From Leptotrichia shahii (GTDB lineage Bacteria; Fusobacteriota; Fusobacteriia; Fusobacteriales; Leptotrichiaceae): 64,000 nucleotides of DNA. The stretch's first letter is position 1, and every line of letters starts with the position of its first letter. The DNA is taken from the NCBI RefSeq assembly GCF_008327825.1, contig NZ_AP019827.1, forward strand, positions 1,798,001-1,862,000, in the 5' to 3' direction. The translations under genes and the position numbers were made by a program. This document shows positions 1 to 64,000 of the stretch, one piece after another. The notes beneath the pieces are model-generated. The model worked only from the letters and a program-made list of their open reading frames with translations. It was not told where the DNA came from and did no database searches.

Positions 1-867
1 TTTATCTTCAGGCAATTGAATAGTATCTGTTACTACAATTTCAGTAAATGCTGAATTTTTTAATCTTTCGACTGCAGGATCAGAAAAGACAGCATGTGTC
101 GCACATCCATAAACTTCCAATGCACCCTTGTCAATTAGAGCTTGTGCGGCATTGCAAATTGTTCCAGCTGTATCAATCATATCATCTATCAAAATAGCCT
201 TTTTACCTTTTACATCACCAATAATATTCATAACTTCTGAAACATTTGCCTTAGCACGTCTTTTATCAATTATTGCAAGTGGCGTATGCAGCCAGTTTGC
301 AAGTCCTCTAGCTCTTTTTACTCCACCAACGTCAGGCGATACAACAACTGCATCTTCTGGACTAAATCCATATTTTATAAAGTGTTTAGCCAAAATTGGC
401 AATGCTTCCATATGATCTACTGGAATATCAAAAAATCCTTGAATTTGTCTTGCATGCAAGTCCATTGTAATTACTCTTGTAGCTCCTGCAACTGTCAATA
501 AGTTTGCAACAAGTTTTGATGTAATTGGCTCTCTTGGACTTGCCTTTCTATCTTGTCTTGCATATCCGTAATAAGGAATTACAGCGATAATTTCCTTAGC
601 TGAAGATCTTTTAATTGCATCGATAAAGACTAAAAGTTCCATAAGGCTTTCATTTACAGGCTTTGAGGTAGACTGAACAATAAATACTTTACAACCACGT
701 ACACTTTGTTTCGCCTTTGCAAAAGTTTCTCCATCAGCAAATTTTACGATTTCAGCAGCTGATAAATCCATATCTAGATATTTTACAATCTTTTCTGCCA
801 ATTTTTCACTTGATGTTCCTGCAAATACTCTAATTTTGTCTTTGTCTTCTTTGGTTAATGTTATCAT
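1..867 (-). CDS. prs: Ribose-phosphate pyrophosphokinase (PRPP synthase), C-terminus cut off by the window edge
   Basis: Makes phosphoribosyl pyrophosphate from ribose-5-phosphate and ATP, the entry point to nucleotide, histidine and NAD synthesis in the cytoplasm. Translating from ATG at 867 gives 289 residues that stay open to base 1; the family is usually about 310-320 residues, so roughly 25-30 are missing. Visible signatures are the N-terminal [13 protein letters not shown] strand, the [14 protein letters not shown]-binding flexible-loop region, the [17 protein letters not shown] segment and the PRPP-binding [10 protein letters not shown] loop. The start is preceded by an AAAGGGAAATAAA Shine-Dalgarno region. 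It lies 57 bp downstream of glmU on the same strand, the common glmU-prs arrangement, so the two are probably co-transcribed. Identification is secure. Confidence 0.97.
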
Positions 868-924
868 TTTATTTCCCTTTCTCTCATTAATATTTTTATT
901 TTTTTGAGATTTCCCTATTTCCAA

Positions 925-2265
925 CTATTTATTTTTTCTCTCTTTATTTACCTGTTTTGCCCTTCCAAAAGCAAGTGCTTCATCAGGAATATCCTTTGTA
1001 ATTACTGAACCTGCAGCTGTAAGGACTTTATCTCCTATTTCTACAGGTGCTACAATTATTGAATTACTTCCAATAAATGCATTTTTTCCAATTTTTGTCT
1101 TATGCTTATTTTTTCCATCATAGTTACAAGTAATAGTTCCTGCCCCAACATTTGTATCTTGCCCAATCTCAGCATCTCCAATATAAGTTAAATGTCCTGT
1201 TTTTACACCTTTTTCAAGAGTAGCATTTTTTATTTCTACAAAGTTTCCAACGTGTACAGTTTCTTTTAAATACGCTTTTGGACGTAGATGCGCAAATGGA
1301 CCAACAGTTACTCCTTGTTCAAGAATAGACTGCTCAACAACAGAGGCTTCTATTTTTACATTGTCTGCAATTACCGAATTTTCAATTCTAGTATTTCCCA
1401 AGATTTCACAGTTTTTTCCAATTTTAGTGTTTCCTTGAATTGTAACATTTGGATAAATTACAGTATCTTGCCCAATTTGAACATTATCTTCAATGTAAGT
1501 AGCATCTGGATCAATCAAAATTACACCACTATCCATTAGTTCAATATTTTTTCTATTTCTCAAAATTTTCTCTGCCTGTGCCAACTGAACTTTAGAATTT
1601 ACTCCCAAAATTTCATCTTCATCTTCAATTTGAAAACTGTCAACATTGTAGCCTTCACTTGTTAAAATCTTTATGGCATCAGTTAAATAATATTCACCTT
1701 TTGAATTATTATTGTCAATTTTCTCTATCGCATAAAGCAAACTTTCATTTTTAAAAATATAGACTCCTGTATTAATTTCATCTATTTTTTTCTCATTTTC
1801 ATCTGCTTCCTTTTCTTCAACAATATTTGAAATTTTTCCACTTTCCTTAACAATCCGTCCATATCCAAACGGATTCTTAACTTTACAGGAAAGTACAATA
1901 CAGTCAAGTTTTTTCTTATCAAAAGCATCTTTTAAGTTTCTTAATGTTTCTTCCTTTAAAAGAGGTGTATCTCCACAAGTGATAAGCACATCTTCACCAT
2001 ATTCCCTAATTTTATCCTTTGCAATTAAAATCGCATGTCCTGTTCCAAGTTGCTCCCTTTGCGTAACAAAATCAACATCTCCCATTTCAGCCAGCACATC
2101 TTCCTTTTTATGCCCCAAAATAAAGACATTTTTTTTATTTCCAATATTTTCAAGAACATCTACAACTCTTCTAATCATTGGAACACCATTTACCTTATGC
2201 AAAACTTTAGACTGCTCAGACTTCATTCTAGTCCCCTTTCCAGCCGCCAAAATTACCGAAATCAT
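925..2265 (-). CDS. glmU: Bifunctional UDP-N-acetylglucosamine pyrophosphorylase / glucosamine-1-phosphate N-acetyltransferase
   Basis: Acetylates glucosamine-1-phosphate and couples the product to UTP to give UDP-GlcNAc, the precursor of peptidoglycan and lipid A. The 446 residues match the usual length of about 450. The N-terminal nucleotidyltransferase domain (about 1-225) opens with the [11 protein letters not shown] signature at residues 6-16 and contains the GTGHAI and ITCGDTPLL motifs. From about 250 the protein shows the isoleucine-rich hexapeptide repeats of a left-handed beta-helix, ending in the acetyl-CoA site region ([30 protein letters not shown]). A GGAGG Shine-Dalgarno sequence sits just before the ATG. 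prs follows 57 bp downstream. Nothing unusual was seen. Confidence 0.97.
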
Positions 2266-2453
2266 TATTCCTCCTTCAGTTTAATAATCAACAACAAAGT
2301 ATTTATCTTTAATTTTTACTCAAGTTGCAAAATCATTATTTTACTTTATATACTAATTATATCAATTTTTTCTAATTTATTCAAATGATAAAAAAATTTT
2401 TTAGATTTGAAAGTTTTATTTTATACAACCAAAATTTTGTACCCATAAAATAT

Positions 2454-2864
2454 TTATTGTTTATTTTTTTCTTCATTCTCACTATTATGATTCAAATGAA
2501 TTCTCAAAGCCTCTAGTGAAATCTGAATTTCCAAAAGTGAAAACAACAACGAAATTATCAACGACACAAGACTTATTCCAAAACTTATTTTTCCAATAAA
2601 ATCCATTTGAAGAAATAAAAACAGCATAGAAATGGCACACATTAACAAACTTGAAACTCCAAAATATTGCATTTTTTTTATATAGTTCAGTCTTTTCCTC
2701 AAATTTTTAACTTGATAAAATTCATGCTCTACTTCCCCGCTTGAATCCATTTGTCTGACAATCGCTGTAAGTGCTAAAAATCTGTTTGTATACGCAAGTA
2801 AAAGTAAAGATACAGTAGGAAAAAGAACTGCAGGTGTAGTTATTTCCAAAGTCATATTTTTCAC
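2454..2864 (-). CDS. DUF2721 family membrane protein
   Basis: A 136-residue protein of unknown function. Three hydrophobic segments are visible: around residues 8-30 (AVLFPTVSLLLLAYTNRFL), 70-88 (FGVSSLLMCAISMLFLFL) and 93-115 (GKISFGISLVSLIISLLFSLLE). Between the first two is a charged stretch with ALTAIVRQM and KNLRKRLNYIKKM, which resembles the conserved loop of the DUF2721 family. The C-terminus is Asn/Glu/Lys-rich and predicted to be cytoplasmic. It stands alone, 188 bp upstream of glmU and 234 bp from gpmA, both on the same strand, so its transcription unit is unclear. The family assignment is from pattern memory and the function is unknown. Confidence 0.75.
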   Translation of the reverse strand: MKNMTLEITTPAVLFPTVSLLLLAYTNRFLALTAIVRQMDSSGEVEHEFYQVKNLRKRLNYIKKMQYFGVSSLLMCAISMLFLFLQMDFIGKISFGISLVSLIISLLFSLLEIQISLEALRIHLNHNSENEEKNKQ

Positions 2865-3048
2865 CTTCCTTTAAAATTTATTTTTATATTAAATTTCATA
2901 AAAAATAGAAATGATATTTTATTTGGTAATAAAAAATTTTAATTCCTTTCTAAAGAAAATTTATAGCTAATTTGATGTTTAAATGAAAAATATTATTAAA
3001 TAAAGAATTATTAATTACAAATTCATATTTTTAAAAAATACAAAAAAC

Positions 3049-3076
3049 GCAAGGATTACTAAACTTTAATCCTTGC
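3049..3076 (-). terminator. Rho-independent terminator after gpmA
   Basis: A perfect 10-bp inverted repeat, GCAAGGATTA / TAATCCTTGC, encloses an 8-nt loop. On the minus strand it is followed by GTTTTTTGTATTTTTT. It lies 22 bp beyond the gpmA stop codon and closes the metal-ATPase/gpmA transcription unit or units. Confidence 0.9.
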
Positions 3077-3098
3077 TAAAAATTATATTATATTTTGA

Positions 3099-3785
3099 CT
3101 AAAAAGAATCTGGTGATGAAACTACATTTAAATCTTTGTCTATTTCAAAAATTAAAGGTTTTCCAGTTGTTAAATTCAATTTCAAAATATCTTCATCTGA
3201 AATATTTAACAAATATTTTATTAAAGCTCTCAAGCTGTTTCCGTGAGCTGCTACAATAACATTTTTCCCTTCCTGCAAACTTTTTGAAATGTCTGAATGC
3301 CAGTATGGCAAAACTCTTGCGATTGTATCTTTCAAACTTTCTCCAAGCGGCGCTTCTTCGTCAGTCAAATCAGCATATCTTCTGTCTGATTTTGGATAAT
3401 ATTCACTTAATTTGTCAATTGCAGGTGGCGCAACATCAAAACTTCTTCTCCAAATAAGCACTTGGTCATCTCCATATTTCTTAGCTGTCTCTGCTTTGTT
3501 CAATCCTTGCAATGCACCGTAATGACGTTCATTCAATCTCCAAGATTTATAAACTGGAATATACAATTCATCCAATTCTTCCAAAACATAATTTAAAGTT
3601 TTGATAGCTCTTTTTAAGTAAGATGTATACGCAACATCAAAAACTAAGCCTTGTTCTTTTAATGCTTTTCCTCCAGCTTTTGCTTCTTCGACTCCTTTAG
3701 GACTCAAATCCACATCTTTCCATCCTGTAAATTTGTTTTCCAAGTTCCATTGGCTTTCACCATGTCGAATCAATACTAATTTCAT
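3099..3785 (-). CDS. gpmA: 2,3-bisphosphoglycerate-dependent phosphoglycerate mutase
   Basis: Interconverts 3- and 2-phosphoglycerate in glycolysis through a phosphohistidine intermediate. At 228 residues it is the usual dPGM length. The RHGES motif (histidine 8 being the one phosphorylated) leads into [18 protein letters not shown], the typical dPGM N-terminus. The [13 protein letters not shown] stretch with the catalytic Glu lies around residues 86-99, and the second catalytic histidine is in [15 protein letters not shown] near residue 181. An AGGAGG-type Shine-Dalgarno sequence (AGGAGGAAAAGAT) precedes the ATG. A strong terminator follows directly. It lies 39 bp downstream of the metal-ATPase operon on the same strand and may be partly co-transcribed with it. 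Confidence 0.95.
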
Positions 3786-3824
3786 ATCTTTTCCTCCTAT
3801 AATTTAATATTTTTTATTAATTTA

Positions 3825-4112
3825 CTATTTTGTTTCAGCTTCTACAACTGTTTCTACAACAGCTGAATTTGTAGAAAGTTCTTTTTCAGCAATTAAATCT
3901 TCAAGATGCTCTTTTGTAGTCATCAATTCTTCAAGATTCATATTGTCATAAGCTGCTTGAGAAGATGTTTTTATATTTATTCCTTGTTTTCGAAGAAAAC
4001 TATCAACTTTACTTTGATTTTTTTTATATAAATAATAACCTATTGCAACTGTTCCCACTCCTATTGCCGCTCCTACCAAATGTTCTTTTTTAACATTTCC
4101 AATTTTTATCAT
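3825..4112 (-). CDS. Small single-span membrane protein at the end of the metal-ATPase operon (PacL/DUF6110-like by architecture)
   Basis: A 95-residue protein with one hydrophobic segment at about residues 12-28 (LVGAAIGVGTVAIGYYLY), then a basic stretch and an amphipathic, Glu-rich helix (NLEELMTTKEHLEDLIAEKE). The C-terminus is acidic and has no His/Cys metal motif. It is the last of five genes in the HMA/P-type ATPase operon, 39 bp after the preceding HMA-like gene. Small proteins of this shape accompany P1B ATPases elsewhere: mycobacterial PacL proteins beside CtpC/CtpG/CtpV, and DUF6110-type proteins in Firmicutes. The resemblance here is one of size, topology and context only, so a scaffold or partner role for the ATPase is inference. 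Confidence 0.7.
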   Translation of the reverse strand: MIKIGNVKKEHLVGAAIGVGTVAIGYYLYKKNQSKVDSFLRKQGINIKTSSQAAYDNMNLEELMTTKEHLEDLIAEKELSTNSAVVETVVEAETK

Positions 4113-4151
4113 ATTCTTACCTCCAAATTTTAATTATCATTTTTAGTTTTT

Positions 4152-4898
4152 TTATTTTAAAGCTATATATTTGTCATCTGATTCATTCCCCGCCCTGTTA
4201 CTAAAAAATATATGATCTATTAAATCACTCAAATTTTCGATGGAATTATCGTCTTTTACATCTACAACATAATGAAATTTTCCATTATCAGATTTCAATC
4301 TGTAAATTCTCACTTCCTTGTTTGAAAAATTATTTAGTACAAGATGCCGTCCAAAAGTTGTAAGCCACATAAGTGCTATTGCTACAACTGATCTATTTGC
4401 CATATAGGATTTAAGCAAATACAAGGCAGGCAATATTTCTATGTCAAAAAAACCTTTCCGCCGTGTTTCCATATAAGCATGTTCCATAATTGCTGCTGTT
4501 GTAAGTCCTGCTGTAAAATTATTTATATCCAATTGTAATTTTTCAATTTTACTTTTTCCAAGTCCATACAAAAAAGAAAGCAGTATTGCGGCTCCAGAGT
4601 ATACAGACAATGAATCTATTGATTTTTCCTCAAAATCTTCCACCAGTTTTACTGAAGTCATACCATGCTCAACCGATAGTGCTGTCGCAGTTCGATAAAT
4701 CACTTCATCAATCGTAATTTCTTCTGGCTCAAAAGTTATAAGCAATGTATTTATAGTTCGATTATACCGTAAAGCTGTACTTTTTGCTCCAACTTTTATT
4801 GTTTCAAAAAATTTTTTTGTGTCAATAATTTCATGTGAAACTTTAAATCTGACACGATTTGGTAATTTATGCAATACCGTCAAAGTTAATTTTTTCAT
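4152..4898 (-). CDS. HMA-like membrane protein resembling a truncated P1B-ATPase N-terminus
   Basis: 248 residues. Residues about 1-85 look like an HMA_2-type ferredoxin fold (LHKLPNRVRFKVSHEI, then NTLLITFEP), with no CxxC metal motif. After this come a hydrophobic segment at about 100-112 (SGAAILLSFLYGL) and further ones near 130-185 (TAGLTTAAIMEHAYMETRR, VVAIALMWLTTFGRHL), resembling the first membrane helices of the neighbouring ATPase (compare its TLSSTAIISSIALGSERTALTIM region). There are no DKTGT, TGE or nucleotide-binding motifs, so it cannot be a pump by itself. It sits 36 bp after the ATPase gene. It could be a regulatory or assembly subunit. The function is unknown. Confidence 0.75.
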   Translation of the reverse strand: MKKLTLTVLHKLPNRVRFKVSHEIIDTKKFFETIKVGAKSTALRYNRTINTLLITFEPEEITIDEVIYRTATALSVEHGMTSVKLVEDFEEKSIDSLSVYSGAAILLSFLYGLGKSKIEKLQLDINNFTAGLTTAAIMEHAYMETRRKGFFDIEILPALYLLKSYMANRSVVAIALMWLTTFGRHLVLNNFSNKEVRIYRLKSDNGKFHYVVDVKDDNSIENLSDLIDHIFFSNRAGNESDDKYIALK

Positions 4899-4933
4899 AT
4901 AATTTCCTCCAAATCAGATAAAACACAAAAATC

Positions 4934-7117
4934 CTATTTGTTGACATCATATTTTAGAAGTCTTAATGAATTTCCAACTACTAAAATTGTTATTGAATTA
5001 TGCAAAACTGAACTATATATCGCTGGCAGCAATCCTGTCGCACCTAATACAAGTGCGAAACTGTTTATTCCAATTGCCATTGCGAAATTTTGCTTTATAA
5101 TTTTTACAGTATTTTTAGCCAGACCGATTACAGCCGGTATTAACAACGGATCATCAGAAGTTATTGTAACATCGGCAGCTTCCATTGCAACATCGGTTCT
5201 AGTGCTTCCAAGTGCTATTCCCACATTTGCATAAGAAAGAGCTGGAGCGTCGTTTATTCCATCTCCAATCATGATAACTTTTGATCCAATTGAACGGAAT
5301 TTTAAGATGTCCTTCGCTTTGTCTTCTGGCAGCAATTCTGATTCATATCTGTCCATCGACATTCTTGACGCAATAGTTTCAGCTTGCTGTTTCAAATCTC
5401 CTGTAAGTAGCACAATATCGTCTATTCCTTGATTTCTCAAACGGTTCATAGCTTTTTTGATATTTTCCCTTGGTGGATCAGAAACTCCGATTACACCGAT
5501 TAAATTCTCATTTTTAGCCACATAAATAACGATTTCGCCGTTATTTTGCATTCCTTTTACCACATCAGCTGACATTTCTACCAAAATATTATTTTCTTCC
5601 ATGTATCTTCTGCTTCCTACACGAATTATGTCCCTATTTACATAAGTTTCAATTCCTCTTGCCACTTTAATTACATCTTCTTTATGTCGTGGTATTTTTA
5701 ATCCTCTATTTCTTACTTCGTTTAAAATTGCACTTGCCAAAGGATGTGTGGAAGTTTCTTCAGCAGCCGCAGCTAATGCAATCATTCTATCATCTTTCAT
5801 ATTTTTAGCAAAAGTTTTTACTGTTTGAACTTTAGGTTTTCCTTCTGTAATTGTTCCAGTTTTATCAAATATTACTGTATCAGCCTTTGAAAGCTCTTCC
5901 AAATAGTTGCTTCCCTTAATCAAAATTCCATTTTTAGCAGCTGTATTAATTGAAGCAGAAAATGCTGTTGCTGTCGATAGTCTTATTCCACATGAATAGT
6001 CAATTACAAGCATACTCAAAGCCTTTTGTAAATTTCTGGTCGAAGCGTAAACTATTCCAGCAAGAAGGAAATTTAACGGAATCAACTGTGCAGAAAATGC
6101 ATCGGCATAAGATTGAATGTCTGCTTTATTAAATGAAGCGTCTTCCACCAATTTTATAATTCTTGAAGCGGTTCTGTCGTCTCCAACTTTTTCAGCTCTT
6201 ACAGTTATATTTCCACTTTTTAAAAGTGTTCCAGCAAAAACTTCCTGTCCAGTTTCCTTCTTAACAGGCATATATTCTCCAGTAATTGCTGACTGGTCAA
6301 TTACCGCACTTCCCTTTTCAATTGTTCCATCGACACTTATTTTTTCTCCAGTTTGAACAAGTATCAAATCACCTTTTTTAATTTCTTCAATTGGAACTTT
6401 TTTCGCCACTTGGTCTTCATCTTCAGACGCTTTCCAAACATAGCTTTCTCCAACACTTAGCATATCTTTAATTACGCCACGAGTTTTTTTCATAGTATAA
6501 GCCGTCAAAAGTTCTGCAATTCTTTCCAAAATCATAATTGTCAAAGCTGTTCGCTCACTTCCCAAAGCGATACTGCTTATTATCGCTGTAGAACTCAATG
6601 TATCCGCATTCGGCCGCTTATTTTTAATTAATGAAAAAATTCCATTTTTTAAAACAGGCAACGCTAAAGAAATTGTTGAAAGAGTTTTGTAGTTAAACAA
6701 TCTTCTAATTTCAGTCAACTTCGTTTTTGAACCTGGAAGTAAAAGCAGCAATACCGCAGCTCCGATATTCTTCATAATTTCTTTCGGCGATTCTTCCTGC
6801 AATCGTCTTTCTATCACATATTTATTCGATGTTTCCTTTTTTTCATTTTTGTAAATATCAACCAAATACACATTCAATGTATTTTGAAGCAAAGGCACAA
6901 AATTTTCTCCAGTTAGCGAAAAGTTATCAGAATAAATAAGTATAGAACCTGTAATAGTTGAAATTTCAACACTTTTTATATAATGAACTTGCATTAAACG
7001 CTTTGTTATTTCTTCTTTGTGAACACCAAGATGTTTTAGCGCTCTTGAACGAATTCTAATTCTTCCACGAATTTCATGTAAAATTTCACAATTCAGCAAA
7101 TAATTTCTACTAGCCAT
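4934..7117 (-). CDS. Heavy-metal-translocating P1B-type ATPase with N-terminal HMA_2-like domain
   Basis: A 727-residue inner-membrane pump. The N-terminal domain (about 1-75) has the pattern HEIRGRIRIRS...VEISTITGSILIYS and lacks CxxC. Core P-type motifs are complete: ITGEYMPV (TGE 279-281), phosphorylated Asp 418 in DKTGTIT, the HP dipeptide 458-459 typical of P1B pumps, and GDGINDAPAL (618-627). The intramembrane metal motif is DYSCGIRLS (Ser375-Cys376) in place of the CPC of copper or zinc/cadmium pumps. The last helix ends in HNSITILVVGNSLRLL. These features point to a CtpC-like, possibly Mn/Fe/Zn-type exporter rather than a copper pump. The metal is inferred and not certain. It is flanked on both sides by HMA-like genes in one operon. 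Confidence 0.93.
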   Translation of the reverse strand: MASRNYLLNCEILHEIRGRIRIRSRALKHLGVHKEEITKRLMQVHYIKSVEISTITGSILIYSDNFSLTGENFVPLLQNTLNVYLVDIYKNEKKETSNKYVIERRLQEESPKEIMKNIGAAVLLLLLPGSKTKLTEIRRLFNYKTLSTISLALPVLKNGIFSLIKNKRPNADTLSSTAIISSIALGSERTALTIMILERIAELLTAYTMKKTRGVIKDMLSVGESYVWKASEDEDQVAKKVPIEEIKKGDLILVQTGEKISVDGTIEKGSAVIDQSAITGEYMPVKKETGQEVFAGTLLKSGNITVRAEKVGDDRTASRIIKLVEDASFNKADIQSYADAFSAQLIPLNFLLAGIVYASTRNLQKALSMLVIDYSCGIRLSTATAFSASINTAAKNGILIKGSNYLEELSKADTVIFDKTGTITEGKPKVQTVKTFAKNMKDDRMIALAAAAEETSTHPLASAILNEVRNRGLKIPRHKEDVIKVARGIETYVNRDIIRVGSRRYMEENNILVEMSADVVKGMQNNGEIVIYVAKNENLIGVIGVSDPPRENIKKAMNRLRNQGIDDIVLLTGDLKQQAETIASRMSMDRYESELLPEDKAKDILKFRSIGSKVIMIGDGINDAPALSYANVGIALGSTRTDVAMEAADVTITSDDPLLIPAVIGLAKNTVKIIKQNFAMAIGINSFALVLGATGLLPAIYSSVLHNSITILVVGNSLRLLKYDVNK

Positions 7118-7152
7118 AAAATTTCCCTTTCTTTTTCCTTTTCCGTCAAAAC

Positions 7153-7524
7153 TTAAAGTTTTTTTATCAAATCATAAAAAACTTCCAAATTATCTTCTAT
7201 TTCCTTCAAGGATTTATTTTGATACAATTCAGGATGATTAATCACAGTTTTCCAAACTTTATTCATCCATTCTAATATTTCCTTTTCTGAAATCAAATTC
7301 GGGTCGTAATAAAGTAAAATTTTATTTGTTATGTATGAATACTCAACGCTTTTTATCCCTTTTTTTGATAAAATAAATTTCTTAACTTCATCATCATATT
7401 TTTTCAATTCTTCTGGAACATTTGATAAATTTGGAACAAATAGCCTAAGTCTTCCAGGAATACTGTGGACTACCTTTATCTGATTAAATATTAGATATGT
7501 TGTTCTAAAAAAATTTTCTAACAT
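7153..7524 (-). CDS. Small soluble HMA_2-like domain protein
   Basis: 123 residues. VVHSIPGRLRLFVPNL at about 19-34, followed by KGIKSVEYSYITNKILLYYDP at about 55-75, repeats the beta-alpha-beta pattern found at the N-terminus of the adjacent ATPase (HEIRGRIRIRS...IKSVEISTITGSILIYS). It lacks a CxxC metal site. The C-terminal third (WMNKVWKTVINHPELYQNKSL) is a helical, charged tail. The gene is 35 bp upstream of the ATPase and 26 bp downstream of another HMA-like gene, so it is surely in the same operon. A role as accessory or regulatory domain for the ATPase is inference. Confidence 0.78.
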   Translation of the reverse strand: MLENFFRTTYLIFNQIKVVHSIPGRLRLFVPNLSNVPEELKKYDDEVKKFILSKKGIKSVEYSYITNKILLYYDPNLISEKEILEWMNKVWKTVINHPELYQNKSLKEIEDNLEVFYDLIKKL

Positions 7525-7550
7525 CCTTTTCCCCTTTAATTTTTTGTCTT

Positions 7551-8036
7551 TTATTTTCTTTTTTCATCTGATAAAAGTCTGGAAGCCCACCACAACAATG
7601 TAGCCCCTTTAGGCAATCCTGGTACTTTCCATAATTTTTTAATTCCGTAAAAAATAAAAATACCCGCAGTCAATGTCTTAAAATCCAAATAACCTCTACT
7701 TTTATTATAAACAGCCATATCTGCTGATTCAAATATCTGTTTTAACAATTCTCTTATTCTTCCAGGCTTATTCTTCAAGGCTTCCTCATCCAAATGAAGC
7801 AATCTTAAGACTACTAAATACAAAAAGGAACTTTCAATAACTTTTTCATCAAAATAAATTAAGATGCTTCCAGTAATAGAATTGACTTCCACAGAATTTA
7901 TCCCGACTATTCGCCGAATATTATGCAAAAATTCCTCTTTCAACTCTTTATCATCTTTCAGCACTTCTGTCTGCAGTCGCAAACGCGCGTTTTGGTAATG
8001 TTTCACTTGAATAATGCCATAAAAACTTTGTAACAT
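7551..8036 (-). CDS. HMA_2-like protein with C-terminal hydrophobic segment, first gene of the metal-ATPase operon
   Basis: 161 residues. The N-terminal half matches the HMA_2-like pattern (VKHYQNARLRLQTEV, then VGINSVEVNSITGSILIYFDE), nearly identical in the second part to the ATPase N-terminus. The C-terminal part has two moderately hydrophobic stretches, LDFKTLTAGIFIFYGIKKLW (about 122-141) and LPKGATLLWWASRLL (about 143-157), which could be hairpin or peripheral membrane segments. No CxxC is present. It is the promoter-proximal gene; the promoter lies at 8065-8093 and the Shine-Dalgarno is AAGGAG. The function is unknown but tied to the ATPase by operon position and shared domain. Confidence 0.78.
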   Translation of the reverse strand: MLQSFYGIIQVKHYQNARLRLQTEVLKDDKELKEEFLHNIRRIVGINSVEVNSITGSILIYFDEKVIESSFLYLVVLRLLHLDEEALKNKPGRIRELLKQIFESADMAVYNKSRGYLDFKTLTAGIFIFYGIKKLWKVPGLPKGATLLWWASRLLSDEKRK

Positions 8037-8064
8037 AAACTGACTCCTTACATTTTTCTAATTT

Positions 8065-8093
8065 ATTATATAACTTTTTATTTTAAATTACAA
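8065..8093 (-). promoter_or_regulatory. Promoter of the metal-ATPase operon
   Basis: On the minus strand, TTGTAA and TATAAT are separated by exactly 17 bp, ending about 28 bp before the first ATG. It is divergent from the truA promoter at 8136-8164. No clear inverted-repeat operator could be recognised between them. Confidence 0.75.
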
Positions 8094-8135
8094 GATAGAT
8101 TTTTTTCATAATTTTTCTAAATTTTTATTTTTACC

Positions 8136-8164
8136 TTTACTTTAGGCAAAATTAACGATACAAT
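8136..8164 (+). promoter_or_regulatory. Promoter of truA
   Basis: TTTACT and TACAAT are separated by 17 bp, 41 bp before the truA start. It sits back-to-back with the metal-ATPase operon promoter. Confidence 0.65.
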
Positions 8165-8205
8165 ATAAAAAGAAAGAGAGAAAGAAAAAAACAAAAAGGA
8201 AAAAT

Positions 8206-8964
8206 ATGAAAAAAAGAAATGTAAAAATCATTTATCAATATGATGGAAGTAAATTTTCAGGATTTCAAAGGCAAAAGCATAATAATATAAAAACTGTTCA
8301 AGGAGAAATTGAAAAAGTAATTTTAAAAGCATTTTCCCAAAAAATAAATATGATTTCTTCAGGAAGAACTGACAAGGGAGTTCATGCAATGGAGCAAGTT
8401 TCCAATTTTCTAATTGACGGCAATATTCCTTTGGAAGCAATAAAAAGACAAATTAACAAGTCTTTAAAAGGAGAAATTAAAATTTTAAATATCACAGAAG
8501 CAAATGAAAATTTTAATGCACGTTTTGATGCGAAAAATCGAACTTATTTGTATATTTTGAGAACCGAAGAAGACATTCCGCCATTTGAGGCAAATTATAT
8601 AACTGGTCTTAAAAAGGAAGTGAATGTGGAAAAGTTTCAGAAAATAATGGATTCTTTTATTGGAAAACACGATTTTAGCAGTTTTATGAAAAAGGATAAG
8701 GCTTACAGAAATCCGGTGAGAGAAATTTTTTATATAAAATGCTTTTATGATAAAAAATGGGAAAAAAATCAGGTAAATATTGAAATTTGTGGAAACGGAT
8801 TTTTAAAAACCATGGTCCGAATTATGGTTGGCTCAGCACTTGCCATTTATTTTGGTAAAGAAAAAGAAGATTATATTATAAAAAATCTAGAAAATCCTAA
8901 TGCTGATAATAAAAAAATCTTAGCATCTTCAGAAGGATTATATTTATATAAAGTAAATTACTAA
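8206..8964 (+). CDS. truA: tRNA pseudouridine(38-40) synthase
   Basis: Converts uridines 38-40 of the tRNA anticodon stem to pseudouridine. At 252 residues it is the normal length. The N-terminus reads IIYQYDGSKFSGFQRQ, and the catalytic Asp56 lies in SSGRTDKGVHAMEQV. Further family landmarks are LNARFDAKNRTYLYIL-like residues near 100 (FNARFDAKNRTYLY), the HDFSSFMK segment, and GNGFLKTMVRIMVGS near 195-209. The Shine-Dalgarno region is AAAAAGGAAAAAT. A GNAT gene follows 29 bp later on the same strand, so the two are probably co-transcribed. Confidence 0.96.
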   Translation: MKKRNVKIIYQYDGSKFSGFQRQKHNNIKTVQGEIEKVILKAFSQKINMISSGRTDKGVHAMEQVSNFLIDGNIPLEAIKRQINKSLKGEIKILNITEANENFNARFDAKNRTYLYILRTEEDIPPFEANYITGLKKEVNVEKFQKIMDSFIGKHDFSSFMKKDKAYRNPVREIFYIKCFYDKKWEKNQVNIEICGNGFLKTMVRIMVGSALAIYFGKEKEDYIIKNLENPNADNKKILASSEGLYLYKVNY

Positions 8965-8993
8965 AAAATTATAAAAAAGAAAGCGAGATTTTT

Positions 8994-9461
8994 ATGAAAA
9001 AAAATTATAAGATAAGAATATTGGATGCAAAAAAAGATTCAGATTTACTATTTAAAATTGTAGAACATGAAAATGAAGTTTTTGGAGAAGCAACTGTTGG
9101 AAACTGGAATATTAAACCATTTGCTAAATACGGAAAAGTTTTTGTGATGTTAAGTGATGATAAAGATGAATTAATGTCAGTTATCGAGGTTTTGAGCAGT
9201 TTTGACAGAGAATCAGCTTATGTTTACGGAGTTTCTACTGTTCCAAAATTTCAAAAAAATGGATATGCAAAAATACTTCTTCAATTTGTAATGAAAACTT
9301 TGAAGGAAATGGGAATTAAAAAGATAGAACTTACTGTTGATATGGATAATTTTACTGCAAAAAGAATTTATGAAAAGCTAGGATTTGAAATAGCAGATAA
9401 TTTGGATAATGAATACGGAGATAATGTTGAACGATATTTGATGAGATATTTAGTAAAATAG
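8994..9461 (+). CDS. GNAT family N-acetyltransferase
   Basis: A 155-residue acetyl-CoA-dependent acetyltransferase of the GNAT superfamily. The acetyl-CoA pyrophosphate-binding loop appears as FQKNGYAKILLQFVMK (about 86-101; Q/R-x-x-G-x-G/A pattern), preceded by the VYGVSTVP strand and followed by KKIELTVDMDNFTAKRIYEKLGFE, the typical C-terminal motif B. The substrate cannot be told from sequence. It follows truA by 29 bp, and no terminator-like hairpin separates them. Its Shine-Dalgarno, AAAGAAAGCGAG, is weaker than that of its neighbours. Confidence 0.85.
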   Translation: MKKNYKIRILDAKKDSDLLFKIVEHENEVFGEATVGNWNIKPFAKYGKVFVMLSDDKDELMSVIEVLSSFDRESAYVYGVSTVPKFQKNGYAKILLQFVMKTLKEMGIKKIELTVDMDNFTAKRIYEKLGFEIADNLDNEYGDNVERYLMRYLVK

Positions 9462-9522
9462 GAATTATTTTCTTTATCAATTTTTATATAATAAAATTAA
9501 AATGGTAATCAAATATAACTAA

Positions 9523-9732
9523 CGTATAATACAGTATACCTTAATTTTTATTATTTGGATTCTTGGTTTTTCAAGATACATAGAACATTGTAAAGTAATA
9601 GAAAATGATACTTGCATCAGTTTAAAATCAGGAAAAAAATTTAATTTTAGTAAATATGTTTTTGAAGATATTCCATACAGAAGTGTCTATAGAGTATATT
9701 TTGAAGGAAACGGATACAGAAATTTATACTGA
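9523..9732 (+). pseudogene. Possible remnant of a small exported or membrane protein gene without a usual start codon
   Basis: An open frame of 69 codons (9523-9729, stop TGA 9730-9732) with no ATG, GTG or TTG near its beginning. It starts after TAA at 9520. The conceptual product begins with a hydrophobic run (YTLIFIIWILGF), followed by a polar domain with two Cys and the pattern EDIPYRSVYRVYFEGNGYRNLY. The protein-like composition and the lack of a start suggest a decayed gene, or one with an indel near its 5' end. It is the only content of the 300-bp gap between the GNAT gene and the amidase. No family was recognised. Confidence 0.35.
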
Positions 9733-9761
9733 ACTTTATTAAAAAGAAAGGAATAATAACT

Positions 9762-10451
9762 ATGAAATTACTATTAAAATTAGCAATTTTAATTAGCAGC
9801 ATTTCAGGATTAGCAAATGCAGCTGAAAAGGTATGTATTGATCCAGGACATCAGGCAAAAGGAAATATGCAAACAGAAGAGGTAGCCCCTGGTTCAAGCA
9901 AGAGAAAACCAAAAGTAGCCTACGGAACAAAAGGTGTTGCAACTAAAAAGCCTGAATATCAGCTAGCCCTTGAAGTAGGCTTAAAATTGAGAGATGCTTT
10001 AAAAGCTAAAGGATATTCAGTATTTATGGTAAGAGAAAAAAATGATGTAAACATAAGCAACAAAGAAAGAGCCTTAATGACAAATAAAGCAGGTTGCGAT
10101 GTCTATTTAAGATTGCATGCAGATGCATCAGAAAACAGCAGTACCAGAGGAGTTACTGTACTTACATCATCATCTAAAAATCCACACACAAAAAGTGTAC
10201 AACAATCAAGTGATAAATTCTCAAAAGCAATCCTATCAGAATACACAAAAGCAACAGGCTTCAAAAGCCGAGGCGTTTCCTACAGAGATGACCTAACAGG
10301 AACAAACTGGTCAACAGTTACAAACACATTACTAGAAATGGGATTCATGACAAATCCTGAAGAAGACAGAAAAATGGCTTCTCCTGACTTTCAAAATGTG
10401 ATGGTAAAAAGTATTGTAAATGGAATTGAAAAGTATTTTAGAGAAAAATAA
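9762..10451 (+). CDS. Secreted N-acetylmuramoyl-L-alanine amidase (Amidase_3)
   Basis: Hydrolyses the bond between N-acetylmuramic acid and the peptide stem of peptidoglycan. 229 residues, starting with a signal peptide of about 20 residues (KLLLKLAILISSISGLANA). The zinc ligands of the Amidase_3 fold are visible: His30 in CIDPGHQ, the Glu in PEYQLALEVG near residue 70, and the His of YLRLHADAS near 121. The catalytic Glu is in LLEMGFMTNPEED near 194. There is no extra cell-wall-binding domain, as in short AmiC-like or sporulation-type enzymes. The Shine-Dalgarno is AAAGGAA. It converges with the LprI-like gene, sharing a bidirectional terminator. Confidence 0.92.
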   Translation: MKLLLKLAILISSISGLANAAEKVCIDPGHQAKGNMQTEEVAPGSSKRKPKVAYGTKGVATKKPEYQLALEVGLKLRDALKAKGYSVFMVREKNDVNISNKERALMTNKAGCDVYLRLHADASENSSTRGVTVLTSSSKNPHTKSVQQSSDKFSKAILSEYTKATGFKSRGVSYRDDLTGTNWSTVTNTLLEMGFMTNPEEDRKMASPDFQNVMVKSIVNGIEKYFREK

Positions 10452-10480
10452 TCAAAATTTATTTTAATTAAATAATAAAA

Positions 10481-10503
10481 AAGCTGTCATAATTGGCAGA
10501 CTT
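10481..10503. terminator. Bidirectional terminator between the amidase and LprI-like genes
   Basis: AAGCTGTCA at 10481-10489 pairs with TGGCAGACTT at 10494-10503, with one bulged A, G-T pairs and a 4-nt loop. A T7 run follows on the plus strand, and the A6 run before it serves as the U-tract on the minus strand. It serves both convergent genes. Confidence 0.85.
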
Positions 10504-10523
10504 TTTTTATTTTATATAATTTA

Positions 10524-11153
10524 TTATTTATACAATTCATCATACATTCTCGCAAGTTCTATCGTTCTTTCCTTTGTCATATCTAATTTTGTTCCAATTT
10601 CAGCTAAAGTAGCACCTGTTCCGCATGCCTGTCCATTAAATTCATCTCCACCACACATTTCATACACCGACTTTTTAGTTTCACTAACCATTCTTTTTAA
10701 CCAAGCTCTTTCTTCATTTCGCAATCTTGTTTTTTGACCATCTGGTAATTCAGACATAAGAAGTTTATAAACTTTATTTAATTCTCTGTCCCAAGATTCG
10801 TATGCTCGACTTGCTTGTGCTCCCATTTCTGCGTTAGTTCCATTAATATCTGTATCTTGAACTGAACTCATTCTATTCATCAACTCAGCCTCATAATTTG
10901 TTCTTCTCTTTCTCACAACTGGTGCTGTCGTTGTTTCTTGAGAAGCAGTTGTAACTTGTGCTAATTGCTGTTGACTTTGACTTTTAGCTATTTCCTGCTT
11001 TGTCTTTTCTTGTTCTAATCTCAACTTAACTTCCATTTCCTTATTTTTTATATGAGAATTATATAGTAAAAATCCTCCTACTGAAAAAAAGGCTAAGACA
11101 GCTATGGCTGATATTGTAGTTACCAAAATTATGGTGTTTTTGTTATCATTCAT
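10524..11153 (-). CDS. Membrane-anchored LprI-like (DUF1311, lysozyme-inhibitor-type) protein
   Basis: 209 residues: a single N-terminal membrane span at about 8-31, a Glu/Lys/Gln-rich helical stalk to about 85, then a C-terminal domain. The C-terminal domain reads SRAYESWDRELNKVYKLLM, then LRNEERAWLKRMVSE, then two cysteines (about 167 and 177), the pattern of the LprI/DUF1311 family (D..LN..Y..L ... L...Q/E.AW). Members include mycobacterial LprI, which inhibits lysozyme; other members have no known role. It is predicted to face the periplasm. Its upstream region carries a C9/G9 homopolymer 90 bp before the start. A lysozyme-inhibitor function is possible but unproven. Confidence 0.75.
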   Translation of the reverse strand: MNDNKNTIILVTTISAIAVLAFFSVGGFLLYNSHIKNKEMEVKLRLEQEKTKQEIAKSQSQQQLAQVTTASQETTTAPVVRKRRTNYEAELMNRMSSVQDTDINGTNAEMGAQASRAYESWDRELNKVYKLLMSELPDGQKTRLRNEERAWLKRMVSETKKSVYEMCGGDEFNGQACGTGATLAEIGTKLDMTKERTIELARMYDELYK

Positions 11154-11242
11154 ATTTTTCTATTCCTTTCCTTAAATATAATTTATTTTAATTTTTTATC
11201 AAAGATTATTCTTTAGTTTTAAAACTATTTTGTTATATTGTA

Positions 11243-11251
11243 CCCCCCCCC
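11243..11251. repeat. C9 (G9 on the minus strand) homopolymer upstream of the LprI-like gene
   Basis: Nine consecutive C residues in a very AT-rich intergenic region, 90 bp upstream of the minus-strand LprI-like start. On the minus strand the G9 run ends directly against TACAATATAAC, which could serve as a -10 box, so the run would lie in the -35/-10 spacer. No convincing -35 box was found at the present length. Confidence 0.8.
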
Positions 11252-11332
11252 ATTTGATTTTAGTTTTATTTAAATTAATTTTAAATTAACAAGATAAATT
11301 TATCTACATACAAAAGATTCTAAAATAGAAAA

Positions 11333-11354
11333 AAAAGAGGCTAAAACCTCTTTT
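11333..11354 (-). terminator. Terminator downstream of the YciI-like gene
   Basis: AAAAGAGG / CCTCTTTT with a 6-nt loop. On the minus strand it is followed by an extended T run (CCTCTTTTTTTTC). It lies 150 bp past the stop of the YciI gene and upstream of the LprI-like gene. Confidence 0.75.
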
Positions 11355-11503
11355 AAAATTATCAAATATACTAGTGTATACTTAATTTGATTTCCTTATA
11401 AAAAATAAAATAGCAAATTATTTTGACATTAAATAACCAAAAGACAAAACTCTTGCTAAACAATATTAAAATACCAACTTAGGGAATGAAAAATTTGGCA
11501 TTA

Positions 11504-11803
11504 TTATAATTTAGAATATTTTTCAAATTCCTTATCAAGTAATGCCGGTGTAAATTCAGTTATCACAGTCTCAATTAAACTATTTCTATAATACGGATCT
11601 TCCTTTAATATTTCCTCAAGTTCTTCTCTTGTTACGTTATATGCTAAAATAAGACCACCTGTTGGCGGATTTTGACGTCCTCCTGCAATAAATTTTCCAG
11701 CATCAATATTTTTTTGAATAAATGCAAAGTGTTCTTGTCTAAATTTTCCTACTTCATCTAACGGCTTTGTATAAGTTGTAGCTACAATAAAAATTTGTTT
11801 CAT
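11504..11803 (-). CDS. YciI family protein
   Basis: A 99-residue protein of the YCII-related ferredoxin-like fold. The pattern FIVATTYTKPLDEVGKFRQEHFAFIQKNIDAGKF contains the conserved RxxHxxF segment, followed by AGGRQNPPTGGLILAY and a DPYYRNSLIETVITEFTPAL ending, all typical of YciI/YciI-like proteins. In this family a conserved His/Asp pair is proposed to be catalytic, but most members have no assigned reaction. The Shine-Dalgarno is GGAAAATTAAGATT-like and weak. It is monocistronic, with its own terminator. Confidence 0.85.
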   Translation of the reverse strand: MKQIFIVATTYTKPLDEVGKFRQEHFAFIQKNIDAGKFIAGGRQNPPTGGLILAYNVTREELEEILKEDPYYRNSLIETVITEFTPALLDKEFEKYSKL

Positions 11804-11958
11804 AATCTTAATTTTCCTTTCTAAAATTTTCTTTTATATTTTACAATATATTTTAGAATAATCAATATAAATATTTTATTTGTTAGTAAAACTATAATGA
11901 ATCTGTTGAGCATAATTAATTTTATAAACAAATATTTCTATATACAAATAATATGAAA

Positions 11959-11987
11959 TTGAATTTTATCTATGATTATGGTATACT
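11959..11987 (+). promoter_or_regulatory. Promoter of the broken acyl-ACP synthetase gene
   Basis: TTGAAT and TATACT are separated by 17 bp, 38 bp before the ATG. The Shine-Dalgarno AAGGAGGAAAATT is also intact, so transcription and translation signals survive although the reading frame is broken. Confidence 0.7.
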
Positions 11988-12025
11988 TAATTGAATTTTG
12001 AAAGATGTAAAAAAGGAGGAAAATT

Positions 12026-14481
12026 ATGTTTTTAGAAAGAACAGAAAGACTAGCGTTAGTTGATTTTGAGAATAGACATATTAATTATATTGATTTAATA
12101 AATAATATAAAATATTTTTCTGAATATATAGTTGATTTAGAAAAGAAAAAATTTGGGCTGATTGTCATGGAAAATCGTCCAGAGTGGATTTACAGCTTTT
12201 TTTCTGTATGGGATAAAAGATCTGCTGGAATTGCCATTGATGCCAATAGTAGTTCAAATGAAATTTTATACGTTCTGGAAGATTCACATCCAAATGTGAT
12301 TTTTTGTTCAAATGAAACAGAAAAAACTATTTTGGAAGCAGTTGAAAAATATAGTTTAAAAGATAGTATAAAATTAGTAAACGTCGATAAGATTATCATT
12401 GAACAGGAAAAGATGAATACTATAAAAAATATGCAATTTGAGCTTGATAATCCAACTGGAGATGAAACAGCCGCTATGCTTTACACTTCAGGAACAACAG
12501 GAAATCCAAAAGGTGTAATGTTATCGTTTAATAACTTAAATACCGAAATGGAAGGACTCTACGAAAAAGGAATATTTGATTATAGAGATCAAATTTTGGC
12601 AATATTGCCGTTTCATCATGTCCTGCCTTTAACTGCAAGTGTGCTTTTAATGTTGAAATATCAAACATCAGTCGTATTTGTAAAAATTGCAAGTAAGGAA
12701 ATATTTGATGCACTTGAAAAAAAATAGGGTAACTGCCATAATTGGAGTGCCTAGAGTATTTAAATTATTTTATGATGGAATAAAGCAGCAAATTGATGCA
12801 AAATTTATTACAAGATTTATTTATAAAATGATGAGTAATGTAAAATCATTAAAAATAAAAAGAAAATTTTGCAAAAGTTCATAAAAATTTGGTGGACATC
12901 TTGACTTTATCGTTGTTGGTGGAGCGAAAATGGATCCTGAAATTTCAAAATTTTACGAAACATTGGGATTTTATGCTTTAGAAGGTTATGGGCTTACTGA
13001 AACTTCTCAGTTATTGCTGTAAATTCAAAAAAAGAGAAAAATTGGGACAGTTGGAAAAAATTACATAATGTGGATATAAAAATTGTGGATGAAGAGTTGT
13101 GGGTTAAAGGACCAATTGTTATGAAGGGATATTACAATAAGCCTGAAAAAACGGCAGAAGTGATTACCGAAGATGGATGGTTTAAAACAGGAGATTTAGC
13201 AACGATTGATGAAGAAGGATTTGTTACAATTCGTGGAAGAAAAATACAATGATTGTTTTATCAAATGGTAAGAACATTGATCCAGAAACGCTTGAAAATA
13301 GAGTAATTGCTAAAAGTAATGGCTTAATTAAGGAAATGGAGTTTTAATCATAAGAATAAACTAGCTGCAATAATTGTCCCAGAATTACTGGAATTTAGAA
13401 AACGTGGAATTACAAATACAAAGGCTTATATTAGAAATATTGTAGAAGATTATAATTTGAAGGCACATAATTATGAAAAAATTCTTGACTACAAACTGTT
13501 TGAAGAAGAGTTGCCAAAAACTCGAGTTGGGAAAATACGTAGATTTATGTTGCCTGATTTATATGAAAAAAATGAAATTACAAAAAAAGAAAAAACGCCT
13601 GAACCAACAGATGAAGCGTACAAAATATTAAAGGAATACGTCAAGAAAAACAAAGGAATTGAGCCACAGCCAGAAGAAAATCTGGAACTTGAAATTGGAA
13701 TGGATTCACTTGATATTGTAGAATTTTTTGCATTTATTGAAAATAGTTTTGGAATTCAGCTAGATGAAGAAAAATTTGCTGAAATGCCAAATTTAAAATT
13801 ATTATCCGAATACATTAACCAGAAAGCTACAAAATTTGAAGACAATGACGTAGATTGGAAGCAAATTATCAGCCAAACAAAGCCAATAGAAGATAATAAA
13901 ATGATGGCTAACAAAATTATTAAAGGTATTTCAGCCAATTATTGACTTATATTTCAGAGTAAAAAATTGATAGAAAAAAATTAACTAATGATCCGCAAAT
14001 TTTCGTATCAAATCACCAAAGTTTTGTAGATCCATTGATTTTAGGTTCATTATTTCCAGGAAAAATTGTCTTTAACACTTTATTTTTAGCAATTGACTGG
14101 TATTTTAAAAAGGTGTAATGAAACTACTTGTTTCAAATGGAAATGTTGTATTAATTGATATTAATAAAAATATCAGAAAAAGTGTGGAAGAAATTGTTGG
14201 ATATTTAAAAGCGGAAAAAGCATTGTGATTTTTCCAGAAGGTGCGAGAACAAGATGGGAAAGTTGCTCAATTTAAAAAGTCTTTGCTATAATAGCAAAGG
14301 AATTAAACATTGATATTCAATGTATTGGTATAAAAGGAGCATTTGAAGCATATTCAAGATATATGAAATTTCCAAAGCCTAAAAATCGAGGTGGCAGTGC
14401 TGGAAAATTTAAACCAGAAGGAACTTATGATGAGATAACTGAAAAGGCAGAAAAATTATAAAAGAATATGTTGAAAATTAA
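12026..14481 (+). pseudogene. Broken acyl-CoA/acyl-ACP synthetase - acyl carrier - PlsC acyltransferase fusion (Aas-like)
   Basis: A former trifunctional phospholipid-acylation protein. 12026-12727 encodes the N-terminal half of an AMP-forming ligase, with the P-loop LYTSGTTGNPKGVM. The frame breaks at an A8 run near 12722 (one A too many), near 12865-12890, at 13008, near 13030-13060, at 13242 and near 13345-13365. In between, clear ligase sequence continues: [41 protein letters not shown]. 13457-13945 is an intact carrier domain with GMDSLDIVEF (phosphopantetheine Ser). From about 13980 a PlsC-type acyltransferase follows (NHQSFVD and FPEGART motifs), again with frame breaks, to TAA at 14479-14481. 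Most breaks are in short homopolymers. They could be real decay or a poorly read stretch. Confidence 0.85.
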
Positions 14482-14528
14482 GAAAAATAAATTAATTAAT
14501 ATGCAGTAAACTTAGAATTACTATTTAG

Positions 14529-14547
14529 AAAGGGAAAAGACCCCTTT
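14529..14547 (+). terminator. Probable terminator after the broken acyl-ACP synthetase gene
   Basis: AAAGGG / CCCTTT with a 7-nt loop, followed by TATT. The T tract is short. It also resembles the short hairpin motif seen in several other intergenic regions of the window. Confidence 0.5.
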
Positions 14548-14745
14548 TATTAAATAAAATATAATTTACATTTTTAAACAGTGATTTTAAATACTATTTA
14601 TTAGAATTTATCGTATTTCTTAACATTGAATTTAACTTAAAAAGGATCGATTCAAAGTAAAAACATCAATTATAGAATAATTTATTTAGCAATGTGAAGT
14701 GTTAATATTTATAAAAAAGTTATTTTTTATGAAAGGATTTAATAA

Positions 14746-15888
14746 ATGAAAAAAAATATACTACTAATTTTGTTTGCTATTTTAGCTTTTGCACTTGCAT
14801 TAATTATTACAAATCCCAATTTTAAAGATTTTAAGAATAGACTTATAAATTTAGAAAAATAGGTATTTCTAAAAATAGAAATGATGAAAAGAATAAAAAG
14901 ATGAAAAATCTGAATTTACAATAATCGGAGTCGGAGACATAATGCTTGGCTCAAATTACCCGTCTGATTTACTTCAAAAATAATGCAAATATTTTGGAAA
15001 ATACTCAAGATATTCTTCAAAATGCAGATATTACTGTGGGAAATCTGGAAGGAACGTTATTTGATACTGGTGGAACTCAAAAAGCTGTGATAATCAAATG
15101 TATGTTATGCTTTTCGTATGCCGTCAAAATACGGAAAATACTTAAAGCAGGCTGGGTTTAATTATTTAAGTATTGCCAATAATCACAGTAATGATTTTGG
15201 ACAAACAGGAATTAAGGAAACTATCCAAAATCTTAATAATTTGAATATAAAATACTCTGGAATTAAAGGTATCGCTGAAAGCACTATCTTGGAAAAAAAT
15301 GGAAAAAAATTTGGATTTGTTTCATTTGCTCCAAATTCAGCTACTGTAAAATTAAATGATTATAATTATGCAAAAAAACTTATTTCTGAATTAAAATCAA
15401 AAGTTGATATTGTAATTGTTATGTTTCACGGTGGAGCTGAAGGTGCTGGAGCAGAACATATTACTCGAAATCACGAAATTTTTCATGGAGAAGATCGGGG
15501 AAATGTTTATGAATTTGCCCATTTTGCGATAGACAATGGAGCTAACATCGTTTTCGGACAAGGACCACACGTTACAAGAGCGATTGAACTTTACAAAATA
15601 AATTTATCTCTTACAGTGGAGGAAATTTTGCAACTTTCGGAAAAATAAATGTTTCTGGATCAATGGGAATTGCTCCAATTTTTAAGATAAAAATAGATAA
15701 TAATGGAAATTTTGTCTCTGGAGAAGTTATCCCTGTAAGACAAACTTATGAAAGTGCAGGCCCTTTTATAGATTCAGAAAAATTAGCCATCAAAAATAAT
15801 TTCCTTAAATAAATCTGATTTTCCAAATGGAAACGGACTTTCTGTAACTAATAATGGAAAAATAAATAAAATTGGAAATTCAAATTAA
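14746..15888 (+). pseudogene. Broken CapA-like (poly-gamma-glutamate/capsule biosynthesis) protein gene
   Basis: Starts at ATG 14746 with a hydrophobic signal or anchor (KKNILLILFAILAFALALII) and hits TAG at 14860-14862. Conserved CapA-family sequence continues in other frames: IIGVGDIMLGSNYP near 14920-14960 (metal-site motif with GDIML), VGNLEG, the LSIANNHSNDFG motif in the open frame 15118-15648, VIVMFHGGAEG and FGQGPHVTRAIELY. The tail reaches TAA at 15886-15888. At least four frame changes are needed, near 14862, 14975, 15100 and 15600. CapA-like proteins are metallophosphatase-fold proteins tied to extracellular polymer synthesis. This copy is non-functional as read, unless the sequence is in error. 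Confidence 0.82.
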
Positions 15889-15907
15889 AAATTTTATTTA
15901 TTTACTG

Positions 15908-15928
15908 ACAAGGGTTTTGACCCCTTGT
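15908..15928. repeat. Hairpin between the convergent CapA-like and adaptor pseudogenes
   Basis: ACAAGGG / CCCTTGT with a 7-nt loop. There is no U-tract on either side, so it is a weak terminator candidate. The sequence around it (GACAAGG...GACCCCTTG) resembles other intergenic hairpins near 14529, 27725, 27780 and 48073. Confidence 0.5.
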
Positions 15929-16011
15929 AAAAAATCTTTTATTTAGAGTAAAATAATATAAATTATAATTTTTCACCTTTCAAAAATTCAAATTAAAAAA
16001 ATCTCAATCTA

Positions 16012-17256
16012 TTATTTTTTCTTCAATCTAATAATCTCCCTCTCATTTTCATTCATTTTATTTCCTATTTTTTCATTTTCATTCTCTAATTTTTCTATTC
16101 TTTTTTTCTTTTCAATTTCTTCATCTTGAATATTTTTTCTTTCCACAATTACATTATTTGCAATTTTATCATCAGGATTTTCTACAATTTCCATACCTTC
16201 CTCAATATTCATTCCAAAAATTTCAACCTTTTCTCCATTATCCACTCCAACAAAAATCTCCCTTTCCTTAACCAAATTATTTTTATCAATCAAATAAATA
16301 TACTTTTTCTGATTTTTAAAATAACCGCTTTTTTAGGAACAACTAAAACATTCTCTTTCTTTCTATAAATCACACGAATATCCACTTTCTCACTTAAAAT
16401 AAATCTCTAAAAGAAATCGGCAAAAATTCAAGTACATTCATGTTTACAACTTTGTTAATTTTAAATAATTCCGCTTCAATCACTTTCTTTTCAGAAAACA
16501 AATCTAAATCCCTTTATTATCTCTATTTTAAAACCTTTTCACTTTTATCATTTTAATTTCAACTAATTCTTCAAGTGTTTTTCTTCTCCAGCTTTTTATT
16601 TTCTCTCCTAAAAGACTTATTTCAGCCATATTTCCAATACTCAAATTTTTAATTTTTCATCTGTCATACTTTCACTTATTATTTTCAGATCATTCTTTTC
16701 CGTCAAAACCACTACAGGCTTATTTTTATTTATAATTCCACCCTTTACAGCATTAATTTTTACAATATAGCCATCAAACGGACTTCTCACAGTTCTCTGA
16801 ACTAACACAGCATTTTTCATCTCATTTTTACTTCCAGCTCCAATCCATCTATTTCCCCTTTACTTCTTGAATCTTCTTACTCACATCCGCTCCTAATTTC
16901 TGCTGTTTTTCAAGATTCCTCAAATGTGCATTTTTTATAACTAGCAATACTCTTTTTTCAACATCATCACTTTTCTGATAGTCGCTAAATTTTACTATTA
17001 TATCACCCTTTTTCACAAAATCTCCAGCTTTAAAATAAACACCGTCAACTGATAAATTTACATCTAATCCAATTTTAGTAATATTATTTGCAGCAACAGT
17101 TCCTTTCATATTTACAAAAAGTTCAAGATTTTCACGTTTTATTTTGCTGACAATATATTTTTTATTAATTTTAGGTGTACAAAATTTTATCATAAAAAGA
17201 ATAATAAAAATAAAAATCGTTGGCATTAACCAAATTAGTTCATCTTTTTTTTTCAA
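16012..17256 (-). pseudogene. Broken periplasmic adaptor (membrane fusion protein, HlyD/MacA type) gene
   Basis: Begins at a TTG start (17254-17256) preceded by AAAAAGGGGAAAAATA, 15 bp after the Hsp70-like stop, so it was the last gene of that operon. 16849-17256 encodes an N-terminal membrane segment (LMPTIFIFIILFMIKF) and the start of a biotinyl/lipoyl-like barrel (GTVAANNITKIGLDVN, GVYFKAGDFVKKGDIIVKF). After a stop near 16850, adaptor sequence continues in another frame: VRSPFDGYIVKINAVKGG and NKNKPVVVLTEKNDLKI, near 16690-16800. Later pieces are scrambled. The intact piece 16012-16293 encodes the charged C-terminus (EIFVGVDNGEKVEIFGMNIEEGMEIV, a typical MFP membrane-proximal domain end). 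At least four frame breaks are required. No ABC or RND transporter partner is nearby. Confidence 0.78.
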
Positions 17257-17271
17257 TATTTTTCCCCTTTT

Positions 17272-19935
17272 TTAGTGATTTCCATCAAAATAAGAATTTT
17301 CACTTAAATTATCTTCATAAGGAAAATACTGTTTACGTCCAAGATAAAGCTGATCTGACTTTCTTTGAATTGGCACAACAAAAAATCCCCAGTTATTTAG
17401 ATCAGTATAAACAAAAAATCTAACTGTATCATTTTGAATTGTATCAGTGTCATTTTGAGAAATAATATTTACAAATTCTGGCAAGATTTCCTGTGCATCC
17501 ATTTCCTCATAGTCATCTTCATTTTTATAAATCATCTCTTTTTTGAGTTCCCCTTCAGCATTATAGACATAAATTTTTAGCTCTTCAGCTGAACTTTTCT
17601 TGTCAATTTGCCCAACCAAGATATCAGCCTTTCGTGAAGTCTGTATCATTTCAACTCTTTTCCCATCGTATTTTTCCACCCACACAGAATACGGCACAAG
17701 CGGCACTTCATTCACAATTTCCACATCTATATGCCCAAACCGCTTATAATCCAAATATTTTATAGCTCCATCCAGACAGTTCAACTTTAGCTCGTAATCA
17801 TCACGATGACTAAGTTCCTTATATTCAATCATTTTCCCTGGTACAAATTCCTTCAGAACTTCCTGAAATGTACTAATTTTAGTCGATTGTCCGCTCAACT
17901 TTATCAACGAATACTCAAAAAGCAGCCCTTCCTTATAGTAAGTGTTCAAAAATTTTCTAAGCATTCCATAAATATCGGCTTTTACAATTTTTTCTATTTC
18001 CTTTATTGTAAAAATATGTCTTGGATAATCTGTTACTGTGTTAAATATTTCATTTTCATAAGTGTGAATTTTCCAGCTTTTTAACTGCGTTATATGAATG
18101 TCATTCCTTTTTTCATAATTTCTAGGTGCATCAAAACGTGTTCGCAGTCTTCCATCAGATGTAAAAAACTCTTTTTTTAAATTTTCAGCAGCTTCCCAGA
18201 GCATATAAAAATTATTTCGTATTTTTTGATATTCTTCGCTCATTTTATTTTCAAATTGTGAATATTTTGTCGGTATTATTTTCTCATATTTTTCATATTC
18301 CAAATTCATATTTTCAAAAATTTTATCAACACCGCTATCATCAATCACTTTATAAATCATATCATTATCATATTTTATCAAATCATTAACAGAAACAATT
18401 CTATTTTCAGAATACTTTGCCCCCAGCACAATTTTCAAAAACTGCATAATCCTATAAGTCAAGTCATTTCCCCCAAAATTTTCATCTCCATTTTCAAAAC
18501 TTGTTCTTATATCCAAATAATATGAAATCCTGTCCTTATTAATCACATATTTACAAGCCGCTAAATCCGTCGTCCCGCCACCACAATCAATAATTAAAGC
18601 ACTATATTCTTCATTTTCCTTATATCTCCCCTTCCTTATCTGTATCTCAATCGTATTATAAAGCACAGCAATCGCTTCATCCATTGCATTTTCACGAATA
18701 ATTTCATATTCATAATTTTTTTCATAAGAAATTTTATTCTGTTTATCAGCTTCATTTTCAGAACTTTTATTAATTTTATTTTCTACCATAAAAATTTCCT
18801 GAAACATTGTCAAAAACTGCTCTTTTAATTTTACAGGACTGGAAGCATGAATCTTTTTAAATTTGCATTTAAACATATATTCTGCACGATTTACAACATA
18901 TTTCAAATAAGCCTTTATTATTTCCTTTCTTTTTACATACAAAATATTCCCAAACTCATCATTAATTTTTTCCAGATTATTATGTTCATGCACCCACCTT
19001 TTCAAGTTATAAAAAATCGAGCCATTAACAATATAATCATTTTTTTCCAATTTTCTTACCACATCATATCCAAACGAATACTTAATATTATTACTATCAC
19101 TGCAATCCTCAACATAAACTAACGTTGGAAAAATTTCACGGTAATGCCTTTCCCCATCATCAAATTTCACATAGTTTATCGCATCAATGACAACATTCCC
19201 ATTCAAAATATCATTAGTCGGCAAATCCCTCACATAATTTCTATCCAGATATGCTCCCAAAGCTGTATTCACAGTTCCAAAATCAATACAAAGCGGAGTA
19301 TTTGTAGTTTCCAGATTTTTTACAACAAAATTTTCAATTTCAACTTTATAATAATCCATCTGATATGGATAAAGCGGATATGGCTCATCTTCCTTCCAAT
19401 TATAAAATTCATGAATAAATTTTAAGTCATTTTCTTTAAAAAATAAAAACGAAAACTTATTATTTCTCAATGTTTCAACTCTAAAAAATTCTTTTTTACT
19501 AATTAAAAAATATTTATTCCTACTTTTCAAATCTTTTTCCAGATGAAAAATTCCACAAAGATAATTATTTGCATTTATAAGAAAAACGTTTGCAATGCTG
19601 ACATTTTCAGGAATTTCAATTTTATAATTATCCTCTCTCATTAAATCAAGTTCCTTATACAAAATAATTTTGTGCGGCACTCGTATTTTATTTTCATGAT
19701 GAATCCTTTCTCCAAGTTTACTGTCAAAAAGCTGCTGAACATTCACAAGCCCATTTTTATTATACTTGTCAATACAATAATTAGCCTTCACTCCCCGATA
19801 CTTCATCAGAAGTGCAATTAGCTCCTCTCTCGTAGGCGTTTCCAAATGCACATCCACCAACTTTTCCTCAATCGCAATTTGATACATCTCATAATAGGAT
19901 TTTCTCCGTAATTCTTCCTCATAAAACAATTTCAT
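17272..19935 (-). CDS. Hsp70/actin-fold ATPase with long N-terminal extension (SrfB-like)
   Basis: 887 residues. An N-terminal region of about 210 residues matches nothing I recognise. Then come the Hsp70/actin signatures: phosphate-1 loop CIDFGTVNTALG (216-227), phosphate-2 loop IIDCGGGTTDLA (448-459) and an adenosine-type motif IKLSGQSTKI (679-687). A beta-rich C-terminus (about 725-887) replaces the canonical substrate-binding and lid domains, and there is no EEVD tail. It therefore probably binds and hydrolyses ATP, but with unusual clients. Proteins of this shape are annotated as Hsp70 family or virulence factor SrfB. It is last of the intact genes in the kinase/PP2C/FHA/J-domain block, separated from the kinase gene by a MITE-like element. 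A J-domain protein at the other end of the block is a plausible partner. Confidence 0.85.
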   Translation of the reverse strand: MKLFYEEELRRKSYYEMYQIAIEEKLVDVHLETPTREELIALLMKYRGVKANYCIDKYNKNGLVNVQQLFDSKLGERIHHENKIRVPHKIILYKELDLMREDNYKIEIPENVSIANVFLINANNYLCGIFHLEKDLKSRNKYFLISKKEFFRVETLRNNKFSFLFFKENDLKFIHEFYNWKEDEPYPLYPYQMDYYKVEIENFVVKNLETTNTPLCIDFGTVNTALGAYLDRNYVRDLPTNDILNGNVVIDAINYVKFDDGERHYREIFPTLVYVEDCSDSNNIKYSFGYDVVRKLEKNDYIVNGSIFYNLKRWVHEHNNLEKINDEFGNILYVKRKEIIKAYLKYVVNRAEYMFKCKFKKIHASSPVKLKEQFLTMFQEIFMVENKINKSSENEADKQNKISYEKNYEYEIIRENAMDEAIAVLYNTIEIQIRKGRYKENEEYSALIIDCGGGTTDLAACKYVINKDRISYYLDIRTSFENGDENFGGNDLTYRIMQFLKIVLGAKYSENRIVSVNDLIKYDNDMIYKVIDDSGVDKIFENMNLEYEKYEKIIPTKYSQFENKMSEEYQKIRNNFYMLWEAAENLKKEFFTSDGRLRTRFDAPRNYEKRNDIHITQLKSWKIHTYENEIFNTVTDYPRHIFTIKEIEKIVKADIYGMLRKFLNTYYKEGLLFEYSLIKLSGQSTKISTFQEVLKEFVPGKMIEYKELSHRDDYELKLNCLDGAIKYLDYKRFGHIDVEIVNEVPLVPYSVWVEKYDGKRVEMIQTSRKADILVGQIDKKSSAEELKIYVYNAEGELKKEMIYKNEDDYEEMDAQEILPEFVNIISQNDTDTIQNDTVRFFVYTDLNNWGFFVVPIQRKSDQLYLGRKQYFPYEDNLSENSYFDGNH

Positions 19936-20027
19936 CTCTATATTTTCCCCTTTATTTATTAAATTTGTGAAAATTTAAACTTTTTATATAATTCTATAAA
20001 AAAAATCTTTATACCGATAAATTTATA

Positions 20028-20133
20028 TATACTCATACACATTCAAAATTAAACTATTAAAAACTATATAAACTTAGAGTTTGAGTAAAATATCCATAGC
20101 TTTTGAGTTCAGTTTTAAATTAGTTTTACTATA
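20028..20133 (-). mobile_element. MITE-like element, copy 1 (106 bp)
   Basis: Read on the minus strand, this aligns without gaps to 27518-27623 over 106 bp, with about 87 identical positions by hand count. Ends are TATAGTAAAACT... and ...GAGTATA. It carries no gene. It sits in the 261-bp gap between the kinase and Hsp70-like genes of one operon. The flanking TA is consistent with TA target-site insertion (Tc1/mariner-IS630 type), though no transposase is in the window. Confidence 0.75.
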
Positions 20134-20196
20134 CATTTATATAAAATTATAGAATTTTTTTACATGAACTATATTTTAAAAATTAACAAATATTAT

Positions 20197-21102
20197 TTAT
20201 AATAATTCTAATTTTTCAATCATTTCCCTAACACTCTTAAATCTCTTTTTCCTTTCAAATTCCAATCCTTTTTTTATTATTTTTTCCACTTCCTTAAATT
20301 TCCCAATTTTCTCAAATCCTAAAATCACTTCTCTTGCAAACTCCAATTCTGGCTTATAAAACCTCTTAACTGCCCCATCAATTTTCTTCCCACAAAGCAT
20401 AAAATACAAAAGTGCCGAAAGTGAATAAACATCCACTCTCTCATCAATCTGAACCTTTTTTGAATAAACTTCAATAGCTGAATATCCTTCTGAAACCTCA
20501 ATAAAATCTATCTTTTGCCCTTTTCTCAAACTTGACCCAAAATCAATAATTCTAATATTTCCCCTAATATCAATTAAAATATTTGAAGGTTTTAAATCAC
20601 AGTGAATAATACCTTTCTTATGAATCTTACCGACAACTCTTACAATTTTTCTAAATATTTTTAAAATATCGTTTATTCTTGTTTTTTCATCTTGAATCTT
20701 ATTTTCTAAAATATACTTTTTCAAAGTAATCCCAAAATATTCCATAACGATATAATTTGTTCCATTTTCACTAAAAAAATCTAAAATCCTAATGACATCA
20801 TCTTTAATAACTTTATTCCAAAATTTCCCCTTACTTCCTTTAGACTTCTTACAAAACTTTTCTAAAATATGTTTCTCTTTCCGAAAACATTCTTTCAATT
20901 TCTCAAAATCTTTTCTATATTTCTCTGTAAAAACTTTATTTTCATACCTCATAACAATTTCAGAGGGATAACATTCTTTCACAGCCACTTTTTTCCTTTG
21001 ACCATTTTCAGCCAAATAAATATTAGAAAAATCACTTTTAGCCACATAATTTATAATCTTATATTTCCCATTTAATATTGTTCCCTTTGATAAAAAATCC
21101 AT
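20197..21102 (-). CDS. Serine/threonine protein kinase (non-RD type)
   Basis: A 301-residue Hanks-type kinase without a membrane span or sensor domain. The P-loop is degenerate (VAKSDFSNIYLA at 20-31, no GxGxxG). Catalytic Lys42 is in VAVKE. The catalytic loop is HCDLKPSNIL (Asp169), with Cys in place of the Arg of HRD kinases. The DFG triad is at 187-189, and SAIEVY (208-213) stands in for APE. Conserved Asp224 is in DVYSLSALLYFML. All residues needed for phosphotransfer are present. The lack of HRD Arg suggests activity without activation-loop phosphorylation. It lies 14 bp after a PP2C-like gene and upstream of the Hsp70-like gene, in a block with two FHA proteins, which in general bind phosphothreonine. 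Targets are probably within the block. Confidence 0.93.
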   Translation of the reverse strand: MDFLSKGTILNGKYKIINYVAKSDFSNIYLAENGQRKKVAVKECYPSEIVMRYENKVFTEKYRKDFEKLKECFRKEKHILEKFCKKSKGSKGKFWNKVIKDDVIRILDFFSENGTNYIVMEYFGITLKKYILENKIQDEKTRINDILKIFRKIVRVVGKIHKKGIIHCDLKPSNILIDIRGNIRIIDFGSSLRKGQKIDFIEVSEGYSAIEVYSKKVQIDERVDVYSLSALLYFMLCGKKIDGAVKRFYKPELEFAREVILGFEKIGKFKEVEKIIKKGLEFERKKRFKSVREMIEKLELL

Positions 21103-21116
21103 CTCACTTTTCCCTT

Positions 21117-22496
21117 TTATATTTTCTTCAAATTATTTCCATTCATATCACGTTCTAAAATTTCCCAGTTTCTCTCAATTTCCCTTTCAAGCTGTGAAAG
21201 TTTATCATTTTTTAAATTATACTCTTTTTTAAAACTTTTATTATCTACATTAAAATTTTTTTTATTTTGCTCCTCTTTATTTCTATCAATTTTTTTTCTT
21301 ACCTGCTGACTTTTCCCTTTTTCTCCGCTTTTCACTTTACTTTTTTTACTTTCTCCATTTTCGTCAGCATTTTGAACTATTTCCAAATTTTTCACATTCT
21401 TATTTTTTTCTTTTCCACTTTTAATTACATTTCTTGTTTTATTTTTCTCTGTATTTCTAGCTTTTTCCTCAATATTTCCAACATTTTTCTGTCTAATTTT
21501 ATTTTTTTCCATTATTTTATTTTGCTCCATTTCACTTTTTTCAATCAAATTATTTTCTATTAATTTCGCCTTTTCCTTAATTTTTCCAGCCACCACACTT
21601 TCTAAAATTTTTTCCTTCTTAATTTTCAAATTCCCCTTTTGAATATTTTTCCCCACTGAAATAAACAAAGATAAAAATATTATCACTAAAAACACATATT
21701 TTACAGCTATTTTCCTTTTCTTATTTTCCCTATTAATTTCCCTTTCCAATTCTTCGTCATTATCTTCCATTTCAATATTTTCCACAAAAATTGACAAAAA
21801 TGGTATCACTTTTTTTAATTTCACTTCAGCATCCTTTATTTTCCTACTTAAATTTTTCTCGATATTCCCCTTACTTTTCAAATCAACAAAAACTTCCTCA
21901 ATCTCATTCTCATTAACATTTTTCCAAAACTCAGGACTTCCAGCCAACAAATAGTCATTTTTCCGTAACTTTACTTTCTTAATTTCCTCTCCACATATTT
22001 TTTCCACAATCCTATTTTCCCGATACAAAGTAAGTTCAGTTTTCCCCATATTTCCCACAATCATATCATCTTTGTCAATAATAACAACAATTTGTGAATA
22101 AAAATCTTTTAAATCAAAATATTTTTCATTATTTTTTTCAACTTTAAAAAATTTACTTTTCTCAAAAATTACTTTATCTTTGGAAGACTGTATTATCTTT
22201 TTCATATTTTCAATTGAAAAACTACTATTTTCCAAATATTTTTCAATAACTTTATGAACTCCAGCTTTTGCTAAATTTTTCCTTTTAACATTTTTTTTAT
22301 TTATAATACTACTATTTTCTATTTTTTGATCTATTTCTATATTTTCTTGTTTTTTATCATATATTTTTTCCTCAAGATTAGCAATACACCAAATTCCTCT
22401 ATTTCCATTTGGAATGTATGCTGAATATGTATCTTTTTCAGCAATTTGCACATATTCCTTAAAAAAGAAAGTATTTAATTTTATATTTTTTACCAT
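21117..22496 (-). CDS. Degenerate PP2C-like membrane protein (predicted pseudophosphatase)
   Basis: The Shine-Dalgarno GGGAGGGGG lies inside a longer open frame, so the start is best placed at ATG 22496 (459 residues) rather than 22511. The N-terminal 240 residues echo the PP2C protein encoded next door: GIWCIANLEE in place of GIWAVADGFDEE, IVGNMGKTELTLYREN in place of the GN.G.TR strand, and DYLLAGSPEFWKNV in place of the LL.SDGL motif. The metal-binding Asp residues are gone. One membrane span (YVFLVIIFLSLFISVG, about residue 267-282) is followed by a long Lys/Glu/Asn-rich coiled-coil tail. It overlaps the neighbouring gene's terminus region and is 14 bp before the kinase. It probably acts as a binding or scaffold protein. 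Enzyme activity is unlikely. Confidence 0.75.
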   Translation of the reverse strand: MVKNIKLNTFFFKEYVQIAEKDTYSAYIPNGNRGIWCIANLEEKIYDKKQENIEIDQKIENSSIINKKNVKRKNLAKAGVHKVIEKYLENSSFSIENMKKIIQSSKDKVIFEKSKFFKVEKNNEKYFDLKDFYSQIVVIIDKDDMIVGNMGKTELTLYRENRIVEKICGEEIKKVKLRKNDYLLAGSPEFWKNVNENEIEEVFVDLKSKGNIEKNLSRKIKDAEVKLKKVIPFLSIFVENIEMEDNDEELEREINRENKKRKIAVKYVFLVIIFLSLFISVGKNIQKGNLKIKKEKILESVVAGKIKEKAKLIENNLIEKSEMEQNKIMEKNKIRQKNVGNIEEKARNTEKNKTRNVIKSGKEKNKNVKNLEIVQNADENGESKKSKVKSGEKGKSQQVRKKIDRNKEEQNKKNFNVDNKSFKKEYNLKNDKLSQLEREIERNWEILERDMNGNNLKKI

Positions 22497-22512
22497 TTTT
22501 CCCCCTCCCATC

Positions 22513-24915
22513 TTAAAAAATCTTCCAGAACTGCCACCATTTCCTATTTACCTTTTTCACGGCTCTTTTCAATTCTTTCCCTATTTTTTCCAATTCATTT
22601 TGCTTTATCCCAGCCTTTTCCAGTTTTTCCTTTGCCTGCGTAAGTTTTTCCATAGCATCTTTCCATTTTTTATTTTTCAGATCCTCTTCTCCCTTTTTTT
22701 TCAGCAAATATCCTTCACTTTTTTCAATTTTTTTATTTAAATCTTCAATCTTACCTGCTTGATTTCCAAAATTTCCATCCACATTTACTTCTTCCAAAAG
22801 TTTTTTAGTTTCTTCATATTTTGAGATACTTTCCTCATATTTTTCATCTATAGCCAGTTGATCCGCCTGCCTTTCTAGATTTGAAGCATTTTCCATTTTT
22901 CTTGATATTTCTTCCCGCTTTTGCCTTTCTCTCTCCATTTGTTCCTGCTGTGCCTTTATTTCTGCTTCTTTTACCTGCAATTGCTGCTGCAGCTGAATTT
23001 CCTGCTGTCTTAGCTTTTCTGAATATTCTATTTCTTGAGATTTTAATTTTTCCGAATATTGCAATTCCTTTTCCTTCAGTTTTTCAGCATTCTGACTTTC
23101 AAACTTGATAAATTCCCGTGCCTGGCTTATATATTTTCCAACAGTATTTACATTATTTGTATCTTTCATTTTTTGATAAATATTTTTAGCCTGTGTCAAA
23201 ATTCCTATTGCCTGTGCTGGATTGTTTGCTGTTATTTGTGAAAGTCCTTCCTGAACAAGATTATTAGCAGTCTGTAAATCAGCATTTTGCTGTGAATTAA
23301 CCTCTTGTATCTTATTGTCAATTTCTCCTGCTTTCACAGTATCTCCAAGCGTCTGGTACATCTGACGTGCCTGATAATAAGCCTCTTTTGAAGAATTAAT
23401 GTTACTTTGTGCTAGTGAATCTCCTTTGTTTTCTGCAAGCATCGCACCATTATATGCCGTTTTTTCCTTATCCGCTATTTCTTCTATTTTTTTCTCAATT
23501 TGTGAAACATAATCTGCTCTTCCATTTGCTAAATACATATCTTCTGCATTTTTATAACTAACTTTTGCCAAATTATAGCTTCCTTCATTAACCGCATTAT
23601 CTCCAGCCATTTCCAAAGCCTTTGCCTCTTTTAATTTCACAGCCGAATTTATCCGTGAATCCAACGTCGTTAAAATTTCTTCTGTATTCAGTTCATCACG
23701 TTTATAGCTATTGTCATTCAAATTATATTTAGCCTGCTGATATTTTACGTTTGCCTCATCATAATTTCCATTATTAAACAGTTCATTTCCTTCATTAATA
23801 TTTGAAAATGCCTCTTTAATTTTTTCCGTTTCTTCAATTTTCTTTTTTATCTCACTAATTTTTTTATCCGCATCATTTCTTTTTTTCTCAGCATTTGTAA
23901 GAAATCCTATTATTCCTTTACTTTTTGGCTTTAATTTTTCATATTCTCCAGCTTCTAATTTCAAGTTATCAATTGAATTACTAAAATTCTTTTTCAAAAT
24001 CTCTTCATCTGCTAACTTTTCATATTGTGTCGCCGCCTGTAAAATACTATTTCGTCTTTTTACATTCCAAATTATAATAAATAAAATAATCACAACAACT
24101 ATCATTACTACTAAAATTATCTTTTTTATAAGTTTACTTCTATCCTTTACCATAGGCTCTGAACTGGCTACAGCCTGCACTTCTACCTGTGTAATCGTAT
24201 AATTTTCAATATTATCCCTAAGCGAAGCGAGTATCCTCTTTTCCAATGAATTTAACCATTGCTTTTTATCCTCAAATCTGGATAAATCATTTTCCATATC
24301 GTGTTCATCGATATTTTCCCAAAATCCCACAGTCGCCAAGCAAAAAATATCATTTTCCATAAGCTCCACAGGACTTTTTATAATATTTGGCTTAATTTTT
24401 CCAAAATCCCCAATTGCCTGTAGCAAATCATTTCTTTGCCTGTGAAATCTCATATCTGATATATTTAATGCCTCTTCATCCACCAAAAGCTGTGCTATCG
24501 TATCATCTTTACTCTGAGAAACAATATATCCGCCTCTAATATGATAAAACCTTGTATTTCCAATATTTCCATATAAAATTGAATTATAATTGCTTACGAC
24601 GATCAAAAGGGAAGTGTGCATAAGAGAATATTTTTTAGCTTCCTCCTGTTTTTCCTTAACCTTTAAATTGGCATAATCCATCATTTCCTTTATTACATCA
24701 TAATTAAATCGTGGACGCAGCATAAAATATTCAATTACAGATTCTACAGCAATCCTTGCTGCAGCTTTTGCCCCTTCTTCCTCATCAAATCCATCAGCCA
24801 CAGCCCAAATCCCATAATTATCCAGCAAAACATATCCAAAATAATCACTATTTTCAGCTTTCGTCCCAGCTTCACTCAAAAATTCCGTAATAAATTTTGC
24901 CTCATCTTTCCTCAT
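22513..24915 (-). CDS. PP2C-like phosphatase domain, membrane span and long repeat/coiled-coil tail
   Basis: 800 residues. A PP2C-type domain occupies about 1-250: GIWAVADGFDEEEGAKAA (metal-site Asp41-Gly42), NSILYGNIGNTRFYHIRGG (111-128), SKDDTIAQLL (135-144), DIFCLATVGFWENI (189-202; TVG replaces the usual SDG, losing one metal Asp), and DNIENYTITQVEV (234-246). A membrane span lies at about 263-285 (KIILVVMIVVVIILFIIIW). The rest is helical: TPR-like repeats (for example NEGNELFNNGNYDEANVKYQ) and a Gln/Glu/Lys coiled coil around 610-680, ending in more repeat-like helices. The cytoplasmic PP2C would be linked to a periplasmic tail. It may dephosphorylate kinase targets, but the TVG substitution leaves activity uncertain. 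The next gene downstream is its eroded paralog. Confidence 0.82.
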   Translation of the reverse strand: MRKDEAKFITEFLSEAGTKAENSDYFGYVLLDNYGIWAVADGFDEEEGAKAAARIAVESVIEYFMLRPRFNYDVIKEMMDYANLKVKEKQEEAKKYSLMHTSLLIVVSNYNSILYGNIGNTRFYHIRGGYIVSQSKDDTIAQLLVDEEALNISDMRFHRQRNDLLQAIGDFGKIKPNIIKSPVELMENDIFCLATVGFWENIDEHDMENDLSRFEDKKQWLNSLEKRILASLRDNIENYTITQVEVQAVASSEPMVKDRSKLIKKIILVVMIVVVIILFIIIWNVKRRNSILQAATQYEKLADEEILKKNFSNSIDNLKLEAGEYEKLKPKSKGIIGFLTNAEKKRNDADKKISEIKKKIEETEKIKEAFSNINEGNELFNNGNYDEANVKYQQAKYNLNDNSYKRDELNTEEILTTLDSRINSAVKLKEAKALEMAGDNAVNEGSYNLAKVSYKNAEDMYLANGRADYVSQIEKKIEEIADKEKTAYNGAMLAENKGDSLAQSNINSSKEAYYQARQMYQTLGDTVKAGEIDNKIQEVNSQQNADLQTANNLVQEGLSQITANNPAQAIGILTQAKNIYQKMKDTNNVNTVGKYISQAREFIKFESQNAEKLKEKELQYSEKLKSQEIEYSEKLRQQEIQLQQQLQVKEAEIKAQQEQMERERQKREEISRKMENASNLERQADQLAIDEKYEESISKYEETKKLLEEVNVDGNFGNQAGKIEDLNKKIEKSEGYLLKKKGEEDLKNKKWKDAMEKLTQAKEKLEKAGIKQNELEKIGKELKRAVKKVNRKWWQFWKIF

Positions 24916-25126
24916 CTTCCCATTTCTCCCTGTGTTTTTTATTAATTCAATTTTATAAATATATTTTTACATATTTATTTTATATATGAAAATTATTTAT
25001 TTTGTTCTATATTAGCAACTTATCTAAATATTTATACTTTTAATTATAATAATTAATTCATTTACTAAGCAAAATTTCGTTAAAAATAAAAATTTAAATT
25101 ATAAACAGTTTTTAAATTTATTAAAC

Positions 25127-25765
25127 TTATTCATATTCTTCAATTTTTACTTCTAAATCATTATTTTTATTCTGAAAATTCGTATTTTTCACAATTTTTT
25201 CATCATTTAAATTTTCGTGTTTCCTCTTCACGTTTTCCTCTCTTGCTTTTTCCTTTTCCCAATCAAAATAGTCTCCACAAAGATTTACAAACACAAACTT
25301 ACTTTCCCCCATTTCCATAACTGAATAAGCCCTTAATTCTACCGTATTATAGACAGCTTCTCCATTTAAATAAATTAGCCCGTTAGAATCTCCAGGAGTT
25401 AGCATAAACTTACGCTGTTTTGGATTATAGCTTATCGAGCAATGATTTTTTCTAGAAATCATAGTATCGCCTGAAATTTGAATGTCCATATTTTCCCCAC
25501 GTCCAATAAAGTTCCGCTCACTCACAATCCTGTAATCTTTCCCCTTGTCATGCCCTTCAATGCACGTAAGCCATCCCACAACAGGATCTACAGTGCTATC
25601 TTTTGACCAGTAGGCAGTAGTTCTATCCTCATCTTCCATTTGCTCAACTAAATTAATTTTATCATCTTGTGTTTCTGTTTCAAATCCTTCCGATTTACAG
25701 TAGGGACACGAACTATATCTAGAAATATCGTATATATGCCCATTTTTACATCTATCTAATTTCAT
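25127..25765 (-). CDS. Zinc-ribbon and FHA domain protein
   Basis: A GGAGGA Shine-Dalgarno lies inside the first codons of the longest frame, so ATG 25765 is the better start (212 residues) than 25783. The N-terminus, RCKNGHIYDISRYSSCPYCKSEG, has a C-x3-H ... CPYC pattern, a probable zinc ribbon. An FHA domain follows at about 65-165: NFIGRG, SRKNHCSISYN (the conserved Ser-Arg-x-x-His core) and SNGLIYLNG. The C-terminus is charged and low in complexity. FHA domains bind phosphothreonine peptides, so this is a probable reader of the kinase encoded in the same block. It sits 25 bp after the membrane FHA gene. A 211-bp AT-rich gap with no recognisable terminator separates it from the PP2C gene. 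Confidence 0.85.
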   Translation of the reverse strand: MKLDRCKNGHIYDISRYSSCPYCKSEGFETETQDDKINLVEQMEDEDRTTAYWSKDSTVDPVVGWLTCIEGHDKGKDYRIVSERNFIGRGENMDIQISGDTMISRKNHCSISYNPKQRKFMLTPGDSNGLIYLNGEAVYNTVELRAYSVMEMGESKFVFVNLCGDYFDWEKEKAREENVKRKHENLNDEKIVKNTNFQNKNNDLEVKIEEYE

Positions 25766-25790
25766 TTTAAAATATTCCTCCATTTTTTAT

Positions 25791-26609
25791 TTATTTTAAT
25801 AATATTTTTGTAGTTGCCAAATAAATTATATCGCCTGATTCCACTTTTATAGGTATATTTTTTTTTAATTTTATTTTTCGCTTATCCAGATTTTTTTCAA
25901 TTCCACTCCCGTTTTGCGAGCCTAAATCTTCATAATACCAAATTCCATTAACACGATTTAAAATGCCGTGAGCTCTGCTAACCAAATTAGAATAAATTCC
26001 TTCACTTACATCAATATCCACTCTATTTCTAGGCGACTGTTTCCCAATTAAAAGAGAAGTCGCCCTTCCAACTTTCCATATTTTCATATCATAATCTTCA
26101 GAATCCTTCAAAAATATATGCTCAATCTGATTTTTCTCCAAATTCTCTATTTCCTTCACTCTTTCTAAAAAAACATTATGTTCCCTTTCTCTATCATTTT
26201 TTATATTTTTAATTTCCTCTTGAACTTCTGCTTTTTCAAAAAATCTTTCCACAATAAGCAAGTAAAGTGTAACTCCAATATAAATAAAAATTGAAAAATA
26301 AAGACTTTTTATAGAATATCCTGAAAAATGCACAAAAATAAATGTAAACATCAAAACCATCATTATCAAAATATTTTTTACATTAAAAAATTTATAACTT
26401 TTCTGATTTCTTGTATTTAATTTTCGCTTTTCATATTTTTTTATCCCTTTGTCAACTCCCAAACTGCTTCTTTCAGTATTACTTTTACCATTTTCTCTCA
26501 TTCGTGCAACACTTCTGAGTCTTTCCAGCCGATAAATGCTCCCACGCCCAAATGGTCGTTTAAAAATACTTCTGAAATTCCTCAGAAATCTTCTGATTCC
26601 CCATAACAT
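25791..26609 (-). CDS. Membrane protein with C-terminal FHA domain
   Basis: 272 residues. A very basic N-terminal region (about 1-75, Arg/Lys-rich) is followed by two membrane spans (about 79-97, LILIMMVLMFTFIFVHF region, and 103-121, LYFSIFIYIGVTLYLLIV). A charged helical linker leads to a cytoplasmic FHA domain from about 175: VGRATSLLIGK, SNLVSRAHGIL (Ser211-Arg212-x-His214) and DLGSQNGSGI (Asn233-Gly234), the conserved phosphothreonine-binding positions. It follows the J-domain gene by 2 bp, so translation is probably coupled. It is likely the membrane anchor for phospho-dependent assembly of this module. No enzyme domain is visible. Confidence 0.85.
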   Translation of the reverse strand: MLWGIRRFLRNFRSIFKRPFGRGSIYRLERLRSVARMRENGKSNTERSSLGVDKGIKKYEKRKLNTRNQKSYKFFNVKNILIMMVLMFTFIFVHFSGYSIKSLYFSIFIYIGVTLYLLIVERFFEKAEVQEEIKNIKNDREREHNVFLERVKEIENLEKNQIEHIFLKDSEDYDMKIWKVGRATSLLIGKQSPRNRVDIDVSEGIYSNLVSRAHGILNRVNGIWYYEDLGSQNGSGIEKNLDKRKIKLKKNIPIKVESGDIIYLATTKILLK

Positions 26610-26611
26610 TT

Positions 26612-27046
26612 TTATCCTTTTCCTTTCATATCAAAAAAACGCTCAAACTGAATTTTTATATTTTCCTTCTCTAATTTCGCTTTTCCCTCTTGCTTTTTAT
26701 TCATCCTAAAACTATTTTCAAACATCCCTCTCATTTCCCTAGCACTTTTAAAAAAATCCCTTCCGAAAGTAAAATCGTTTTGAGGAAATTTATTTTTAAC
26801 ATTTCCTTTTTTATTCTTATTTTTTCTTTGACTCTGAATATTCTTCCTTCTACAATCATACTCTTCTCTTTTCTTTTCATCCCCAAGAATCTCATAAGCC
26901 TCAGTTACCTCCCGAAATTTCTTAGTAGCATTTCCATCTCCTGAATTCCTGTCTGGATGATATTTTATCGCCAATTTCCTATATTTTTTCTTTATTTCTG
27001 AAACATCAGCATTTTCAGACACACCTAATACTTCATAATAATTCAT
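26612..27046 (-). CDS. Short J-domain (DnaJ-like) protein, first gene of the kinase/FHA/Hsp70-like block
   Basis: 144 residues. A J domain occupies about 1-65: [20 protein letters not shown], the catalytic His30-Pro31-Asp32 triplet in [11 protein letters not shown], and [21 protein letters not shown]. It lacks the Gly/Phe region, zinc finger and C-terminal substrate domains of DnaJ, so it is a type III J protein. The remaining half is basic and low in complexity. The HPD triplet is what stimulates Hsp70 ATPases, and the same block encodes an Hsp70-like protein, which is the obvious candidate partner. A near-consensus promoter lies 41 bp upstream, and the Shine-Dalgarno is AAGGAAG. Confidence 0.92.
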
Positions 27047-27086
27047 TTTTCTTCCTTTTTTTTAATTAATATTTAATTTTAATTAA

Positions 27087-27115
27087 ATAATACTATATTT
27101 TTATATATTTGTCAA
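27087..27115 (-). promoter_or_regulatory. Promoter of the J-domain/FHA/PP2C/kinase/Hsp70-like block
   Basis: On the minus strand TTGACA and TATTAT are separated by 17 bp, 41 bp before the J-domain start. It has a consensus -35 box, so strong expression is expected unless repressed. Confidence 0.8.
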
Positions 27116-27185
27116 TATTTTTTTAATTTATTTTTAAAACTATTAATTTAAAATTTCACAAAAAAGTCATAAATTTTACATATTT

Positions 27186-27213
27186 TTGTCAAAATTAAAT
27201 GATATTATATACT
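27186..27213 (+). promoter_or_regulatory. Promoter of the small secreted basic protein
   Basis: TTGTCA and TATACT are separated by 16 bp, 63 bp before the ATG at 27276. It is divergent from the promoter of the J-domain block. Confidence 0.65.
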
Positions 27214-27275
27214 TGTTCAAGAGAAGATATGAACATAATAAAAAATAAAGATAAATCTGAATGGAGATGATTAAT

Positions 27276-27491
27276 ATGAAAAATACTTTTAAAAAAATAG
27301 TTGCAATTTTGGGAATTACAGGAATATCAATCGTATCTTTCGCTATGCCACCCAAAAATCCAAAGCCAAAAGCAATGATCGTTCAACCCAAAAGAAAACC
27401 AATTAATAAAAAAACAGAAAAAAAACGAGCTGCAAATTTTCAGGAAAAAAGAAATAATAAAAAGCCTGCAGTAAAAAAACACGGTAAATAA
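27276..27491 (+). CDS. Small secreted, strongly basic Lys/Pro-rich protein
   Basis: An internal GGAG Shine-Dalgarno places the start at ATG 27276 rather than 27261, giving 71 residues. The first 23 form a signal peptide (KKIVAILGITGISIVSFA, with cleavage likely after SFA). The mature part, about 48 residues, has almost no acidic residues and is rich in Lys, Arg, Pro, Asn and Gln (MPPKNPKPKAMIVQPKRKP...), so it is probably disordered and binds anionic partners such as nucleic acid, LPS or wall polymers. No family was recognised. It is transcribed divergently from the J-domain/kinase block from its own promoter and ends at a MITE-like element and a bidirectional terminator. Confidence 0.75.
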   Translation: MKNTFKKIVAILGITGISIVSFAMPPKNPKPKAMIVQPKRKPINKKTEKKRAANFQEKRNNKKPAVKKHGK

Positions 27492-27517
27492 TTAATACTA
27501 AATCTACTTCTTGATTT

Positions 27518-27623
27518 TATAGTAAAACTGCTTTAAAACTGAACTCAAAAATTATGACTATTTTACTCAAACCCTAAATTTAGATAATTTTTAGCAGTTT
27601 AATTTTAAATAGGGTTCACTATA
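27518..27623 (+). mobile_element. MITE-like element, copy 2 (106 bp) with terminal inverted repeats
   Basis: Starts TATAGTAAAACTGCTTTAAA and ends in the reverse complement of TATAGTGAACCCTATTTAAA, giving imperfect inverted termini of about 28 bp. Aligns without gaps to the minus strand of 20028-20133, and loosely to 33819-33921. It has no coding capacity and lies in an intergenic region. The terminal TA pairs suggest a TA target. Confidence 0.78.
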
Positions 27624-27658
27624 AATGATAAGATTAGAAAGATTTTTTTTAGCAAAAA

Positions 27659-27710
27659 AAAATGTACCTAAAAACTTAATTTTAAAGTAAAAAGTTTAAA
27701 GGTACATTTT
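27659..27710. terminator. Large bidirectional terminator hairpin
   Basis: An 11-bp outer stem AAAATGTACCT / AGGTACATTTT plus an inner AAACTT / AAGTTT stem (672-677 with 692-697). T-rich tracts follow in both directions. It serves the small secreted protein gene on the plus strand and could serve ruvA on the minus strand. The remainder of the gap up to 27866 holds two short degenerate hairpins (near 27725 and 27780) and nothing else recognised. Confidence 0.8.
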
Positions 27711-27865
27711 ATTTATTTGTAAAAACAAAAGGACTAACCCTTTGATAAATAATATTCTATTTAAAAAATAGAAATTATAGCAAAAGATCAAGATCCCTTG
27801 TTAAACAGAATTTATAATAAATTCATTTCTCTAATAAAAAATAGTATTAATATTATTTTACAGAA

Positions 27866-28507
27866 CTATTTTTTATTTTGAATTTTTTGTAAAACTATTT
27901 TTATAGCTTCACTAATATCCTTTAATTGAGCCAATTCACTATCTTTTATCCATTTGGAAATATCGGTATTTGTATATCCTAAAGATTCCAGAGCTAATTT
28001 TAGATCTTCCTTCATTAATGAGATTTTAGGGTCAAAAGACTCTGAAGTTATTAATTTTCCACTTGATACATTGCTAGTTTCTTCAAACATTTCTGACACA
28101 TCTATTTTTTTAACTTTATCCTTCAGATCCAATATTATTTTTTGAGCCTTTTTTATTCCAAGCCCTGGAACTCTTGTAAAGATTTTAGACTCATCTTCCA
28201 TAACAATCTCTATAATTTCTCTCATATTAAAAGTTGACAATATTGCAATTGCAAGTTTTGGTCCTACTCCACTTATACTTATCAAAGCCTTAAAAAGCTC
28301 TCTTTCATTTTGCGTTTTAAACCCATAAAGTGAAATATCATCTTCTTTCACATTTGTAAAAATATATAATTTTTCATTATTTCCAATATCAGCTATTTTT
28401 TCAAAAGTTTTTAATGATATATGAATTTTATACGCCAATCCATTTATCTCTAATGCAACATAATCTATTTTTTTTATCACCAATTTTCCTAAAATATACT
28501 CAAACAT
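27866..28507 (-). CDS. ruvA: Holliday junction branch migration protein RuvA
   Basis: A DNA-binding tetramer that loads the RuvB motor onto Holliday junctions. 213 residues. The N-terminal OB-fold begins MFEYILGKLVIKKIDYVALE and includes LYIFTNVKEDDISLYGF. The tandem helix-hairpin-helix motifs are LISISGVGPKLAIAILS (about 91-107) and FTRVPGLGIKKAQKIILDLK (about 125-144). The C-terminal RuvB-interacting domain ends KLALESLGYTNTDISKWIKD and onward. The length is normal. ruvB is not adjacent. The gene is followed by AT-rich DNA with degenerate hairpins. Confidence 0.96.
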   Translation of the reverse strand: MFEYILGKLVIKKIDYVALEINGLAYKIHISLKTFEKIADIGNNEKLYIFTNVKEDDISLYGFKTQNERELFKALISISGVGPKLAIAILSTFNMREIIEIVMEDESKIFTRVPGLGIKKAQKIILDLKDKVKKIDVSEMFEETSNVSSGKLITSESFDPKISLMKEDLKLALESLGYTNTDISKWIKDSELAQLKDISEAIKIVLQKIQNKK

Positions 28508-28588
28508 CTACATCCTTTCTCTATTTTTTTATATTTTCTATTAAATAAAAAGAAGACTTATTTATTCTGATTCCTTGACAAATAACAT

Positions 28589-29374
28589 TTATAATTTCAC
28601 CAGTTCAACTCTTGGAATATTCTCTTCTAAAAACATAATACCAATTTCCTTAAATTTTTCCTGTCCATCTGTTACATAATATTTTACTTCTTCATTTTTT
28701 TTTGCGTCATTTTTTAAAAATTCATTTTGCTCCAAAATTTCCTTCAAATCCAAAGCCGTTTCCTTTGCGGGATCTACAATCTTTATATCTGGATAAATTT
28801 TACTTATGGCATCTTTTAACAACGGATAATGAGTACATCCTAATATTAAAGTATCTATTTTCCCTTTAAAATCATCAAGATATGTCGTTATTATTTGATT
28901 CACTAATTTTCCACTCAAAATTCCCTCTTCCACCGCTGGAACAAAAAGTGGACAAGCCTTTTGAAGCACTTCCACTTTTTTATTAAAAAGTTTTATTTCC
29001 TCTTTATATTTTCCAGACTGTATAGTCGCCTTTGTTCCAATTACACCAATTTTACCACTTTTTGTTGTATTTATTGCCGTTCTTGCCCCAGCCTCAATTA
29101 CTCCAATAATCGGAATTTTAAAAGTTTCCTTCAATTCCTTTAATGCAAGTGCAGTGGCTGTGTTACAAGCCACTACGATAGCACTCACATTTTTTTCCAG
29201 CAAAAATTCAACAATTTCCTTTGAATATCTTATAATCAGCTCTTTTGTCTTTTCTCCATACGGAACTCTTGCCGTATCTCCAAGATAATATATTTTTTCA
29301 TCTGGTAAAACTTTCCTAATTTCCTTTAATACAGTAAGTCCCCCAATTCCCGAATCAAATACTCCGATAGACAT
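28589..29374 (-). CDS. murI: Glutamate racemase
   Basis: Makes D-glutamate for peptidoglycan. 261 residues, normal length. The two catalytic cysteines are clear: Cys70 in VVACNTATALAL and Cys180 in LGCTHYPLL. The N-terminal signature GVFDSGIGGLTVLKEI and the YYLGDTARVPYG segment confirm the family. It lies 81 bp upstream of ruvA and 67 bp downstream of the carboxypeptidase gene on the same strand, with a weak hairpin between it and the latter, so it may be expressed partly by read-through. The Shine-Dalgarno is AAAGGAAG. Confidence 0.96.
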   Translation of the reverse strand: MSIGVFDSGIGGLTVLKEIRKVLPDEKIYYLGDTARVPYGEKTKELIIRYSKEIVEFLLEKNVSAIVVACNTATALALKELKETFKIPIIGVIEAGARTAINTTKSGKIGVIGTKATIQSGKYKEEIKLFNKKVEVLQKACPLFVPAVEEGILSGKLVNQIITTYLDDFKGKIDTLILGCTHYPLLKDAISKIYPDIKIVDPAKETALDLKEILEQNEFLKNDAKKNEEVKYYVTDGQEKFKEIGIMFLEENIPRVELVKL

Positions 29375-29412
29375 TTTACTTCCTTTCTGTTCTATATTAA
29401 TAAAATAAAATT

Positions 29413-29433
29413 GAGCCGTTATAAAAACAGCTC
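29413..29433 (-). terminator. Hairpin between the carboxypeptidase gene and murI
   Basis: GAGCCGTT / AACAGCTC (one G-T pair), with a 5-nt loop. On the minus strand AATTTTATTTTA follows, so the U-tract is imperfect and termination may be partial. Confidence 0.55.
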
Positions 29434-29441
29434 TTTTTATA

Positions 29442-30779
29442 TTATCTCATAATTAATTCTCCACTATAAGTCAACGTTCCATCAGTTGCAACATAAGTTC
29501 CTACAATTTTGCCTCTGCTATTCTTATTCACTCCCGAATTTAAGTTTACTGTATAAGTCAAATTTGGTCGTTGAGTTGCAGTTATTTCTACATCTTTTGT
29601 AGGATATAAGTTATATTTATTTTCACCTATTTTTGCTACCGCCACTATATCATTTTTACTTATAATTTTCATTTTCTTTGCTGAATTATTACTATTATTA
29701 TTTTTACCAAAAATTGTATTGAAGAATTGCTCTATTTTATTTCCTTTTCTAGTATTATTATTTTCAGCATTACTGCTAGCTTCATTACTATTATTGCTGT
29801 TATCGTTATTATTGTTTTGATCGCTATCATTATAATTATATCTGTTCTTGTTACTGTTCCCACTATTATAATTACTATTGTTGTTATTACTTGCATAAGC
29901 ATAGCTGCTGCTTGTACTATTATTTTTCTTTGCATAGCCATTTATATAATAATCGTTTATTTCTCTTGCTCCAATTGCATTTCTATCTTTCGCATGATTT
30001 GAACCTAAAATAACAGCTATCATTCTATCGTCACCCCTATTTGCCGTCAATACGATATTTGAACCTGCGGCATCGTGGTAACCTGTTTTTAATCCGTCTA
30101 CTCCTTGTACATTTCCTAAAAGTGTGTTTGTAGAAGTTACTTTTGTATTTCCGTTGTCAATATATTCTACTTTATTTTTTGAAAAATTTAAATATTCACT
30201 ATAATCTTTTAATGTTATTTGTGCCAATTTATACAAATCACGTGCATTGCCTTGATCCATGCAAGAACCTGTATAACTAGGCGGCAATCCATTTGGAGAA
30301 CAGTATCTTAGGGAATCTAAGCCATAACTTCTTGCCTTTTCATTCATAGAACGTACAAAACTTGGAACATCTCCTCCCACATATTCAGCAAGTGCATAGG
30401 CGGCGTTATTTGATGACTTTATAATTGTAGCCTTTAATAAATCCCTTACTGTATACTGTTTCCCAGCAGTCAATTTTACTCCATAAGGAACTGAAGCTGC
30501 TTTTGATGAAACTGTTACCTTATCATCATAGGAAATTTGACCAGATTTTATTTTATCTAATGTCAATATTGATGTCATAATTTTTGTAACCGATGCTAAA
30601 GGCCGAACTGCTAAACTATTGTCTTCCTTTATAATATTTCCATTTATATCCCCAATTAATAATGCCTTGTAATCGTGATAATTCTCGCCTTCAGCAAATG
30701 AAAACGCTGACATAGCCAAAAATACCATAGATAACACCATTTTTTTACTTCTAATACCAATTTTTACTTTTTTTCTCAT
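29442..30779 (-). CDS. D-alanyl-D-alanine carboxypeptidase (PBP5/6 family) with Asn/Ser-rich linker
   Basis: Trims the terminal D-Ala of peptidoglycan stem peptides in the periplasm. 445 residues, with a signal peptide at about 1-29 (MVLSMVFLAMSAFSFA). The serine peptidase S11 motifs are all present: SVTK with Ser63/Lys66, the SSN triad 122-124, and KTG 231-233 in DGLKTGYHDAAGSN. A long Asn/Ser/Tyr-rich low-complexity linker (about 286-345) separates the catalytic domain from a small C-terminal beta domain (about 355-445), which takes the place of the usual PBP5 C-terminal domain. No amphipathic membrane-anchor helix is evident at the very end. The Shine-Dalgarno is AAAAGGAA. Confidence 0.92.
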   Translation of the reverse strand: MRKKVKIGIRSKKMVLSMVFLAMSAFSFAEGENYHDYKALLIGDINGNIIKEDNSLAVRPLASVTKIMTSILTLDKIKSGQISYDDKVTVSSKAASVPYGVKLTAGKQYTVRDLLKATIIKSSNNAAYALAEYVGGDVPSFVRSMNEKARSYGLDSLRYCSPNGLPPSYTGSCMDQGNARDLYKLAQITLKDYSEYLNFSKNKVEYIDNGNTKVTSTNTLLGNVQGVDGLKTGYHDAAGSNIVLTANRGDDRMIAVILGSNHAKDRNAIGAREINDYYINGYAKKNNSTSSSYAYASNNNNSNYNSGNSNKNRYNYNDSDQNNNNDNSNNSNEASSNAENNNTRKGNKIEQFFNTIFGKNNNSNNSAKKMKIISKNDIVAVAKIGENKYNLYPTKDVEITATQRPNLTYTVNLNSGVNKNSRGKIVGTYVATDGTLTYSGELIMR

Positions 30780-30991
30780 TTCCTTTTCTTTCCTCTTTTC
30801 ATACCTAATAATTTTCCTAAAGGTTATTATACTATTTTATTATTAGTTTTTCATTTGTAATTTTTTTGTAAAGAGAAAAAATTTATTTTCTTAATTTGAA
30901 ATCGGAAATTAATTATAACAATATCATTAATTATATATTAAAATTATATAAAAAATTATTAAAACTTCTGTAAATGCTTCTGCCTTAACTT

Positions 30992-31176
30992 TTACTTTTC
31001 TGAAAAATCATCTAAATTTTCTTTTGTTTCTTTAAATTTATTTTCAAATTTTTCTTTCAGTTCCTTATACTTAAATATTTATTTCCAGTTTTCTTCCATA
31101 TTCTTCTGTCAATTCCAACAAAACTTTTAAGTAAGCCTTTGTAAAATCCCAAGACACAATATTTTTAAATTTTCAT
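30992..31176 (-). pseudogene. Possible remnant of a small helical protein gene
   Basis: An ATG at 31176 with an upstream GAAGAAAAATAGA reads only three codons before TAA. One base change restores a frame with IVSWDFTKAYLKVLLELTEE and YGRKLEI, and after a second shift YKELKEKFENKFKETKENL and DDFSEK to a stop at 30992. The composition is that of a charged helical protein and unlike random AT-rich DNA. It is therefore a candidate decayed gene, or a small gene with sequence errors, in the 470-bp gap between the carboxypeptidase gene and rseP. No family was recognised. The rest of the gap holds nothing clear. Confidence 0.35.
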
Positions 31177-31250
31177 TCTATTTTTCTTCACTTATAAATA
31201 TTATTATTATTTATTTCATAACTTTTATTTTTATAATTAGCCAAACTTTC

Positions 31251-32441
31251 TTAAAAATATTTTGTAACATCGAAAAACACAATAATCATCATCAATACAA
31301 GTAAGAATATCATTCCTATTAAATGTATTTTTTCTTCAATTTTTTTATTAATTTTAATTCCAAAAAATTCAGGAATTATAAAAATCAATCTTCCTCCATC
31401 AAGTGCAGGAATTGGCAGCAAGTTCATAATGCCAATATTTATAGAAATTAAGATAAAGACACCAAGCATAGCAAACAGCCCTCCTTGACCATAAGCCTCT
31501 CCAATAACTTTAGGAAGCCCTACAGGACCTGTCATTTCCTTCATTGCGACTTTTCCCGTTACAAGCATTTTAACGCCGTCAAGCGTCAGTTTAAAATAAT
31601 CTCCAAACATAATAAAACTTATTTTTATTCTTTCTCCAAATGTTGATTTTTGGCTTAATAAATGAATTCCAAGGATATTGCTTCTAGTTTTTTCGTTATA
31701 AGCTAATTTTACATTTTCAGTAATTTCTTTATTATCTCTTAATACTTTTAAGATGACATCTTCATTTTTATAATTTTGACTAATTTCGCCAATTTTTTTA
31801 GTCATTTCACTCCAATTTGCTATATTTTTACCATTAATTGTTAAAATCTTGTCATTTACCTTCAATTTTCCATTTGCTTTTGAATTTTGCTCAATTTCTC
31901 CAACAATTGCCTGTGAATATTGAGGAGGCACAACTCCTGCAATAGAAAGCATTATGTATAAAGCAACTAAAGCAGAAATAAAATTCATCACAACTCCTGC
32001 GATTAGCACAATAAACCTGCTAAATGGCGATTTCGTAAAAAATCCATTTTTCTGTATATTTTCTTGTCTTTTTAATTCTTGTTTTACAGCTGCATCTAAT
32101 CTTTTTTTCACTTCACTAATAAATTGTTCATCTTTAATCTCATTATTTTCACTATTTATTTCATCTTTTAATTTTTCAATAATTTCATCCATTCTTTCCT
32201 TCTTAAATGCTTCCAAATCAAACTTTTCAGGCTGCATTCCTTCAATATTAACAAATCCTCCCAATGGTAAAATTCTGATTGAATAAACTGTTTCCTCCTT
32301 TTTTACTGAAAAAAGCCTTGGTCCCATTCCAATTGCAAATTCTGTAACAGGCATTCCAAAATACTTAGCTGTAGCAAAATGTCCCAGTTCATGTATAAAT
32401 ACTATGATTCCTAAAATTATTATTGTAAAAATTATTCCCAT
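31251..32441 (-). CDS. rseP: RseP-type intramembrane zinc metalloprotease (site-2 protease)
   Basis: Cleaves membrane-embedded substrates such as anti-sigma factors and leftover signal peptides. 396 residues. The zinc site HELGH lies at 17-21 inside the first membrane helix. A PDZ domain at about 165-255 (IVGEIEQNSKANGKLKVNDK) is followed by the second zinc-site and substrate motif NLLPIPALDGGRLIF and a C-terminal membrane helix (IHLIGMIFLLVLMMIIVFF). A charged insertion of about 75 residues lies between the first two helices (DLEAFKKERMDEIIEKLKDE and onward), longer than in E. coli. Unusually, no dxr, cdsA or uppS gene is beside it. It is downstream of sepF with a terminator between. Confidence 0.92.
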   Translation of the reverse strand: MGIIFTIIILGIIVFIHELGHFATAKYFGMPVTEFAIGMGPRLFSVKKEETVYSIRILPLGGFVNIEGMQPEKFDLEAFKKERMDEIIEKLKDEINSENNEIKDEQFISEVKKRLDAAVKQELKRQENIQKNGFFTKSPFSRFIVLIAGVVMNFISALVALYIMLSIAGVVPPQYSQAIVGEIEQNSKANGKLKVNDKILTINGKNIANWSEMTKKIGEISQNYKNEDVILKVLRDNKEITENVKLAYNEKTRSNILGIHLLSQKSTFGERIKISFIMFGDYFKLTLDGVKMLVTGKVAMKEMTGPVGLPKVIGEAYGQGGLFAMLGVFILISINIGIMNLLPIPALDGGRLIFIIPEFFGIKINKKIEEKIHLIGMIFLLVLMMIIVFFDVTKYF

Positions 32442-32488
32442 TATTCACTCTCCATTTTTTTGTTTATATTTTTAGATTATCAAAAAAT

Positions 32489-32523
32489 ACTGCTTTAAAT
32501 GAGAAAATCTCAAAAAAAGCAGT
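32489..32523 (-). terminator. Terminator after sepF
   Basis: ACTGC ... GAGA pairs with TCTC ... GCAGT around a partly mismatched A/T-rich middle. On the minus strand it is followed by ATTTTTTG. It separates sepF from rseP. Confidence 0.7.
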
Positions 32524-32553
32524 TAAATTCTAAAACTTAACTTTTACATTTGA

Positions 32554-33093
32554 TTATAAGTAAGTACCTTCGCCTTCATCTTCTCCTAATGAGGCATCAA
32601 TATCTTCATAATCAATTTCCATTGGAATAGAAGTTAAAACTTTGTCAGTAACTTTTGACAAATGTGCACTCATCGCATAAGCAGCCCCACTTACAAAATC
32701 TATTACTCTTTGTCCTACTTCATATTCTAAAAATTCCAAACTAAATGTTACAATTTTGTTTTCCTTTATTGCATCTGCAATTAATCTCGAGTCTTCAAAA
32801 ACCTTTGGTCTAATAATCGAGACATTTACTTTAGATGTTGGCATTTTTGTAATTTCCTCCTTTTTTCCTACGCCAAAAAGACTTCCTATTCCTTTTTTTT
32901 CTTCTGGCTGTTTTTCTGTTTCTACACGATTTGCTGTTGTTTTGTGCTGAACTTTAGACTGCTGATTTTGTTGTGGCTGTTCTGTTGCCACTTCTTTTTT
33001 TTCATTTTCTGACGATTCTTCAGATAATTCATCTTCATCTTCATCTTCGATGTCATCGCCAAAAAATTCCATTAATTTTCTCTTAAGTCCCAA
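32554..33093 (-). CDS. sepF: Cell division protein SepF
   Basis: Binds the FtsZ C-terminus and helps to anchor and align the Z-ring at the membrane. 179 residues. A short amphipathic N-terminus (MGLKRKLMEFFGDD) could be the membrane-binding helix. An acidic and Gln-rich linker (about 15-85) follows. The SepF core (about 88-165) shows VNVSIIRPKVFEDSRLIADAI, IVTFSLEFLE and QRVIDFVSGAAYAMSAHL, typical of the family. It lies 11 bp after a YggS/PLPBP gene, the same order as in Gram-positive division clusters (yggS-sepF). In a diderm this is characteristic of Fusobacteria-like lineages. The terminator is downstream. Confidence 0.92.
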   Translation of the reverse strand: MGLKRKLMEFFGDDIEDEDEDELSEESSENEKKEVATEQPQQNQQSKVQHKTTANRVETEKQPEEKKGIGSLFGVGKKEEITKMPTSKVNVSIIRPKVFEDSRLIADAIKENKIVTFSLEFLEYEVGQRVIDFVSGAAYAMSAHLSKVTDKVLTSIPMEIDYEDIDASLGEDEGEGTYL

Positions 33094-33104
33094 AGCATAA
33101 CCTC

Positions 33105-33788
33105 CTACTTAAATAATTTACTTCCTATTCTAATTATAGTTGTACCATTTTTTAGTGCTTCCACATAATCATTCGACATTCCCATAGAAAGAGTTGTAAT
33201 ATAATCATATTTTTTTTGATATTCTTCCTTTAAATCTCTCATATTTGAAAAATAACTATTTATTTCCGCTTCACTTGCCTCAAATGGAGCCATTGTCATA
33301 AAACCTATTATTTTCACATTGCTCATAGAAAAATATTTCTCGCTATTTTTTTTAAAATCTTCAATATAAACTCCTGTTTTAGATTCTTCCTTTGAAACAT
33401 TAATTTCAATTAAACCATTTATAATTCTATTATTTTCAATAGCTTTTTTATTTATTTCTTCTAAAAGTTCATAAGAATCTATCGAATGTATTAAATTCAC
33501 ACTATTAATTATATACTTTATTTTATTTTTTTGCAACCTTCCAATAAAATCCCATTTAATATTTTTATATTTTTCACCTGAAAATTCATTTAACTTATCC
33601 CGATAAAGCTGAGCCCGATTTTCACCAAAGTAATCGTATCCCATTTCAATTAGAGCTTTATGTTCTTCAACATTAAAATACTTACTTACAAACAGAATTT
33701 TAACTTTTTCAGGATATGGAGAATATTTTTCTATATCTTCCAAGATCTTTTTATAATTTTGCTGAATTTTTAAATTATTAAGTTCCAT
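33105..33788 (-). CDS. YggS/PROSC family pyridoxal-5'-phosphate homeostasis protein
   Basis: A PLP-binding alanine-racemase-like barrel protein that helps buffer free PLP and amino-acid balance. No enzymatic reaction is established for the family. 227 residues. The PLP lysine is in KILFVSKYFNVEE (about residue 31), followed by GYDYFGENRAQ, KWDFIGRLQKNKIKYI, LIHSIDSYELLEEINKKA and, near the end, LSMGMSNDYVEALKNGTTIIRIGSKLF, which carries the phosphate-binding Ser-Met-Gly-Met motif. The usual length is about 230. It is directly upstream of sepF. Confidence 0.94.
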   Translation of the reverse strand: MELNNLKIQQNYKKILEDIEKYSPYPEKVKILFVSKYFNVEEHKALIEMGYDYFGENRAQLYRDKLNEFSGEKYKNIKWDFIGRLQKNKIKYIINSVNLIHSIDSYELLEEINKKAIENNRIINGLIEINVSKEESKTGVYIEDFKKNSEKYFSMSNVKIIGFMTMAPFEASEAEINSYFSNMRDLKEEYQKKYDYITTLSMGMSNDYVEALKNGTTIIRIGSKLFK

Positions 33789-33818
33789 TTTTACTCCCTT
33801 TAACTCATTTTACACTGT

Positions 33819-33921
33819 TATAACAAATTGTTTCAAAGTTAAACTTAAAAACTTTATGATTTTATTCAAATTTTAGGTTCATTTAAGTCTTAATTATTAA
33901 AACTATTTTTATTACATTATA
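33819..33921 (+). repeat. Diverged third copy of the MITE-like element (about 103 bp)
   Basis: TATAACAAATTGTTTC... to ...TTACATTATA. It aligns loosely with 27518-27623, sharing the termini and the AACTTAAAAA / TTATTCAAA segments, with many transitions and a few single-base gaps. Intergenic, between yggS and hemW. An older copy of the same family is likely but not certain. Confidence 0.5.
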
Positions 33922-33998
33922 AAACATTTTCTACTTACATAATCTTCTATCAAACACAAATATGACATTTTTACAATTATTTTATTATAACCTTTTTT

Positions 33999-35273
33999 CT
34001 AAATAAATTCAACAAATACATCATTTGCTAACAACATTCCCCTTTGTGTCAGACGAAGCCTCATTTCATAAGTATTTTCAACTATTTTATCACTAAAATT
34101 TTCATTATTTTTAACTTTACTTTCTATTTTTTTTTCTTTTGTAGCAATTTTTTTTCTTATAGTTAATTTTTCCAATAGTCCATTTTCTATAAGTTTTTCA
34201 ACTTTCTCATCTTCAAAATACTCAATTCCCTCTTGAATAAGCCGCAGTCCCAGCATTTTCTTTAATTTCTTACTTTCAACTTCATCCACAATTTCAATCG
34301 TATTTTCATCAATTGGCAATCTTTCATCATCAACCAAATTATAATATTTCTTAAAAGTTCGCTCATTACTATGTCTGTTATCACCAAAATAACTAGCTGA
34401 ACTCATTCCAACACCAATAAATTTCTGATTTCGCCAATATTTCAAATTATGTCTTCCTGCATTTTTCTGCAATTTCTTTAAATCTTCAAATTTTCTTATT
34501 TTACCAATTTTAATATCTTTACCATCAATTCTCGCAAAATTAGAAATTTCATACTGGCAATATCCATTTTTTGTAAAAAAATCAATAATTTTTTCATACA
34601 TTAGAGCTTCCAAATCCTGATCAATCTCAGATAAAATTCCCTTTTGCAATTTGCTCCAAAAAACCGTCCCTTCTTCCCAAATAAGCGAATAAATTGAAAC
34701 ATTTTCAGGTTTTAACACCTTCAAAATATCAAGATCCCTTTGCAAATCCTCAATAGTTTGATTAGGAATCCCAAACATCAAATCCACTGTAATATTGCAA
34801 AATCCTGCTTTTCTTGCCATTTTATAAACATTTATCGCATCCTCAGAACTATGTTGCCTTCCAATAAATTTTAAAACATGATCCTGAAAACTCTGAATCC
34901 CAATACTTAACCTATTTATACCAATTTTTCGAAATTTTTTCAACTTTTCAAAAGTCATATCTGTTGGATTTAATTCTAACGTAATTTCAGCATTTTCAGA
35001 CCAATCAAGTTCATTTAATATTTCACTTATCATTTCGACAGGCAGTAGAGAAGGCGTTCCCCCGCCAAAATAAATTGTATCATATTTAATTTTCGGATAC
35101 ATTCTAATCTCTTTAATCAAATAATTTGTATATTTTCTATATTCCTTTTCCATTCTCACAAATGTGCAGAAATCACAATATTCGCATTTTTTATCGCAAA
35201 ATGGAATGTGAATATATATTGCATCAACATTTTTTATTTTTAATGCTTTAATATTTCTTGCTTCAACCATCAT
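33999..35273 (-). CDS. hemW: HemW-like radical SAM protein (heme chaperone / coproporphyrinogen III oxidase-like)
   Basis: A radical SAM enzyme-like protein. HemW relatives bind heme and insert it into respiratory enzymes, and true HemN oxidises coproporphyrinogen III. The start at ATG 35273 is preferred, because AAAAAGGTAAAAAA precedes it; the longest frame would begin at 35312. In the resulting 424 residues the 4Fe-4S motif is IPFCDKKCEYCDFC, the three radical SAM cysteines plus the extra Cys of the HemN/W family. YFGGGTPSLL and LSIGIQSFQDHVLKFIGR follow. A C-terminal HemN-type domain includes GRHNLKYWRNQKFIGVGMSSAS. It is longer than typical HemW (about 380) through Lys-rich insertions near the end. 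It sits downstream of the tonB operon. Confidence 0.88.
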   Translation of the reverse strand: MMVEARNIKALKIKNVDAIYIHIPFCDKKCEYCDFCTFVRMEKEYRKYTNYLIKEIRMYPKIKYDTIYFGGGTPSLLPVEMISEILNELDWSENAEITLELNPTDMTFEKLKKFRKIGINRLSIGIQSFQDHVLKFIGRQHSSEDAINVYKMARKAGFCNITVDLMFGIPNQTIEDLQRDLDILKVLKPENVSIYSLIWEEGTVFWSKLQKGILSEIDQDLEALMYEKIIDFFTKNGYCQYEISNFARIDGKDIKIGKIRKFEDLKKLQKNAGRHNLKYWRNQKFIGVGMSSASYFGDNRHSNERTFKKYYNLVDDERLPIDENTIEIVDEVESKKLKKMLGLRLIQEGIEYFEDEKVEKLIENGLLEKLTIRKKIATKEKKIESKVKNNENFSDKIVENTYEMRLRLTQRGMLLANDVFVEFI

Positions 35274-35365
35274 TTTTTTACCTTTTTTAAATTGCTTATT
35301 ATATTTTACCATATCTAAGATGTGATTTCAAACTTTTTGAATCAATATTTTGATAAATAAAATAT

Positions 35366-35388
35366 AAGGGAGAAAATATAACTCCCTT
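35366..35388 (-). terminator. Hairpin after the tonB operon
   Basis: AAGGGAG / CTCCCTT with a 9-nt loop, 14 bp past the tonB stop. On the minus strand TATATTTTATTT follows. Confidence 0.65.
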
Positions 35389-35401
35389 TTTACCTTTCTT
35401 A

Positions 35402-36592
35402 TTATCTCAATTCAAATTTAAATGATCTTGATATTGTACATTTCAAAGTTTCAGGATTTTTTATTTTCACTCTTATTCTACTAGCTGCTCTCCTTGCCTC
35501 TTGCTGAAAAATCGAACTTCCTCCCGAAACTGAAATCACACTGACAGAACCACTGCTATTAAAACTAAATCTTACTGAAACTGTAACAACTCCTTTATTT
35601 CCAAGCCTTTGTGCTGCAGGAGGATAACTCAAATTTGGATTATATGAAACTGTAAAATCCTTTCCTTCGTTACAAACATTTATATTTTCCTCTTTACCTT
35701 TTTCTACATTTCTTCTTTGTTCAATATCATGATTTTTATTAGAATTTTTGCTAGTTTTTTCTAAATTCCCTGTCTTTGAATTACCTCCACTTTCAACTTT
35801 TGCATTAATATTTCCTCTGTTATTTCCATTTTTTCCACTATTTTCGCTATTTCTCACTTTTTGAACAAAAGAATCACTTTTATCATTTTTATTAGTACTG
35901 TCTACCTGATTCTCATTTCCAGCAATACTATTAGTTTTTACTTTATAAATATGAGAATTATTTTTGCCATTTCCAGCAGTGTTTTCTGAAATATTTTTTG
36001 AAATATTTGTAGATGTTGATACTGTGTTTGTCAGATTTTCTTTTGAAATTACTTTTATGTTCTCATTTTTTTGTGAAACTTTTTCAGTATTTCTCGAGGA
36101 AAGTATTGATTTTACTGGCGAGGTTGATGAAATACTGGAAATAGCCTGTGAAATATCCCTTTTCTTATTTTCTAGTGAAAATACTTTTGGCTGTTCTTTT
36201 TCTTGTTCATTTTGTGAGATTGTCTTAATATTTTCAGTTTTCCGACTTTCTTTCTGATCGTTTAAGTTATTAATTTTTTCTGAGTTAGATTCAGAATGTG
36301 AATTTGAGATTTCATTTTTTTGTGAAACTTTTATTTTTTCAGAATTTCCAGTATTTTTAGTGTCATCAGAATTCTTTACACTCTCATTATTTCCAGATTC
36401 TCCATTTTTCTCTCCAATATTTTCATTTCCAGCTGTTCCTTGTGAAACACTTTGGAATACACTTTCGCTTAAATTTACTGTTATTGGCTCATTTTGCTTA
36501 CTTTTCTTTTCACTACTATTAGAAACATAATAGGCTGCTGGAATAAACAAAACCATAACATTTAAAATAATTGAAATTATATAAAATTTCAT
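35402..36592 (-). CDS. tonB: TonB-like energy-transducing periplasmic protein
   Basis: Couples the ExbB/ExbD proton-driven motor to the outer-membrane receptor encoded next to it. 396 residues. One N-terminal membrane span (IISIILNVMVLFIPAAYYV, about 4-22) is followed by a long low-complexity linker rich in Ser, Asn, Lys and Glu (about 30-300). The C-terminal TonB domain (about 310-396) reads YNPNLSYPPAAQRLGNKGVV, then VRFSFNSSGSVSVISV and EARRAASRIR. The linker lacks the Pro-Glu/Pro-Lys repeats of E. coli TonB. It is the last gene of exbB-exbD-receptor-tonB, 52 bp after the receptor. Confidence 0.92.
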   Translation of the reverse strand: MKFYIISIILNVMVLFIPAAYYVSNSSEKKSKQNEPITVNLSESVFQSVSQGTAGNENIGEKNGESGNNESVKNSDDTKNTGNSEKIKVSQKNEISNSHSESNSEKINNLNDQKESRKTENIKTISQNEQEKEQPKVFSLENKKRDISQAISSISSTSPVKSILSSRNTEKVSQKNENIKVISKENLTNTVSTSTNISKNISENTAGNGKNNSHIYKVKTNSIAGNENQVDSTNKNDKSDSFVQKVRNSENSGKNGNNRGNINAKVESGGNSKTGNLEKTSKNSNKNHDIEQRRNVEKGKEENINVCNEGKDFTVSYNPNLSYPPAAQRLGNKGVVTVSVRFSFNSSGSVSVISVSGGSSIFQQEARRAASRIRVKIKNPETLKCTISRSFKFELR

Positions 36593-36644
36593 TTCTTCCC
36601 TCTCTTTAACGCTCTAAACAAATTTATGAAATAAGTTCACTTTT

Positions 36645-38729
36645 CTAAAATTCATAACTTGCTCCAATGTAATAAGTTCGTTCGTCAGCTGGTGAATATA
36701 CTGTATTTCCTGTAAGCGGGTCTTTTCCTTGAGCAACATTGTATTTTTTGTTAAATACATTTTTTACTCCTGCATTAAGCCCAAATCCACTTTGATGTTT
36801 GTATTTTAAACCTAAATCTGTTGTAGAATATGAAGGTATTTTATCATTGTAAGTATCCACTGAACTTGAATAATAATTTAAGTTAGCAGTAGTTCTCAAA
36901 CCATCTGCTATTTCATAGTCAAGCCCTAATGTAACTTTTGTAGATGGAACTCCCGGTATTTTTTGTCCATCTTTAAAATTATAAGTTGTTGAAGTTAGCA
37001 CATCATCTCCAACTTTTTTAATTTTAGCATTTACATATGTAAATGATTCATTTACTCTCAATTTACCTAGATATTGTTCAGCAAATAGTTCTACACCTGT
37101 TCTTTCGGTAGCTTTTAAATTATGGAATGTCCATCTTGCTGTACTTGGCCCTCCCAGCACTCCGTGATCCATATTCAAATATATTTCATTATTTGTTCGT
37201 GTATGAAACGCTGTAGCACTTACAAACGAATTCCATAACATATCTTTAAATCCTGCTTCATACGTATTAAATTTTTCGGTTTTTAAATTATTTAAAGTAT
37301 AATTTCTAGCTCCTGGTGCATAATCAACAAATTCTGTTGCAGCTGGTGATCTAAATCCTCTTTCATATTTCACATAAACATTTCCTGTATCAGAATATTT
37401 GTAATTAAGTCCTAATTCATAAGCACTATTATTGTCTTTTCTTGAACCGTGCATTTCTCTTGATGGAATAGTCACAAAGCCTCTTCCGCCAGGTATCGGC
37501 ATTCTTGTAGATGGAACTTCCCTATTCGTTTTATATTCCGCTCTTTCGTATCTATATCCTGCTGTTCCCTCTAAATTACCAACAATTTTATGCCGTCCCA
37601 GCAAATAAAACGAGCTTGTCTTTTTCGCCAAATCAACATTCATAATTGGTGTACCAAATATAGTTTGCTCTCTACTTCCTTTATGGTCGATGTAGTTATA
37701 TCCAAAAATTATATTCCCATTTTCAAGCCCATAATTTCCCTTAAAATTGATTCCTTTTTTATTATCTTCAAATTTCGTTTTAGGCATTCCGTACATAATT
37801 TTATTTGTATCCTGTTTATATCCTGTCAATGATAATTTCAAGTTATCGGTAACTTTCCCTTCGTATCCCAAGCTATATTCTTTTCTATCAATATCAAGAT
37901 CACTCAAAGTTCCAGACTGTCTTCTGTCACCCAAAAGTTGCGATTTTGTTAAATCTGATGCCAATGTTTCTTCTGAATTGTATCTCGCCGCCTTAAATTT
38001 TAAACTGTGATTATCTGTTATATTATATTTCAAGCTCCCATTCAAATATTCATACGCTTCTTTAGAACCTCTTCTATACCCTTTTCCATTAACATTTTCA
38101 TATCCCAAATCAATAATAAATTTATTATCATAATTAATTCCTGTATCAAATCCTAATTTATTTGTTCCATAAGAGCTATTTTGATAATAAATTTTACCTG
38201 AAGCTCCTTCTTTTGTCCTATTTTTTGTAATGATGTTTACAACTCCACCTCGAGTTCCACTTCCATACAGAACTGTTCCTCCACCATTTATTACTTCCAC
38301 TCGTTCCACATCATTAACTGATATTGTATTCAAAGGAATATAAGCATGAGAAGTATCAATTGTATCCATAGCAATATCTCCATCAATCAAGATTTTTACT
38401 GAAGAAACTGCTTTAGAAATATTCGCACTCGTTCCCAATCCAAATCTTCCTTGCCCTCTAATATCTACTGCTGAACCAAATCCAGTTTGTGTAATATTAA
38501 TTCCTGGTGCCTGTTTTAATATATCTTCTACAGTATTATACCCTTTTTCCTTAATATCCTCCGACGTAATAATAGTTACATTTTTTATCTGATTGTCAAC
38601 ATTATCGCTAAATCCTGTCGCTGTTACAACTACCTCTTCAAGTTTTCCTTCATATTTTCCCTCTGCATATAAAGAAATACTAGCTAAAATTAAACTTAAA
38701 ATCGCAAATTTTTTTAACATAAATTTCAT
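36645..38729 (-). CDS. TonB-dependent outer-membrane receptor
   Basis: A 694-residue gated beta-barrel for uptake of iron complexes, heme or similar. Signal peptide about 1-22 (LKKFAILSLILASISLYA). A TonB-box-like segment, EEVVVTATGF (about 31-40), leads to the plug domain (VEDILKQAPGINITQTGF, AVDIRGQGRFG, VEVINGGGTVLYGSGTRGGV). The 22-strand barrel carries YERGFRSPAATEFVDYAPG and ends in TYYIGASYEF, with the terminal Phe required for outer-membrane assembly. Translation could start at ATG 38729 or at codon 4 (38720), which has better spacing from GGGA. The substrate cannot be told from sequence. Genes for ExbD/ExbB lie upstream and tonB downstream. Confidence 0.93.
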   Translation of the reverse strand: MKFMLKKFAILSLILASISLYAEGKYEGKLEEVVVTATGFSDNVDNQIKNVTIITSEDIKEKGYNTVEDILKQAPGINITQTGFGSAVDIRGQGRFGLGTSANISKAVSSVKILIDGDIAMDTIDTSHAYIPLNTISVNDVERVEVINGGGTVLYGSGTRGGVVNIITKNRTKEGASGKIYYQNSSYGTNKLGFDTGINYDNKFIIDLGYENVNGKGYRRGSKEAYEYLNGSLKYNITDNHSLKFKAARYNSEETLASDLTKSQLLGDRRQSGTLSDLDIDRKEYSLGYEGKVTDNLKLSLTGYKQDTNKIMYGMPKTKFEDNKKGINFKGNYGLENGNIIFGYNYIDHKGSREQTIFGTPIMNVDLAKKTSSFYLLGRHKIVGNLEGTAGYRYERAEYKTNREVPSTRMPIPGGRGFVTIPSREMHGSRKDNNSAYELGLNYKYSDTGNVYVKYERGFRSPAATEFVDYAPGARNYTLNNLKTEKFNTYEAGFKDMLWNSFVSATAFHTRTNNEIYLNMDHGVLGGPSTARWTFHNLKATERTGVELFAEQYLGKLRVNESFTYVNAKIKKVGDDVLTSTTYNFKDGQKIPGVPSTKVTLGLDYEIADGLRTTANLNYYSSSVDTYNDKIPSYSTTDLGLKYKHQSGFGLNAGVKNVFNKKYNVAQGKDPLTGNTVYSPADERTYYIGASYEF

Positions 38730-38741
38730 TCCCGCATGACA

Positions 38742-38759
38742 TTAATACACATCTGCCAT
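38742..38759 (-). other. Five-codon mini-ORF behind a strong Shine-Dalgarno, upstream of the receptor gene
   Basis: GAAAGGAGAG precedes ATG GCA GAT GTG TAT TAA. This is the strongest ribosome-binding site in the 54-bp exbD-receptor gap, and it ends 13 bp before the receptor start. It may be a translational-coupling leader or a coincidence. Confidence 0.3.
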
Positions 38760-38783
38760 GCTCTCCTTTCTTCATTCTATATA

Positions 38784-39203
38784 TTATTTATTATTTTTTT
38801 GTATATTAAGACTAACATTTTTTACATTCTCATTCCGCAATTTTGACATTATTTCCACAATATAGCCATATTCCAAATGCTCGTCCGCTGTCAATGCAAC
38901 ATTTTCAAGCATCTCTTTCGGCAATCTCAAAATCTCATTATGAATATTCTCTCCCGAAATTTCTTTAACATTATTTCCTAACTTCAAAAAATATTTTTTT
39001 TCTCTATTAACTATTATTTCTATCTTTGCCTTCTCTTTTTTATCAAATTTAGCATCTGATTTAGGAACCGAAAGCTGAAATTGTGAATATTTATTAAATG
39101 TCGTAGCAATCATAAAAAATATTAATAGCATAAATATGACATCTATAAGATTAAGCATTGATATTTCTGCATTCTGTCTACTTCTTCTGTTAGAAAATTT
39201 CAT
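38784..39203 (-). CDS. exbD: ExbD/TolR-type biopolymer transport protein
   Basis: Proton-channel partner of ExbB in the TonB motor. 139 residues. A single membrane span near 16-38 (SMLNLIDVIFMLLIFFMIAT) contains the essential Asp of the family at about residue 22. FQLSVPKSDA follows, then a periplasmic domain (about 60-139) with LTADEHLEYGYIVEIMSKLR. The start follows AAAGGAATAAAAA. It overlaps no gene and is 20 bp after exbB. It is clearly part of the exbB-exbD-receptor-tonB operon. Confidence 0.95.
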   Translation of the reverse strand: MKFSNRRSRQNAEISMLNLIDVIFMLLIFFMIATTFNKYSQFQLSVPKSDAKFDKKEKAKIEIIVNREKKYFLKLGNNVKEISGENIHNEILRLPKEMLENVALTADEHLEYGYIVEIMSKLRNENVKNVSLNIQKNNK

Positions 39204-39223
39204 TTTTTATTCCTTTCAATACT

Positions 39224-39856
39224 TTATAATTTTTTTTTCACTCTTCCCATAATATGTAAAGCCGCTCTTTCCATTTCTAAAGCTACTGCATCTATTCTTC
39301 TATTAAAATAATTATAAAAAATTAGTGCAGGTATTGCTACAATTAGACCAAATGCTGTTGTATAAAGTGCTTCTGATATCCCAGCCGCAACTGTTTTTGA
39401 ACTTTCAGCACTTGCAGACAATGCTGAAAACGATGTTATCATCCCAGTAACTGTTCCAAGAAGCCCCAACTGCGGTGCCGTATTTACAACTGCTCCAAGA
39501 AGCCACATTCCTTTTTCCAGCTTTCCTGTCTGTCCTAAAACCGCTTCTTTTATTACCTCTTCAAGATATTCCTTCTCCGATTCCTCAATTTTATCCAAAT
39601 CTAAATCTATATTTTCCATCGTTTTTGTAATAATTTTAGAAACTGAATCTCTTTTTGATTTTGCAATCTTAATAATTTCTTCTTTACTTTCTGTCTTCAA
39701 CGCTTTGTAAAGCTGTTTCCTATACTCTCTGGTAAACTCTTTTTCCTTCATAAGAAAAATCCATAATTTTTCCAGAATTACCGCAACTCCACAAATAGAA
39801 GCCAGCAGTATTCCCCACATAAATATTCCACCTGCAATAAAATAATGTAGCAACAT
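39224..39856 (-). CDS. exbB: ExbB/MotA/TolQ proton-channel family protein
   Basis: Inner-membrane proton channel of the TonB motor. 210 residues. The first membrane span is at about 8-28 (GGIFMWGILLASICGVAVIL). A cytoplasmic region follows. The two closely spaced channel helices carry the family signature: NTAPQLGLLGTVTGMITSF (about 125-143) and SEALYTTAFGLIVAIPALIFYNYF (about 162-185). It is the first gene of the operon. The promoter lies 40-68 bp upstream. Confidence 0.95.
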   Translation of the reverse strand: MLLHYFIAGGIFMWGILLASICGVAVILEKLWIFLMKEKEFTREYRKQLYKALKTESKEEIIKIAKSKRDSVSKIITKTMENIDLDLDKIEESEKEYLEEVIKEAVLGQTGKLEKGMWLLGAVVNTAPQLGLLGTVTGMITSFSALSASAESSKTVAAGISEALYTTAFGLIVAIPALIFYNYFNRRIDAVALEMERAALHIMGRVKKKL

Positions 39857-39895
39857 TCATTTTTCCTTTCTATAAATTATTTTGATAATAATAAT

Positions 39896-39924
39896 ATTTT
39901 ATATCATAAATTTATGTATGTCAA
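39896..39924 (-). promoter_or_regulatory. Promoter of the exbB-exbD-receptor-tonB operon
   Basis: On the minus strand TTGACA and TAAAAT are separated by 17 bp. A GATAATAATAAT stretch on the plus strand at 39884-39895 abuts the -10 box and matches the first half of the Fur consensus. The second half is poor, so regulation by Fur is possible but only weakly supported in such AT-rich DNA. Confidence 0.65.
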
Positions 39925-40089
39925 ATGTTTTTTGACAATTCAACTAAATTTTAAAAATAAAAAATGGAACTGCTAAATTTAAAGTATGCAAATAATAAAA
40001 ATTTATGCTTTCCATACAATTTTTTCAGCAAGTCCCAAATTTTTTTTAACTCCTATGCTATGTTCTAACTCGTATTCTTTCCATAAAAA

Positions 40090-41676
40090 CTATTTTCCAG
40101 TTTCATTTCTTCTAATTTGATTAGAGATTCTTTCTATTAACTCATCTAGAGGAAATCCGCCACGCATCGCAATCATATCAAGCGTTGCAACTTTAGACAT
40201 TATCATATATTGAATTGGATCAAGCAGTTTTTTGTATGTAGGCGACAATGTTGGCATAAATTCTCTTATATAAGGATATTTATCTATTATTTCTCCAATT
40301 ATTGTATTTTCTGTTAATCCATAAGGATTTTTATCTTCTTCAAAATCTTTTTCATTCTCTTGATTAATTTCAGATTTTTTAGGTTTTTCCCAAGTTACAA
40401 GCGTTCTCTTTCCTTCAAGGCTTCTTATTCTCGTAACATCTTGCATCATCTCAAGAACTCCTTTAAATATACCTTTTTCATCTCTCACAGCTACATAATA
40501 GATATAAATAAATTTCCCATTCATTTCAAGCCAAAAATCCACTTCATCTTGCTCATTATTTCTAAATGCATCAATTATTTCCAAAACCGAAGCAACACTT
40601 TCTCTTGGATGGCAATTTTTAACATCTCTTCCTATAACTCCCGCACTTCTAGGAAAAATTCTATGTTTCGTATCAGTATAAAACTTAACAATCTCATTTT
40701 CATCCACAAAAGATAAATCCACTGGCATATGTTGGAAAATTAAGTTTATTTGTTCCAAAGTAAGTTTTCCTTGTTTAACATCTAGCACGTCAGATTTTTC
40801 TCCGCCTGTATTCATATTATATTTTGAAAGAAGTCCCGCTAAGTCGTTCATAAAATTACCTGTTTGAGACGTATTTATATTTACATTTTCCTCTTTTTCA
40901 ATTTTTTCCTCTTTTTTCTCAGGCAAAAATCCTTCAGGCTTGTCAATCAGGAAATATCCAATCTCATCATCGCCACTTCTCATATTTCTAAATTCTTCTT
41001 CAGTAATCATTTTAAGCGAAGTTGGAAATAAAATCTCTTCTTCCTTATGCATTATATCCAATGTCAATTCCCAAGCAATTTCCTGTTTCGCATAAAATTC
41101 TTCCATTTTATCTTCCATTAACAGCTTTCTAGCCTCACTTATATTATCCCTGACTGCATTATCAAAAGTCCACATTATTCTAGACGGTCTGTCAAACCCT
41201 TTACTTTCAAGTATCGAAAATAACTGATGCTGTTTTCTAGCTAAGTGTGTCAAATTAAATGTATAAAGTTTATCGTAAAACTCCAGCCATCTATTTTTTA
41301 TAAATTTCTTATTTAATTCTTCCTTCATTTCAGCAATCAGCTTTCTAGCCGCTTCATTTTCCCTCAAATAAGTTTTTATTGGATGTCCCTCAGGCAACGA
41401 AGAATCTTCTCTTTCAATAATTTCATCAAATAAATCAAGCACATCATCCATCTTATCGTGAACAGTTGCATCGTCAAATCCTAAATCCTTTATTTTCTGC
41501 TCAGAATAGGCAAACTCAGCAGGAGTTATCTTTTTATCCTTAAAAGTTTCCTTTATCCGCCTTCTTGTCGTTTCAACATCCGCTGTTCCCTCTATATAAT
41601 CTTTCTTAATTTCAGTCATTTTCTCAATCAAATCAAAATTTATATTCAAATGATCCTTCATATTCGCTTTTTCCAT
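40090..41676 (-). CDS. DUF438 protein with hemerythrin-like, PAS and DUF1858 domains
   Basis: Probably a redox, oxygen or NO sensor. GAGGTGG precedes ATG 41676, so this start is better than the GTG at 41688, giving 528 residues. The N-terminal DUF438 region (about 1-90) begins NINFDLIEKMTEIKKDYIEG. A hemerythrin-like bundle (about 90-240) includes THLARKQHQLFSIL and MHKEEEILFP, whose His and Glu residues resemble di-iron ligands. A PAS-type domain spans about 310-420 (MPVDLSFVDENEIVKFYT, RDVKNCHPRESVASV). The C-terminal DUF1858-like segment spans about 450-515 (IIGEIIDKYPYIREFMPTLS). No output enzyme is attached. It is a single gene, and its target is unknown. Confidence 0.88.
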   Translation of the reverse strand: MEKANMKDHLNINFDLIEKMTEIKKDYIEGTADVETTRRRIKETFKDKKITPAEFAYSEQKIKDLGFDDATVHDKMDDVLDLFDEIIEREDSSLPEGHPIKTYLRENEAARKLIAEMKEELNKKFIKNRWLEFYDKLYTFNLTHLARKQHQLFSILESKGFDRPSRIMWTFDNAVRDNISEARKLLMEDKMEEFYAKQEIAWELTLDIMHKEEEILFPTSLKMITEEEFRNMRSGDDEIGYFLIDKPEGFLPEKKEEKIEKEENVNINTSQTGNFMNDLAGLLSKYNMNTGGEKSDVLDVKQGKLTLEQINLIFQHMPVDLSFVDENEIVKFYTDTKHRIFPRSAGVIGRDVKNCHPRESVASVLEIIDAFRNNEQDEVDFWLEMNGKFIYIYYVAVRDEKGIFKGVLEMMQDVTRIRSLEGKRTLVTWEKPKKSEINQENEKDFEEDKNPYGLTENTIIGEIIDKYPYIREFMPTLSPTYKKLLDPIQYMIMSKVATLDMIAMRGGFPLDELIERISNQIRRNETGK

Positions 41677-41896
41677 AAAAAACACCACCTCATATTTTAT
41701 TTTTTAATTAAAGTTCAAAATCTTTTTACAAATTAATTTTATTTAAAAAATATTTGATTATAAAACTTCTATTTTATTTTATCATATTTTTATCTTTAAA
41801 ATATGTAACTTATGGTACATTTTCAAAAAATAATCCAAATTTTAACTGCTTTTGGTAACCAATATTTTCATTTTTTTTCAATTTTCCAATAAAAAA

Positions 41897-41932
41897 GCAG
41901 GAAAAGCATTCTCGATACAAGAATATTCCTGC
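41897..41932 (-). terminator. Terminator after the phosphohexomutase gene
   Basis: GCAGGAA / TTCCTGC outer stem plus an inner ATTCT / AGAAT stem, followed on the minus strand by TTTTTTATTGG. It lies 77 bp past the stop codon. The rest of the 320-bp gap up to 41689 is AT-rich with no other feature seen. Confidence 0.85.
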
Positions 41933-42008
41933 CTCTATATATTTTATTTTTTACTTAATTTCTATTAAGTTCTTATTTTTTATTTCCTAAAATATTTATG
42001 TTCAAAAA

Positions 42009-43727
42009 TTAAACTTCGATAAATTTAGAAAATTCTTCCATTGTTTTATCAAGTTTAGCTTTGACATTTTCATTAGAATCTGCATTTACGCTGAAATAGA
42101 ATTTAATTTTTGGTTCTGTTCCAGATGGTCTTGCTGTAATAAATGTGTTGTCTTCCAACACGAATTGCAACACATTTTCTTTTGGCAATTTAATTTCTTT
42201 TTCTTCACCAGTTTTCAAATTGTATTCTTTATGTGTGAAGAAATCTCTTTTAATTTTAATTTTCTTGCCAAGCAGTTCATCTTTTACATTTTCTCTCAAG
42301 TTTCCCATTAATGCTGCCATTTGTTCAATTCCATCTTTACCTTTTAAGGTTACTGATTTGATTCCTTCTAAATAATATCCGAATTCTTCATACAATTTTT
42401 GTAATTCTTTGTAAATAGAAGTTCCTTTTGAGTTATAATAAGTTGCCATTTCAGAAATAACCATTGAAGTTACTAAAGCATCTTTATCTCTTGCATGAGT
42501 TCCTATCAAATATCCATAGCTTTCTTCAAATCCAAATAAATATTCTCCAGCCAATTCTTTATTTTCAAATTGTCTAATTTTTTCTCCAATATATTTAAAT
42601 CCTGTTAGTGTTTTCATAACTCCAACATTTTTAGCTGGAGCGACAACATCAATCATCGGTGTAGAAACTACAGTTGTTATCACTTTTGCATCTGATGGAA
42701 TATCTTTCTTATAGTTTAATAAGTATTGCAATAGCAATAACCCTACTTGGTTACCATTTGGATAATACCATTCATCTTTGTCATCTCTTATTGCAATTCC
42801 GATTCTGTCTGCATCAGGATCATTAGCTAAAATTAATTTTGCTCCAATTTCATTTGCCAATTTTGTTCCCAATTTAAATGCCGCTACTTCTTCAGGATTT
42901 GCATAAACTACTGTCGGGAAATTTCCGTCAGGCTCAATTTGTTCTTTTACAACTTCAAATGAATATCCAAATTCAGATAAAATTCTCTTCATTGGTCTTC
43001 CACCAGTTCCGTGAAGCGGTGTATAAACAATTTTGAAGTCTTCTTTTCCTGGAATATCTGTATGTATAGTTTGTTTTTTGATTGCTGCTATATAATCGTC
43101 ATCAATTTGATGATCAAGCTGAATAATTAATCCTTTTTCTCTTCCTTCTTCTTCAGAAATAACTTTTATTTCTTCCAATGTCCCAATCTTATTTACTTCT
43201 TCAACAATTGCTGGTGCATGTGGATCGACAACTTGTGCTCCATCATCCCAATAAACTTTATATCCATTATATTCGGCAGGATTATGAGAAGCTGTAACGA
43301 CTATTCCGGCCATACATCCTTTATATCTTACACCAAATGACAACTCAGGAGTTGAACGTAAGCTTTCATAAATATATGCTTTAATTCCATTTGCTGCCAT
43401 TACCCTTGCAGTATTCAATGCATATTCCCTCGAACCTATTCTACAGTCATGAGCAATTATAATTCCTTTTTCTTTTGCCGCTTTTTCATCAAAACTTAAC
43501 ATATAATTTGCAAGTCCTTGAGTTACTTTTCTAATTACATATTTATTCATTCTGTTAGTTCCAATTCCACGAACTCCTCTAATTCCTCCAGTTCCAAAAC
43601 TCAAATCTTTAAAAAATCTATCTTCTATTTCTTTTTCATTCCCTGCAATGCTTTTTAATTCTTCTCTGTCTTTTTCATCAATGGCATCTGAATTTAGCCA
43701 ATATTCATATTTTTTAATGTAGTCCAT
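42009..43727 (-). CDS. Phospho-sugar mutase (phosphoglucomutase/phosphomannomutase family)
   Basis: Interconverts hexose-1- and 6-phosphates, feeding glycogen, wall and LPS precursors. 572 residues, like PgcA/PGM2-type enzymes. The catalytic phosphoserine is in VVTASHNPAEYNGYKVYWDDG (about residue 145). The metal-binding loop is NDPDADRIGIAI (about residue 300). The sugar-binding GFEESYGYLIG (about 400) and the phosphate-binding RPSGTEPKIKFY (about 530) are also present. RGVRGIGTNRMNKYVIRK near the start is typical of this subgroup. Specificity (glucose versus mannose) cannot be decided here. It has its own terminator and a 426-bp upstream gap that mostly holds the ftsK promoter. Confidence 0.93.
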   Translation of the reverse strand: MDYIKKYEYWLNSDAIDEKDREELKSIAGNEKEIEDRFFKDLSFGTGGIRGVRGIGTNRMNKYVIRKVTQGLANYMLSFDEKAAKEKGIIIAHDCRIGSREYALNTARVMAANGIKAYIYESLRSTPELSFGVRYKGCMAGIVVTASHNPAEYNGYKVYWDDGAQVVDPHAPAIVEEVNKIGTLEEIKVISEEEGREKGLIIQLDHQIDDDYIAAIKKQTIHTDIPGKEDFKIVYTPLHGTGGRPMKRILSEFGYSFEVVKEQIEPDGNFPTVVYANPEEVAAFKLGTKLANEIGAKLILANDPDADRIGIAIRDDKDEWYYPNGNQVGLLLLQYLLNYKKDIPSDAKVITTVVSTPMIDVVAPAKNVGVMKTLTGFKYIGEKIRQFENKELAGEYLFGFEESYGYLIGTHARDKDALVTSMVISEMATYYNSKGTSIYKELQKLYEEFGYYLEGIKSVTLKGKDGIEQMAALMGNLRENVKDELLGKKIKIKRDFFTHKEYNLKTGEEKEIKLPKENVLQFVLEDNTFITARPSGTEPKIKFYFSVNADSNENVKAKLDKTMEEFSKFIEV

Positions 43728-43943
43728 GGTATTCCTCCTAAAGTTTTATTTAAAAATTTAATTTTAGTATATTTTTTTGTAATGAATTTCTCTACACCCT
43801 ATTTTAATTTTACCACATTTATTTCAATTAACAAGTATCTAAATGAAAAAAAATTATGTTTTTTTTTACTAAATAAATTTAATTTTATATTTAAAATAGA
43901 GGTCTATTTTTTAATTATAGTTTATTTTTTTAAGAAATAGAAA

Positions 43944-43972
43944 ATGACAAAATTGAAAAAATATAGTATAAT
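43944..43972 (+). promoter_or_regulatory. Promoter of ftsK
   Basis: ATGACA and TATAAT are separated by 17 bp, about 180 bp upstream of the ftsK start, so the message has a leader of some 170 nt. No stable structure was recognised in that leader. Confidence 0.65.
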
Positions 43973-44153
43973 GTAAAAAAGTCACTTTAGAACCGATGAC
44001 TATTCCATTCCAATCTAAGTTTTAAGTTTTATTTATTTTAATATAATTTTTAAAGGGTTTTGAGAATGGCTTTATTATAAAATAAAATTAATTAAAAATT
44101 TTTAGATTTGGAATCTGTGAAAATTAGATAGAATTTTTAGAAAGGATAATGAC

Positions 44154-46748
44154 ATGAGTAAAAGAAAAATTGAAGGTATAATCTGGTTTGCTGTTGGACT
44201 TATATTGGTTTTATTATTAGCAAATAAGTCAAAAATGCTCAGTGATAATATCGGAGAAAATATATTTTCGCTTATATTGAGCGGAATTACGTTATTTTTT
44301 GGAAAAATGACATGGTTTATAGCTGTAGTTTCCATGTTGTATGGAATAACTCTATTTTTTCATGAAAAAATAAGAATTGACATAACACAAGGGAAAATCG
44401 CTGCGTTATTAGGGTTATTTTTAAGTTGGGGAATGATTTTGATAAGAGGTTCTGTTGTTAAGGGAAACCCTTTATCAGATAATTTTACCGAGGCTGGAAG
44501 ACAACTTCTGGAAATAGGGTTTGGACGTGAAAGTGGAGGAATTTTGGGAGCATTGCTTTCAATGCCATTTTATAAAATACTGCATTTTCAATGGATGTTT
44601 TTTGTTCTTTTAATAGTGGCATTATTTTTTGTAGCGTTGCTAATCAGAGATTTAATTGAGCTTGGATATGAAGTTTTAAAAGAAGTAATAAAATATTATA
44701 AAAGTGATGATTACAAAGAGAAAAAAAGAAAATTAGCTGCAAAAAAATATGCTGAAAATTTAAAGAAGACGGATTATAAGCGGTATCAAAGAGAAATGTT
44801 AAAGGCTAAAATTATACAGTCTAGAAATGAAAAGCTAAGTTTTGAAATTTCTAAAAAGCCTAAAAATAATTTTTTACAAAAAACAGAAGTTTACTCTAAA
44901 GAAGAGCTTGCAGAAAAAGAAAAAGAATGGATTGAAATTTTTGAAGAAAAGGAAAAAGGGAATTTTAAAAAAGACGAAAATGCAAGAAGAGAGAAAATAA
45001 AAGAAAAGGAAAAAAGAAAAAAAGAAGACACATTGGAAACAGTTGTAAAACCATTAGAAAATACAGAAAAATCTGAAAATAATAAAAATACTTCAGACAC
45101 AAAAAATGAGAATAATTCAGAAAATAAAAAAGAAGTAAAAAATGAAAAAAAATCTGAAATCAAAAAAGGTAATGAAAAGAACGAAAAAGAACCAAAGCTC
45201 GAAATTATAACTCCCTTAAAAAAAGAAGAAATTAATTCAGTGAATGCAGATCCAAATTTTCAGCAATTTCCAAAACTTGAAGCATTTGAAAATGGAGAAT
45301 TAAAAGAAAAAGAGCTGGAAGATGAATTGAAAAAAATTAATGCAGTATTTGATAATGATCAGGGATATGATGACGTCGTAAAAAAATCCATTGCAGAAAT
45401 TTTTAAGTCAAAACCGATGGATCTTGAAAGAAAGCAGAAAATAGAAGAAAATATAAGGGAAAATGTAAGTCATTTGGAAAATGTATTAAAGGAATTTGGA
45501 ATTGATGCAAAAGTTGTAAATTATGAATATGGACCAACTATAACAAGATATGAAATTATAATTCCAAAGGGTGTAAAAGTTAGCAAAGTAACGGGACTTT
45601 CAGATGATATTGCAATGAACCTTGCGGCGGAAAGCATTCGTATAGAAGCTCCAATTCCAGGAAAAAATACAATTGGAATTGAAACTCCAAATAAAATAAA
45701 GGAGCCTGTGCATTTTTCAAATATTATAAAAAATAAGGAACTTGATACTGGAGAATTAAAGGTAATATTGGGAAAAGATATTGTTGGGCGAGATAAATTC
45801 ATAGATATTGTTAAAATGCCACATTTGCTTATTGCAGGACAAACAGGATCTGGAAAATCAGTTTGTGTAAATACGTTAATTTCAACATTGATTTCAAAAA
45901 AATCTGACAAGGAAGTAAAATTTATAATGGTTGATCCGAAAATGGTGGAACTTATGCCATATAACGATATTCCGCATCTTTTAGTGCCAGTAATTATAGA
46001 TCCTGAACAAGCTGCAATAGCATTAAAATGGGCAGTTAACGAAATGGAAAACAGATATATGAAACTTATGGAAAATGGGGTAAGAAATATAAAAGGTTAT
46101 AATTCATTGAGCTTCGTGGAAAAAATGCCGTATATTGTTATAATAATTGATGAGCTGGCTGACCTTATGATGGTTGCCTCTGGAAGCGTGGAGGAATCAA
46201 TTGCAAGAATTGCACAAAAGGCAAGGGCAGTTGGAATCCATTTAGTTGTTGCGACACAACGGCCATCTACAGATGTTATAACTGGAATGATAAAGGCTAA
46301 CTTGCCAAGCAGAATTTCATTTGCACTAAGATCACAAATTGATTCGAGAACAATACTTGATTCGGCAGGCGCAGAAAAACTTTTAGGTCAAGGTGATATG
46401 CTATTGCTTGCCAACGGATCTTCAAAATTAGAAAGAATACAGGGAGCATATATTTCTGATGAAGAAGTTAAAGACTTAACTGATACGTTGAAATCTACCA
46501 AAAAAGTAAAATATAGAAATGAAATTTTAAAAGAACCTGAAGAGGAAATAGATGATGATACAGATCCTTACTTTGAAAATGCAGTAAATATCATAAGACA
46601 GGAGAACAAAGTTTCAATTTCACTTCTTCAACGCAAATTAAAAATAGGATTTAACAGAGCCTCTAGAATTTATGATCAGCTAAAGGAACATGGAATTATA
46701 AGTTATGATGATCAGATAATAGCCGATAATATTAATGAAATTAATTAA
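44154..46748 (+). CDS. ftsK: DNA translocase FtsK/SpoIIIE
   Basis: A septal motor that pumps chromosome DNA during division. 864 residues. Four N-terminal membrane spans (about 7-22, 37-62, 82-98, 148-170) are followed by a very charged Lys/Glu/Asn linker (about 185-380). The motor domain has Walker A AGQTGSGKS near 561 and Walker B VIIIDELADLM near 663, with HLVVATQRPSTDVITG close by. The C-terminal gamma winged helix (about 795-855; AVNIIRQENKVSISLLQRKL and FNRASRIYDQLKEHGII) recognises orienting sequences. The Shine-Dalgarno is AAAGGATAATGAC. Although the linker is long, all the parts are complete. Confidence 0.96.
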   Translation: MSKRKIEGIIWFAVGLILVLLLANKSKMLSDNIGENIFSLILSGITLFFGKMTWFIAVVSMLYGITLFFHEKIRIDITQGKIAALLGLFLSWGMILIRGSVVKGNPLSDNFTEAGRQLLEIGFGRESGGILGALLSMPFYKILHFQWMFFVLLIVALFFVALLIRDLIELGYEVLKEVIKYYKSDDYKEKKRKLAAKKYAENLKKTDYKRYQREMLKAKIIQSRNEKLSFEISKKPKNNFLQKTEVYSKEELAEKEKEWIEIFEEKEKGNFKKDENARREKIKEKEKRKKEDTLETVVKPLENTEKSENNKNTSDTKNENNSENKKEVKNEKKSEIKKGNEKNEKEPKLEIITPLKKEEINSVNADPNFQQFPKLEAFENGELKEKELEDELKKINAVFDNDQGYDDVVKKSIAEIFKSKPMDLERKQKIEENIRENVSHLENVLKEFGIDAKVVNYEYGPTITRYEIIIPKGVKVSKVTGLSDDIAMNLAAESIRIEAPIPGKNTIGIETPNKIKEPVHFSNIIKNKELDTGELKVILGKDIVGRDKFIDIVKMPHLLIAGQTGSGKSVCVNTLISTLISKKSDKEVKFIMVDPKMVELMPYNDIPHLLVPVIIDPEQAAIALKWAVNEMENRYMKLMENGVRNIKGYNSLSFVEKMPYIVIIIDELADLMMVASGSVEESIARIAQKARAVGIHLVVATQRPSTDVITGMIKANLPSRISFALRSQIDSRTILDSAGAEKLLGQGDMLLLANGSSKLERIQGAYISDEEVKDLTDTLKSTKKVKYRNEILKEPEEEIDDDTDPYFENAVNIIRQENKVSISLLQRKLKIGFNRASRIYDQLKEHGIISYDDQIIADNINEIN

Positions 46749-46807
46749 AAAAAAGATAAATTTCAGGATATTAATTAATATTATAGAAAATTCATCCTTA
46801 AAGTTGC

Positions 46808-46836
46808 TTGAGTATATTCAAAAAAAATGGTAAAAT
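46808..46836 (+). promoter_or_regulatory. Promoter of mreB
   Basis: TTGAGT and TAAAAT are separated by 17 bp, 68 bp upstream of the mreB start codon and 60 bp past the ftsK stop. Confidence 0.65.
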
Positions 46837-46904
46837 ACTTTAAGGCTATAATAATTGATAGATATTTTATAAAAAAACAAAAAAGAATGAAGGAGATAGA
46901 ATAG

Positions 46905-47951
46905 ATGAAATTTTTTGACTTGTTTAAGACAAATATAGCACCAAAGGCTACACGTGATATAGCTATTGATTTAGGAACGGCAAACACTGTCATGTATGTA
47001 AAGGGAGAAGGAATTCAGGTAGATGAGCCAACTTATGTGGCTATCAATAAGAAAACAGAAGAATTGGAACATATCGGTGAAAAGGCAAAGGAAATAATCG
47101 GTAGAACAGCTAAGCATACTGAAATTATTCGTCCATTAAAAAATGGAGTAATTTCAAATTATGAAGTTACTGAAAGAATGCTTGAAGAATTTTTACATAG
47201 AATAAAAAAAGATAAATTCCAAAGCTCGAGAGTAATTATATGTGTTCCAAGTGGAGTTACACAAGTAGAAAGAAGAGCAGTAATTGAAGTTGTAAAAGAT
47301 GCTGGAGCAAAAGAAGTTTATCTAATTGAGGAACCAATAGCCGCTGCAATCGGTGTTGGAATTGATTTATTTGAACCAAAAGGGCATTTAATCGTCGATA
47401 TAGGTGGAGGAACTACTGAAATCGCATTTATTGTATCAGGTGGAGCGGCATTATCTAGATCAGTTAAAATCGCTGGGGATCATTTAAACGAAGATATTAT
47501 GGAATTTGTAAAAGATGAATATAATTTATTAATCGGTGAAAGAACGGCTGAAGAACTAAAAATGAATACAATAAGCCAAGATGATCCTGAATTTGAATAT
47601 GAAATAAGAGGACGTGAACTAGGAGTTGGATTACCAAAAAGCATGAAAATTAAGACTTCTGCTATAAATGGAGCAATTACAAGACACATTGATGCAATTA
47701 TTGATGAAGTAAGACTTACGATAGAAGAAATAGAGCCTGAAGTCGCAGCGGATATTTATGAAACAGGAATTTATTTATCTGGTGGTGGAGCAGGTATAAA
47801 AATCTTGAAAGAAAGAATTGAAAAGGAATTACTGTTAAAGGTAACTGTTGGAGATGATGCGATTCATGCTGTAGTAACAGGAATTGCAGAAGTATTGACA
47901 GATTTCAAGAGATACAAAAATATTATCATTTCACCAACACACGAATATTAA
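46905..47951 (+). CDS. mreB: Rod-shape-determining actin homolog MreB
   Basis: Forms membrane-bound filaments that guide side-wall synthesis. 348 residues, normal length. The phosphate-1 loop AIDLGTANTVMYVKGEGI (about 19-36), the phosphate-2 loop IVDIGGGTTEIAFI (about 164-177) and the adenosine motif ISGLYLSGGGAG-like YLSGGGAGIKIL near 290 identify the actin-fold ATPase. CVPSGVTQVERRAV and GDHLNEDIMEFVKDEYN are MreB hallmarks. An amphipathic N-terminus (MKFFDLFKT) can bind membrane. mreC and mreD are not adjacent. The Shine-Dalgarno is AAGGAGATAGAAT. A strong terminator follows at 48030. Confidence 0.97.
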   Translation: MKFFDLFKTNIAPKATRDIAIDLGTANTVMYVKGEGIQVDEPTYVAINKKTEELEHIGEKAKEIIGRTAKHTEIIRPLKNGVISNYEVTERMLEEFLHRIKKDKFQSSRVIICVPSGVTQVERRAVIEVVKDAGAKEVYLIEEPIAAAIGVGIDLFEPKGHLIVDIGGGTTEIAFIVSGGAALSRSVKIAGDHLNEDIMEFVKDEYNLLIGERTAEELKMNTISQDDPEFEYEIRGRELGVGLPKSMKIKTSAINGAITRHIDAIIDEVRLTIEEIEPEVAADIYETGIYLSGGGAGIKILKERIEKELLLKVTVGDDAIHAVVTGIAEVLTDFKRYKNIIISPTHEY

Positions 47952-47968
47952 TTTGAATAATTAGAAAT

Positions 47969-48011
47969 TAGGGGAATTTTCTGAAAGAAACTATATAGGA
48001 GAATTCCCCTA
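47969..48011 (+). repeat. Long hairpin directly after mreB
   Basis: TAGGGGAATT / AATTCCCCTA, extended by four more pairs with G-T. There is no U-tract, so it may protect or process the 3' end rather than terminate. A true terminator follows at 48030. Confidence 0.7.
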
Positions 48012-48029
48012 TTAATGAAAATAGTGGTA

Positions 48030-48067
48030 ACTTATGATTAGATATGTTTGATAATCTAAGTTTTTTT
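48030..48067 (+). terminator. Terminator after mreB
   Basis: ACTTATGATTA pairs with TAATCTAAGT with one bulged T. A T7 run follows. Confidence 0.85.
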
Positions 48068-48224
48068 ATCTATGACAAGAAGTCAAGATTCCTTACTTTA
48101 GAAGATTTATTTTATTAGATTCTAAGTTTGTATAGTTATCGAACAGGTTTATTGTAATTACAAAATTTTTTAGCATTAAATAAATTATTGTTACAGAAAA
48201 AATAAAAAAGAAAAATGGTAGAAT

Positions 48225-48875
48225 ATGGAAAAGTTTGAAAAAAAAGAAAATGAAGATAAACAAAGCAATATAATTGGCGTTCAAAGAAAAATTAGAATTA
48301 GTGAAATTGAAGAAAAAGTGGAAGCAATTATTTTTTTGGCAAAGGAAATAGTGACAGTACAGGAACTAGCACAGTTTTATACAATGGAAAAGTTTGAAAT
48401 GGAAGAAGTCCTGTATAATTTGAGGGAAAAGAGAAAAAATACTGGAATAAACTTAAAAATTGAAAATGGAGCAGTTTATCTAGTATCGAATCCGCTTTTT
48501 GGCTTTGAGGTGAAAAGATTTTTTAATCCAGAAATGAAATTAAAGAAATTATCACGTTCAGCAATGGAAACATTGGCAATTATTGCATATAAAGGACCTG
48601 TAACTAAAGCTGAAATCGAACAGATCCGAGGTGCTGGAGCAGATAAAACAATGGCTAATCTTTTGGAAAGAAAATTAATTTATATTTCTGGAAAGAAAAA
48701 ATCAATTGGAACTCCAAATTTATATGAAGTGACACAAGATTTTTACAGTTACTTGAATATTCACGGAAGAGAAGAATTGCCTGGAAGTGAGCAGTTTCAA
48801 AAAATTAATTTGCTTTATAAAGAAGATGAAAAAACGCAAATTGAAAGTCCAGATAATGAAAATGCTGAAAAATAA
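48225..48875 (+). CDS. scpB: Segregation and condensation protein B
   Basis: The kleisin-associated winged-helix subunit of the SMC-ScpAB condensin. 216 residues. The N-terminal winged helix begins about residue 20 (ISEIEEKVEAIIFLAKEIVTV), and the second contains KLSRSAMETLAIIAYKGPVTKAEIEQIRGAGADKTM-type residues near 105-140 (LAIIAYKGPVTKAEIEQIRG). The C-terminal segment IGTPNLYEVTQDFYSYL closes the domain. The start at 48225 has no good Shine-Dalgarno; TAGAAT directly before it resembles a -10 box, so the true start could be further in. scpA is not in the window. A pseudouridine synthase gene follows, the usual scpB-rluB order. Confidence 0.93.
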   Translation: MEKFEKKENEDKQSNIIGVQRKIRISEIEEKVEAIIFLAKEIVTVQELAQFYTMEKFEMEEVLYNLREKRKNTGINLKIENGAVYLVSNPLFGFEVKRFFNPEMKLKKLSRSAMETLAIIAYKGPVTKAEIEQIRGAGADKTMANLLERKLIYISGKKKSIGTPNLYEVTQDFYSYLNIHGREELPGSEQFQKINLLYKEDEKTQIESPDNENAEK

Positions 48876-48977
48876 AAATTATATTTTAGTTATTTAGTAA
48901 AAAGAAGGTTGAACTTTCTTCTAAAAATAATTTTTAATAAATTAAAAAATTAGAAATTAAAAATAAAGAGGTAAAAA

Positions 48978-49664
48978 ATGAGATTAAATAAATTTATAGC
49001 AGAAACGGGATTTTGTTCTCGTAGAAAGGCTGATGAGCTAATAAATGAAGGAAGGGTTACGGTAAACAAGCATGAAGCTATTATTGGAATGGATATAAAG
49101 CCTGAAGATGTGGTTAGAATTGATGGGGAAAGAGTGAAACTTAATACAAGATATGAATACTATATTTTAAACAAGCCAAAAAGAGTTATTTGTTCAAATG
49201 AGGATAAATTTGGACGTAAACTTGCAATTGACTTTATAAAATCACGTGCCAGACTTTTTACTTACGGAAGACTGGACTTTATGACAGAAGGTCTAATTAT
49301 AATTAGTAATGATGGCGACGTTTACAATCATGTAATGCACCCAAGAAAAAAATTATACAAAAGCTATGTTGCCAAAGTAAGCCGTGAGATTGACGACAAA
49401 GATATCGAAGCATTGCAATATGGAGTTGTAATTGACGGAAAAAGAACAGCACCTGCTAAAGTTAAAAAAATTGACAAAAAGGAACTTAGAATTGCAATTT
49501 TTGAAGGAAGAAACCGTCAGATAAGAAAAATGCTGGAAACATTGGGGTATAACGTTAATTCATTGAAACGGATTAAAGTGGGAGAACTTACGCTTGGGAA
49601 TTTGAAAGTGGGAGAATACCGTGCTTTGAATGAAGACGAAATTAAATATTTGAAAAATTTATAA
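48978..49664 (+). CDS. rluB: Pseudouridine synthase of the RsuA/RluB family
   Basis: Modifies a uridine of 23S (RluB) or 16S (RsuA) rRNA. 228 residues. An N-terminal S4 RNA-binding domain (MRLNKFIAETGFCSRRKADELI) is followed by the catalytic domain. The catalytic Asp is in YGRLDFMTEGLIIISNDGD, near residue 95, and the C-terminal EGRNRQIRKMLETLGYNV motif is typical. Placement after scpB favours RluB (YpuL-type 23S rRNA U2605-equivalent) but does not settle the target. The Shine-Dalgarno is AAAGAGGTAAAAA. Confidence 0.9.
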   Translation: MRLNKFIAETGFCSRRKADELINEGRVTVNKHEAIIGMDIKPEDVVRIDGERVKLNTRYEYYILNKPKRVICSNEDKFGRKLAIDFIKSRARLFTYGRLDFMTEGLIIISNDGDVYNHVMHPRKKLYKSYVAKVSREIDDKDIEALQYGVVIDGKRTAPAKVKKIDKKELRIAIFEGRNRQIRKMLETLGYNVNSLKRIKVGELTLGNLKVGEYRALNEDEIKYLKNL

Positions 49665-49722
49665 AAATAAAGTCGTTAAAAATTGAGAAATAATAGTATT
49701 TTTGACAGCTAAAGGAGAAAAT

Positions 49723-50370
49723 GTGAGTAAAAAATTAATATTTTTAATAGATTTTGATATTACAATTAGTAAAAAAGATTCGACAGATACGCTACTTTCG
49801 GTGTATCAGCCAGAATTAAAGGCAGATATCAGGAAAAAATATCGAAGTGGCGAAATTACGATGAAGGAATATTTGCAGACTGGGATTGAGAGCTTGAATA
49901 TTACGAAAGAGGAATTTCTAGAAACATTGAAATTAGTTGGAATTGACGAAACGTTTACAGATTTTGTAAAAAGTGGCATTGAATTCAAAATTGTAAGCGC
50001 TGGGACAAAATTAAATATATCAGGTGTTCTTAGAAACTACGGAATTGACTTGGATGAAAATGAGATTATATCAAATGATATTAAATTTAATGGGAATAAG
50101 ATTACTGTTTCATTTCCGTATTTAGATAAAGAGCAGTATTACGGTGTTGATAAAAAAGAAGCCGTTCAAAAATATCAAAATAAAGGTTATACGGTTTATT
50201 TCGTTGGCGACGGACCTTCAGACTACAGGGCGATTGAAGTGGCAGATTTTTCTTTTGTTAGAAAAGGAACTCGAGCGATTAAGTTTTGTCAAGAAAATGA
50301 GATTGATTTTTTTGAGTTTGAGAATTTTGATGAAATTTTGAACTATTTGAAAAAACAGGAGTCAAAATGA
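49723..50370 (+). CDS. HAD-superfamily phosphatase (MtnX-like)
   Basis: 215 residues from the GTG at 49723, which has AAAGGAGAAAAT in front; a longer frame opens at TTG 49702, but that codon lies upstream of the Shine-Dalgarno. HAD motif I is FLIDFDITISKKDSTDTLL (the two Asp), motif II is in KIVSAGTKLNI, and motif III/IV is VYFVGDGPSDYRAIEVADF. The cap is small and helical (YRSGEITMKEYLQTGIESL). It resembles MtnX/PSP-like HAD-IB enzymes. The substrate could be a methylthiopentulose-type phosphate or another phospho-compound. No methionine-salvage genes are near. It overlaps the next gene by 4 bp (ATGA). Confidence 0.85.
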   Translation: MSKKLIFLIDFDITISKKDSTDTLLSVYQPELKADIRKKYRSGEITMKEYLQTGIESLNITKEEFLETLKLVGIDETFTDFVKSGIEFKIVSAGTKLNISGVLRNYGIDLDENEIISNDIKFNGNKITVSFPYLDKEQYYGVDKKEAVQKYQNKGYTVYFVGDGPSDYRAIEVADFSFVRKGTRAIKFCQENEIDFFEFENFDEILNYLKKQESK

Positions 50371-50987
50371 ATTATTTAGCTCATTCGGTTATATCACTTG
50401 AAATTGATAAAAAAATGAATGAAAATACGCTTTATGGCAATTTTACTGGAGATTTTTATAAAGGGAAGGTTGAGAAAATCGAATTACAAGAAAATCTGAA
50501 AAGCGGGATAATTTTGCATAGATTGATTGATAAAATTTCTGATAGAGAAGAGAATTTTTTGAATGAACTTTTGCGAGAAAAATTTGGGATTTTTAAAGGG
50601 ATTGTATCGGATATGTATGTTGACCATTTTTTGTGTAAAAATTTTGAGAATATTTTTAGTGGAAATCCTGATTTTGAGAATGTGGAAAAAGTTGAAAGAA
50701 AAATAATTAAAAATATTGAAAAATATGATGAATTTTTTCCAAGTGATTTTAAAAGTTTTTTTAACTGGCTGAAGAGAGAAAAAGTTTTGGCAAGATACAA
50801 AGATTTGGATTTTTTGGAGAGAGTTTTTCTTGGAGTGTCGAAAAGAGTGAGAAAAGGGGAAATTCTTAGAAATGCAGTTTGTGAACTGAGAAAGAATTAT
50901 GGGGAATTTGAGGAGAAATCATTGAGAGAGTTTTTGTTTGTGAAGGGAAAAATTGTAAAAAATTCTGAGAGAAGTGAGAAACTATGA
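50367..50987 (+). CDS. Acyl carrier protein phosphodiesterase-like (AcpH/DUF479) protein
   Basis: 206 residues. The opening MNYLAHSVISLE and the segments YGNFTGDFYKGK, SGIILHRLIDKISDREENFL and MYVDHFLCKNF match AcpH, an HD-type Mn-dependent phosphodiesterase that removes phosphopantetheine from acyl carrier protein. The His/Asp pattern (LHRLID, and the later VDHFL) fits. It is translationally coupled to the HAD gene upstream (4-bp overlap) and to the small gene downstream (4-bp overlap). E. coli AcpH is dispensable. Whether this homolog acts on ACP is inferred. Confidence 0.85.
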   Translation: MNYLAHSVISLEIDKKMNENTLYGNFTGDFYKGKVEKIELQENLKSGIILHRLIDKISDREENFLNELLREKFGIFKGIVSDMYVDHFLCKNFENIFSGNPDFENVEKVERKIIKNIEKYDEFFPSDFKSFFNWLKREKVLARYKDLDFLERVFLGVSKRVRKGEILRNAVCELRKNYGEFEEKSLREFLFVKGKIVKNSERSEKL

Positions 50988-51184
50988 AATTAAAAGAATT
51001 GTTTCCAAATCAAGATATTGAAAATATGGAATTGAAAAAATTGATAGAAATGATAAGTTATAAAGATTTTAACACATTGCTAGAAAGAACCAAAAATAAG
51101 AAAGATATTGATTTTTATATTGAATTGCAGGATTTGGTTATACGGAGTAAACAGAAAGAAGCGATTGAAAAAGGGATATATTAA
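50984..51184 (+). CDS. Small protein upstream of a zeta-type toxin (candidate antitoxin)
   Basis: 66 residues, helical and charged, with the end IELQDLVIRSKQKEAIEKGIY. No DNA-binding motif is visible. The start overlaps the AcpH-like stop (ATGA), and its own stop is 2 bp before the zeta-like gene, the tight spacing normal for toxin-antitoxin pairs. By position it is the likely antitoxin. No family can be named with certainty. It would normally be expected to block the kinase pocket or nucleotide site of the toxin. Confidence 0.65.
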   Translation: MKLKELFPNQDIENMELKKLIEMISYKDFNTLLERTKNKKDIDFYIELQDLVIRSKQKEAIEKGIY

Positions 51185-51186
51185 TT

Positions 51187-51750
51187 ATGGAAGATAGAAA
51201 TTTTTATTTGTTTGCAGGAGTAAATGGAGTAGGAAAATCTACTTTGTTTAGTATAATTACTGAGGATATTAAAGAAACTTTTAGAATAAATACTGATGAA
51301 ATAGTTAAAAAAATTGGAAATTGGAAAAATGAAGCTGATCAAATAAAATCAGCAAAAATAGCAATTAAATTGAGAAATGAATATATTGAAAAAGGACTTT
51401 CTTTTAACGAGGAAACTACATTAACTGGGAAAACAATATTAAAATTAATTGATAAATTAAAAAGCAAAAATTATAAACTTCATTTGTTTTATATAGGAAT
51501 AAATAGCGTAGATATTGTAAAAGAAAGAATAAGAAATAGAGTTCTAAGAGGCGGACATGATATTCCTGATAAAATTGTCGAAAAAAGATATAATGAATCT
51601 TTGAAAAATTTATTGAAAATTTTAAATAAATTTGATAATGTTACAATTTATGATAATACAAAAGAATATAAAATGATTTTAAAAATTATAAATAAAAAAA
51701 TAATAAAACAATCTAATGAGTTACCCAATTGGGCTAAAGATATTTTTTAA
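51187..51750 (+). CDS. Zeta toxin-family P-loop kinase-like protein
   Basis: 187 residues. The P-loop is LFAGVNGVGKSTLF (about 8-21), and RINTDEIVKKIGNW follows with the Asp of zeta/PezT-like kinases. SFNEETTLTGKTIL (about 77-90) carries a conserved Glu/Thr stretch. A basic C-terminal region (RIRNRVLRGGHDIPDKIVEKRY; about 118-140) contains the Arg residues expected to bind phosphate and the GGH.IP motif of this family. Zeta toxins phosphorylate UDP-GlcNAc and halt wall synthesis. Related P-loop kinases with other roles exist. It is read with the small upstream gene as a TA-like pair. The pair is embedded in a tight run of housekeeping genes ahead of gatC. Confidence 0.8.
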   Translation: MEDRNFYLFAGVNGVGKSTLFSIITEDIKETFRINTDEIVKKIGNWKNEADQIKSAKIAIKLRNEYIEKGLSFNEETTLTGKTILKLIDKLKSKNYKLHLFYIGINSVDIVKERIRNRVLRGGHDIPDKIVEKRYNESLKNLLKILNKFDNVTIYDNTKEYKMILKIINKKIIKQSNELPNWAKDIF

Positions 51751-51766
51751 AGGAGGAAAATAGCGA

Positions 51767-52066
51767 ATGTTAAGCAAAGAAGATGTACTGAAAATAGCAG
51801 CACTTTCAAAGCTGGAATTTTCAGAAAGTGAAATTGAAAAATTTAGAGTGGATTTGAATAAAATTTTTGATCATATGGAAGAGTTGAATAGCGTGGATAC
51901 GAGTGAGGTTGAGCCACTTTTTAATGTGCTTGATTTGAAGGATGTATTGAGAAAAGATGTTGTTAAGAATAGTGGAATTAAGAAAGAAATCTTGGAAAAT
52001 GCACCAAATAGTGATGAGGAATTTATAATTGTTCCAAAAGTTGTGGGAGAAAATGCGGATAATTAG
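51767..52066 (+). CDS. gatC: Glutamyl-tRNA(Gln)/aspartyl-tRNA(Asn) amidotransferase subunit C
   Basis: 99 residues. It stabilises the GatAB complex that converts mischarged Glu-tRNAGln (and possibly Asp-tRNAAsn) to the correct amide form. The pattern VLKIAALSKLEFSESEIEKF, then FDHMEELNSVDTSEVEPLFNV, and a C-terminal NSDEEFIIVPKVV are typical of GatC. The Shine-Dalgarno is AAAGGAGGAAAATAGCGA. It is 130 bp upstream of gatA. The zeta-like gene ends 16 bp before it, so they may share a message. Confidence 0.95.
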   Translation: MLSKEDVLKIAALSKLEFSESEIEKFRVDLNKIFDHMEELNSVDTSEVEPLFNVLDLKDVLRKDVVKNSGIKKEILENAPNSDEEFIIVPKVVGENADN

Positions 52067-52195
52067 GATGTATTGAAAAATGTCTGATTGGTAGAATTTT
52101 TAAAGAATAGAAGTTTGAAAATTGGAAGAGAAAAAATTTTTTGAAAAATTGAGATTTTTAGATACATTTTAGAAAAAAATTAGAAAGGTGGAAAA

Positions 52196-53659
52196 ATGAG
52201 TTTATATAAAAAAACGGCTAGTGAAATAGCTGGAATGATAAAAAATAAAGAAATTTCTTCTGAAGAAGTGACAAAATCTTTTTTGGATAGAATTGAGAAA
52301 ACTGAAGAAAAAATAGGAGCATTTTCTAATGTATTTCCTAAAAAGGCTATAGATGAGGCAAAAAAATATGATTCTGAAAACAATGAGGAAGATAGGAAAA
52401 ATTATGATATTGAGTTGTTGTTTGGAGTGCCTGTGGCTTTGAAGGACAATATTGTATCAAAAGGAGATTTGACTACGGCTGCATCGAAAATTCTTAAAAA
52501 TTATGTGGGAGTTTATGATGCGACAGTTGTGGAAAAATTGAAAAAAGCTGGAACACCGATAATTGGGAAAGCTAATATGGATGAGTTTGCGATGGGGTCT
52601 TCAAATGAGAATTCGTCGATAAAATCAGTTTCTAATCCGTGGGATTTGACAAGAGTTCCTGGTGGAAGTAGTGGAGGATCGGCAGCGATGGTTGCAGCGG
52701 GACAAGCACCGATTGCACTTGGTTCAGATACTGGTGGAAGTATTAGACAACCTGCTTGTTTGACTGGAACTGTTGGGATTAAGCCGACTTATGGAAGAGT
52801 TTCAAGATACGGACTTATGGCATTTGGATCTTCACTTGATCAAATTGGAGCTTTGGCAAAATCGACTGAAGATTTGGCTAGACTTTTGCAAATAATTGCG
52901 GGATATGATGAAAAGGATGCGACAAGTGTAAATGTGGAAGTTCCTAACTATTTGGAAAGTTTGAATAATGATTTGAAAGGCTTGAAAATTGGGATTCCAA
53001 AAGAATATTTTGCAGAAGGATTAGATGAAAATATTAAAAAAGTGATAATGGATTCGGTGGAAAAATTGAAGGAATTAGGAGCTGAAATTAAAGAAGTATC
53101 ACTTCCATATTCAAAATATGCGATTTCTACTTATTACATAATTTCATCGGCTGAAGCTGCTTCAAACTTGTCAAGATACGACGGAGTAAGATACGGTGTG
53201 AGAGAAAGTAACGAAGATGTGGAAAAAATGTATGTTGAATCAAGAACAAAAGGTTTTGGAGATGAAGTAAAAAGAAGAATTATGATTGGAAACTATGTGT
53301 TAAGTTCTGGATTCTATGACGCTTATTACAAAAAGGCTTCGCAAGTTAGAAGACTTATTAGAGATGATTTTTCAAAAGCATTAAAAGAAGTAGATGTTTT
53401 ATTAACACCAGTTTCTCCAACAACAGCATTTAAAAAAGGTGAAAAAATTACTGATCCAGTCCAGATGTATTTGGGAGATATTTTTACCGTATCAATAAAT
53501 ATGGCGGGGCTTCCTGCAATTTCAGTACCTGCTGGATTTGTAGATGGATTGCCAGTTGGAATTCAGTTGATTGGAAATTATTTTAGAGAAGATTTATTGT
53601 TTAATATTTCTCATAAATTTGAAGGTGTTCGTGGGGAAATTGAATATCCTGAGTTTTAA
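52196..53659 (+). CDS. gatA: Glutamyl-tRNA(Gln) amidotransferase subunit A
   Basis: The glutaminase subunit of GatCAB, which liberates ammonia used to amidate the aminoacyl-tRNA. 487 residues, normal for the family. The amidase-signature region is complete: catalytic Lys in FGVPVALKDNIVSKG (about residue 81) and the Ser-Ser-Lys-type triad in VPGGSSGGSAAMVAAGQA and ALGSDTGGSIRQPA, with the nucleophilic Ser of the GGS/GSIR segment (about residue 180). The C-terminal domain includes INMAGLPAISVPAG and PVGIQLIGNYFRE. The Shine-Dalgarno is AAAGGTGGAAAA. gatB follows 125 bp downstream in the same direction. Confidence 0.97.
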   Translation: MSLYKKTASEIAGMIKNKEISSEEVTKSFLDRIEKTEEKIGAFSNVFPKKAIDEAKKYDSENNEEDRKNYDIELLFGVPVALKDNIVSKGDLTTAASKILKNYVGVYDATVVEKLKKAGTPIIGKANMDEFAMGSSNENSSIKSVSNPWDLTRVPGGSSGGSAAMVAAGQAPIALGSDTGGSIRQPACLTGTVGIKPTYGRVSRYGLMAFGSSLDQIGALAKSTEDLARLLQIIAGYDEKDATSVNVEVPNYLESLNNDLKGLKIGIPKEYFAEGLDENIKKVIMDSVEKLKELGAEIKEVSLPYSKYAISTYYIISSAEAASNLSRYDGVRYGVRESNEDVEKMYVESRTKGFGDEVKRRIMIGNYVLSSGFYDAYYKKASQVRRLIRDDFSKALKEVDVLLTPVSPTTAFKKGEKITDPVQMYLGDIFTVSINMAGLPAISVPAGFVDGLPVGIQLIGNYFREDLLFNISHKFEGVRGEIEYPEF

Positions 53660-53784
53660 AAATAGAAGTAAAAAAATTTTTTAAAATAATAAAAGATAAA
53701 AAAAAAAACATTTAAGAATAGCGAGTTTTTTATTAAATAAAGTGGAAATGAAAGATTTGAAGGAGAAAGGAAAAATATTAGAAA

Positions 53785-55221
53785 ATGAGTATTGAATATG
53801 AAACAGTCATCGGACTGGAAGTGCATTGTCAATTAAAAACAAATACAAAAGTATGGTGTTCGTGTGATGCCGATTATGATAACAAACATCCAAATACATC
53901 GGCGTGTCCAGTGTGTACTGGTCAACCAGGAGCATTGCCAAAATTGAATGAAAAAGTGCTTGATTATGCGATAAAAGCGGCACTTGCTTTGGGATGTGAG
54001 ATAAATGAGGAGAGTCAATTTGATAGAAAAAATTATTTTTATCCAGATTCGCCAAAAAATTATCAAATTACGCAATATTTTAAACCTTATGCGGAAAATG
54101 GGACTTTGAAAATTACGACAAATTCTGGAAAAGAAGCAGTTGTTGGGATTGAGAGAATTCAAATTGAGGAAGATACGGCGAAAAGTATTCACACAACTTC
54201 TGAAACATTGTTGAATTACAACAGAGCGTCTGTTCCATTAATCGAGATTATTTCTAAGCCAGAAATTAAAAATGCTGAAGAGGCTTATGCGTACTTGAAT
54301 ACATTGAAGGATAGATTGAAATATACTAAAGTTAGTGATGTAAGTATGGAATTGGGGTCGCTTAGATGTGACGCAAATGTTTCTGTTAGAAAAAAAGGTG
54401 AAAAAGAATTAGGGACTAGAACGGAAACTAAAAACTTAAACTCGTTTAAAGCGGTTATGAGAGCTATTGAATATGAAACAAATAGACAAATTGAAGTGAT
54501 CGAAAATGGTGGAAGAGTTGTTCAGGAAACTAGACTTTGGGATGAGGAAAATGCTGTAACTAAGCCAATGAGAAGTAAAGAGGAAGCTATGGATTACAGA
54601 TATTTCCCTGAGCCAGATTTGCCTACACTTGTAATCTCTGACGAAAGATTGGAAAAAGTAAAAGGTGAAATGCCAGAATTTGCTGATGAAAAAGCGAGAA
54701 GATTTGTAAATGAGTATAAATTGCATGAAATGGAAGCTGCAACACTTTCTTCGGAACAAGAATTAGCTGAATATTATGAAGAAATTGTAAATGATACAAA
54801 AGAGCCAAGACTTGCGGCAAACTGGGTGTTGACAGAAGTTTTGAGAGTGTTGAAGGAAAAAAATATTTCGATTTCAGAATTTAATGTAACGCCAAAAAAT
54901 TTAGGTAAATTGATTAAATTGATTCAAGCAAAAACAATTAGCTCAAAAATAGCGAAAGATGTATTTGAAATTTTATTGACAGAAGATAAAGATCCTGAAA
55001 TTATCGTAAAAGAAAAAGGATTAGTTCAAATTACTGATGACAGTGCGATTGAGAAAATTGTTGAGCAAGTGTTGGCTGAAAATGCACAATCGGTTGAAGA
55101 TTATAAAAATGGTAAGAGTAATGCACTAAAATATCTTGTTGGACAAGCGATGAGATTGTCTAAAGGCAAGGCTAATCCTCAAATGATTAATGAAATAATT
55201 TTATCTAGACTTGAAGGTTAA
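53785..55221 (+). CDS. gatB: Glutamyl-tRNA(Gln)/aspartyl-tRNA(Asn) amidotransferase subunit B
   Basis: The kinase/tRNA-binding subunit, which activates the mischarged tRNA. 478 residues. The GatB signature starts YETVIGLEVHCQLKTNTKVW. A CSCD...CPVCTGQPGALP zinc-type cluster follows at about 27-53. YFYPDSPKNYQITQ and IQIEEDTAKSIH are present, with RCDANVSVRKK near 196. The C-terminal helical tail (about 320-478) has WVLTEVLRVLKEKN and the LVGQAMRLSKGKANPQMI ending. The length is normal. It follows gatA, and a PBP gene starts 22 bp after it, so the operon may extend on. Confidence 0.97.
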   Translation: MSIEYETVIGLEVHCQLKTNTKVWCSCDADYDNKHPNTSACPVCTGQPGALPKLNEKVLDYAIKAALALGCEINEESQFDRKNYFYPDSPKNYQITQYFKPYAENGTLKITTNSGKEAVVGIERIQIEEDTAKSIHTTSETLLNYNRASVPLIEIISKPEIKNAEEAYAYLNTLKDRLKYTKVSDVSMELGSLRCDANVSVRKKGEKELGTRTETKNLNSFKAVMRAIEYETNRQIEVIENGGRVVQETRLWDEENAVTKPMRSKEEAMDYRYFPEPDLPTLVISDERLEKVKGEMPEFADEKARRFVNEYKLHEMEAATLSSEQELAEYYEEIVNDTKEPRLAANWVLTEVLRVLKEKNISISEFNVTPKNLGKLIKLIQAKTISSKIAKDVFEILLTEDKDPEIIVKEKGLVQITDDSAIEKIVEQVLAENAQSVEDYKNGKSNALKYLVGQAMRLSKGKANPQMINEIILSRLEG

Positions 55222-55243
55222 TATTGGTTAAATTAGGAGAAAA

Positions 55244-57364
55244 ATGAAAAAGGGCAAGAAAAAAAATAATATTATTGACAGAGCAAAGTCAAATATGGAA
55301 AAAAACAGAAAAGAGCAAAAAGTTAAGAATTTTTTCAAAGTATTGTTAAAATATTTAAACACATTTAGAGGAAGATTTGGACTTTTGGTATTGTTTACAA
55401 CTATAGGATTTGCAGTAATACTTGGAAAAGTGTATAGTCTTCAAACTGGAGGTGGAAAAGAATACAGAGAGAAAGGTGAAAAGCAATATTCATCTCAAAG
55501 TTTTACAAAAGCTAAAAGAGGGCGAATCTCCACCAGTGATGGACAAGTTTTAGCTTATGACAACGAAGAATTTATTATTAATCTAAATCCTAGCCTTATT
55601 GAGCAAAATAATATTGACATAGTGCTTGAAATGTTAAAAAAATACATTCCTGAACTGGAGATCGAAAAATATAAAAGCGAGTATTTAAAAGATAAGCAGA
55701 TTCAAAAAAAATATTTAAAAGTTGAGCATACAATTCCCTATAATACAAAAATAGCCATTGAAGCAGAAATTGATAATGATATCAAAAATATGAAAAAGAA
55801 GAAAAAAGAGGGCTATAAAAGAAAATTTAAAGGGGTAACATTTGAAACATTATTTACAAGAAATTATATTCAAAATAATGTCTTTCAAGAAACTCTTGGG
55901 TATGTAAATAATGAAAATAAGGGCGTTTATGGGATTGAAAAATATTATGATAAGGAACTTTCAGGAAAAACAGGCATTATAACTGGACTTAGAAAAATTC
56001 CAAAGGCTTTACAGGGAATTATGAAACTTGCGAATATAAAGAAATCTGAAGACAGAAAAGAAGAAGAAGGAGATAACCTTGTACTTACAATTGACAGTTT
56101 TTTACAATATGCTCTTAATGATGAACTAGAAGATGCTTATGTAAAATATAATGCTTCTTCTACAATGGGAATTTTAGTCGAGGTAGAAACTGGAAAAATA
56201 CTTGCAATGTCATCGTATCCAAAGGCAGAAGAAAAGGCTGAAATAAAAAATAGACCAATTACAGATTATTTTGAACCTGGTTCAATATTTAAGCCTATAA
56301 CAGTTGCAATAGGATTGGAAACAAAAGCAATTAATAAAAATACAAAAATATATTCATCAGGTTCAATAAAAGTATATGATACAATAGTAAGAGATCATGA
56401 CAGTTCAACAATTGGGACTTTAGGTTTAGCAGATATAGTTGCACATTCTGGAAATGTGGCGATGGTAAAAATACAGAATGAGATTAATAAAAATACTTTT
56501 TACCATTATTTAGCAGATGTTGGATTCGGCGGAAAAACAGGCATAGATACGTATTTTGAATCAATGCAGAAACTTCGTGAGTTTAAAACTTTGAAAGATG
56601 AAGTCAGAAGGGCTAATATATCTTTTGGACAGGGGATTGCAGTAACGCAGATTCAAATGATAATGGCATTAAATACAGTCATTAACAATGGTAAGTTAAT
56701 GAAGCCTTATCTGGTAGACAGGATAGAAGACAACAAAGGGAATACGGTAAAACAGAATAAGCCCGATATGATAAAAAAAGTATTTAGTGATGAAGCCTCA
56801 AGATTAAATAGAAAGTATATGGAAGCAAGTGTAAATCGTGGAACTGGAGGAGGAGCATATATACCCGGCTACCGTGTTGGTGGAAAAACAGGAACTGCTC
56901 AGAAAGCTGGAAAGGATGGATATAAAAATAGTCATGTCGGTTCATTTTTTGCATTTTTTCCAGCAGACAAGCCTAAATATGCTATATTGATAACTATCAG
57001 TGAACCTAAAGGTGAAAAATATTATGGAGCGCAAGTTGCCTTGCCATCTGCAAGAAATGTACTACAAAAATTAATAGAGTATAAAAGAATACAGCCAGAT
57101 GGAAAAATTAAGACTATAGATATAAAAAATACTGAATCTGTTCAAGTGGAAAAGAAGAAGGATCTAGGAAAAATAAAGCAAGATTTTAATAAAAATATTA
57201 TGCCGGATTTGACAGGAATAAGTTTAAGGGAATTTTTATCAATTTATCCACAAGGGAAATTTTCACAGTATGAAGTTACTGGAAGTGGAGCGATTATTTC
57301 ACAGTTTCCTGAAAAAGGAACAAAATTAGATAAAAAGTCTAAGATACAAATAATGTTGGAATAA
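55244..57364 (+). CDS. Class B penicillin-binding protein (FtsI/PBP2x-type) with C-terminal PASTA domain
   Basis: A transpeptidase that cross-links septal or elongation-specific peptidoglycan. 706 residues. A basic cytoplasmic N-terminus is followed by one membrane span at about 45-61 (FGLLVLFTTIGFAVILG). A dimerisation domain contains RGRISTSDGQVLAYD (about 93-106). The transpeptidase motifs are SIFK (347-350), SGN (402-404) and KTGT (548-551). A single PASTA domain closes the protein (MPDLTGISLREFLSIYPQGK, about 655-705). PASTA is rare in diderm PBPs and common in Firmicutes/Actinobacteria ones. The Shine-Dalgarno is TAGGAGAAAA. The gene is the last of the run after gatB and ends 36 bp before priA. 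Confidence 0.92.
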   Translation: MKKGKKKNNIIDRAKSNMEKNRKEQKVKNFFKVLLKYLNTFRGRFGLLVLFTTIGFAVILGKVYSLQTGGGKEYREKGEKQYSSQSFTKAKRGRISTSDGQVLAYDNEEFIINLNPSLIEQNNIDIVLEMLKKYIPELEIEKYKSEYLKDKQIQKKYLKVEHTIPYNTKIAIEAEIDNDIKNMKKKKKEGYKRKFKGVTFETLFTRNYIQNNVFQETLGYVNNENKGVYGIEKYYDKELSGKTGIITGLRKIPKALQGIMKLANIKKSEDRKEEEGDNLVLTIDSFLQYALNDELEDAYVKYNASSTMGILVEVETGKILAMSSYPKAEEKAEIKNRPITDYFEPGSIFKPITVAIGLETKAINKNTKIYSSGSIKVYDTIVRDHDSSTIGTLGLADIVAHSGNVAMVKIQNEINKNTFYHYLADVGFGGKTGIDTYFESMQKLREFKTLKDEVRRANISFGQGIAVTQIQMIMALNTVINNGKLMKPYLVDRIEDNKGNTVKQNKPDMIKKVFSDEASRLNRKYMEASVNRGTGGGAYIPGYRVGGKTGTAQKAGKDGYKNSHVGSFFAFFPADKPKYAILITISEPKGEKYYGAQVALPSARNVLQKLIEYKRIQPDGKIKTIDIKNTESVQVEKKKDLGKIKQDFNKNIMPDLTGISLREFLSIYPQGKFSQYEVTGSGAIISQFPEKGTKLDKKSKIQIMLE

Positions 57365-57399
57365 TTGAAGAAAAACAAGGAAGGTTTTTGAGGAATAAA

Positions 57400-59640
57400 A
57401 TGTATTATTATGAAATTTATATAGAGAATAATAGAGGAATATATACATATAAGTCTAAAGAAAAATACGAAATTGGACAATGGTGCATTGTCAATTTTAT
57501 AAATAGGTATAAAATGGGGCTTATTCTAGCAATAACTGAAGAAAGTAAAATTCAGATTGATATTTCTAAAATAAAAAAAATTAAAGAGGCAGCCCCTGTT
57601 TTGTCCATTCCTGATAATCTTATGCAACTTATAAAATGGATAAGAAATTATTATATAAGCGATTATTATAGTGTCATAAAGGCAGTTTATCCAGGAGCAT
57701 TGAAATTAAATTATTCTAAAAAGGCTATTTATCAAAAGGATTTCTTAGAAAATGAATATTTGATTGGAGAAGATAATTCAGAAAATAGTCTAGATGAAAT
57801 AAAAAAATTTAATGATTATATGAAAAAGCGGAAGGAAGTTACAATTGCGACTTTGAAGAAAAATTTTTCCAGCAAGATTGTGGAAAAAGCAATAAACGAA
57901 AAAGTTATTTCTATTGAAAAAAAAGTAATTTTAAATTCTAAAATTTCAAAAGGGGAAAAGAAAAAAAGTGAAATTGCAGAAAAGGAAATTATTTTGAATG
58001 ATGAGCAGCAAAAGGCTGTAGATACAATAAAAAATAGCGAAAACCAAATTTTTCTGCTAAAGGGAATAACTGGTTCAGGGAAAACTGAAATTTATATTAA
58101 TTTGATAAAGGAATCCTTAAAGCAAGGATTTGGAAGTATTTTCCTAGTACCTGAAATTTCACTTACGGTTCAGATGATACAAAGACTTGAAGAGGAATTT
58201 CACAATGAAGTGGCTATTCTTCACAGCAAACTTACAGACAAGGAAAAGCGGGAAGAGTGGACATTTATACGAAATGGGGAAAAGAAAATAGTAATCGGGG
58301 CAAGATCGGCAATTTTTGCTCCAGTTCAGAATTTGAAGTATATCATTGTGGATGAGGAGCATGAAAATACCTATAAGCAGGAGAATAACCCACGTTATCA
58401 CGTAAAAAATGTGGCGATAAAAAGAGCATTTTTGCAAAATGATAATTTGGAAGAAGATGAAACTGTAAAAAGTAAGAAAATAAAAGTGATTTTAGGCTCG
58501 GCAACTCCTTCATTTGAAACGTATTATCAAGCACAGCAAGGGGATATTGAATTAGTTGAGCTTACGAAACGGTATAAAAATGCAAAATTGCCCAAGTTTG
58601 AAGTTATCGATTTAAATGAAACTGCGGAAAATTTTTCTGAAAAACTATTGGACAAAATTTCACAAACTTTGAAAAAAAATGAACAAGCTATATTAATTTT
58701 GAATAGAAAAGCATTTTCAAATTTACTAAAATGTAAAGATTGCGGAAATATTCCAACTTGCCCAAATTGCAGTATTTCCTTGAATTATTACAAATATGAC
58801 AATCAACTGAAATGTCATTATTGTGGTTATGAAACACAATTTAACAGCACGTGTGATGAATGTGGCAGTCATAAGATGAGGCAAATTGGGGCTGGAACTG
58901 AAAAAATCGAGGAAGAGCTAGCAGGACTATTTCCATCGGCTAGAATTGTAAGAGTGGATTCAGAAAGCATAAAAACTAAGCAAAATTATGAAAAAGTTTA
59001 TAATGACTTTAAAAATCATAAATATGACATAATGCTTGGAACACAGATTATTGCAAAAGGATTGGACTTTTCAAATGTAACATTAGTTGGAATAATTAAT
59101 GCTGATATAATCTTGAATTTTCCAGATTTTAGAGCTTCAGAAAAAACTTTTCAGCTGCTGACACAGGCTTCAGGGCGTGCAGGACGTGGAGAAAAAGATG
59201 GAGAAGTGATTATTCAGACTTTTAATGGAGAAAATGATGTAATAAAAAAAACTATCGAAAGTGATTATGAAGGTTACTACAAAAACGAGATGATTATACG
59301 AAAAATGTTAAATTATCCGCCTTTTGGAAGAATTGTGATTCTAGTAATTTCAGCGACAGAAGAAAATTTAGCAAAGGAAAAAGCTCAGACTTTACGGAAA
59401 GAAATTGTTAAAAATATAGATACTGTCGTGAAATTGACAACAAATAATTTTATATCGGATGCTTTTAAATCACCAATTTATAAGATAAACGGTAGATACC
59501 GATATCAGATATTTTTTAAATTTGAAAGAGAAAATATTTTGAAAATAAAAAAAATTATAAAAAAATGTGCTGGTAAATTTCAGAAAACGGAGAAAAAACT
59601 TAGAATAACCATTGATGTAGATCCTATAAATATGATGTAA
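57400..59640 (+). CDS. priA: Primosomal replication restart helicase PriA
   Basis: A helicase that rebuilds replication forks. The start is taken at ATG 57400, because GAGGAATAAA precedes it; the frame itself opens at TTG 57388. That gives 746 residues. The N-terminal DNA-binding part includes MYYYEIYIENNRGIYTYKSK and YYSVIKAVYPGALKL. The helicase motifs are LLKGITGSGKTEIYI (Walker A, about 220-234), FLVPEISLTVQMIQRL and DEEHENTYKQ. The zinc-binding cysteines run CKDCGNIPTCPNCSIS then CHYCGY and CDECGSH (about 445-500). TQIIAKGLDFSNVTLVGIINAD and QASGRAGRG complete it. A strong terminator follows. Confidence 0.95.
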   Translation: MYYYEIYIENNRGIYTYKSKEKYEIGQWCIVNFINRYKMGLILAITEESKIQIDISKIKKIKEAAPVLSIPDNLMQLIKWIRNYYISDYYSVIKAVYPGALKLNYSKKAIYQKDFLENEYLIGEDNSENSLDEIKKFNDYMKKRKEVTIATLKKNFSSKIVEKAINEKVISIEKKVILNSKISKGEKKKSEIAEKEIILNDEQQKAVDTIKNSENQIFLLKGITGSGKTEIYINLIKESLKQGFGSIFLVPEISLTVQMIQRLEEEFHNEVAILHSKLTDKEKREEWTFIRNGEKKIVIGARSAIFAPVQNLKYIIVDEEHENTYKQENNPRYHVKNVAIKRAFLQNDNLEEDETVKSKKIKVILGSATPSFETYYQAQQGDIELVELTKRYKNAKLPKFEVIDLNETAENFSEKLLDKISQTLKKNEQAILILNRKAFSNLLKCKDCGNIPTCPNCSISLNYYKYDNQLKCHYCGYETQFNSTCDECGSHKMRQIGAGTEKIEEELAGLFPSARIVRVDSESIKTKQNYEKVYNDFKNHKYDIMLGTQIIAKGLDFSNVTLVGIINADIILNFPDFRASEKTFQLLTQASGRAGRGEKDGEVIIQTFNGENDVIKKTIESDYEGYYKNEMIIRKMLNYPPFGRIVILVISATEENLAKEKAQTLRKEIVKNIDTVVKLTTNNFISDAFKSPIYKINGRYRYQIFFKFERENILKIKKIIKKCAGKFQKTEKKLRITIDVDPINMM

Positions 59641-59685
59641 TTTTTATAATATACTCGACCCCAAATTGAAGTTTAACAATATAAG

Positions 59686-59720
59686 GATTATTTCAAAAAA
59701 ATTGAAATAGTCTTTTTTTT
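59686..59720 (+). terminator. Terminator after priA
   Basis: GATTATTTCA / TGAAATAGTC with a 7-nt loop, then T8. It lies 45 bp past the priA stop. Confidence 0.88.
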
Positions 59721-59764
59721 ATTGAATATTACTTATTTTTGTTATATGAGAAAAGGGTAAAAAT

Positions 59765-59793
59765 TTGAAAAATAGTTTAAAATGTGGTAAAAT
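59765..59793 (+). promoter_or_regulatory. Promoter of the tlyA transcript with long leader
   Basis: TTGAAA and TAAAAT are separated by 17 bp. The next gene, tlyA, starts about 300 bp downstream, so the message carries a leader of some 300 nt or a separate small RNA. Confidence 0.65.
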
Positions 59794-59902
59794 AAATAAA
59801 TTTGTAAAAAATAAATGGATCTGAAATATAGTTGAGAAATGACTAATACTATTTCCCATTTAAACAGCAGACTGGTTATAAATTTCTTTGCAAAGGAGCA
59901 AG

Positions 59903-59935
59903 ATGTTAGCAAATAATATAAAATATTATTTTTGA
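59903..59935 (+). other. Short ORF with strong Shine-Dalgarno in the tlyA leader
   Basis: CAAAGGAGCAAG precedes ATG, followed by ten sense codons in total (MLANNIKYYF) and TGA. It lies within the 300-nt leader of tlyA. The frame is short, so it could be coincidental. Around it (59800-60100) nothing else was recognised. Confidence 0.3.
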
Positions 59936-60107
59936 ATAAACTTTGAAATAAAATGATAAATATGGTTTTAGTAATCAAAAATAAATAGAAAAATAAGAGA
60001 TATGTTTTATGATATAGTATCACTACTTAAAGGCTAACTTTAAAATTATAATTTTGGAAAAAATTGAGATTTATTCAGTTTTTGTTTATAAAATTTAGAA
60101 AGAGAAA

Positions 60108-60848
60108 ATGATGAAAAAAAGATTAGATTTAATTCTGGTGGAACGGGAGCTTTTTGAGACACGGGAAAAGGCAAAAAGGGAAATAATGGCAGGTAATGTC
60201 ATTGTAAATGAACAAGTTGAGACAAAGGCAGGAACTATGTTTATGGACAATGATAAATTAAAAATTCGTATCAAGGATAAACTAAAATACGTCAGTCGTG
60301 GTGGCTTGAAATTAGAAAAGGCTATAAAAACTTGGGATTTAGATTTTAAGGATAAATTAGTACTTGATATTGGAGCATCTACTGGAGGATTTACCGATTG
60401 TGCCTTGCAAAATGGTGCAAAATGTGTGTATAGTGTTGATGTTGGAAAAAATCAGCTCGACTGGAAATTGAGAAACGATGAAAGAGTTCTTTCATTGGAG
60501 GAAATGCACATAAAGGATCTCAAGCAAGAGGATATTAATAATGAAAAGGTAAATTTCATAGTAATTGATGTTTCTTTTATTTCTTTGACAAAAGTTATTC
60601 CATATTTTAAAAAGTTTCTTGCAAAAACTGGTAATATTGTGATGTTAGTAAAGCCGCAATTTGAAGTTGGAAGAGAAAAAATTGGAAGAAATGGCGTTGT
60701 AGAAAATGAAGAATATCATGATGAAGCTATAAAAAAAATAATTTCTTTTTCAAAAGAAGGTGGATATGAATTACTTGGCGTAGAAGATTCGCCAATAAGA
60801 GGAACAAAGGGAAATAAGGAGTTTTTAATGTTATTGAAATTTTCATAA
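60108..60848 (+). CDS. TlyA-family S4/rRNA methyltransferase (hemolysin-like)
   Basis: TlyA proteins 2'-O-methylate cytidines in 16S and 23S rRNA, and the name hemolysin is historical. 246 residues. The N-terminal S4 domain (KKRLDLILVERELFETREKAKREIM) is followed by an FtsJ-type SAM-dependent domain: LVLDIGASTGGFTDCALQNGAK (about 82-103) is the SAM-binding loop, and VIDVSFISLTKVIPYFKKF and MLVKPQFEVGREKI come later with the catalytic Lys and Asp. MMKK starts at 60108, with ATG also at 60111; the Shine-Dalgarno is TAGAAAGAGAAAA. It stands 63 bp before the S41 protease gene, possibly co-transcribed. Confidence 0.92.
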   Translation: MMKKRLDLILVERELFETREKAKREIMAGNVIVNEQVETKAGTMFMDNDKLKIRIKDKLKYVSRGGLKLEKAIKTWDLDFKDKLVLDIGASTGGFTDCALQNGAKCVYSVDVGKNQLDWKLRNDERVLSLEEMHIKDLKQEDINNEKVNFIVIDVSFISLTKVIPYFKKFLAKTGNIVMLVKPQFEVGREKIGRNGVVENEEYHDEAIKKIISFSKEGGYELLGVEDSPIRGTKGNKEFLMLLKFS

Positions 60849-60911
60849 ATTCAAAATGGCAATTTATATTAATTTTAGAGTTGATTATTTAAGTATATTT
60901 TAGGAGGAAGA

Positions 60912-62213
60912 ATGAAAAAAAACAAAATAGTACAGGCAATATTAGGACTTGTATTAGTGAGTATGCCTTTATTTGCGGCAACTACTATAGTAAAAACATC
61001 AAAAAATGATAAGGATACAAGTGCTGGATACACAAAAGATGCGACAGAATTGAACAGAATTGTAGATGTAATTAATATTATTGAAAATAATTTTGTTGGA
61101 AAGGAAGCTACTCCAAGTAAGAATGATCTTTATGAAGGTGCTGTTGCAGGAGTTGTAAATAGATTGAAGGATCCTTATTCAGAATATTTATCTAAAGCAG
61201 ATCTTGCTGATTTTTCAGAAGATATGGATGGAGAATATGTTGGAGTTGGAATGAGCATTAGCAAGAAAAAAGGAGAAGCTCTTGAAGTTGTTTCACCATT
61301 TATAGGAAGTCCTGCTGAAAAAGTTGGAATTAAAATAAAAGATAAAATTACAAAAGTCGATGGAAAGGATATTTTACCGCTTACAGCAAATGAGACTGTA
61401 AAACTTTTGAAGGGTAAAGAAGGTACAAAAGTTGATGTGGAAGTGGTTAGAGAAGGTAAAAAGGAGCCAATGAAATTCACATTGACAAGAGCAAAAATTA
61501 AATTAGAAATGGTAGAAAGTAAAATGCTCGAAAACAATATTGGTTATGTTAGTCTTTTGAAGTTTGGAAATCATGTTGGAGCAGAAGTTGAAAAAGCTAT
61601 AAAAGATTTACAAGCTAAAGGAATGAAAGGTTTAATTCTAGATTTACGTTCTAATCCAGGAGGATCGCTTCAAGAAGCACAGGATATAGCTTCTCTTTTT
61701 GTAAAAGATGATTTGATAGTTTATTTGAAATATAAAAATGGACAACAAAGAAACTACAACAGAACTTTAAAAAATCTTGGTAATTTCCCATTAATTGTAT
61801 TGACAAATAAAGCAAGTGCAAGTGCATCAGAAATTGTAACAGGTGCAATTAAAGATTATAAGCGTGGAACAATTATTGGAGAAAAGACATTTGGAAAAGG
61901 AATCGTGCAACAAGTTATACCTTTAAGAACTGATGATGCTATAAAACTTACTATCGCCCAATATTTCACACCAAAAGGAAATTATATTCATGAAAAAGGT
62001 ATTGAACCTGACATAGAAGTTAAAATGGAAGAATTGCTGACATTAAAAGGTTATACTAACGAAAGTGAACAAGCTAGAAAAAACAGAGAAAAAGAAATCG
62101 AAGAAATAATAACAAAAGATAAAGGTAAGGAAGAAGCTGCCAAGATTATTTCTGCAGGTGACGTTCAATTGAAAAGAGCAATTGAAGAAATGAACAAAAA
62201 AATAAAAAAATAG
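60912..62213 (+). CDS. S41 family C-terminal processing peptidase (Ctp/Prc-like)
   Basis: A secreted or periplasmic serine protease that trims C-termini of envelope proteins. 433 residues. Signal peptide about 1-23 (IVQAILGLVLVSMPLFA). The PDZ domain is at about 100-185 (GEYVGVGMSISKKKGEALEVVSP, KVGIKIKDKITKVDGKDI). The tail-specific protease domain has GLILDLRSNPGGSLQEAQDI (about 240-259) and KASASASEIVTGAIKDYKRGTIIGEKTFGKG (shown here in two halves: KASASASEIVTGAIKDY with the catalytic Ser, and GEKTFGKG with the Lys of the Ser-Lys dyad). The C-terminus is Lys/Glu-rich. The Shine-Dalgarno is TAGGAGGAAG. rsmI follows 41 bp later. Confidence 0.94.
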   Translation: MKKNKIVQAILGLVLVSMPLFAATTIVKTSKNDKDTSAGYTKDATELNRIVDVINIIENNFVGKEATPSKNDLYEGAVAGVVNRLKDPYSEYLSKADLADFSEDMDGEYVGVGMSISKKKGEALEVVSPFIGSPAEKVGIKIKDKITKVDGKDILPLTANETVKLLKGKEGTKVDVEVVREGKKEPMKFTLTRAKIKLEMVESKMLENNIGYVSLLKFGNHVGAEVEKAIKDLQAKGMKGLILDLRSNPGGSLQEAQDIASLFVKDDLIVYLKYKNGQQRNYNRTLKNLGNFPLIVLTNKASASASEIVTGAIKDYKRGTIIGEKTFGKGIVQQVIPLRTDDAIKLTIAQYFTPKGNYIHEKGIEPDIEVKMEELLTLKGYTNESEQARKNREKEIEEIITKDKGKEEAAKIISAGDVQLKRAIEEMNKKIKK

Positions 62214-62254
62214 TTAAAATTAAAGAAAACAAATAAAGAATTAGGAGAAAATAT

Positions 62255-62953
62255 ATGTTTTATGTTATTGGTACACCAATTGGGAATTTGGAAGATATAA
62301 CTTTTAGGGCGATAAAGACTTTAAAGAAAGTTAATTATATTTTTGCAGAAGATACGAGGGTTACAAAAAAACTTCTTTCCCACTATGAAATTGAAAAAAC
62401 GGTGTATCAATACCATGAACATAATAAACTTCATCAAATCACAAATATCATCAATCTTTTAAAAGATCAAAAAGAAATTGCACTTGTAACAGATGCAGGA
62501 ACACCGTGTATTTCAGACCCTGGATTTGAGCTGGTAAATGAAACTTTGAAAGCTGGAATAAAAGTTGTTGGAATACCGGGAGCTTCATCAATTATTACTG
62601 GAGCAAGCATTTCTGGATTAGATATGCGAAGAATGGCTTATGAAGGCTTTTTGCCAAAGAAAAAAGGAAGACAGACACTTTTCAATAAATTAAAAGAAGA
62701 AGAAAGAACAATTGTAATTTTAGAATCTCCCAACAGAATTTTAAAAACTTTAAAAGATGTAAAAGAATATTTGGGAGAGCGATATGTTGTAATAACAAGG
62801 GAACTTACTAAAATTTATGAAGAAATAATTCGTGGAAATGTTTCAGAAATTATAGAAAAGCTGGAAAAAAAGCCGATTAAGGGAGAGATTGTTTTATTTA
62901 TAAGGGCAATAAATGATGATGGCATTTATTTAAAAAATAAAAATTTAGAGTAA
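62255..62953 (+). CDS. rsmI: 16S rRNA (cytidine(1402)-2'-O)-methyltransferase
   Basis: Methylates C1402 of 16S rRNA in the decoding centre. 232 residues, shorter than E. coli RsmI (286), because a C-terminal extension is missing, as in many relatives. The tetrapyrrole-methylase-like core shows YVIGTPIGNLEDITFRAIKTL (1-23), FAEDTRVTKKLLSHYEI, ALVTDAGTPCISDPGFELV and VGIPGASSIITGASISGL. VILESPNRILKTLKDV and YVVITRELTKIYEEI follow. All SAM-site loops are present. The Shine-Dalgarno is TTAGGAGAAAAT. Confidence 0.95.
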   Translation: MFYVIGTPIGNLEDITFRAIKTLKKVNYIFAEDTRVTKKLLSHYEIEKTVYQYHEHNKLHQITNIINLLKDQKEIALVTDAGTPCISDPGFELVNETLKAGIKVVGIPGASSIITGASISGLDMRRMAYEGFLPKKKGRQTLFNKLKEEERTIVILESPNRILKTLKDVKEYLGERYVVITRELTKIYEEIIRGNVSEIIEKLEKKPIKGEIVLFIRAINDDGIYLKNKNLE

Positions 62954-63040
62954 TTAAAAATTAGTAAAGATAAGATAGATTTTTATAAATAAATTTTGAT
63001 TAATAAATATTTTTCTGTAATTTTTATATTTTTTTTTAAT

Positions 63041-63068
63041 CAAGGGAAATCAATCGCCATTTTCCTTG
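63041..63068. repeat. Hairpin downstream of rsmI
   Basis: CAAGGGAAA / TTTTCCTTG with one G-T pair and a 10-nt loop. There is no U-tract after it in either direction. The preceding T run lies on the wrong side for plus-strand termination, so it is only a weak terminator candidate. Confidence 0.45.
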
Positions 63069-63078
63069 TATCTCTGTC

Positions 63079-63107
63079 TTGTCTAAGCATTTTAATTAGG
63101 GTACAAT
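63079..63107 (+). promoter_or_regulatory. Promoter of rbgA
   Basis: TTGTCT and TACAAT are separated by 17 bp, 141 bp upstream of the rbgA start. The 295-bp gap between rsmI and rbgA holds only this and the hairpin at 63041. Confidence 0.6.
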
Positions 63108-63248
63108 AATTATTTTAATACAGACATAATAAACAAAATTTCATTAGAATAAAAATATTTTTTGAGTTTTTATCTTTAATTTTAAAATTAATCTTAAATT
63201 TTAGGATTAAAAATAAAAATTTAGAAAGAAAATGGAGAGAATGAAAGA

Positions 63249-64000
63249 ATGAATATAAACTGGTATCCAGGGCATATGAAGAAAACGAAGGATTTGATTG
63301 TAGAAAATCTCAAGATAATTGATGTTGTGATTGAGATTTTGGATGCAAGGATTCCGATTTCCAGTAAAAATCCAGATATTTCAAAATTGGCGAATAATAA
63401 GAAAAAAATTATTGTGCTTAATAAAGTGGATTTAATTGATAATAAGGAATTGAAAATTTGGGAAGATTATTTTCTGAAAAATAATTTTTCTGACTATTTT
63501 GTCCCTTTAAGTGTGGAAAAAGGGACTAATTTTAATGAACTACGAAAAATCACGGATAAAATTTATGCAGAAAAATTGGAGAAGATGAAGAAAAAGGGAC
63601 TTCGTAAAACTGAAGTAAGGGCAATGATTGTTGGGATTCCTAATGTTGGAAAGTCTAAATTTATAAATAAATTTGTAAATAAAAATAAGGCAAGAGTGGG
63701 AAATACTCCAGGATTCACACGTGGGAAGCAATGGATAAAAATTGATGAGAAGCTGGAATTACTAGATACACCAGGAGTTTTATGGCCAAAATTTGAAGAT
63801 GATGATGTAGCTTATAATTTGGCGATTACTGGTTCGATAAAAGATGATGTGCTGCAGTTGGAGCATATTGCGATAAAATTTTTGAATAAATTAAAAGTTC
63901 TTGGAAAAATTGGAGATCTTATAAAGGTTTATAATTTGGAAGAATATACTACAGATGAAGAAATTTTGGGAATGGAAAGTCATAAAATATTGGAGATTCT
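63249..64000 (+). CDS. rbgA: Ribosome biogenesis GTPase RbgA/YlqF, C-terminus cut off by the window edge
   Basis: A circularly permuted GTPase that assists late 50S assembly. Opening NINWYPGHMKKTKDLIVENL and IDVVIEILDARIPIS are YlqF hallmarks. The permuted motif order is visible: G4 LNKVDLI near residue 60, then G1 VGIPNVGKSKFIN near 130, a G2-like RVGNTPGFTRGKQ and G3 LLDTPGVLWPKF near 174. The frame is open to base 64000, giving 250 residues of a usual 280-295. The start at ATG 63249 has GGAGAGAATGAAAGA upstream. Confidence 0.95.
   Translation, partial: MNINWYPGHMKKTKDLIVENLKIIDVVIEILDARIPISSKNPDISKLANNKKKIIVLNKVDLIDNKELKIWEDYFLKNNFSDYFVPLSVEKGTNFNELRKITDKIYAEKLEKMKKKGLRKTEVRAMIVGIPNVGKSKFINKFVNKNKARVGNTPGFTRGKQWIKIDEKLELLDTPGVLWPKFEDDDVAYNLAITGSIKDDVLQLEHIAIKFLNKLKVLGKIGDLIKVYNLEEYTTDEEILGMESHKILEI

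What the first reader, a model, noticed from the sequence alone, without database searches (positions are those of the whole stretch)
3825..8036. Metal-ATPase operon with three separate HMA_2-like partner proteins and a PacL-like small protein
The N-terminal HMA_2-like pattern (S.TGSILIY and related) of the P1B ATPase recurs in three other proteins of the same operon: one soluble, two with hydrophobic segments. None has CxxC. The ATPase has Ser-Cys instead of CPC in its metal site. A fifth small single-span protein resembles PacL/DUF6110 partners of CtpC-type pumps. This looks like a multi-subunit metal exporter in which the extra HMA domains are regulatory or structural.
Basis: partly seen in the sequence, partly recalled or inferred. 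Interest (0 to 1): 0.6.

Follow-up and report, generated by a model that had tools for sequence, protein, structure and literature searches.

The report
Ferrosome-like metal pump operon, five genes
A five-gene operon in the oral bacterium Leptotrichia, always inherited as a block in its relatives, encodes a metal pump of the type that fills bacterial iron-storage vesicles (ferrosomes), plus three helper proteins with metal-domain folds that have lost every metal-binding cysteine and one small membrane anchor.

Summary
On the minus strand, 8036-3825, five genes encode: an HMA_2 protein with a hydrophobic hairpin (PF19991, E 4e-51), a soluble HMA_2 protein (8e-9), a complete P1B ATPase with its own N-terminal HMA_2 domain (2e-10), a 248-aa HMA-fold plus four-helix membrane protein, and a 95-aa single-span protein. 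None has CxxC; the four partners have no cysteine at all. The ATPase has Ser-Cys in TM4 and His-Asn in TM6, the P1B-6 signature. The five genes occur together in the same 30 of 98 Fusobacteriota genomes, in the same order in all 23 neighbourhoods read, and as HMA2-HMA2-ATPase-HMA2-small protein on Priestia megaterium plasmids. The ATPase is sister (96/93 support) to P1B-6 pumps of six-gene proteobacterial operons that look like fez (ferrosome) operons, and the small protein is related to the one encoded just upstream of those pumps (hhalign E 4.5e-6). So I read it as a divergent fez-like operon that probably pumps Fe(II) (or Mn(II)) into an internal compartment, not primarily a resistance exporter. 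The DUF6110/DUF1490 (PacL) label is not met by profile search. No Fur or DtxR box was found at its promoter. Metal and organelle are inferred, not shown.

The parts
8065..8093 (-). sigma-70-like promoter TTGTAA-17-TATAAT, 28 nt upstream of the first gene; sequence conserved in the other Leptotrichia upstream regions read
7551..8036 (-). gene 1 (P0001, 161 aa): HMA_2 domain plus hydrophobic C-terminal hairpin
   Evidence: PF19991 E 3.9e-51; predicted HMA fold, Foldseek prob 1.00 to RAN1, CopZ and PacS HMA domains
7153..7524 (-). gene 2 (P0002, 123 aa): soluble HMA_2 protein without Cys
   Evidence: PF19991 E 8e-9; no hydrophobic segment
4934..7117 (-). gene 3 (P0003, 727 aa): P1B-6-type ATPase with N-terminal HMA_2; TM4 SC (375-376), TM6 HN (706-707), DKTGT, TGE, HP, GDGINDAP
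   Evidence: TIGR01525 E 9.7e-170, PF00122/PF19991, motifs, tree
4152..4898 (-). gene 4 (P0004, 248 aa): divergent HMA fold (res. 4-87), four helices (96-186), C-terminal beta-beta-alpha tail
3825..4112 (-). gene 5 (P0005, 95 aa): single-span protein with Gly-rich TM (res. 11-29) and conserved C-terminal 'EELxxxKExLEDxIAE' helix
3099..3785 (-). gpmA (phosphoglycerate mutase), 39 nt after gene 5; probably in the same transcript, in Leptotrichia and one close genus only; not part of the conserved unit
3049..3076 (-). intrinsic-terminator-like hairpin after gpmA (GCAAGGATT..AATCCTTGC GTTTTTT)

Best explanation
A divergent fez-like (ferrosome-type) operon. The P1B-6 ATPase hydrolyses ATP and moves a divalent metal, most likely Fe(II), through the TM4 Ser-Cys / TM6 His-Asn site out of the cytosol, most likely into the lumen of an internal membrane vesicle. 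The single-span gene 5 protein gathers pumps in the membrane through its Gly-rich helix and contacts them with its C-terminal charged helix. The three HMA_2 proteins and the pump's own HMA_2 domain no longer carry metal through cysteine pairs; they act as protein-protein docking or regulatory modules of one membrane complex. Shown here: gene content, domains, motifs, obligate linkage, relation to the pumps and small proteins of six-gene proteobacterial operons. Inferred: metal, direction, vesicle, roles of the helpers.
For: Complete catalytic motifs plus SC/HN. Tree: the window clade (Fusobacteriota + Priestia) is sister, with 96/93 support, to SC/HN pumps of Vibrio, Azospirillum, Cereibacter, Arcobacter and others, apart from the Rhodococcus DUF1490-linked CPC pump. 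The Azospirillum operon has six genes ending in the pump; R. [quoted passage not shown] P0005 family versus the small single-TM protein just upstream of those pumps: hhalign prob 86.6, E 4.5e-6, controls about 0.2%. Iron context in the sister clade: Fur gene next to the operon (L102), FeoA domain (L104), FeoA and siderophore receptors (Cereibacter). In the window's own clade: dtxR-troABC lies next to the operon in two Leptotrichiaceae genera, flavodoxin-DUF2023 just upstream in several Fusobacteriaceae genomes. C. difficile fezXAB stores iron phosphate in ferrosomes and fezA/fezB are Fur-repressed (PMC11533511, PMC12574912). Co-occurrence 30/30.
Against: No verified FezB sequence could be fetched, so fez identity of the sister clade rests on operon shape and recalled literature. 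No FezC/DUF4405-type gene in the operon. No Fur box and no DtxR box at the operon promoter in any of 23 loci, although a perfect DtxR box sits before dtxR-troABC in the same genome. The dtxR neighbours are a separate transcription unit (own promoter, hairpin between). Leptotrichia also has ferritins. The metal could be Mn or Zn.
Confidence: 0.5

Rival explanations
1. A plasma-membrane efflux platform (effluxosome-like): the pump exports toxic Fe, Mn, Zn or Cd from the cell; the single-span protein clusters pumps as PacL does in M. tuberculosis; the HMA_2 proteins regulate it.
For: Architecture of P0005 (TM plus cytoplasmic helix) and pairing with a P1B pump parallel PacL1-CtpC (PMC9374683); some Fusobacteriaceae homologues of P0005 have C-terminal Cys (TCEACE, QCDISC), like a PacL metal-binding tail; no iron-starvation box.
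Against: The ATPase is SC/HN, not CPC, and groups away from the DUF1490-linked pump; no DUF1490 or DUF6110 match; no Cys/His tail on the Leptotrichia P0005; the pump clade sits among iron-linked operons.
Confidence: 0.3
2. A manganese homeostasis pump coupled to DtxR/MntR-TroABC uptake: it exports or stores Mn(II).
For: dtxR-troABC sits directly downstream in two sister genera; in the window's genome a zur-like gene with znuABC is a separate locus, so TroABC is likely Mn/Fe.
Against: Separate transcription units with a hairpin between; adjacency in only two genera; no DtxR box at the operon.
Confidence: 0.15

Closest known systems
fez (ferrosome) operons, FezB P1B-6 ATPase
   Same: SC/HN P1B-type pump with N-terminal HMA_2, HMA2 partner gene, small single-TM protein with a C-terminal ERLED-AE helix, compact operon (compared through putative fez operons of Azospirillum, Vibrio, Arcobacter)
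   Different: three HMA_2 partners instead of one; no ferritin-like/DUF2202, YtxH-type or FezC cytochrome gene; own subclade; no Fur box; organelle not shown
Priestia megaterium plasmid operon (pBM400, BMQ_RS25875-RS25895)
   Same: five genes, HMA2-HMA2-P1B ATPase-HMA2(TM)-single-TM small protein; ATPase 39% identical; same clade
   Different: TM4 reads IC not SC; shorter gene 4; plasmid-borne; uncharacterised
PacL1-CtpC (DUF1490) and DUF6110-P1B6 pairs
   Same: single-span partner encoded with a P1B pump; HN in TM6
   Different: CtpC has CPC; PacL has a C-terminal metal motif; profile does not match P0005; the Rhodococcus locus read has no separate HMA_2 gene
CxxC HMA metallochaperones (CopZ/MerP, PF00403)
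   Same: fold
   Different: no cysteine at all in any of the three partners

Membership tests
P1B-6 ATPase | P1B catalytic core (DKTGT, TGE, HP, GDGxNDAP) | tested here: met
P1B-6 ATPase | SC instead of CPC in TM4 and HN in TM6 | tested here: met
   S375-C376, H706-N707; C376 and HN invariant in 25 rows; HN as a P1B6 feature from PMC9374683; SC from recalled P1B classification
P1B-6 ATPase | groups apart from CPC pumps | tested here: met
   96/93 branch holding all SC/HN rows and excluding Rhodococcus and G207/G332/G344 CPC rows; two long-branch rows (Gloeothece, G184) without SC also fall inside it
fez (ferrosome) cluster | contains a FezB-type P1B-6 ATPase with small membrane partners | tested here: inconclusive
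   right type of pump and related small protein, but no authentic FezB sequence available
fez (ferrosome) cluster | FezC/DUF4405-like cytochrome (D. magneticus type) | tested here: not met
   no such ORF within the operon; defining only for some fez clusters
fez (ferrosome) cluster | Fur-repressed (C. difficile type) | tested here: inconclusive
   no convincing Fur-box-like site upstream; the box of this organism is not known
fez (ferrosome) cluster | forms iron-phosphate membrane organelle | not testable with these tools
   needs electron microscopy
PacL (DUF1490) / DUF6110 | Pfam profile match of the small protein | tested here: not met
   0 of 24 members match at E up to 0.5; PF19605 absent from the window genome; the PF19605 search rang nowhere in 389 genomes, so that genome search has no positive control
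PacL (DUF1490) | single TM, cytoplasmic helix, operon with P1B pump | tested here: met
PacL (DUF1490) | C-terminal metal-binding motif | tested here: not met
   no Cys/His tail in the window protein; Cys tails only in some Fusobacteriaceae homologues
HMA_2 (PF19991) | profile match above cut-off | tested here: met
   P0001, P0002 and ATPase N-terminus; P0004 below cut-off alone but HMA by profile-profile and fold
CxxC metallochaperone (HMA, PF00403) | CxxC metal site | tested here: not met
   no Cys in P0001, P0002, P0004

The most novel reading that the evidence does not exclude
A second, separate lineage of ferrosome-type organelle builders, spread through Fusobacterium and Leptotrichia and on Priestia plasmids, in which metal-dead HMA_2 proteins (one of them an HMA domain fused to what may be the pump's first four membrane helices without catalytic domains) form the scaffold of the organelle or pump.
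Probability: 0.3. Interest if true: 0.7.

Novelty: new variant of a known kind. Interest (0 to 1): 0.47.

Why it matters
P1B-6 pumps are among the least characterised P1B pumps and the core of ferrosomes. A five-gene version fixed in oral and gut Fusobacteria, including a relative in F. vincentii, gives a simple genetic test of whether these bacteria make iron-storage vesicles, and of what HMA folds do when they cannot bind metal through cysteine.

Tried and rejected
Inverted repeat TTTTGCCT-N7-AGGTAAAA at 8129-8151 upstream of the operon: not conserved in other Leptotrichia, near matches in the window at chance level and scattered in the genome; rejected as an operator. Fur and DtxR boxes upstream: none convincing. 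Homology of the P0004 membrane part to the ATPase's first four TM helices: only suggestive (8 of 500 shuffles for the window pair, 28 of 500 for the Priestia pair; hhalign E 0.057 with Priestia, 0.36 without); not claimed. Ferritin absence as support for iron storage: ferritins are present in Leptotrichia. DUF6110 search in 389 genomes: no hit anywhere, so uninformative. Primary ferrosome papers (Grant 2022, Pi 2023) are not in the library; P1B-6 identity of FezB and sufficiency of fez operons in foreign hosts are recalled from their abstracts.

Full report
WHAT IS THERE. The window comes from a Leptotrichia genome (closest named records L. hongkongensis and L. sp. oral taxon 879, ATPase 88% identical). 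Five genes run on the minus strand from 8036 to 3825, from a sigma-70-like promoter at 8093-8065 whose sequence is conserved in the other Leptotrichia read. gpmA follows after 39 nt, with a hairpin terminator at 3076-3049. Gene 1 (161 aa) is a strong HMA_2 protein with a hydrophobic hairpin, gene 2 (123 aa) a soluble HMA_2 protein, gene 3 (727 aa) the P1B ATPase with its own HMA_2 domain, gene 4 (248 aa) a membrane protein, gene 5 (95 aa) a single-span protein.

HMA FOLDS WITHOUT METAL CYSTEINES. Genes 1, 2 and the ATPase pass the PF19991 cut-off; gene 4 does not on its own (E 0.14). Its family matches the families of genes 2 and 1 by profile-profile comparison (E 2.4e-8; [quoted passage not shown] prob 0.93-0.96). 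Gene 1 gives HMA hits at prob 1.00. E-values of these fold hits are weak, as expected for 70-residue domains. None of the four partners has any cysteine; the pump has Cys10 and Cys376 only. Classical CxxC metal transfer is therefore excluded for the partners.

THE PUMP. All catalytic motifs are present. TM4 has D373-Y-S-C376 and TM6 has H706-N707; D373, C376, H706 and N707 are invariant across 24 Fusobacteriota sequences and Priestia. HN in TM6 is a stated P1B6 feature, and CtpC differs by a CPC (PMC9374683). In a 34-row tree the SC/HN pumps form a 96/93 branch, which excludes the Rhodococcus DUF1490-linked pump and three other CPC pumps; two long-branch rows without SC (Gloeothece, G184) also fall inside it. 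Within it, the Fusobacteriota plus Priestia group (100/99) is sister to the pumps of Vibrio, Azospirillum, Cereibacter, Arcobacter and others.

LINKAGE. Gene 4 homologues occur in 30 genomes, all in two families of Fusobacteriota; HMA_2 hits of the operon type occur in the same 30 of 98 Fusobacteriota genomes; gene 5 homologues occur in the same 30 plus one fragment in G038. All 23 neighbourhoods read show the same order, while the flanking genes differ between genera; gpmA follows only in Leptotrichia and one close genus. Priestia megaterium plasmid pBM400 and relatives carry HMA2-HMA2-ATPase-HMA2(TM)-small protein; the alignment of the P0005 family with the Priestia small protein keeps 11 invariant positions, including the C-terminal KE-ED-AE motif.

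RELATION TO FERROSOME OPERONS. The sister pumps sit in operons that carry, in Azospirillum, six genes ending in the pump, and in Vibrio, Arcobacter, Cereibacter and two unnamed loci similar sets with HMA2 and/or single-TM proteins. R. palustris makes ferrosomes from six fez genes (PMC12016538). The P0005 family is related to the single-TM protein encoded immediately upstream of these pumps (hhalign E 4.5e-6; controls at background). Iron context there: a Fur gene beside one operon, FeoA domains beside others. C. difficile fezXAB stores iron phosphate and FezA/FezB are Fur-repressed (PMC11533511; PMC12574912); FezB is a putative ferrous iron transporter (PMC10979944). That FezB is a P1B-6 ATPase is recalled from the primary papers, which are not held.

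METAL AND REGULATION IN THE WINDOW'S OWN CLADE. In two Leptotrichiaceae genera a DtxR-family gene and troABC-type uptake genes follow the operon, as a separate transcription unit with a DtxR box. In several Fusobacteriaceae genomes flavodoxin and DUF2023, typical iron-starvation genes by established knowledge, lie just upstream. The operon promoter itself shows no convincing Fur or DtxR box, whereas dtxR-troABC in the window's genome has a perfect one. Iron is the best guess, manganese second.

MECHANISM. Shown: a conserved five-protein unit with a complete P1B-6 pump. Inferred: the pump moves Fe(II) from the cytosol into an internal compartment; gene 5 clusters pumps through its Gly-rich membrane helix and C-terminal helix, as PacL does for CtpC; the Cys-free HMA_2 proteins dock on the pump or on each other and regulate or scaffold it. 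A plasma-membrane efflux platform remains a serious rival.

VERDICT. A real, conserved operon and a new variant of a known kind (fez-like P1B-6 clusters), interesting because it would extend ferrosome-type systems to Fusobacteria with a distinct helper set. Not a categorically new system.

Noticed in passing
window 3099-3785: gpmA sits 39 nt behind the metal operon with no terminator between, only in Leptotrichia and one close genus: a glycolytic enzyme probably co-transcribed with the pump operon.
   Followed up: partly
L068 7544-7840, L070 7685-7981, L063 7632-7934, L073 3560-3871: Homologues of the small single-span protein in several Fusobacteriaceae genomes have C-terminal cysteine motifs (TCEACE, QCDISC, ECDVTC) that Leptotrichia lacks; reminiscent of the PacL metal-binding tail.
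   Followed up: no
L078 5056-7238; L070 4711-6896: The ATPase reading frame is interrupted near the end of the HMA_2 domain in two genomes (G012, G081), splitting off the N-terminal domain; real or sequencing error unknown.
   Followed up: no
G038:C108:2896-3030: A 47-residue remnant of the small protein in a genome where no gene 4 homologue was found: possible decay of the operon.
   Followed up: no
L112 7849-7884 (own genome C1 about 1895850-1895885): Classic DtxR box TTAGGTCAACCTAA plus a near copy upstream of dtxR-troABC in the Leptotrichia genome.
   Followed up: partly
L101 6788-13025, L103 3605-10618, L104 4057-10130: Three non-Fusobacteriota loci carry two P1B pumps side by side, one SC/HN and one CPC with 'LLHI.HT' in TM6, near FeoA-type genes: possibly a paired system.
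   Followed up: partly
NZ_CP084075.1 (L081): A 2.1-Mb F. vincentii record filed as a plasmid in PLSDB appears to be a chromosome.
   Followed up: no
MT836292.1 (L108): An 'unverified bacteriophage' contig from faeces carries a P1B-6-like pump and anaerobic ribonucleotide reductase genes; looks like a bacterial contig.
   Followed up: no

Follow-up and report, generated by a model that had tools for sequence, protein, structure and literature searches.

A conserved kinase, FHA, PP2C-like and Hsp70/J gene block that probably regulates and chaperones a type VI-like contractile injection system in Fusobacteriota

Seven consecutive genes of Leptotrichia shahii, encoding a J-domain protein, two FHA proteins, two PP2C-like proteins, a Ser/Thr kinase and an Hsp70-like ATPase, probably supply a type VI-like contractile injection system of Fusobacteriota with its phospho-regulation and chaperones. 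Human mucosal communities commonly include Leptotrichia and related bacteria. If this reading is true, contact-dependent competition in Fusobacteriota becomes directly testable, as does the idea that an Hsp70/J pair can stand in for the Clp-type ATPase of type VI secretion systems (T6SS). Among the papers listed in literature searches, at the level of titles and abstract openings, none names a contractile injection system of Fusobacteriota. In the extracts used here, a survey of secretion systems places T6SSiii in Bacteroidetes only and T6SSii in Francisella only (PMC4793230), and the Sneathia amnii genome report describes few genes of known secretion systems (PMC3535699).

The seven-gene block

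The window analysed here is a 64,000-nucleotide stretch of the L. shahii genome. An earlier sequence-only reading had placed seven minus-strand genes between 17272 and 27046, and all seven were found there on that strand, each intact in the ORF list of the window:

27087..27115, minus strand: promoter-like site, TTGACA-17-TATTAT, 11/12, just 5' of the J gene; a consensus match only
26612..27046, minus strand: J-domain protein, 144 aa; Pfam DnaJ PF00226 (1e-28); J domain only, HPD present
25791..26609, minus strand: membrane-anchored FHA protein, 272 aa; PF00498 (9e-7); hydrophobic windows from residue 74 to ~120
25127..25783, minus strand: zinc-ribbon FHA protein, 218 aa; PF00498 (7.2e-8); N-terminal CxxGH...CPYC ribbon
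22513..24915, minus strand: first PP2C-like protein, 800 aa; PF13672 (PP2C_2, 2e-8); membrane span ~259-288, long repeat tail
21117..22511, minus strand: second PP2C-like protein, 464 aa; single membrane span at ~residue 266-291; more degenerate than the first
20197..21102, minus strand: Ser/Thr kinase, 301 aa; PF00069 (Pkinase, 1.4e-28); non-RD HCDLKPSN, VAVK, DFG
17272..19935, minus strand: Hsp70-like ATPase, 887 aa, with its own N-terminal domain; assigned by motifs and profile comparison

Each of the seven genes is under purifying selection, with dN/dS values of 0.036-0.42 against two relatives. Membrane spans are predicted in three of the seven proteins, in keeping with the anchors proposed earlier. 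Pfam gave no match for the Hsp70-like and second PP2C-like proteins. The site upstream of the J gene is the sole 11/12 site of the promoter scan, which returned 98 sites against a mean of 65.3 expected from shuffles. Pfam and PHROGs scans of several neighbouring genes yielded little.

Gene order and co-occurrence with injection genes

The block belongs to a longer order, F8-F6-F10-J-FHAm-FHAz-PP2C-kinase-Hsp70L, which is conserved in one locus and recurs in many genera. In other Fusobacteriota, the ordered block shares its locus with a sheath candidate of ~716 aa (F8) and an Hcp/TssD-like tube gene, and several of those loci also hold VgrG and PAAR-like genes. In the L105-L106-L044 locus, the block genes are interleaved with VgrG, PAAR-like and TPR genes. 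Also kept in the gene-order maps are two imperfect copies: L048, a second copy in decay, and L057, whose Hsp70-like and PP2C-like genes are broken. The seven genes had been proposed to form one unit with a conserved neighbourhood, and the repetition of their order in many genera bears this out; scattering of the homologs without adjacency was not seen, both order and shared loci being conserved.

F8 was found in 34 and the Hsp70-like gene (Hsp70L) in 31 of 98 genomes, each in 14 of 29 genera. Both were present in 30 genomes, F8 alone in four, Hsp70L alone in one and neither in 63 (Fisher 9e-20, a value that overstates the certainty because the genomes are related). This count takes as a match the Hsp70L hit of G047 (E = 6e-4, 82 residues), which looks spurious. 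Among the four F8-only genomes, G093 has Hsp70L in the same locus (L119) and G075 has F8 remnants only. The two genes lie at most 52 kb apart in 22 of the 31 genomes with both, 21 of them by start distances and the other through L119, and F8, F6, VgrG and Hsp70L are all absent from two Leptotrichia genomes (G074 and G077). A scan of genome contigs found two loci, both from Leptotrichia, and the evidence on distribution is that of Fusobacteriota.

In five Leptotrichia genomes, including that of the window, the block lies 0.31-1.26 Mb away from F8. These putative parts of an injection machine are all present in the window's genome, spread over four loci, and its F8, F6, VgrG and PAAR-CHAP genes are open. 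The remark that no secretion genes are present holds for the window and misleads as to the genome, where VgrG, PAAR-like and Hcp-like genes lie elsewhere. The stand-alone chaperone or assembly signalling machine envisaged at first does not agree with the relatives, whose block is found alongside VgrG, PAAR-like and Hcp-like genes in a single locus; a free-standing module was rejected as the main reading on account of the co-occurrence and the shared loci.

Spike, tip, tube and sheath candidates

A VgrG/TssI spike is encoded in 35 of the 98 genomes, including that of the window (G000). The VgrG profile matches T6SS VgrG in the PDB (8gra, 9.5e-16) and also the spikes of non-T6SS contractile systems (All3320, 4.1e-9; Pvc8, 2.9e-4; Afp8, 0.0099), and TIGR03361 was matched at 1.3e-9 in the protein pool that holds the VgrG of the window's genome. 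A PAAR-like tip is indicated by a DUF4280 match (2.7e-13), which, like a CHAP match (1.3e-6), was found in one member of the pool holding the 1280-aa protein L101:16000-19842 of the window's genome; the L044 copy of the PAAR-like protein matched at 8.1e-6, above the cut-off. In the window's genome, the gene for the PAAR-like CHAP protein stands just upstream of F8, with one 171-aa ORF between them.

Of 13 tube family members, six gave weak matches to TssD, the best at 3.6e-5, and one member scored 16.6 bits, below the cut-off of 25.8. The family had no match to three proteobacterial Hcp proteins, compared by hhalign with a tube profile that excludes a fused 576-aa tube protein (L052), or to T4 gp19; family F14 matches the tube family (E = 8.3e-17).

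The ~716-aa F8 gene adjoins the tube gene, and F8 is taken as the putative sheath from this position and its length. In the window's genome, F8 has 738 aa and lies at G000:C1:758551-760767. Searches of F8 gave nothing convincing in the PDB, no sheath family in Pfam for 12 members among the matches listed (25 of 36 families), no proof of a sheath in NCBIfam, and noise-level hhalign scores against T4 gp18, TssC and TssB. The TssC references came from Azospirillum, Rhizobium, Leisingera, Thioclava, Pantoea, Paraburkholderia and Cupriavidus plasmids, and those for TssB from the first five. No TssB/TssC sheath was thus recognisable with PF05943, Pfam or hhalign, and canonical TssC (PF05943) was found in none of the 98 genomes, with a positive E. 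coli control. Families F10, F11 and F12 were considered as baseplate candidates and dropped, as hhalign against TssE, partial TssF and TssK gave no support.

No ClpV/TssH above the TIGR03345 cut-off was found in 12 chosen genomes; a ClpB-like gene was found in 11 of these, G049 being without any. Among the locus proteins scanned, there were neither TssJLM membrane-complex proteins nor eCIS core proteins of the Afp11/Afp16 (DUF4255) type. A phage or plasmid origin was rejected, since F8 and Hsp70L had no match in 50,697 phage records or in plasmids, and F8, F6, VgrG and Hsp70L had none in viral contigs. The VgrG of the window's genome weakly matches two Paenibacillus plasmids (best 4e-9, 54% covered).

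Kinase, FHA and PP2C-like proteins

The PpkA-PppA-Fha pathway of T6SS offered a reference for the signalling genes. The window kinase carries the catalytic motifs VAVK, HCDLKPSN and DFG, and Pfam identifies two FHA proteins as candidate readers. A PP2C phosphatase with intact metal-binding motifs is missing from the window. By profile comparison, the second PP2C-like protein matches the first (E = 1.2e-18) and intact PP2Cs (E = 7.3e-6), and the SDG and DN metal-binding aspartates are absent from both. The loss of catalytic residues described for the second protein is therefore real and extends to the first, and the protein at 22513..24915 is predicted to be a pseudophosphatase, with phosphatase activity expected of neither protein. 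PF13672, searched in eight chosen genomes, found no other PP2C in that of the window, which together with the missing aspartates makes the proposed role of PP2C as eraser doubtful. Small PP2C genes with intact motifs occur in loci L050, L053 and L056.

With PADLOC, the kinase matches mad6 (2.4e-33), PD-T4-6 (4.7e-30) and others, and there was one PP2C match (2.5e-9); identity with a defence system was rejected because the remaining block proteins are unmatched. The zinc-ribbon FHA protein matches 19 plasmid records, and two Leisingera regions inspected among them contain kinase-FHA-PP2C-dynamin cassettes, which belong to another system.

The Hsp70-like protein and its J partner

The nucleotide-binding motifs of Hsp70, which we take to be phosphate-1 (IDFGTVNT), phosphate-2 (DCGGGTTD) and adenosine (LSGQ), stand in order in the window protein, and ~210 residues precede its ATPase part. 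The Pfam HSP70 model does not include this protein among its matches. A profile of 10 members with intact motifs matched DnaK/HscC with E = 4.2e-5 (Prob 69.6), and that of all 17 members more weakly (E = 0.002, Prob 13.6). The AlphaFold model (three near-identical rows) was unusable, with a pLDDT of 31.2.

In one clade, the J gene and the Hsp70 nucleotide motifs are gone together and the tube and sheath-candidate genes are kept. This joint loss supports the earlier pairing of the J and Hsp70-like proteins, and amounts to one event as far as shown, in a comparison of 32 F8 proteins, one per genome, that excluded any second copy and the fragments from G050 and G075. Since the J-less clade retains tube and sheath-candidate genes, not every such system requires an active Hsp70/J pair. 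In G081, no J gene was found although the Hsp70L motifs are intact.

The adaptor pseudogene

Next to the block lies one further feature of the window:

16012..17256, minus strand: membrane-fusion-adaptor-like pseudogene, intact at ~419 aa in other Leptotrichia

A tblastn search with an intact 418-aa relative spans the whole pseudogene, in which there are 18 in-frame stops, and two more decayed genes adjoin it. The gene had been described as a broken membrane-fusion adaptor; it is indeed broken, and the family label is weak, with RND_mfp at 8.2e-7 for the fragment (far below the cut-off) and HlyD_3 at 0.0011 for the intact relative (also below). Outside the family, and in the J-less clade, no adaptor gene was found in the locus stretches retrieved, so the adaptor may be accessory.

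Comparison with known systems

The system resembles T6SSiii, the Bacteroidota class, in its VgrG spike, PAAR-like tip and weak TssD-type tube signal. It differs in that searches found neither TssC (PF05943, hhalign) nor ClpV over the cut-off (12 genomes), in its kinase-FHA-PP2C-like-Hsp70-J block, and in F8 being one protein of ~716 aa. According to extracts of two papers, T6SSiii lacks the trans-envelope subcomplex and has TssN, TssO and TssP (PMC4793230, PMC8632748). The PpkA-PppA-Fha pathway, as far as the accounts used here go, shares a kinase, an FHA reader and a PP2C-fold protein at a contractile-type locus, whereas the window has two FHA proteins, degenerate PP2C-like proteins, and J and Hsp70-like proteins in the block.

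Francisella T6SSii, compared from extracts by core, tip and Clp ATPase, likewise has a divergent core and no dedicated ClpV. Its tip is a DUF4280 PAAR-like protein, as here (PMC5014421), and a general ClpB is listed in the place of ClpV (PMC8632748); here, in contrast, the locus has its own Hsp70-like and J proteins. With DnaK-DnaJ and HscC, the window pair has in common the ordered phosphate-1, phosphate-2 and adenosine motifs and a linked J protein with HPD. Unlike them, the Hsp70-like protein is missed by Pfam HSP70, has ~210 residues ahead of the ATPase part and no recognised substrate-binding domain, and has lost the motifs in one clade.

Proposed role and alternative readings

In the proposed mechanism, the kinase would phosphorylate subunits of the machine, and the FHA proteins, one of them membrane-bound, would read the phospho-mark and direct assembly at the envelope, comparable to the PpkA-Fha pathway of T6SS. 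The membrane-anchored PP2C-like proteins would act as pseudophosphatase scaffolds, not as erasers. Subunits of the sheath or baseplate would be handed over by the J protein to the Hsp70-like ATPase, whose task would be to block misassembly or, as ClpV does in known systems, to recycle the sheath after contraction. Such service of the sheath by the Hsp70-like/J pair may be suggested by the lack of canonical TssC (0/98) and of ClpV over the cut-off (0/12). More tentatively, Fusobacteriota could possess a separate type VI-like class, with a single ~716-aa sheath protein, a dedicated phosphorylation-gated Hsp70/J pair replacing ClpV in assembly and recycling, and membrane-anchored pseudophosphatases in the envelope complex.

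The block could instead serve envelope signalling and chaperoning in general, sharing an island with the injection genes without acting on the machine. The distance between block and F8 in five Leptotrichia genomes would suit this, as would the pairing of kinase-FHA-PP2C cassettes with other partners, such as the dynamin-family genes of Leisingera plasmids. It is nevertheless quite improbable given the near-complete co-occurrence of F8 and Hsp70L over 98 genomes, the joint absence of F8, F6, VgrG and Hsp70L from G074 and G077, the interleaving in L105-L106-L044 and the order conserved with F8, F6 and F10 in other genera. Alternatively, the injection genes could come from a domesticated prophage or encode a particle released from the cell, like an eCIS or tailocin, and the block could be a host-side regulator; this would fit the missing TssC and ClpV and the VgrG matches to All3320, Pvc8 and Afp8. 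Against it, VgrG matches T6SS spikes best, DUF4280 is described in an extract as a PAAR-like family of T6SS, though one also known from Gram-positives (PMC5349215), the phage and viral searches were empty, and the membrane spans of three block proteins suit a cell-bound machine, which makes this reading rather improbable.

The preferred reading, a module of a type VI-like system, leaves room for the system being inactive in the strain of the window, to which the stops of the adaptor pseudogene and the two decayed genes beside it would point. This is somewhat unlikely, as the seven genes keep low dN/dS values, F8, F6, VgrG and PAAR-CHAP are open, and the adaptor may be accessory. As for the payloads of the type VI-like system, an antibacterial action is probable, given that CHAP, a peptidoglycan-hydrolase-type domain, is part of a PAAR-like protein encoded near F8.

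Association of the block with injection genes

It is very probable that the seven-gene block belongs to a contractile injection system of type VI-like design. Neighbourhoods of Hsp70-like matches were mapped by gene family, with G numbers for Fusobacteriota genomes (G000 being the window's own) and L numbers for loci. In the nine main copies mapped from Leptotrichia, the order is J, membrane FHA, zinc-ribbon FHA, PP2C-like 1, PP2C-like 2, kinase and Hsp70-like, followed by an intact membrane-fusion-adaptor-like gene of 411-419 aa. Genera other than Leptotrichia have, ahead of the block, F8 (~716 aa, a sheath candidate), F6 (~144 aa, the tube family) and mostly also F10 (~259 aa), for example in L053, L055, L057-L061 and L063-L069. 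Two Leptotrichia genomes, G070 and G072, carry a second locus of ~50 kb (L105-L106-L044 and L108-L109-L046), in which F8, F6, F10, J, FHA, PP2C-like, kinase and Hsp70-like genes are interleaved with VgrG-like and PAAR-like genes; L044 matches DUF4280 (8.1e-6), Phage_GPD (1.3e-6) and Phage_base_V (4e-5). A decaying second copy of the system is seen in G069 (L048), with broken Hsp70-like and adaptor genes.

Among 98 Fusobacteriota genomes, F8 was found in 34, the Hsp70-like gene in 31 and both in 30 (Fisher 9e-20, a value that ignores kinship). F8 occurs with the tube gene in 34 genomes and the tube gene without F8 in 2; F8 and VgrG co-occur in 31, with 3 genomes having F8 only and 4 VgrG only. 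The F8 genomes counted without Hsp70-like are G050 (partial F8), G075 (a Leptotrichia with mere scraps of F8 and F6 left), G095 and G093, the last of which does have an Hsp70-like gene in the same locus as F8 (L119). The sole genome with Hsp70-like only, G047, has a marginal 82-residue match. F8, F6, VgrG and Hsp70-like are all absent from Leptotrichia G074 and G077. With G093 added, 31 genomes entered the distance count. F8 and Hsp70-like lie within 52 kb in 22 of them (21 by start distances, plus L119; G070 and G072 via the second copy), on separate assembly contigs in four (G049, G073, G076, G078), and 0.31-1.26 Mb apart in five Leptotrichia (G000, G069, G071, G079, G080).

Spike, tube and sheath candidate

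The VgrG-like profile matched T6SS VgrG in PDB at 9.5e-16, and more weakly the spikes of other contractile systems, All3320 (4.1e-9) and Pvc8 (2.9e-4). TssD was matched by 6 of 13 tube-family members (best 3.6e-5), through a model that we take to be Bacteroidota-type Hcp. F8 lies directly ahead of the tube gene, as gp18 precedes gp19 in T4 and as tssB-tssC precede hcp on three type VI plasmids, and its length is near that of TssB plus TssC. From this position and length we infer that F8 is the sheath, an identity set by inference because none of the sequence methods tried (PDB, Pfam, NCBIfam, hhalign) matched it to a known sheath.

Several variants were noted among these genes. A 576-aa protein (L052:9559-11289) can be aligned with the tube family over its N-terminal part and is possibly a tube fused to cargo. 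The VgrG-like match in G093, G094, G095 and G096, all of one genus, is split over two open frames of ~193-196 and 279-282 aa. In L114 (G063), a 3434-aa open frame runs on the minus strand from position 4623, near F8 and tube genes.

TssC (PF05943) was found in 0 of 98 genomes, with a positive E. coli control, and none of the 12 genomes chosen for a ClpV search (TIGR03345) scored over cut-off; a ClpB-like gene is present in 11 of these. G049 is rated 100% complete and has injection genes, yet is without a ClpB/ClpV-like match. The system works like a T6SS but is not filed as a member, because these two sequence-defined features fail. Among titles and abstract openings of full-text literature, a collection that mostly leaves out subscription journals and wholly leaves out preprints, none described a contractile injection system of Fusobacteriota or linked such a system to Hsp70/J/FHA proteins. 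A comparative genome paper on Leptotrichiaceae nowhere uses type VI, T6SS, secretion, phage or sheath (PMC5093955), and rows of a polymorphic toxin survey that name fusobacteria list several export routes, T6SS one of them (PMC3482391).

Gene locations in the window's genome

In G000, the following genes lie on the chromosome (C1), with F11 and F12 being putative baseplate families by context:

C1:758551-761784, F8 (738 aa) and F10
C1:1173605-1174042, tube gene, standing alone
within C1:968517-975917, VgrG-like gene, two genes of families F11 and F12 and a second tube-like gene, amid unrelated genes

Every part of the system is therefore present, in four places. Upstream of F8 is a 171-aa ORF, preceded by a 1280-aa protein. 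The pool containing this protein matched DUF4280 (2.7e-13) and CHAP (1.3e-6) in one member each, and both domains would belong to the 1280-aa protein, to which its sequence led us to assign them. Two decayed genes lie in the window itself:

12026-14449 (+), AMP-binding/acyltransferase gene in several pieces; an intact 830-aa relative is in L063
14746-15885 (+), gene remains, presumably CapA-like; intact (~385 aa) beside the block in other Leptotrichia

Identity of the block genes

All genes of the block described in the sequence-only reading were found. Pfam recognised the J and FHA domains, the latter in two proteins, as well as PP2C-like 1 and the kinase, but gave no match for Hsp70-like or PP2C-like 2. 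Despite this, the Hsp70-like assignment is backed by profile comparison with DnaK/HscC, at E=4.2e-5 (Prob 69.6) for ten members with intact motifs and E=0.002 (Prob 13.6) with degenerate members added. PP2C-like 2 owes its assignment to a profile match with PP2C-like 1 (E=1.2e-18; two unrelated controls at noise level). Against two Leptotrichia relatives, dN/dS is 0.036-0.42 for all seven genes. The window is part of a Leptotrichia chromosome, as the Hsp70-like gene has two named relatives at 93% identity, one in L. hongkongensis and one in Leptotrichia oral taxon 879. The window's genome has a second Hsp70 (549 aa, C1 about 1636890-1638509), which we take to be HscC-like.

Intact small PP2C genes in L050, L053 and L056 keep ED, DGMGG, GDS, SDG and DN. 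Aligned with these, PP2C-like 1 retains DG, with TVG replacing SDG and EN replacing DN, and PP2C-like 2 has lost more motifs. The proposed PP2C eraser is thus unsupported in the window, with SDG and DN gone and no other PP2C in its genome by PF13672.

The Hsp70-like/J pair and a proposed mechanism

One clade of the F8 tree holds nine genomes (support 1.0), the ninth, G095, being placed by F8 alone. The eight inspected show no J gene in the locus, and their Hsp70 motifs DFGTxNT, GGGTTD and LSGQ are gone. All loci outside the clade that were read over their full length keep these motifs. J genes with HPD were found in 19 genomes and a J-family gene, identified by family alone, in G049 and G066; none was found in G081. 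In G046, a 4.8-kb contig carries just F8, tube, kinase and the Hsp70-like start, and G028 has interrupted Hsp70-like and PP2C-like genes. The suggested J/Hsp70 pairing gains backing, since the J gene and the Hsp70 motifs vanish together, but this joint loss is one event. The clade still has machine genes although no active pair is left, so the pair is a layer that can be adjusted and not a fixed core. Kinase DFG is changed or not found in all seven kinases listed from this clade, a change made less clade-specific by the DFS of G049, outside the clade.

In known systems, T6SS control is described as acting via PpkA-type kinases and FHA proteins. By analogy, the kinase-FHA part of the block would be a strong parallel to such control: the kinase would mark a machine subunit and the FHA proteins would bring the machine together at the membrane, with the PP2C-like proteins serving as anchored scaffolds. 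The Hsp70-like/J pair would handle sheath or baseplate proteins; for a chaperone role the analogy is moderate, and sheath recycling by the pair is a tentative idea, somewhat doubtful. On Leisingera plasmids (L158, L159), kinase-FHA-PP2C-dynamin cassettes were observed, whose FHA domain resembles the window's zinc-ribbon FHA protein.
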